From contig JAKSYS010000810.1 of assembly GCA_022925895.1 (NCBI GenBank), positions 1 through 23,064 on the forward strand: DNA of 23,064 nt, written 5' to 3'. Positions 1 through 23,064 of the stretch are shown here, in pieces. This DNA is from Fragilaria crotonensis (Eukaryota; Bacillariophyta; Fragilariophyceae; Fragilariales; Fragilariaceae). The first letter of the stretch is position 1. The number at the start of each line of letters is the position of its first letter. The position numbers were made by a program, and so were the translations under genes. Below the pieces are notes generated by a model. That model saw only the letters and a program-made list of their open reading frames with translations, made no database searches and was not told the DNA's origin.

Positions 1-43
1 CGCCATCCACCATTTGTTCAGCGAAATCAGTAGTAACCGCACC

Positions 44-1243
44 ATGAAGCTTCCTACCTCTGCGTCATTGCTTTGCCTAATGGGAGCCACGAGCGCCTTT
101 CAATCCCCCTCAATGTCTCCCAAGTCCACGACAACGAGGATTTTGACATCGCAATCGTCGATCGCAGAAAGCATTGATTTTGACGCCATCAAAGATCGCC
201 TGGTCAGTGAATTTAGGGAGATTTCAGCGTGTGCCAGTATAATGATAGGGCCCATATTTCAACCAGACATCTCCGTGACTCCTGAAGATGTCGTCATGGT
301 CTGTGATGAGTTGGATGCGCTCACGCTCGATTCGAGCCTTTTCACCTCTGAACAACTGCAATTGCGACGACGATCATTAGAATTCAAGCGATATGAACTT
401 TTGGCAAAGATGATGAGAAAGGATTATAACGCCTACGTTGCGACTGCCTCGTTTTTGTCGCCAAGCAGAATCCCTCGTCTGAAGCTACCTAACCTACAAG
501 ATATTCCATTCGATAAGGCACTAGCAGCTACCCTGGCTACAGAAAGTGGTCTCGTCGCAGACTGCACGTTGGAAGATATGGAATACAACGAATCAATTCT
601 TGACAAGCTCTTGCTAAATCTTTTTCGCAAGCTTGTGGTGCAGAATACGGGAGGGATCACAAGCGATAAGCCTGGGATTGAGGGCCTCCTGGAGCAAGGC
701 CGAGCGTACTTGCTTCAACCGGGACAAACTGACCAGAACCAACACAAAATGGTCCGTGACACCCTCGCCGGACTGATGACTCCTGCCCTGCCACCCTTCT
801 ACCGCATCTTTATGTCGGGTATTGTCCCCAAGTTGGGAACGGACTTGGATGGGAAACAATTCGGGCCTTGGTTTTATGCACCATTCCTAACATCCTTCGT
901 AACGCCCACCTTTTTTGGGTTCCTTGTAGGGCCGTCCTAACCAAATCGTCGCAAAGACGGTCATCTAGGAGGCCTTGTCGTGGAAAAGTGCAAATTCTTG
1001 CAGGAAAGTGGTTGCAAAGGTTTGTGCCTTCATCAATGCAAATTGCCAGCGCAACAATTCTTCAAGAATGAGCTGGGGCTGGCGCTCACAGTGTCGCCAA
1101 ACTTCGTGACGCAAGAATGCCAATGGAGCTTTGGCGAAGAACCATTGCTCCCTTCGGACGATCCCTCTTTCCCGAAGGGATGTTTGGTGGGATGCGAGTC
1201 CAGAAAAGCCGTTGCAGGAACTAATGTGGACTTGTGTAACTAA
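44..1243 (+). pseudogene. D27-like beta-carotene isomerase gene with in-frame stop
   Basis: Seen: the ATG at 44 opens a frame with a signal peptide ending in TSA|FQ, the diatom plastid-import motif. The frame runs 298 codons to a TAA at 938-940. The same frame then stays open to TAA at 1241-1243 and encodes the family's hallmark C-terminus: VVEKCKFLQESGCKGLC, CKLPAQQFF, LGLALTVSPNF and ECQWSFGE (Cys-rich DUF4033 domain). The full frame would give 399 residues. Known: D27 proteins are plastid iron enzymes that isomerise all-trans to 9-cis beta-carotene, and many algal paralogues are uncharacterised. Inferred: the stop cuts off the conserved domain, so this is a nonsense allele, a pseudogene, a sequencing error or a readthrough case. 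No nearby GT-AG pair whose length is a multiple of three removes the stop. The family call is firm; the substrate is not known. Confidence 0.82.
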
Positions 1244-1926
1244 GTATGCATCAATGTGATGCTTTCTCTCGACATGGCTATCATCGCGGCTTACTTTCCC
1301 TATCTACCGATTGTTTTCCTCATAGAATTGGTTGGCAGTCAGTTCTCGAATCGTTCGGATGGGGCTGAGGTTGGGCGACGTAACGTAAGCCCGTTACGAA
1401 GCAAGTTAACATGTACGGCGAAGGCTCAACCCCCTGATTTGTACTACAGAAGTAGGGGGACTACTCTGGTAACATGGTACCATACTCCTTACTCTAGAGA
1501 GTCTCTATCAGAGAGATTGAGACTTGTCGATGTGCTCTATGCTCTACGTCGTATGTGCACACATTCTATAGGTACGCAGTCCTTGATGGCCATTGGATCT
1601 CGGAACTCGTTTTAGGCGGACGGTACAGGTACTCCAGTAGATTTGAGACCGTTATTTGATTAACCGCTATAAAAGATTTCGAGCCTAAATGAATTTTAAA
1701 CTTTGCAAGGCGCTACGCTAATTTTCTTGCATGAATACGTATTCCTTCCAACTGGATGGCTCTCGACACTCCTCAGACCTCTGACTTGTCTGTGATGGCC
1801 CTACACGAACCACGCAAATCGAATTTGGACCCCACACAACGTCAGTCGCCATCAGAAGAAAGAAAACAATCCGCGCAGATATAAAAACGGATTATAATCT
1901 CCATCGACGAGGCAAAAGACTGTATT
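1244..1926. other. Intergenic region between D27-like and EF-Ts genes
   Basis: No supported gene. An open stretch of about 118 codons from an ATG at 1259 has no recognisable domain and is not called. The region holds short palindromic runs, such as AGTCTC...GAGACT near 1500-1530, and GTAC-rich patches. The last 60 bases probably hold the EF-Ts promoter. Confidence 0.6.
1880..1887 (+). promoter_or_regulatory. TATA-like box upstream of plastid EF-Ts
   Basis: TATAAAAA lies 40 bases before the EF-Ts ATG at 1927. If used, it implies a 5' UTR of only some 10-20 bases. Motif and position are seen; function is inferred. A second TATA-like run (TATAAAAG) lies near 1668. Confidence 0.4.
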
Positions 1927-4309
1927 ATGAAGCTTTCTACTAGCATTGTCTTGTTGTCCTTGGTCGCCACAGGAACTGACGGCTTTGGCGTTCAAAGGGG
2001 TCAGGTGTCGATGCGCATCGGACATTACGACATGGTCCGTCGTCAGAAGTTCAACAAACTCCTCACCAAGGTCGAAGAAAGTCCCACGAAGGAGACTGTC
2101 GCTACTGTTCTTTTGACCCCTGAGACCAGTGATCTCATCGAAAAGTGTAACTGGAAGTTGCGCAACACGATGATTCGCAAGGTGACGGCTATTGCACGAG
2201 CAAACGGTGCCGACGTTGATGCCTCGTTTGGTGTTCGGTAAGTTCGATGTTTAGATAACGTTGATGTTGATCTGGTACACTCTTTGGCATTGCAACTCAT
2301 TGCTTCTTAATGACTGGCATAGGCCATCACAGAGCGAAAAGGAGCTCATTGACCAAGCGAGAAAAGTTGAAACATTAGCAGCACGTGCAGCCAAGAGAGA
2401 AGCTGAACAAGCAGCTGCGAAGGCTCTGGCAGAAACGAAGGCCAAGAATAAAGCCGCCCGGAGTAAGTGAAACCTGTGCTTTCTTTTTATCCGTCCTGGC
2501 TCGTACCGTGTCTTACATCTGCTGTCGTTTTCAGTTGAAAAGACCAAAGAGGCGCTCGCACGTGCAGCAGAAGCGAAAAAGATCGCATCTCCTCCTGCAC
2601 CGGTGCCAGTTGCCGTTGCCGAACCGGAGCCCATTGCCGTTGTAGAGCCGGAGCCAGTTGCTGTTGTGGAACCGGAGCCTGTTGCTGTTGTGGAACCGGA
2701 GCCAGTTACCGTCGCTGAACCGGAGCCAGTTGCCGTTGCCGAACCAGAGCCTGTTGCTGTTGTGGAACCGGAGGCAGTTGCCGTTGCTGAACCGGAGCCA
2801 GTTGCCGTTGCTGAACCGGAGCCAGTTGCCGTTGTGGAACCTGAGCCAGTTGCCGTTGCTGAACCGGAGCCGGTTGCCGTTGCTGAACCGGAGCCAGTTG
2901 CCGTTGTGGAACCTGAGCCTGTTGCCGTTGTGGAACCTGAGCCTGTTGCCGTTGCTGAACCGGAGCCAGTTGCCGTTGCTGAACCGGAGCCAGTTGCCGT
3001 CGCTGAACCGGAGCCAGTTACCGTCGCTGAACCGGAGCCAGTTGCCGTTGCCGAACCAGAGCCAGTTGCCGTTGCCGAACCAGAGCCAGTTGCTGTTGCT
3101 GAACCGGAGCCAGTTGCCGTTGCTGAACCGGAGCCAGTTGCCGTTGTGGAACCTGAGCCAGTTGCCGTTGTGGAACCTGAGCCTGTTGCCGTTGTGGAAC
3201 CTGAGCCAGTTGCCGTTGCTGAACCGGAGCCGGTTGCCGTTGCTGAACCGGAGCCAGTTGCCGTTGCTGAACCGGAGCCAGTTGCCGTCGCTGAACCGGA
3301 GCCAGTTGCCGTCGCTGAACCGGAGCCAGTTGCCGTTGCCGAACCAGAGCCAGTTGCCGTTGCCGAACCAGAGCCAGTTGCCGTTGCCGTTGCCGAACCC
3401 ACGCCTGCAGCCGCTACACCTGCTGCTTCCGGCGGAGACATCACACCTAAGAGAATCAAAGAGCTCCGAGATGCCACTGGTGCCGGAATGATGGACTGCA
3501 AGAAGGCACTCATCGATTCTGACGGCGACATGGAAGCTGCCACAGAAGTTCTTCGCGCCAAGGGTCTCGCCAAGGCCGACAAGAAGGCTAGCCGCATCGC
3601 CGCTGAAGGAAAGATCGCGGGTGCTACTTCGGGTAGCAAGGCAGTACTTGTCGAAATCAACTGTGAGACTGACTTTGTCGCGAAAGATGCATCCTTCATG
3701 GAATTCACCAAGGGAGTTGCCAATGCCGCACTGGCCGTTGGTGGAGATAATGTTGAAGAGCTGTTGGGTGTCAGCGTAGATGGCTCTACAGTTGAAGAAA
3801 CTCGCCAAGCCCTCGTTGCAAAGATTGGAGAAAATATCCAGGTTCGCCGTCTTGTCGGACGTGGAGGTGGCGATACCACAGTCGGCGCGTACGTCCACAT
3901 GAACCGCATTGGAGTTCTTGTGGAAATTGAGGGAGGAACCCCTGAACTAGCTGAAGATGTTGCCATGCATGTTGCTGCCATGAACCCGCCATTCGCCAGG
4001 CCAGAAGATGTTTCCCAAGAAGTTTTGGATAAGGAGCGCGACTTCCTTACACAACAAGCATTGGACTCTGGAAAACCGAAAGAGATTGTTGAGAAGATGA
4101 TTGAGGGCCGAATTCGCAAATACCTGGAGGAAATCTGTCTGGTTTCCCAAACCTATGTGAAGACTAACGACAAAACAGTTGGAAAGCTGTTGGAAGAGAA
4201 CGGTGCCAAGATGGTCGGCTTCACTAGAATTGAAGTCGGTGAGGGCCTTGAAAAGAGACAGGACGATTTTGCCGCCGAGGTTGCGAAGATGGCTTCTGGC
4301 GGAGTTTAG
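1927..4309 (+). CDS. Plastid translation elongation factor Ts with octapeptide repeat array
   Basis: EF-Ts is the nucleotide-exchange factor that recycles EF-Tu-GDP to EF-Tu-GTP, here in the plastid. Three exons are read as 1927-2237, 2323-2462 and 2535-4309. The introns are GTAAGT...TAG (85 nt) and GTAAGT...CAG (72 nt), and both restore frame, giving 741 residues. Residues 1-20 are a signal peptide ending TDG|FG, a plastid-import motif. Residues about 30-103 are conserved-looking but unassigned. Residues 104-175 are Ala/Lys/Glu-rich and probably helical. Residues 176-431 are 32 copies of VAV(A/V)EPEP. Residues 453-741 are a complete EF-Ts: the UBA-like start [20 protein letters not shown], the EF-Tu-contact motif TDFV (529-532), and the core and dimerisation regions. 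There is no S1 domain like that of the green-algal PSRP-7/EF-Ts polyprotein. The EF-Ts call is very firm; the job of the repeat linker is unknown. Confidence 0.95.
2609..3376 (+). repeat. 24-bp coding minisatellite, 32 units
   Basis: Thirty-two head-to-tail 24-bp units encode [16 protein letters not shown] and rare variants ([24 protein letters not shown]). A partial unit, [10 protein letters not shown], follows. Synonymous variants recur in the same order, for example GTC-GCT units followed by GCC-GAA-CCA units, in three successive blocks. This shows that multi-unit blocks were duplicated as well as single units. Because 24 is divisible by three, gains and losses keep the frame. Confidence 0.97.
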
Positions 4310-4753
4310 ATTCAAAATAGCTTCAAATGGATTACATATATAGTTAAGGTGCACTCTAAGTTCAACGACCATTCCTACAAACGAAACACTTGAGAGACAT
4401 GCCATGTTCGTGGCATTCTACTTGTTTGCACAACACTTTCCGACGCCTATCAAGAAATCCATCCATCCATCCATCCATCCATCCATCCATCCATCCATCC
4501 CTTCTCGCGCGGAGGACCACCGTATGCCCGAGCAATCAACACGGCAAACCCGATGTCAGAAAGCAACATTGTCACTAATTACTAATTACTATTCAGCTTA
4601 TCAGTGATTCCAGTTTCGATTTTCCTCGGCCCTCTACTACCGGTAGTACAACTGTACGCCAGTACACAGTAATCCAGTAAGGTCATATGCATAGTCACAG
4701 TATTTCAACAAGTAATTCAAAATGAAAAACAGAAATGACGCCATGTTCTCCTC
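4310..4753. other. Intergenic region with ATCC microsatellite
   Basis: No supported gene. It contains the ATCC array at 4457-4500, a short ATTACTA duplication near 4575-4590, and an AGTAC/GTAC-rich stretch at 4640-4680. It should hold the EF-Ts 3' end and the promoter of the next gene. Confidence 0.6.
4457..4500. repeat. (ATCC)11 microsatellite
   Basis: Eleven perfect ATCC tetranucleotides start about 150 bases after the EF-Ts stop. It is a simple repeat, probably in 3' UTR or intergenic DNA, and likely variable in length between strains. Confidence 0.97.
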
Positions 4754-6270
4754 ATGATGCCGACCTTAGACTCTAGAGCTAAATGTGCACTTGAGGGGAA
4801 GAGTGTTGTGAGCGAAAATGCATTCGCATCCATTGATCGTATCGACGCTTTCAAGAAACAAGGCAACTCATTGCGGATCCCGGCGTCACGCATCGCGGCC
4901 TTGGCTGGCTATCACCCTTTCGCGGTCCTCCCCAAACTTCTCATTGATTTAGTCTATCAGGGACCAGTAGGCCACGCATTGCGTCTTCAAGACTGTCATG
5001 ATTTGGGGATTGAGCTTGTGTCAACGGATGTACTATTGATGGAACTAGCTCAGAAAGCCGGGAGTGACACTGCCAAAGCGTTAGAGGAGGCGATAAAAGT
5101 CAAAGAGGGATCACAAGTTTTGGAAAATGTCAAGGCCGCTGCAAGGATCAAAATGAGAATAATGGAGGAAGCGAAAAAATCCAAGAATTTGAACCGTGAA
5201 GAATTGAAACGACTGGAAGAGGGCAGTCGAAGCTATGTCGACACTGGGTTTGGAACCAGCCATGAAGATAGTGCGCTGGATCTTTTTCAGAGACAGTGCG
5301 GATGGGAAGTACGGGATCGTAATGCATCGATTATCAATTGGCCATTTGCTCGATCGGAAGATGTTGGCTACGTAGCGGAGGAGCCAACTGTGGTTCCCTT
5401 GGCTGAGGCATCCGCCCGTGAACCACACGGTCAGGTCGATGAACATCCTCACCCAGTACACCGCATGAACTCCGAGGATGACGGACTCATCGACAAGCAG
5501 AAGGTCAAGCCATTCTTTGTAATTTGTGGTGCCGTCGATGGAGTTCGGGACGAGCTTTGTTGCTGTCCAAATGATATCACCGATAGACAGGTCGGCGACG
5601 ATGATTGGAAACTGCGAAAGGTGATTGTGGAATGCAAACATCGCATGCGAAGAGGCAATGCCACGCCCCCGTTGTATGATCAGATTCAAACCACGGCTTA
5701 TTGTCTTATGTACGGCACTGAAGTAGCAGATATAATTCAAGTCTTTCGGAAAGAGAAGCAGAACAACCCGCCAGCAAAACGGACAAAGATTGACGGGAAG
5801 GTGGCAAAACTCGATGAGACTAGGCAAGGAGGTCAACACATTAAGATCGTTCAGTTTCTGCAACTGCAAGCATTAGGTGACGTATCGAGAGCACAGAGCA
5901 CCACCACCTCGTCTGCGACTGCGCAGATGGATCAGAAGGAAAATTGGATCCCGACGAGGTTGTGGAGGCAAGGCCCGACAACGCGATGGAAAAGCTGGAG
6001 CAAGCCATTGAAATTGCCGTGTATCGTCTAACACTCGATGACGGCATCAACAATCACCGACAAAACTGGCACGTGTTTATACTCCCTCGCCTCCGCTCAT
6101 TTGTTGACGCTGTCTATCGCATGAGAGCCGACGATGATACCCGAAAACTGTTCCTGCAAATGGTGGTTGAAGAGGAGCAATCGGGATACGCAACGCAAGC
6201 GAGTTGGGACATGCTCCACCGTGAGTGCCCTTGGCTGAAAGACTGTGATACGGCGTGGTCAAGAATTTAA
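4754..6270 (+). CDS. PD-(D/E)XK nuclease-like protein
   Basis: Seen: an ATG-ATG start at 4754. Exon 1 runs to about 5876, a 50-nt intron (GTGACG...GCGCAG, 5877-5926) is proposed, and exon 2 runs 5927-6270, for 488 residues. The frame shift between the two open stretches needs an intron or an indel. A 20-nt removal (5877-5896) also fits but is too short for a normal intron. The centre carries a PD-(D/E)XK-like signature: GAVDG (Asp262), then VIVECKHRMRR (Glu293-x-Lys295), then QIQTTAYCLMYG with ADIIQVF, like the Gln motif and following strand of YqaJ-type and related nucleases. A charged helical stretch lies at about 95-160. The C-terminal NWHVFILPRLRSFVDAVY looks conserved. Inferred: a DNA- or RNA-cleaving enzyme of unknown substrate. 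The superfamily is moderately sure; no specific family is recognised. Confidence 0.6.
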
Positions 6271-6324
6271 TGAAATAACGGGAACATTATTGAAAATAGT
6301 ACTCAGGATGTTGGCATCAGAACT

Positions 6325-7290
6325 TCAAGATCCCACCAGCTTTTTGAGCTCCTTCATTGCCTCTCGATGGCCTGTCTTGGTCATGACTATCACACTGCAA
6401 ATTTGCTTCTCGTCAGCCCCAAAACTCTTGGGAGCATCAATTGTGTAGAGCAACTCTGAATTGTTGGCAAATATTTCATCATCAAAATACTTATAATCGA
6501 CCATTCCACGCTCACCTGGCGTCCCAGGTGCCAGCCGGATAAAAACCCCAAAGTCCAGAGACTTCCGTTCATCTTCACCACCTTCGGCGTTCTCTACCGC
6601 CCAATCCATATCCAAGACGAGTTGCTGATGCAAGATTTCACAAATTTCAAGCGGCAAATTGACCATGCGACTGTGTAGCAAGAAACCAACGGGTCTCTTG
6701 GTCGTGCCAGACAAAACTGTCTCCATTTCGCCCTTGTGCGGTGCTGGGCATTTGTCGAGACAGAGCTGTTTCAAGTATTTGATACCATTGTCAGATGCAT
6801 TGGTCGTGAGATTTATGACAGACGCAAATCCAAAGACATTGCCATCAGTATCACCCTCAGTTGAAATGACGGTTCCAACTGAAGGGTTTTCAATCATGAG
6901 ATCTGCAAGGGAGGATGACTGAGCGGCGTACACTGTACTACTGGAATGTAAGAGGGTCTTGATGCCATAAAAGAACTTCTCTTTCATGTCCCAAAAGGTA
7001 AATTCCACATGTGTAATGTCTGGTTCTCGACTTGAAGGTTTCTTGCGCTTGCGAGATAGTTTGTCATCTTTTTTGGCAGCCGATGGCGTTTCCTCCTCAT
7101 CGGAGTCTTCGTCGGAATCGTCGGAATCTGAAACATCAGGATTTCGAATCAAAACACCCTCCAACACCAAGTCATCGTCTTCTCCGCTATCCGAATCATC
7201 CGAATCTTCGTCACTGTCTTGACGAGGTGGTACTTGGGCCACCTCTTCCGTCGCGGTCGGTTTGGTGGGTTGTTGATCCTCGCTAGACAT
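6325..7290 (-). CDS. BCP1: BCP1/BCCIP family protein
   Basis: A single-exon gene of 321 residues. Residues 1-80 are rich in Asp, Glu and Ser, followed by a basic patch (SRKRKKPSSRE), typical of a nuclear protein. The conserved domain follows: HVEFTFWDMKEKFFYGIKTL, LADLMIENPSVGTVI, VFGFASVINLTT, and GFLLHSRMVNLPLEICEILHQQ. These match yeast Bcp1 and human BCCIP. Known: Bcp1 is a nuclear chaperone for ribosomal protein Rpl23 and is needed for export of Mss4; human BCCIP binds BRCA2 and p21. It ends 54 bases from the end of the convergent nuclease-like gene and is divergent from the cobalamin gene. The family call is firm; which of the roles applies here is not shown. Confidence 0.88.
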   Translation of the reverse strand: MSSEDQQPTKPTATEEVAQVPPRQDSDEDSDDSDSGEDDDLVLEGVLIRNPDVSDSDDSDEDSDEEETPSAAKKDDKLSRKRKKPSSREPDITHVEFTFWDMKEKFFYGIKTLLHSSSTVYAAQSSSLADLMIENPSVGTVISTEGDTDGNVFGFASVINLTTNASDNGIKYLKQLCLDKCPAPHKGEMETVLSGTTKRPVGFLLHSRMVNLPLEICEILHQQLVLDMDWAVENAEGGEDERKSLDFGVFIRLAPGTPGERGMVDYKYFDDEIFANNSELLYTIDAPKSFGADEKQICSVIVMTKTGHREAMKELKKLVGS

Positions 7291-7861
7291 GATTGCTCCT
7301 TATGAATGCAAAAGGTGATTGATCAGTGATGGTATGACGGTGGATTGATGCATTTTTGTAATTGACGATCAAGCGCCGGTGTGGAGGAGAGACGCTGGAT
7401 ATTGTTCAAAATCCAAAACACGGAGAACGAAATTCGTTGGTGGCCAGTGGCCAGTGGCCAGTGGCCACGCAACTGGAAACGGGAAACACGCGAGTAATTG
7501 TTCTCTGCAAAGGTTACTGGATACATCGGATTGCAAGCCAGACGGCACCCCCGTATTTAATCCCTGTGAAGCACGTTCTTCCAAAACAAACCTGCCTCCG
7601 AACTCCGAACCTATTGTTTCTGCACAATGCGAGAAATGCGAACAGTCGAACGTTTTGATCACGCACCAGTGACACTCTTAACGGGCACAATACACCACGA
7701 ACCCGACATCGTCAGCCGTTCGGAGCAAAGAATTACCAAAGACTTGCGTATCTTCCCCATTCATTGCTCCCTTTGAGCTCGTCTTGCAATCATCTTTCAC
7801 CACGATTTTCCGTTCACAATTCATTCCCGCCGCCGTTGGGCGAGTGCGTTTTCTGGCTTCC
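7291..7861. other. Shared upstream region of BCP1-like and cobalamin genes
   Basis: This 571-bp spacer separates two divergent genes and probably holds both promoters. It contains the TGGCCAG repeat at 7441-7467. No gene is supported. The frame of the downstream gene stays open upstream to about 7682 but has no ATG before 7862. Confidence 0.55.
7441..7467. repeat. TGGCCAG tandem repeat in divergent promoter
   Basis: Nearly four copies of the 7-bp unit TGGCCAG, whose core TGGCCA is its own reverse complement. It lies midway between two divergent genes. It could be a protein-binding cluster or a chance minisatellite. Confidence 0.8.
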
Positions 7862-8932
7862 ATGGCACCTCAGACGACAACGCACATTTGCAAGCTGACA
7901 CCATCAGCAGAAGATGTTGCTGCGCTTGATATTGAAGATCTTCACCGCCAAGCTGTTCAGCGAGGTGACACGACGTATGTGGACCCAGCCACTGATTTTA
8001 TGGTCTTCACAGAACTTGCGCACCTCAAACGAGGTGTCTGTTGTGGTCGACAGTGTCGGCACTGTCCTTATGGATGGGTTAATGTTCCAGACATAACTTT
8101 CCGACGAGAACCCAAGGTTCAGAGTGGTGATAAGGATGCTGTCAAACGACTTGCCAACAAATTAATTCTCCAACATGTCGATGACGACAATGATCTGCAA
8201 CGTGCACGACAAGCAACAACCCTTAACGGAAAAGGAGGTCGCCATGGAGGGACATTGACACGGAAAAATGTCCCTTACACTCGCAAAGGCGATCAAGGAA
8301 CATCGCAATTACTAACTGGCGAGCGGCGTTTCAAAGATGACAACGCGTTTGAAGCCATGGGTACAGTCGATGAACTGTGCTCTGTGGTGGGAGTTGCTCA
8401 CGCCGAGCTTATTGCGTCTGGTATTGACAAGTATGCGAATCTCGAACAGTATTTGCTTGAAATCATGAGTCGCTTATTCGACATTGGAAGTCATCTAGCG
8501 AAACCGAAGAAAGTCCACGATGATGACGACAGCGACGAGGAAGTGGAGCATTTCCACCCGGATGGAGTAGGTGGCGGCTTTCACGAGAGTCATATTCAAG
8601 ACTTGGAAGAATGGATTGATCTGTACACTGAAGAGCTTCCTGAGCTTCTGTCTTTCATCCTTCCCACTGGAAACAAATTAGCCGCTCAACTACACGTCGC
8701 AAGAACAGTTTGTCGACGAGCGGAGCGCCGTTGTGTAACCCTGGTCGAACAAAGAGTGTGCGATCCTCAGGCTCTCAAATACCTCAATCGTTTATCCGAC
8801 TTCTTCTTTTCGGCAGCCCGGTACGCCAATTTCCGGGAAGGCAAACCAGATTTGCTGTATCGACTTCCGTATTCTGGAGCCAAGCAAAGGCATTGTGTGC
8901 CGTCAGCTAAGCCAAGTAATGTTGAATCGTAG
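7862..8932 (+). CDS. Corrinoid adenosyltransferase (PduO/MMAB type) fused to DUF5522
   Basis: The enzyme transfers the adenosyl group of ATP to cob(I)alamin, making adenosylcobalamin for methylmalonyl-CoA mutase. From the ATG at 7862 the protein has 356 residues. Residues about 40-75 form a small Cys-rich module, FMVFTELAHLKRGVCCGRQC..CPYG (Cys60, 61, 65, 68), which resembles DUF5522. Residues 139-345 are the PduO-type domain: YTRKGDQGTSQLLTGERR (ATP-binding start), EAMGTVDELCS, LFDIGSHLAKP, FILPTGNKLAA, CRRAERR (Cys284-Arg290), and YLNRLSDFFFSAARYA. An acidic Asp/Glu/His insert lies before the last helices. No clear targeting peptide follows this ATG, although the upstream open frame (7784-7861) reads like a mitochondrial presequence without an ATG, so a spliced leader exon is possible. 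It converges on the CAX gene 107 bases away. The family is very sure; the fusion is unusual. Confidence 0.92.
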   Translation: MAPQTTTHICKLTPSAEDVAALDIEDLHRQAVQRGDTTYVDPATDFMVFTELAHLKRGVCCGRQCRHCPYGWVNVPDITFRREPKVQSGDKDAVKRLANKLILQHVDDDNDLQRARQATTLNGKGGRHGGTLTRKNVPYTRKGDQGTSQLLTGERRFKDDNAFEAMGTVDELCSVVGVAHAELIASGIDKYANLEQYLLEIMSRLFDIGSHLAKPKKVHDDDDSDEEVEHFHPDGVGGGFHESHIQDLEEWIDLYTEELPELLSFILPTGNKLAAQLHVARTVCRRAERRCVTLVEQRVCDPQALKYLNRLSDFFFSAARYANFREGKPDLLYRLPYSGAKQRHCVPSAKPSNVES

Positions 8933-9039
8933 CACAAAATGAAGCAATCCTGTTTGCTTAGGATCAGCATGGCTATGTGAAGCATACATGCAGTAATGTA
9001 TCGTTCTATCTGTGTGCAGACTTATGGCGCGCGCATGCA

Positions 9040-10924
9040 TTACGCTGCGCCAGTCTCATTACGAAAAATAGTTTCGGCGTCTATTGCCAGGTCTTCCACC
9101 TCGTGGAACCAGAAGCCCGCAGCAAGCATGGTATAGATGCCAATTAAGGCTGTGCCCACAAGCCAGTTGGTAGTCCCACCCTGCAGGACTGCCGCCACGG
9201 CAATCACACCGAAAAAGAGACAGCACGTTTCGTAACCACCCATGAATAGGGTCATGGATCGATCAACAAACATTCCGACCAAGACGCAGCCCGGCAGCAC
9301 AAAGCAGGCTATTTGAATGGCGCTACCCACTGTTACACCAACGCAGAGATCCATCTCATTTCTGTAGGCAAAGAGAATCGCACTAACTTGTTCGGCAACA
9401 TTGGAAAAGAATGGTACAATGACCATGGACGTGAAGACTTCGCTAAGGTCACATCTCGCGGCGAAGCCGTCAATCGTATCCACAAGAATGTCGCTCATGG
9501 CGGAAATACAAAGAGTAATGATGAAAAGCCACACAATTCCGACACGGAACGACATGAGCGCTGCCAATAGCAAAAGTGAGCAACGGTGTTTGGTGTGCGC
9601 ATAGGCGAAATCACTTGAACGACACAAGTCAACTCACGTGGTCCACGTTCGTCGTTGGACAAATCCCTATGCGGATCTCCACCAACGTCCGTAACATTCG
9701 TATCACGCGACGTCTTTGACAGTATCACAACATCTTTTGCAGCGCCATTCGATGTGGTTGGTTCCACACCACGTCGACGCCTTCTTCGACTTCCCGTCTC
9801 CAGACTTGGAAGAGATTGCGATTCCAAGGCAGATTCTAAGGATTCTCGAAAAATTTCATCTCCTTCATTCTTGTTGTCGCTTTCATCCGAATCCGAGAGA
9901 TCCGAGTTGTCCATAGCACCCATCTCCAATCCAGCATCGGAAGTTCTGGACTTATTCAATGGGCCATGTTCCGTCGACGAATCCACCGTCGCATACCCTT
10001 GTCGTTGAGTTTCTCGAGAGAACAATTTCATACAAAAATTGTTGCGCGCGGCCCTCTTTTTTCGTCCGTGCCGAGACGTAAAATGTGGAGACAGAATAAG
10101 TAGGTTATCCGGTGTCTCAACAATATTCTCCTCCTCGTCGAATTCTTCCTTGTGCGTCCCGAGTTGAAAGAGGAGGTAGCATACATACATACCCATTAGA
10201 ACAACGGCATTCACTCGAGAAAAATGTAATTCGTCGGTTGATGGCATACCCTGAGGTGAATCTTTGTGTTGCATTTGTCCACTCATATTCAGCGACGCTG
10301 GCAATAGAGATCCGGCTGTCGCTACCAAGAGCAGTAGAACTGAAACATTACCAGATGTGATTCGTAACTCTTGAACTTGCCATCGAAGACCTCCAACCAA
10401 GCAGGACACACCAAAGACAAATAGTAGGTTGGTCAACATGGAACCCAGCATGGCAAGCTGCACGACACGGTAAAACCCAGACCGAAGGGCTGCTGTTGAT
10501 ATCAACAATTCAGGAGCATTGCCGAAGGTCGCATTCAGCAACGCGCCAATGGTTCCGTTGGTGTGTGCGGCGACTTGCTCCGTCACAAAGGATAGTCTAT
10601 AAAAAGGGAAACACGATGAGTGATGACGTGATGACGCGTTTCACAAACGAAATATAAAACACGACGCGAAAGCCAACAATACAGCAGCCCATAACTAAGT
10701 ACTCACCGTTCAGCACATGGAATCAAGGCCAATCCGGAGCATGCAAAGCAAACCGCTTCTCCCAAAAGCCCAGTAGCATCGCCCACCAATGCGACTGGTC
10801 CTAGCACCAAAAGCCATGTCAACCGGCTCTGAAATAACAAATCGGTCGACACCCAAATTTCTCGCATCAATATGGAGCCAAACTCCCAATACGTTGATCG
10901 AGGTTGAGTTACCGGATTCAACAT
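9040..10924 (-). CDS. CAX-type Ca2+(cation)/H+ antiporter
   Basis: A vacuolar-type exchanger that moves Ca2+ or other divalent cations into an organelle in exchange for protons. Three exons on the minus strand are read as 10924-10707, 10596-9638 and 9560-9040. The introns are GTGAGT...TAG (110 nt) and GTGAGT...CAG (77 nt), and 565 residues result. The first alpha-repeat is AERLSFVTEQVAAHTNGTIG then LLNATFGNAPELLIS (GNAPE, Glu102). A cytosolic loop of about 200 residues (about 185-390) is rich in Asp, Ser and Arg. The second alpha-repeat is PFFSNVAEQVSAILFA then GVTVGSAIQIACFVLP (Glu449). Membrane helices are evident on both sides of the loop. The second motif reads SNVAEQ where the family usually has GNAAEH, which may alter ion choice. 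The family is firm; ion specificity and membrane are inferred. Confidence 0.92.
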
Positions 10925-11610
10925 TGTGTAGAGTAAGCTTGTGTCTTGTGTGATTTAAGAATGTGCTTCTTGAGTACTCCAGAACTGTACGCCGTAAACG
11001 CTACAACGCCCTTGTGGAATCAACTCGAGATGAAGTTTGACCTTTCCAAAGCTTCGTGCTTCAGGCGTAATTCGTTCGCACTGACAAGGATGGAGATACC
11101 AGGTAACTCAAATCAGGGTCAACAGTCAACACGTAGACGAAGACTCCCAGGTAGCTTATTCGAAGTAGTCTCTCGTGCTGAGGGTCTTGACAACAATGAC
11201 TTGAGTTGTGCGTTCAGGAGTGACGGCGGTAATCACGAGTCGAAAGACGAGAATGTGTCCAAGGTCCAAAGGCTCGTGGGTATACTCGGAGTACTACCTA
11301 CACCCGTATCATACCAGTTCCCGGGTACATGTACTCCAGAATGTAGCTGTTGGTGGGAGTGTGGATGAGCGCAGCAGCTGGTGCGCCCTGCGCCGGCACC
11401 GTGTTGCCTCCGTACTACAAGTACTGCTCCACTCCGATGGCACTTTTGTGGAAGTGACCGTTACGCTCAAAAAATTCGATTTTGATTAGACACTCCCGAA
11501 TCCAGATTCAGACAGACAAACGAACGTCATTATGCAAGTAATCAGCAATACAGTAGAAAACGCTAGTATACCGTCCCCGTGTCACAAAAAATCTTTTCGA
11601 GAACAAAATC
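10925..11610. other. Shared upstream region of CAX and FAN1-like genes
   Basis: A 686-bp spacer between divergent genes. Open stretches at 10946-11368 and 11208-11489 show no domain and no coding-like features, so they are not called. The part at 11280-11420 is rich in GTAC-containing words. Both promoters probably lie here; no clear TATA box was seen. Confidence 0.55.
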
Positions 11611-14600
11611 ATGGCACCATCGCCGCCTGTGCCGCCGTCGCCCATGGTCTGGGTGACGCAGGGGAAGACACAGCACTTGGCGCTTCTCCTGGAAGAGAAC
11701 AAGGAAAAGGCGTTGATTCGTTGGGATTCGAATCGCAAAGTCGAATGGGTATCGCTCACCAGTGTTGAGAAATACTTGCCTCCGAGACGAGGTCGTGGAC
11801 GAGTGGAGCCTGTGGAACTGAACCAACGAAAGGATCTGGTGAAAAGCGAGATCGACGTTTCCGTTGGAGATGATAACAATGATGATGAAGTGGAAGTTCT
11901 TTTTACCATTAACCCCCCAACCCCAAAGCGACCATTGAGCCCTGACGACAACGACGAGGACGCTTTAAGAAATTGCAAGCGTCGATTGCACTTTGGCATG
12001 TTGAAACGCACCGGGGAATCCAGTGATGATTCAGACAACGTTTCCTTAGACACACAGGAGGATATTGTTCTAGCAGACTTGGTGGCTGCGAGGGGTAAGG
12101 TAACGGACTCTGATGATAAACAATTGAATTGTTCTACAAAATCCGACGAAAACAATGACGCAGCTCCAACGGAGGAAATAAAAGGCATTAGTACAGAAGA
12201 AGAGATGAATGACGCGAAAGCTGATGCATTTGATAAGCCAGAAAATCGTATTGGTGGGAAACAAGACTTCGAAAAGTCCGATGCTGGTCATAGCGAGACA
12301 GTTGGAGTTGCATCCTCGCAGGTTGTACAGGAAGCTCGTGGATTGCCTAACTTTGATGCACTTGGTGAGTTGAATACATTCATTGTAGACGACGATGAAA
12401 GTAAAAGACTGACTAGCGCAGATGTGCTCCCCTCACCAAACACTGGTTTGCCGATGTCGTCGTTCACGCATAAATCGTCGGCCTACGTTCAGAATCTCGC
12501 CGAGATTTGCCACACCATAATGAATGATCGACGCTGGCGAATAGGGCATGGCATGAAACCCTTGTTTGCATGGGAATACGGTGATGATCTCATGGCCATT
12601 CTCACTCTGAGTCGCATGTATCAACCGCCAAAGCCCCCGCCAGTCAGGAGATCATGTGCCTGTCTACTTGGCTGCCAAAGTACTCACGCCGAAACGGATG
12701 GAGATGATCACACTGCTATAGATCAAACGAGTATCTTTACCGAGGAGATAGACGGGAACGACTGCGATTCCAGAGCCTTGAATACTTACTGTCGACTGTT
12801 CTACCGGAAAGGACCATGGTTTCGAATCGACGACATTTACACAAAATATTACGCTCCCAGGAGGACTTCAAGAGGTGCTGATACTAACTCTAGTAATGGC
12901 CAAGACCAAGCCAAGCGCGCCGTCACGACCTATTTTGACGACATTGTCTTCCAGAAGGCGCTTTTGAACATGAAGGAAATGCTTTCTGATCTCAATCATT
13001 TACGAGATCAAGGTCTTCTACGAACATTCAGCGACGAGGAAGAATGTGGAACAATTGCAGGTTCGGCAAGAATTGATGGGAATGGAGCATTGCTCAGTGC
13101 CGACGAGCGGCGAGCTGTTATTGAAAAGATTGGAGGATCAAGGAAAAAGGCAAGCGCTTGCGCGGGGTCAAAGTTCAAAATGCCGAGCGAAAATGAAATA
13201 ATGAAACAGATGAGCCAGCAACAGTCGATTGCGGCTTGGTTTTTACCGTCCAAAGACCAAGAGCGTTCAAGACGCCTTCTCCCAGTTCGTCCACATGTGA
13301 ATCACGAAATACTGAGCAAGCTTGCAACAGCGGTTGTCATGACAGCAAGCAAAGTTGAGTACTTGCCTGCCTCGATTCTTCGTGCGAAGCTTATTGAAGT
13401 TAAGCAGTCTCTCTGTAACATCATTGACCAGCGCAGTACCAAAGCCTTTAGTTTTTCTAAGCTTGACACTTGCTATCGACTTCGAGAAGCGCCGCTTCGT
13501 ACGCTTCGAAGGTGCTGTCGTCTCTATCTTTGTGCCACCAGTGGCCCTGGCGATATGCGAGGTGATGGCACCAACGGTTGGAAAAGCATTCGAGATTCGC
13601 TTGAAGGGGGATCCGTTTGTCTGCCGATAGCACGATTCATTCCACCTCCAGGGGATTCGACGTGGAACACTATAGCCTATCCAGGCTTGTTGTCTCGGTT
13701 CGGATTAGCGCACTTCGGTTTCACAGACGCCTACGTGCACTTGCCAGTCTCAGACGTTTCTAGTAATGCTGACTTGAGGATGGAACAGGTCTTTTCGAAT
13801 CTACTTTCATTTCAGCTTTGGGAGTTGTCCGTTGAGATCCGTGCAAATGTTGACTACTTGATGGAATTAAACGAGCTGATTTTATATGATGAACGACGAA
13901 AGGTTCGAGAAGCCAAGGCCGAGGAGGACGAGAACAGAGTTCCGCGACGATCAGAAACGGAATCCTACTTGCTCGATGCTTCCGATAACGGTGAAAATGT
14001 GTCGAAGATACATGTTGACTTTCTGAACCTACTTCAGAAAACTTCTCGAGGGACTGTGATTTCTCAATTATGTATGGAGGCGGGAGTTTCCGACGGAGAG
14101 GGAAGCTGCGAGAGCGTCGTACAGGCAGTTGAACAGTCTATTTCTGGCGTCTTTCTTGGAAAGGGTCTCGACGCTACCGATAGTGACCCAATGACCGTTG
14201 GAGAAAAGCATGTCTTTCGGACGGATTGCGAAAAAGTGATATTTGTCATTTCTGTGATTCTGACGAACGTCTTCAACTTCTGTTATCAACGCATGCCACA
14301 GGAAGAGAAGTTGATCAAGACCCGGCGATGTTGGTTGAGACACATGTGGTGGGAGGGAGTCCTCGCGTATGTTCTTTGGGACTGCATCCCAGTTCTCGAG
14401 AAGCGTGGATTGTATGGCTTTGCCTCGCGTGCGTTGGAAGTGTTGGTTTTGGATCCTTTCAACCCGAGTGCTGGAGGCAAACTTGTCTAGGTGATGGTGG
14501 GTGGGGTATGTCGTTAGAGAGCGCACCTGTTGGAGATTTAATGATATCGAGACGTGCCCGAGGAAAGGCCATCGAGAGATTGATGATTGACTACATTCAT

Positions 14601-16124
14601 ATCCTACGCAGCGAGAGCAAGGTTCAGAGTGCTGGAAAACTGAAATCCGAGGAGAAGCCTTCACATGTCAAGAAAGGGAAACAGCCAAAAGCGAATTTAA
14701 CCAGTCAGTCAGCGGCTCTCAGGGTCAATGCACTGTGTACCAGAGTCCTCAACGTGGCGTCAAGCAGCGCTTTCATTTCCTTTTCAGCTATCCGAGCCCT
14801 TGCCAGGAGGTTAAAGAGGCCCTTGGACCACCTGCTGGAGGCTGGCGGTGGTATCGAGGCAAGGGAACTTGGGATGCGAATGCGAAACAATAGTAGCACC
14901 TCTGGACACGAAATAAAGTCTTACGTCGATTGGGTTCCTGCAACAGATCATGCCGTGGCTGTGGCACTGGGAGGGGCGCAAACTACCGCGGGATCCCGAT
15001 GTAGCTATGTTGGCTTCGAGGATACAGAAAATGGCATGGCAGATGCAACGTCTTTAAACGTCGAGCAGCTTGCTCTCGAGTACTATGCTACAGGGAGACT
15101 TCCACTTGGCAACGAAGAGCTGACTGGTGGGAAGTGGGAGGGGTGGCACGACGAAGGCGGCCGTCTCAGAACTCTCTTTCGAATCATGTGCGCAAGTCCT
15201 CTCCTCGGTATGGATGGGGGCTGTGGAATCAAAGACCCAAGCGATGCTAATAGCGAGCATTACACAGTTCATCTTGTCAAGTATCAAGGGGCCCCGTTCG
15301 ATCTACATGTTGGCTCCTGGAGTCACGTTAGAAATGGTAAGGCAACGCAGCGAGTATCCGGTTTTTACCACCGACGGTCTCAGAGAATCGAAGCATTCCT
15401 GGCCAGACTTGAGAAGTCAAACCCCCAAGAACTGTGTGATTGCGTCTACGATTCTATCAAAGCCAGAGTCTTGGTTGCCAGGGCATCCTTACATTCCAAT
15501 GCGACGCTGGTGCGGGATATTCAACAGATGAGAACTCTCTCAATGCTAGCTGCAGGATTCGGCGGTAAACATCTCGCAGCGGCCTTCCGTTGTATGGTGT
15601 ACGACTATCGACACTTCAGTGGAGGCTTGCCAGACTTACTCTTGACAAGGGCACTATATTCAGACACAAATGGCACGAAAGAGTTTGTTGACCTTGGCGC
15701 TTGGGTCGGTGAAGAGTTCACGGAGGAAGCCAAAGTGGCACTGACATCTGACAATCGGTCGGCATTGCTGAGTGACAAGGATGATGAATTCTTGGGATGC
15801 AGTAAAGTGGGTGATTCGGGTGCTGCTCGGTCTGCTAATCGATGGAATCGGCAGCAGGCACAGGGCGATGTGAAACGCGTGACCCCTATTCCAGACTTAC
15901 CCGCCAAGCTTGAACTGGCTCACAATGGACGCCCTATCGCAGTGCAGTGCCTATTCGTTGAGGTCAAAAGCCAGAACGATCGATTGGACGGTCGACAAGA
16001 AGACTGGTTGAACGTCTTGGATCGAGTTGGCCACGCACGAGTGTGCAAGTTTCTCAGCAAAACGAAATCTGCCACTAAAAGTGGCGAGCAGAAGCAGGAC
16101 AAAAATGCTAAATGCGAGGAATAG
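11611..16124 (+). CDS. FAN1: FAN1-like structure-specific nuclease
   Basis: FAN1 trims branched DNA in interstrand-crosslink repair. Exon 1 is 11611-14467, a proposed 50-nt intron is 14468-14517 (GTGCTG...GTTAG), and exon 2 is 14518-16124, for 1487 residues. The intron is needed because the first frame stops at 14488-14490; a 74-nt alternative (14446-14519) also keeps frame. Residues 12-58 form a small Tudor-like block (VWVTQGK...ALIRWDSNRKVEWVSL). An acidic linker follows. RLFYRKGPWFRIDDIYTKYY at about 392-412 and the following helices match the DNA-binding SAP region of fungal FAN1. VLEKRGLYGFASRALEVL and ISRRARGKAIERLMIDYIH match its helical repeat region. The C-terminal VRR-NUC domain has GGLPDLLL (Asp1325) and FVEVKSQNDRLDGRQ (Glu1434, Lys1436), so the catalytic set looks intact. 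The usual N-terminal UBZ zinc finger is not seen. The family is firm; the exact splice sites are less so. Confidence 0.9.
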
Positions 16125-17208
16125 TAGACAAAGCCTCGAGTTCCATCTTTTCCTCCTCATTTATTTTCGGAACGCCTCCGAGACCCACACTTTCCCTCCA
16201 CAAGCTTCGCATTTCGTTCATTCTCTCATAATAGCGCTCATGGAAGTCGCCCTCCGATTTGGGATTGTAGGTCAAAAAGACTGCTCTTCGCGGAAATGGC
16301 GAAGCATTCGGCGCCGATCGATGGGGGGCCCACCCACTAAAGACAAGAATATCCCCACCTTGGCATTCGACATTGTCGAACATCAAATCTTGCGCTACGT
16401 CTGGTGGTATCGCTCCAGCTCTTCCACCAGAATCCGGATTGTCGCCTTCTTGCGGTTGAACTACCGCGCAATGTTTTGATTCAGACCAATCACCTTTGCT
16501 GACCCGCAAGCACCCATTGGCTGCAGTCATATTATCGATTGCTACCATGACTGTGACAAAAGTCTGCGGTCCATCATCACCCAGAGCCACTCGCAACGAC
16601 GGTGTGTCGAGATGAGGTGCAAAGCCACTTCCACCAGGTGGTTTGAGATTTAGCTTTTCTTTGTATAGGACCATTGGTGTTTTGAACAGCGCCGAGATAC
16701 AGTCTGCCAAGTACCCATGACAAAGTTCCTTCCATTCTTCATGATAACTAACAAAGTTTTCAAGTCGCGTCAGGGTACGACGCTCCACAATTTCCCCGGA
16801 AGCCTTCATTACCTTGATGTTCTCAAACGTACGATCGCCTTTTACACCGTCGCCACCCCAGACCAACTCGTCCGTCAACCGCCTCATGAGAGATGAAGAG
16901 AGCGAAAGATTTTTCGGGAGCAGACACATGGATTCGTTTTTGTAGACGGCTGCCAGATTGAATTGCTCAACAACCGTTGCTGGGTCTTCAGCTAGTGTTG
17001 GCTGGGAATCTTCGTGCTCAATGAAAACTGTATCAAGCGATTTCAAACCCAACATTTCGCAGAGAGCCTCATCGGAGCTACCACCCACATCTCCATCACT
17101 ATCATAATTGCTTGCATCGTTCATAGTTGCAACAACACTACTAGCTCTATTGTCGCTCGGCGCAACATGGCAATGATCATAAATCAGTGGTGTGCTTTTT
17201 GTTTTCAT
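16108..17208 (-). CDS. Phytanoyl-CoA dioxygenase (PhyH) family protein
   Basis: A non-haem Fe(II)/2-oxoglutarate dioxygenase. The start is uncertain: the frame is open to 17481, with ATG at 17358, 17208 and 17124. I use 17208 (366 residues) because starts further upstream run into or touch the divergent UEV coding exon. The iron-binding set is visible: FAPHLDTPS (His199, Asp201) and FSGWAPHRSAPN (His296), followed by FPRRAVFLTYNP, whose Arg would bind 2-oxoglutarate. Other family features are KEKLNLKPPGGSG, TVMVAIDNMTAANGCLRV, and GDILVFSGW. The N-terminal 100 residues show no known domain. The substrate cannot be told from sequence, since the family ranges from fatty acyl-CoA to small metabolites. 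The 3' end overlaps the FAN1-like gene by 17 bases on the opposite strand. Confidence 0.83.
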   Translation of the reverse strand: MKTKSTPLIYDHCHVAPSDNRASSVVATMNDASNYDSDGDVGGSSDEALCEMLGLKSLDTVFIEHEDSQPTLAEDPATVVEQFNLAAVYKNESMCLLPKNLSLSSSLMRRLTDELVWGGDGVKGDRTFENIKVMKASGEIVERRTLTRLENFVSYHEEWKELCHGYLADCISALFKTPMVLYKEKLNLKPPGGSGFAPHLDTPSLRVALGDDGPQTFVTVMVAIDNMTAANGCLRVSKGDWSESKHCAVVQPQEGDNPDSGGRAGAIPPDVAQDLMFDNVECQGGDILVFSGWAPHRSAPNASPFPRRAVFLTYNPKSEGDFHERYYERMNEMRSLWRESVGLGGVPKINEEEKMELEALSTIPRI

Positions 17209-17356
17209 GTCTCTGCCTTCCTTTTTATAAACTTCGGACCTCGACCCAGACGATGTCGAGTTCCACAATTGATAGAGCTCGCATTCTTCGAAAATCAGGA
17301 ACAAAAAGCAGGGGCCTGCCTGCTCGACTAGCGACTTGCTCCAAAATTCTTGGCTC

Positions 17357-17971
17357 ATGGCGTCACGGCCCCAGAGCACGATGCAACGTACGCCTGCAGG
17401 AGAAACAGTTATCGTCCCTCGAAACTTCAAGCTCTTGGAGGAGCTGGAGAGAAGCGAGAAGGGAGTTGGAGATATGTCCATTTCTTTCGGTCTTGTGGAT
17501 TCAGGTGATACTTTCTTGACACACTGGAATGGCGGGATCTTGGGTCCCGGCGGGGTGAGTTTTTGTATTGAAATTCATGCATTTGTCTATTTCAACAGAA
17601 ATATAATATCGTGTGAAATAGCGGGTCTAAATGGATTTATTCTGCCTTTTCCTGTTATCACCATAGTCTCACCAGTAAGTTCCCCTCGCGCTTTCTTTCT
17701 GCAGACACAACATGATGGCAGGTTCTATGAACTCCGAATTCGTTGCCCTGAAAAGTACCCAGCCGTTCCTCCTGAAGTTCGGTTCGTGTCGAAGATTAAC
17801 ATGACGTGCGTCGATCCCAAGACAGGCGTTGTCAACCCCAACAAGGTGCCAGCCATGCGAAGTTGGAATCGTAACTTAGGGATTGAACAAGTTCTAGGGA
17901 GTCTCCGTGCGGAGATGTGTTCGGAACAAAATCGCAGACTGCGTCAGGCTGCTGAAGGGACTACGTTTTAG
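17357..17971 (+). CDS. MMS2: Ubiquitin-conjugating enzyme E2 variant (MMS2/UEV)
   Basis: A catalytically inactive E2 that pairs with Ubc13 to build K63-linked ubiquitin chains, for example on PCNA during DNA-damage tolerance. Exon 1 is 17357-17554, the intron is 17555-17704 (GTGAGT...TGCAG, 150 nt), and exon 2 is 17705-17971, for 154 residues. Family features are VIVPRNFKLLEELERSEKGV, GLVDSGDTFLTHWNGGILGP, then after the intron GRFYELRIRCPEKYP, PPEVRFVSKINM, and the end LRAEMCSEQNRRLRQAAEGT. There is no HPN triad or active-site Cys in the usual position, as expected for a UEV. The intron has no in-frame stop and its length divides by three, so retention would add 50 residues. It is divergent from the PhyH gene and convergent on the NSRP1-like gene. 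Confidence 0.95.
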   Translation: MASRPQSTMQRTPAGETVIVPRNFKLLEELERSEKGVGDMSISFGLVDSGDTFLTHWNGGILGPGGVSFCIEIHAFVYFNRNIISCEIAGLNGFILPFPVITIVSPVSSPRAFFLQTQHDGRFYELRIRCPEKYPAVPPEVRFVSKINMTCVDPKTGVVNPNKVPAMRSWNRNLGIEQVLGSLRAEMCSEQNRRLRQAAEGTTF

Positions 17972-18078
17972 GACACCAAGTCAAATAAAAACATTAGACT
18001 CTATCGGTAGTCTGTTTGAGACGAAATCTTTAAATCAAGCCTTGTTCTTTAAGCGTAAAGTCGACAAAATCGGCTTGT

Positions 18079-18984
18079 TTAATATCGTTCTTGCAGAGCT
18101 TCCTGTTCTGAGATGCCGCGACGTTGAAAGTAGCGAAAGCGAGCCTTGGCAAGCTTTTCGGCTCTCCGTTGATATAATGACATAGTAGGCGTTGTTTCAT
18201 TCTCCAACTCATTGTCGTCTGCGTTTGCTGAGGATGCCTCAAATCCGTCCAGAAAAGATGGCTTCGACGTTGCTGTATGTGCCTCTGCGTCGTCGGTCTC
18301 ACCCGCTGGTGCGAATCCATCCAGAAAGCTAGGACGAGATGTCTCGCCTGAATCCTGTTTGTCATCATCTTTCATTACTTCCTCCTTACCTCCCATGGAT
18401 GCATTCTTGCTCAAATTGCTGTAAAATCCGACCAGACCATCCTTTCGCTTTGTCACATCCACTTGTTCATCCCGACGACTCTGCTCTTCCTCCTCTTGTT
18501 TCCACAATTCCCGTTCTGCCAGTTTCTTTTTATACGCAGCCGTAATGAATTTCTCTTTTCCCAAGAAATCTGCTTCCTCCGCAGCTTGTTCCTTGGCCAA
18601 CTTACGTTCCAACGCCATGTCTCGTTCATAGTTGCGCTTGGCAGCTTTTTTCATCATATCGGATATGTACCGCGATTCTCGTTTAGGACTTTTTGGTGCA
18701 TCGCTGCCCGCCTTGCTTGTTGCTTCATACGTGCCATCAAAGTCGTACGAATCGAGTGCGGAGGAGGCTCGCCGCCGCAGAGCTTCCTGCTCTCGGAGCA
18801 AATCGCGATTCACCTGGTCACGACCAGTCTCGTCTTGATCGTTGTCGTCCTCGTCCTCGTCCTCGTCATCGCCAAAAACATTGGATTTCTTGACACTTGC
18901 AGAAGTAGTATTGAGACCAAAGGATAGCTTCGCCTTCTTTTGTTTTTGCTTTTCGGCTGCGGACAACAAGGAAATGTTCATCAT
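18079..18984 (-). CDS. NSRP1: NSRP1-like (CCDC55/DUF2040) nuclear speckle splicing protein
   Basis: A single-exon gene of 301 residues. Family features appear in order: LSFGLNTT near the N-terminus, SNVFGDDEDEDEDD (acidic run), RRRASSALDSYDFDGTYE, ESRYISDMMKKAAKRNYERD, a long charged coiled coil (about 115-180), FITAAYKKKLAERELW, and DVTKRKDGLVGFYSNLSKN. Known: NSRP1 is a nuclear-speckle protein that affects splice-site choice. The C-terminal third holds a duplicated motif, S(R/K)PSFLDGF, and ends with SLYQRRAEKLAKARFRYFQR, which is basic. The acidic run is coded by a short imperfect hexamer repeat (near 18844-18870). The start has two Met codons in a row (18984 and 18981). It ends 107 bases from the convergent UEV gene. 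Confidence 0.85.
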   Translation of the reverse strand: MMNISLLSAAEKQKQKKAKLSFGLNTTSASVKKSNVFGDDEDEDEDDNDQDETGRDQVNRDLLREQEALRRRASSALDSYDFDGTYEATSKAGSDAPKSPKRESRYISDMMKKAAKRNYERDMALERKLAKEQAAEEADFLGKEKFITAAYKKKLAERELWKQEEEEQSRRDEQVDVTKRKDGLVGFYSNLSKNASMGGKEEVMKDDDKQDSGETSRPSFLDGFAPAGETDDAEAHTATSKPSFLDGFEASSANADDNELENETTPTMSLYQRRAEKLAKARFRYFQRRGISEQEALQERY

Positions 18985-19365
18985 GGTCTAATGCATTAAA
19001 CAAGTGTATTCAGTGATGGGAGCCGGGGCGCGGGGAACACTCGCTATGAGCACTGGACGCTGCTCAAAAAATACTACGCTACTGTAGGAGAATCTGACAG
19101 TATCTCTTTTTTCTGGATGTGTAGAGTGTAGATGTGTAGATTATACTCGAAGTCTGCGAGTACTACTACATCACAAGATGATCCCGTGATCATTGCTGGA
19201 TTGCTGTCCCATACAAACAATCCAAGGCTACCAGGTCCTAGAGTACCAGGTACCAAGAGAAAGGCTAGAAATGATAGCAACCAGAGAAAAGGAAATGACA
19301 ATCGCAGAAACCCTAGAGCGTCCAACCAAGGATTCTCACAAAGGAGAGTCGAAAATCCACTCAAC
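18985..19365. other. Spacer upstream of NSRP1-like gene
   Basis: A 381-bp stretch between the start of the NSRP1-like gene and the end of the disrupted minus-strand gene. No gene is supported. It has short repeated words (GTGTAGA near 19120, TACCAGGT near 19230-19250). It should contain the NSRP1-like promoter and the 3' UTR of the neighbour. Confidence 0.5.
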
Positions 19366-19822
19366 CTAACAGTTGGGGCAGAAGTGCAACTCCACAACCG
19401 CTCCAGAATAAGGGACGAACACATCCAACTTCATCACATTCCTCTTGTTCGCAATAACACGCTGCACAGCGTTATCTCCAAGGCCCTTGTAGGTAAAGGT
19501 TTCCACCTTTCCGTCCTGGTACGTGAAGACAAGCCTCTGCAAATTGGTGCCTGGAATGTCCAACAACGCAATGTCAGAAAACAAGACTGGTTGAGTGAAT
19601 GTGAACGTCATGGTTCCACCTGTAGCATTGTCGTCTGGAGTGGTTTTATTGCTCTCTTGAATAATCAAGACATCTGTAAGTACATGACACGCAGGCAGGG
19701 TGAGTTTCAGGATTGTGGTGAACGGGCTCAACGAGTATAGTACGTGATCTTACTTCCGAGGGGCTTGCAGTTCTCCCCAAGTTTGCCTGGAATTCCGTTT
19801 TTGCCCACACCTGGTCCACCAC

Positions 19823-19830
19823 CTGGACAG
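19823..19830. repeat. Left 8-bp target-site duplication
   Basis: CTGGACAG directly abuts the left inverted repeat and is repeated at 20279-20286. Keeping just one copy restores the host reading frame. Confidence 0.92.
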
Positions 19831-20278
19831 CAGTGCATGACATCTGAGATAAAAACGGCACCCGAAGCCGCAGCCGGCCGATTTTTTGCAGAGGCTTTTG
19901 GCCGCAGCCGGCCGTATGCCGATATGTGAGCCCGGCCGTACCCGTCTGCAGTCCGACAGTCCCTGCCCGCACAGGGCCGCAGCCGGACTGTCACTGCCCG
20001 TACCCGTACCCGGCCGCAGTCGTAAGGAAGTACAGTACATACTATAAACATAGTACACAGTACTGTACTGACAGTACGTTGTCAGCAACCACCGTACCCG
20101 TGAAAAATGACAGGTGTGATCCGCCCTTTACCCGGGATTGGCCAAAAAGTGATAGGAATCGACCGGAGCCGGCCGGAACCGGCCGGGACCTAAATACACG
20201 GACCGCAGCCGCCCGAAATCACGGCCGGCCCGCGATTTCCGGCCGGCTGCGGCTAACGGGCCCCGATGTCATGCACTG
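19831..20278. mobile_element. Non-autonomous hAT-like transposon (MITE)
   Basis: A 448-bp element with perfect 14-bp terminal inverted repeats: CAGTGCATGACATC at 19831-19844 and its complement at 20265-20278. It is flanked by the 8-bp direct repeat CTGGACAG (19823-19830 and 20279-20286). The TIR start CAGTG fits the hAT consensus YARNG, and the duplication fits the Ac-family pattern nTnnnnAn. The interior is GC-rich with several GCCGCAGCCGGCCG words near both ends (19867, 19901 and, inverted, 20240), like hAT subterminal transposase-binding repeats. There is no transposase ORF, so mobility would need a partner element elsewhere. Confidence 0.9.
19867..20253. repeat. Subterminal GCCGCAGCCGGCCG words of the hAT-like element
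   Basis: Exact 14-bp copies lie at 19867-19880 and 19901-19914 in direct orientation and at 20240-20253 inverted. Shorter relatives lie between. They sit near both ends of the element, where hAT transposases commonly bind. Confidence 0.75.
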
Positions 20279-20286
20279 CTGGACAG
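20279..20286. repeat. Right 8-bp target-site duplication
   Basis: CTGGACAG directly follows the right inverted repeat and is identical to the left copy at 19823-19830. Confidence 0.92.
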
Positions 20287-21260
20287 GCGGAGTTGGGACT
20301 AGTACCCAAATCGGGGTCTCCGTTTTCCAGGGTTCCAGGGTTTGAAGTGTCGAAAACACGAGCCATGTTGTTAGGGCTATAACCGCCAGTTGCGGTGACC
20401 GTCAGGCCGTACTTGTTGAACCACTCATTTTTTACATACGCGCCCCGAGCGAGGACTGTTCCGTCTCCTTCCGTAGAGAAGTCGATTGTCACACAGGTTG
20501 GACACTTCGATTGACTGAGGCTTACAAATAATGTGCCGAGATTCGTTGAGTCCAAGAACCCGGGCCCGTCGCTAATGGGACATTGTGTACTCAAGATTTG
20601 TGCCAATGATGACCCACTGATGATGACGTCAATGATTGGATTGACTCCAAGGCAGCCAGGGTACAAAGGAACAAGTTCTTTTGCAAAGGCTGCCTCCAAC
20701 GTCGCTTCCATCTGTGGTTTGAAGGTATTTGTAAACCATGCGCTAACAAGACCCCTGTGCCCGTCATTGGCTTCACCCCCTTTACCATTGTTACATAGCA
20801 CTCTCTTATCCCCATTATCAGCTGAGCACATTCCTCGGCGGCAACCCCCGATGCCTCTCCACATAAACCGGGACACTCGCAGGCGGCGCCTCGTTGCAGA
20901 TGTGGGAGCTGGGCATACACCAGCAATGTATGCTGCATCGTCATAAGCACCTGCATCACCAACACCGTAGTTCAACAAGATGGTATTTATGTCGTGTCCA
21001 AGTAAGAGTTGGTCAGCCAGCCTGCAGGATTGTGTCAGCAAATTCTGAGGAGTTATCGATACGGTGATGTCAAAGAAATCTACCACTCCCGGATCCAGTG
21101 CACACACCACTGCCGCGGTTCGTCCTCGGGACGATTGCATCAACTGCTCAGTAAAGTTTTGTTGAACGATATGCTTGACATGGTACCTGGTACCTGGTAC
21201 TTGTACCCAAACAAATGCTCCATGATGCGACTCGTTTATCTGGTCGCTGGTCATGGCCAT

Positions 21261-23064
21261 GGTACAGTAGTGTGTACGTGGTATGTTGTAGGTCGTACTC
21301 TTACTCCAGTACAGGTACTTGCAGTACGTTCTGGACTCTGGAGTCTGGAGTATCATACGCTACTACCGCTACTCTAGTACTCTAGTACACGTAATTATGG
21401 TCTGCATTTGTGCACACACAAACGTCGATCAAACCACGACAGATGATAGGATGCCCGCAAGTCTCAAAAGGTGTGAAATACATGGCCATTGGCAATTTAA
21501 ATCTTGCGAATGTGCTATGCCCATGATTGCTGGTCCAAGGTAATGTCACAGAGGCAACTATATTGGGTATTCTTCTGGGAAAGGAAACGCTACTATGTCC
21601 TGGTTTTGGACTCATATCTAACGCTGAACCTTAGCAATCATAGTGATCAGGAGGAGTCTCACCGCGAATAATTGTTTCGGACACTTTCCCATTCAATTTA
21701 TAGTTGCCTTGGTGAGCAGTGTTCAATCAGCATGGTATCAAAGTACTATGTTGACCAATTCAGTTATTCGAGTGCACCATTTGTTGCATTGGTACTTGCC
21801 ACAACCTTCTTCAGTCTGTTCATGCATGACACTTTTTGCAAAATGATGGTGTTGTAAAGGGCATGTGAGTTCTAATTGATGGATATCATGTGTGCAGGCC
21901 AGGTGGTACATGTTTGCCTCAATTCTACCATCACGACCTGTTCCCTGGTGATGCTGTCCAAAATCAGGACATTTGGGATGTCATCATCTTGTGGAAATAG
22001 CAGGGTGTAGTACCAGAGTTTGATTCTGAACAGAAAATGTCGTGGTAATTTGTGCACTGCTGCTGGCATGCATGGCTCTACCAAGAACAGACAAACCATT
22101 GGACATTTTTTTACATTTATTGTTTGTCATCTTACCACCATAACCACTGCAGTCATGATCATAATTCTGGGTAACCAATAATAATTCTTGGTTGTGTTGA
22201 GCACATGTGTCAGGCTGCCTTGACCTGACATCGTACTAGAGTATTGTTCAGGGACACAGTCCATTTTTACAGGGATTGTATGCATATATGAACTTCAGAG
22301 TATACAATCAGCCAGGTTCTTTGGGTCACAACATGTCAATCCCTCATGCTGTGTAATGTATCAACTCCAATTGTTACCGGCGGGCAGCAGGCAGGCATAG
22401 TATGTCACAACACACATATGCTGCATGGTCATGATGTCATCGCCACCGCCTAAGGAAGAAGCAAGTGCACACCATCATTCATGTGCCAGAACCAGCAAGA
22501 CATACCTCTAGATAATACTAAGTGGGTCGGTCCTCAGCCGCTGCTGGATGGTCATAAAACCTGTCACACATGATGGTAACAAACATCTTTCCCTCAGTGT
22601 TGGCTGGTTTTCATGAAGTACAGACCACCAAGGTGTTGTTGCTCAGCAATCTAGTATGTTTAAACACGCGTATACATTACGGTGCTCATGATGCAAATTG
22701 TGCTCATATCTGATCAGGATTCCTCATGCATGTGGTACAAATCTGGCCATCCATTCCACAAAATCACTCCTGCACAAACCAGCACAGAGAACAGCTTAGT
22801 ATGATATGGTTCCACAGGACCTTTGGCTGATGAAGGGATCATGTCAAACTCTCGCTCACCATGTGTCAATGAAAGAAGGATTCAAGAGTAGGCCATCCTG
22901 TATCATGAAGGATGTGCCGGAATGAGTTTCTGTAATCTGTGTTAGTTCTTCTTGTCATAAGGCTTGCTTACTTTGGGTGGTTCTGGATTTTTTGATGAAA
23001 TGGAGGAAGATTTGTTTATACCAGCATAGCTATAAGTATGATATGAATTGAGAATATCTCTATT
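21261..23064. other. Gene-poor tail with CpG-depleted segment
   Basis: From 21261 to about 21640 the DNA is rich in GTAC words (for example repeated GGTACCT near 21182-21200) and may hold upstream exons of the disrupted gene, though none could be identified. From about 21640 to the end there is no gene-like ORF on either strand and CG dinucleotides are rare: 14 in 21841-23064, while CA and TG are abundant. No known protein family could be read. It most likely represents decayed repeat or transposon DNA. Confidence 0.6.

Follow-up and report, generated by a model that had tools for sequence, protein, structure and literature searches.

A probable hAT-type family of miniature elements in the diatom Fragilaria crotonensis, one copy of which interrupts a coding exon

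The window analyzed here is the whole 23,064-nucleotide stretch of Fragilaria crotonensis DNA, in which a coding exon of a minus-strand gene is interrupted by a short element with intact edges (Table 1). Read in order across 19823-20286, the interruption consists of CTGGACAG, CAGTGCATGACATC, 420 bp of interior, GATGTCATGCACTG, and CTGGACAG again. The element proper is 448 bp long; the 464 bp given in an earlier note on this DNA counts both duplications. That note had described the 14-bp terminal inverted repeats (TIRs) and the 8-bp duplication as perfect, and the letters agree: the right TIR is the exact reverse complement of the left one, and the two flanking copies of CTGGACAG are identical at 8/8 positions. 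The TIR length falls within the 10-25 bp short-TIR criterion for hAT elements. No other pair of perfect 14-bp inverted repeats less than 700 bp apart in the whole window has an exact 8-bp duplication at its flanks; shuffling the window 20 times by mononucleotide produced no such pair. BLAST edges that reach as far as 3 bp into both duplication copies (CAG...CTG) suggested a reading with 17-bp repeats and a 2-bp duplication, which we rejected because many duplications simply end in AG and the copy edges give 8 bp. Elsewhere in the window, an open frame at 2603-4309 on the plus strand has a long tandem repeat at its start and presumably resembles elongation factor Ts.

Table 1. Positions of the interrupted gene and of the inserted element within the window
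Feature	Position	Strand	Remarks
Host gene, last exon to stop codon	19366..19673	-	After TTACAG acceptor
Host gene, remainder of interrupted exon, GGGPGVGKNGIPGKLGENCKPLG	19754..19822	-	Ends ahead of GTAAG donor
Target site duplication, left copy, CTGGACAG	19823..19830	no strand	Identical to right copy at 8/8 positions
Non-autonomous hAT element (MITE; very probable), 448 bp	19831..20278	+	Oriented like the full-length C146 relative
Left TIR, CAGTGCATGACATC	19831..19844	+	
Left subterminal repeats, CCGCAGCCGGCCG	19867..19914	+	Element offsets 37 and 71, matching C146 element offsets
Right subterminal repeats, CCGCAGCCGGCCG motif, up to 1 mismatch	20163..20252	both orientations	
Right TIR	20265..20278	-	
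Target site duplication, right copy	20279..20286	no strand	
Host gene, coding part upstream of insertion	20280..21260	-	327 codons used as query; start putative

The host reading frame enters the element and stops there (SACPAVHDIGAR*, with AVHDIGAR as the residues before the stop). Because translation would go 8 codons beyond the insertion point and then end, the window allele most likely makes a truncated protein that lacks what the last exon and the remainder of the interrupted one encode. With the element and one duplication taken out, SACP and GGGPGVG become contiguous in frame, just as the earlier note had said. For any exonic insertion such rejoining is automatic arithmetic; here it counts as evidence because a paralogue on contig C25 (C25:90264-91171) reads KCPGGGPGIG uninterrupted at the same place, and two more distant relatives, on C34 and C267, align across the insertion site in one piece. 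The C25 paralogue and the window gene share 78% amino-acid identity over 266 residues, with a dN/dS of 0.20 over 404 codons. The first piece of the host protein matched no Pfam family, and the second gave a match below the cut-off only (E 0.09). In the C25 paralogue (L093, L099) itself, the reading frame is shifted by a length difference of 8 nt. We weighed an excision footprint as its origin, but no duplicated 8-mer could be found by eye; given that absence, and three extra codons that the C34 and C267 relatives carry nearby, we prefer either a 9-nt indel with a subsequent loss of 1 nt or an error of assembly.

We searched the organism's own genome (62.1 Mb in 881 contigs) for further copies, with the best 40 of 48 candidates scored. 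That the host is a diatom is supported by the rbcL gene of this genome, on C881, whose best matches are the Rubisco structures 7yk5, 5n9z, 5mz2, 5oya, and 6ftl, which are diatom enzymes. Whether other copies exist had been set beforehand as a test of the earlier note, and it did not refute the note: at least 43 matches to the element were found, the window copy and some fragments included. Queries made from the ends of a full-length element described below added five more places with similar ends (on C146, C876, C614, C666, and C405). Over the element and both end searches combined, the copy number is modest, at about 45 places as a lower bound. Among the 40 sequences inspected (the window and 39 other loci), both ends are present in 36, and an end is missing in the other four (L072, L075, L076, L077). 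When independence was judged by 40-bp flanks, the 36 two-ended copies reduced to 20 independent insertion sites, and all 20 carry identical 8-bp duplications, 19 of them recognized automatically and one (L053) after skipping 4 extra bp at the right end. Together with the duplication of the full-length element on C146, these target sites have T at position 2 in 17/21 cases and A at position 7 in 19/21, which is the nTnnnnAn pattern of the Hermes/Ac type.

Sixteen of the 36 two-ended copies (the L041 group) represent one insertion within a larger repeat; they have the duplication GTGTGCAG and flanks that are 88-99.6% identical over ~0.8 kb on each side. In one example of this larger repeat (L103; C521:1500-9500), we saw neither direct nor inverted repeats that reach 40 bp, and the five open frames searched out of nine listed gave no Pfam match. 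L054 (C49) and L055 (C68) are a single site on two contigs, with flanks 99.9-100% identical, and are perhaps two haplotypes retained in the assembly. At L057 (C433:18498-20547), family members adjoin one another, one apparently inserted into another; L070 (C108:524761-526994) is a 632-bp copy, against about 446 bp, with ~186 extra bases inside; and at L073 (C183:37644-39676) the element lies in or beside a dispersed repeat whose 47-residue reading recurs at dozens of places. The family right end (23 bases, exact) had no match in viral contigs.

The same genome contains what the earlier note had proposed looking for, a full-length relative with a hAT transposase. This element occupies 9,752 bp on contig C146 (C146:41745-51496), starts with CAGTGCATGACAT, finishes with GATGTCATGCACTG, and is flanked on both sides by CTTCGGAG, its own 8-bp duplication. 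The right 110 bp of the short element are 95% identical to it and the left 176 bp 78% identical. Within the C146 element, the 13-mer CCGCAGCCGGCCG (up to one mismatch) is confined to ~230 bp at each end. Four of the five places of this motif in the short element lie at the C146 element's offset from the nearer end; on the right side, the distance from the right end is equal in the two elements for 2/3 repeats. The window element retains both ends of a full-length hAT element, subterminal repeats included, but lacks the interior; being non-coding, 448 bp long, multi-copy, and alike in its ends to the C146 element, it has what characterizes a miniature inverted-repeat element (MITE).

A 780-codon open frame in the C146 element matches Dimer_Tnp_hAT (PF05699, E 1e-16) and DBD_Tnp_Hermes (PF10683, E 6e-7). 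Hermes is its best solved relative (structures E 6e-35), and their alignment pairs an aspartate (LDIWTD/IDLWTD) and a glutamate (SKSECNFSDAG/SAASERTFSLAG), positions that we take to be Hermes catalytic residues. The profile match and the Hermes relationship make the Ac group a candidate placement for this transposase. There are 31 hAT dimerisation-domain matches in the genome, with transposases down to ~31% identity with that of C146. We examined 12 of these 31, each with flanks of up to 1.5 kb, and the terminal repeat (up to one mismatch) was absent from the 11 loci other than C146. Among the best 40 candidates of each of the two end searches, no full-length element was closer than C146. Given an identity of just 78% at the left end, we call the C146 element a relative, and at most a candidate for the source or mobilizing copy; it is a good candidate source of transposase, and its transposase probably moves the MITE copies.

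Inside the C146 element lies a tandem array (C146:45970-50907; L090/L091) made of ~187-bp units in 375-bp pairs and ~4.9 kb long, which is non-coding (the longest open frame listed within it has 81 codons). Largely because of this array, the C146 element, with its 9.75 kb, exceeds the 2.5-5 kb that the available text of PMC3942097 gives for hAT elements. A search for related arrays, in which 47 rows from the best 40 of 42 candidates were merged into 39 array loci, placed 8/39 loci less than 5 kb from a hAT-domain match, against ~0.19 expected by chance (39 loci, 30 hit contigs); because the C146 array is included by construction, we take the count as 7/38. The nearness of related arrays to other hAT transposase genes exceeds chance. 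Four of the seven, on C656, C324, C417, and C465, have similar spacing and may be one element type. For the array on C237, one 1.9-kb flank is without similarity to C146, the other shares a single 194-bp match besides array units, and no transposase was seen in the open frames of these flanks. A bold reading of the association would be that a diatom hAT lineage carries and spreads a ~187-bp satellite as a regular internal part. Since tandem repeats within DNA transposons are already known (PMC8101967, PMC9659126, as far as their available text goes), we treat the association as a lead and claim no new mechanism.

The copies differ in apparent age. Five of them (L043, L044, L046, L047, L048), each at a site of its own, show no difference over 446 bp, and because of this identity the family appears to have moved recently; L049 and L052 each have one indel relative to these five, and L039 equals L040 in sequence. 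The window copy is closest to L039/L040, from which it is 8 substitutions and 2 indels away, and by these 8 substitutions it is older and not among the youngest copies. It has 33 substitutions relative to the majority sequence common to the youngest copies, which are mostly a subfamily difference. The earlier note had taken the intact edges as pointing to a recent insertion of a possibly still mobile family. The first part does not follow from the edges, given the differences between the window copy and its nearest copies; the second finds support in the five identical copies, from which we infer family activity. In a search with 17 other sites as joined empty sites in one query (best 40 of 114 candidates scored), insertion-free related repeats were found for two of the sites, L040 (on C195 and C174) and L074 (on C434, C824, C777, C406, and C389), and none among those 40 for the remaining 15.

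We consider it very probable that the window element is a non-autonomous hAT transposon, a MITE with the Hermes/Ac-type target rule. The C146 element shares its ends and its kind of subterminal repeat, and the family shows 8-bp duplications of the nTnnnnAn pattern at multiple sites; what the earlier note had called hAT-like from one locus now has behind it the duplications of 20 sites, their pattern, and a full-length relative encoding a hAT transposase. A transposase like that of C146 would bind the subterminal and terminal repeats of the MITE in trans, excise it, and insert it at nTnnnnAn sites between cuts staggered by 8 bp, and one such event would have placed the MITE in an exon of the minus-strand gene. 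Superfamilies other than hAT also produce 8-bp duplications, and the 31 hAT-domain matches of the genome include transposases well diverged from that of C146; an element of another such superfamily, or a Buster/Tip-type hAT, moved by a different transposase has to be considered. We regard this as very improbable: the terminal and subterminal sequence of the MITE matches the C146 hAT element directly, the terminal repeat occurred at C146 alone among the 12 of 31 loci examined, and the target pattern is nTnnnnAn. A further reading, which can be compatible with a hAT MITE, is that the insertion entered one of two duplicates, a host gene decaying or dispensable beforehand, and rides along there as a near-neutral passenger. 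The paralogue on C25, at 78% identity, favors it, but beyond the insertion no stop or frameshift was seen in those coding pieces of the window copy that we read, the dN/dS of 0.20 between the two genes speaks against it, and the frame-shifting 8-nt difference belongs to the paralogue and not to the window copy; we hold it to be possible and rather unlikely.

The insertion could alternatively act as a new spliceosomal intron, with the host transcript spliced across it and a near-complete protein made. Splicing would then use gene-strand sites near opposite ends of the element, TTTTTATCTCAG as acceptor and GTTAGC as a weak donor; alternatively, the nTnnnnAn target would often itself supply GT and AG. 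In-frame, stop-free splice choices are indeed present on the gene strand, but they are numerous (at least 15 listed), and the existence of one means little. The top-scoring choice, whose donor CCC|GTTAGC (20257) and acceptor TTTTTATCTCAG| (end at 19844) both lie inside the element, would add 42 nt, but its donor, the best available, matches the consensus at just 5/9 positions; a choice within the duplications alone would remove 462 nt and lose 2 residues. GT....AG occurs on one strand in 8/21 duplications, against 4.3 expected with columns shuffled (p 0.016, uncorrected), but the window duplication is not among the eight. Precedent exists in introners: in the available text of PMC9860276, those of Aureococcus with an 8-bp duplication supply both splice sites themselves, adding 12 nt, and those of Florenciella co-opt both sites. 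Against a general role of this sort, 1/20 sites is clearly genic by open frame, namely that of the window. Open frames of 127-244 codons also run across L049, L053, L065, and L073, but the frame at L065 is a simple repeat by eye, Pfam gave nothing above the cut-off for those at L049, L053, and L073 (L049 has one match below it), and L073 is part of a dispersed repeat with 49 genomic matches. Codon scores were 4.5 for L073 (lower coding range), 2.2 for L039, 1.6 for L049, and -0.1 for the window site, with the other 16/20 below -1, where the 90th percentile of shuffled coding sequence is -0.1; the score is unhelpful and weak as evidence because it is low even at the window's own coding site. 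An intron-like role of the window insertion is little supported, and we think it improbable that this hAT MITE is spliced from the host transcript; the birth of an intron at a diatom hAT insertion is equally doubtful.

The interpretation we retain, a hAT MITE in a host exon, describes a known kind of element in a family that we did not find described, as far as the searched literature goes. The 14-mer terminal sequence was absent from that literature, and the family from the accessible part of the diatom hAT and MITE literature, to which Repbase and most subscription journals do not belong; for the diatom Cyclotella cryptica, hAT is among the superfamilies listed in the available text of PMC7466962. 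What is gained is a MITE system in a diatom genome that combines identical burst copies, an older exonic insertion, an uninterrupted paralogue, and a full-length relative. An open transposase frame and a mini-element make a two-part mobility test possible, and an insertional mutagenesis tool for diatoms is conceivable; apart from those uses, this is ordinary hAT biology.

For Hermes, the available text of PMC10368747 gives the target rule nTnnnnAn, the binding of subterminal repeats by the BED domains of the transposase, and a requirement in cells for ~220 bp of each end. The present family resembles Hermes and other Ac-type hAT elements in its 8-bp nTnnnnAn duplications, short TIRs, and subterminal repeats, and its C146 relative does so in the Hermes DNA-binding and hAT dimerisation domains of the transposase; it differs in its terminal sequence, CAGTGCATGACATC, in its GC-rich subterminal motif, CCGCAGCCGGCCG, and in the ~4.9-kb internal satellite array of the full-length element. 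With the algal introners as the accessible text of PMC9860276 describes them, it has in common a non-autonomous structure, terminal repeats, an 8-bp duplication, and a position inside a coding exon, whereas a single one of its 20 sites is clearly genic and splicing of it would be conjectural. Further parallels, likened by description and not by sequence, are mar, a hAT MITE family of Drosophila (PMC3517528, from its available text), and BniHAT-1/2, hAT MITE families of Brassica nigra (PMC7385995, likewise): like these, the window MITE is short, non-coding, and hAT-related, and unlike them it belongs to a diatom and has a modest copy number.
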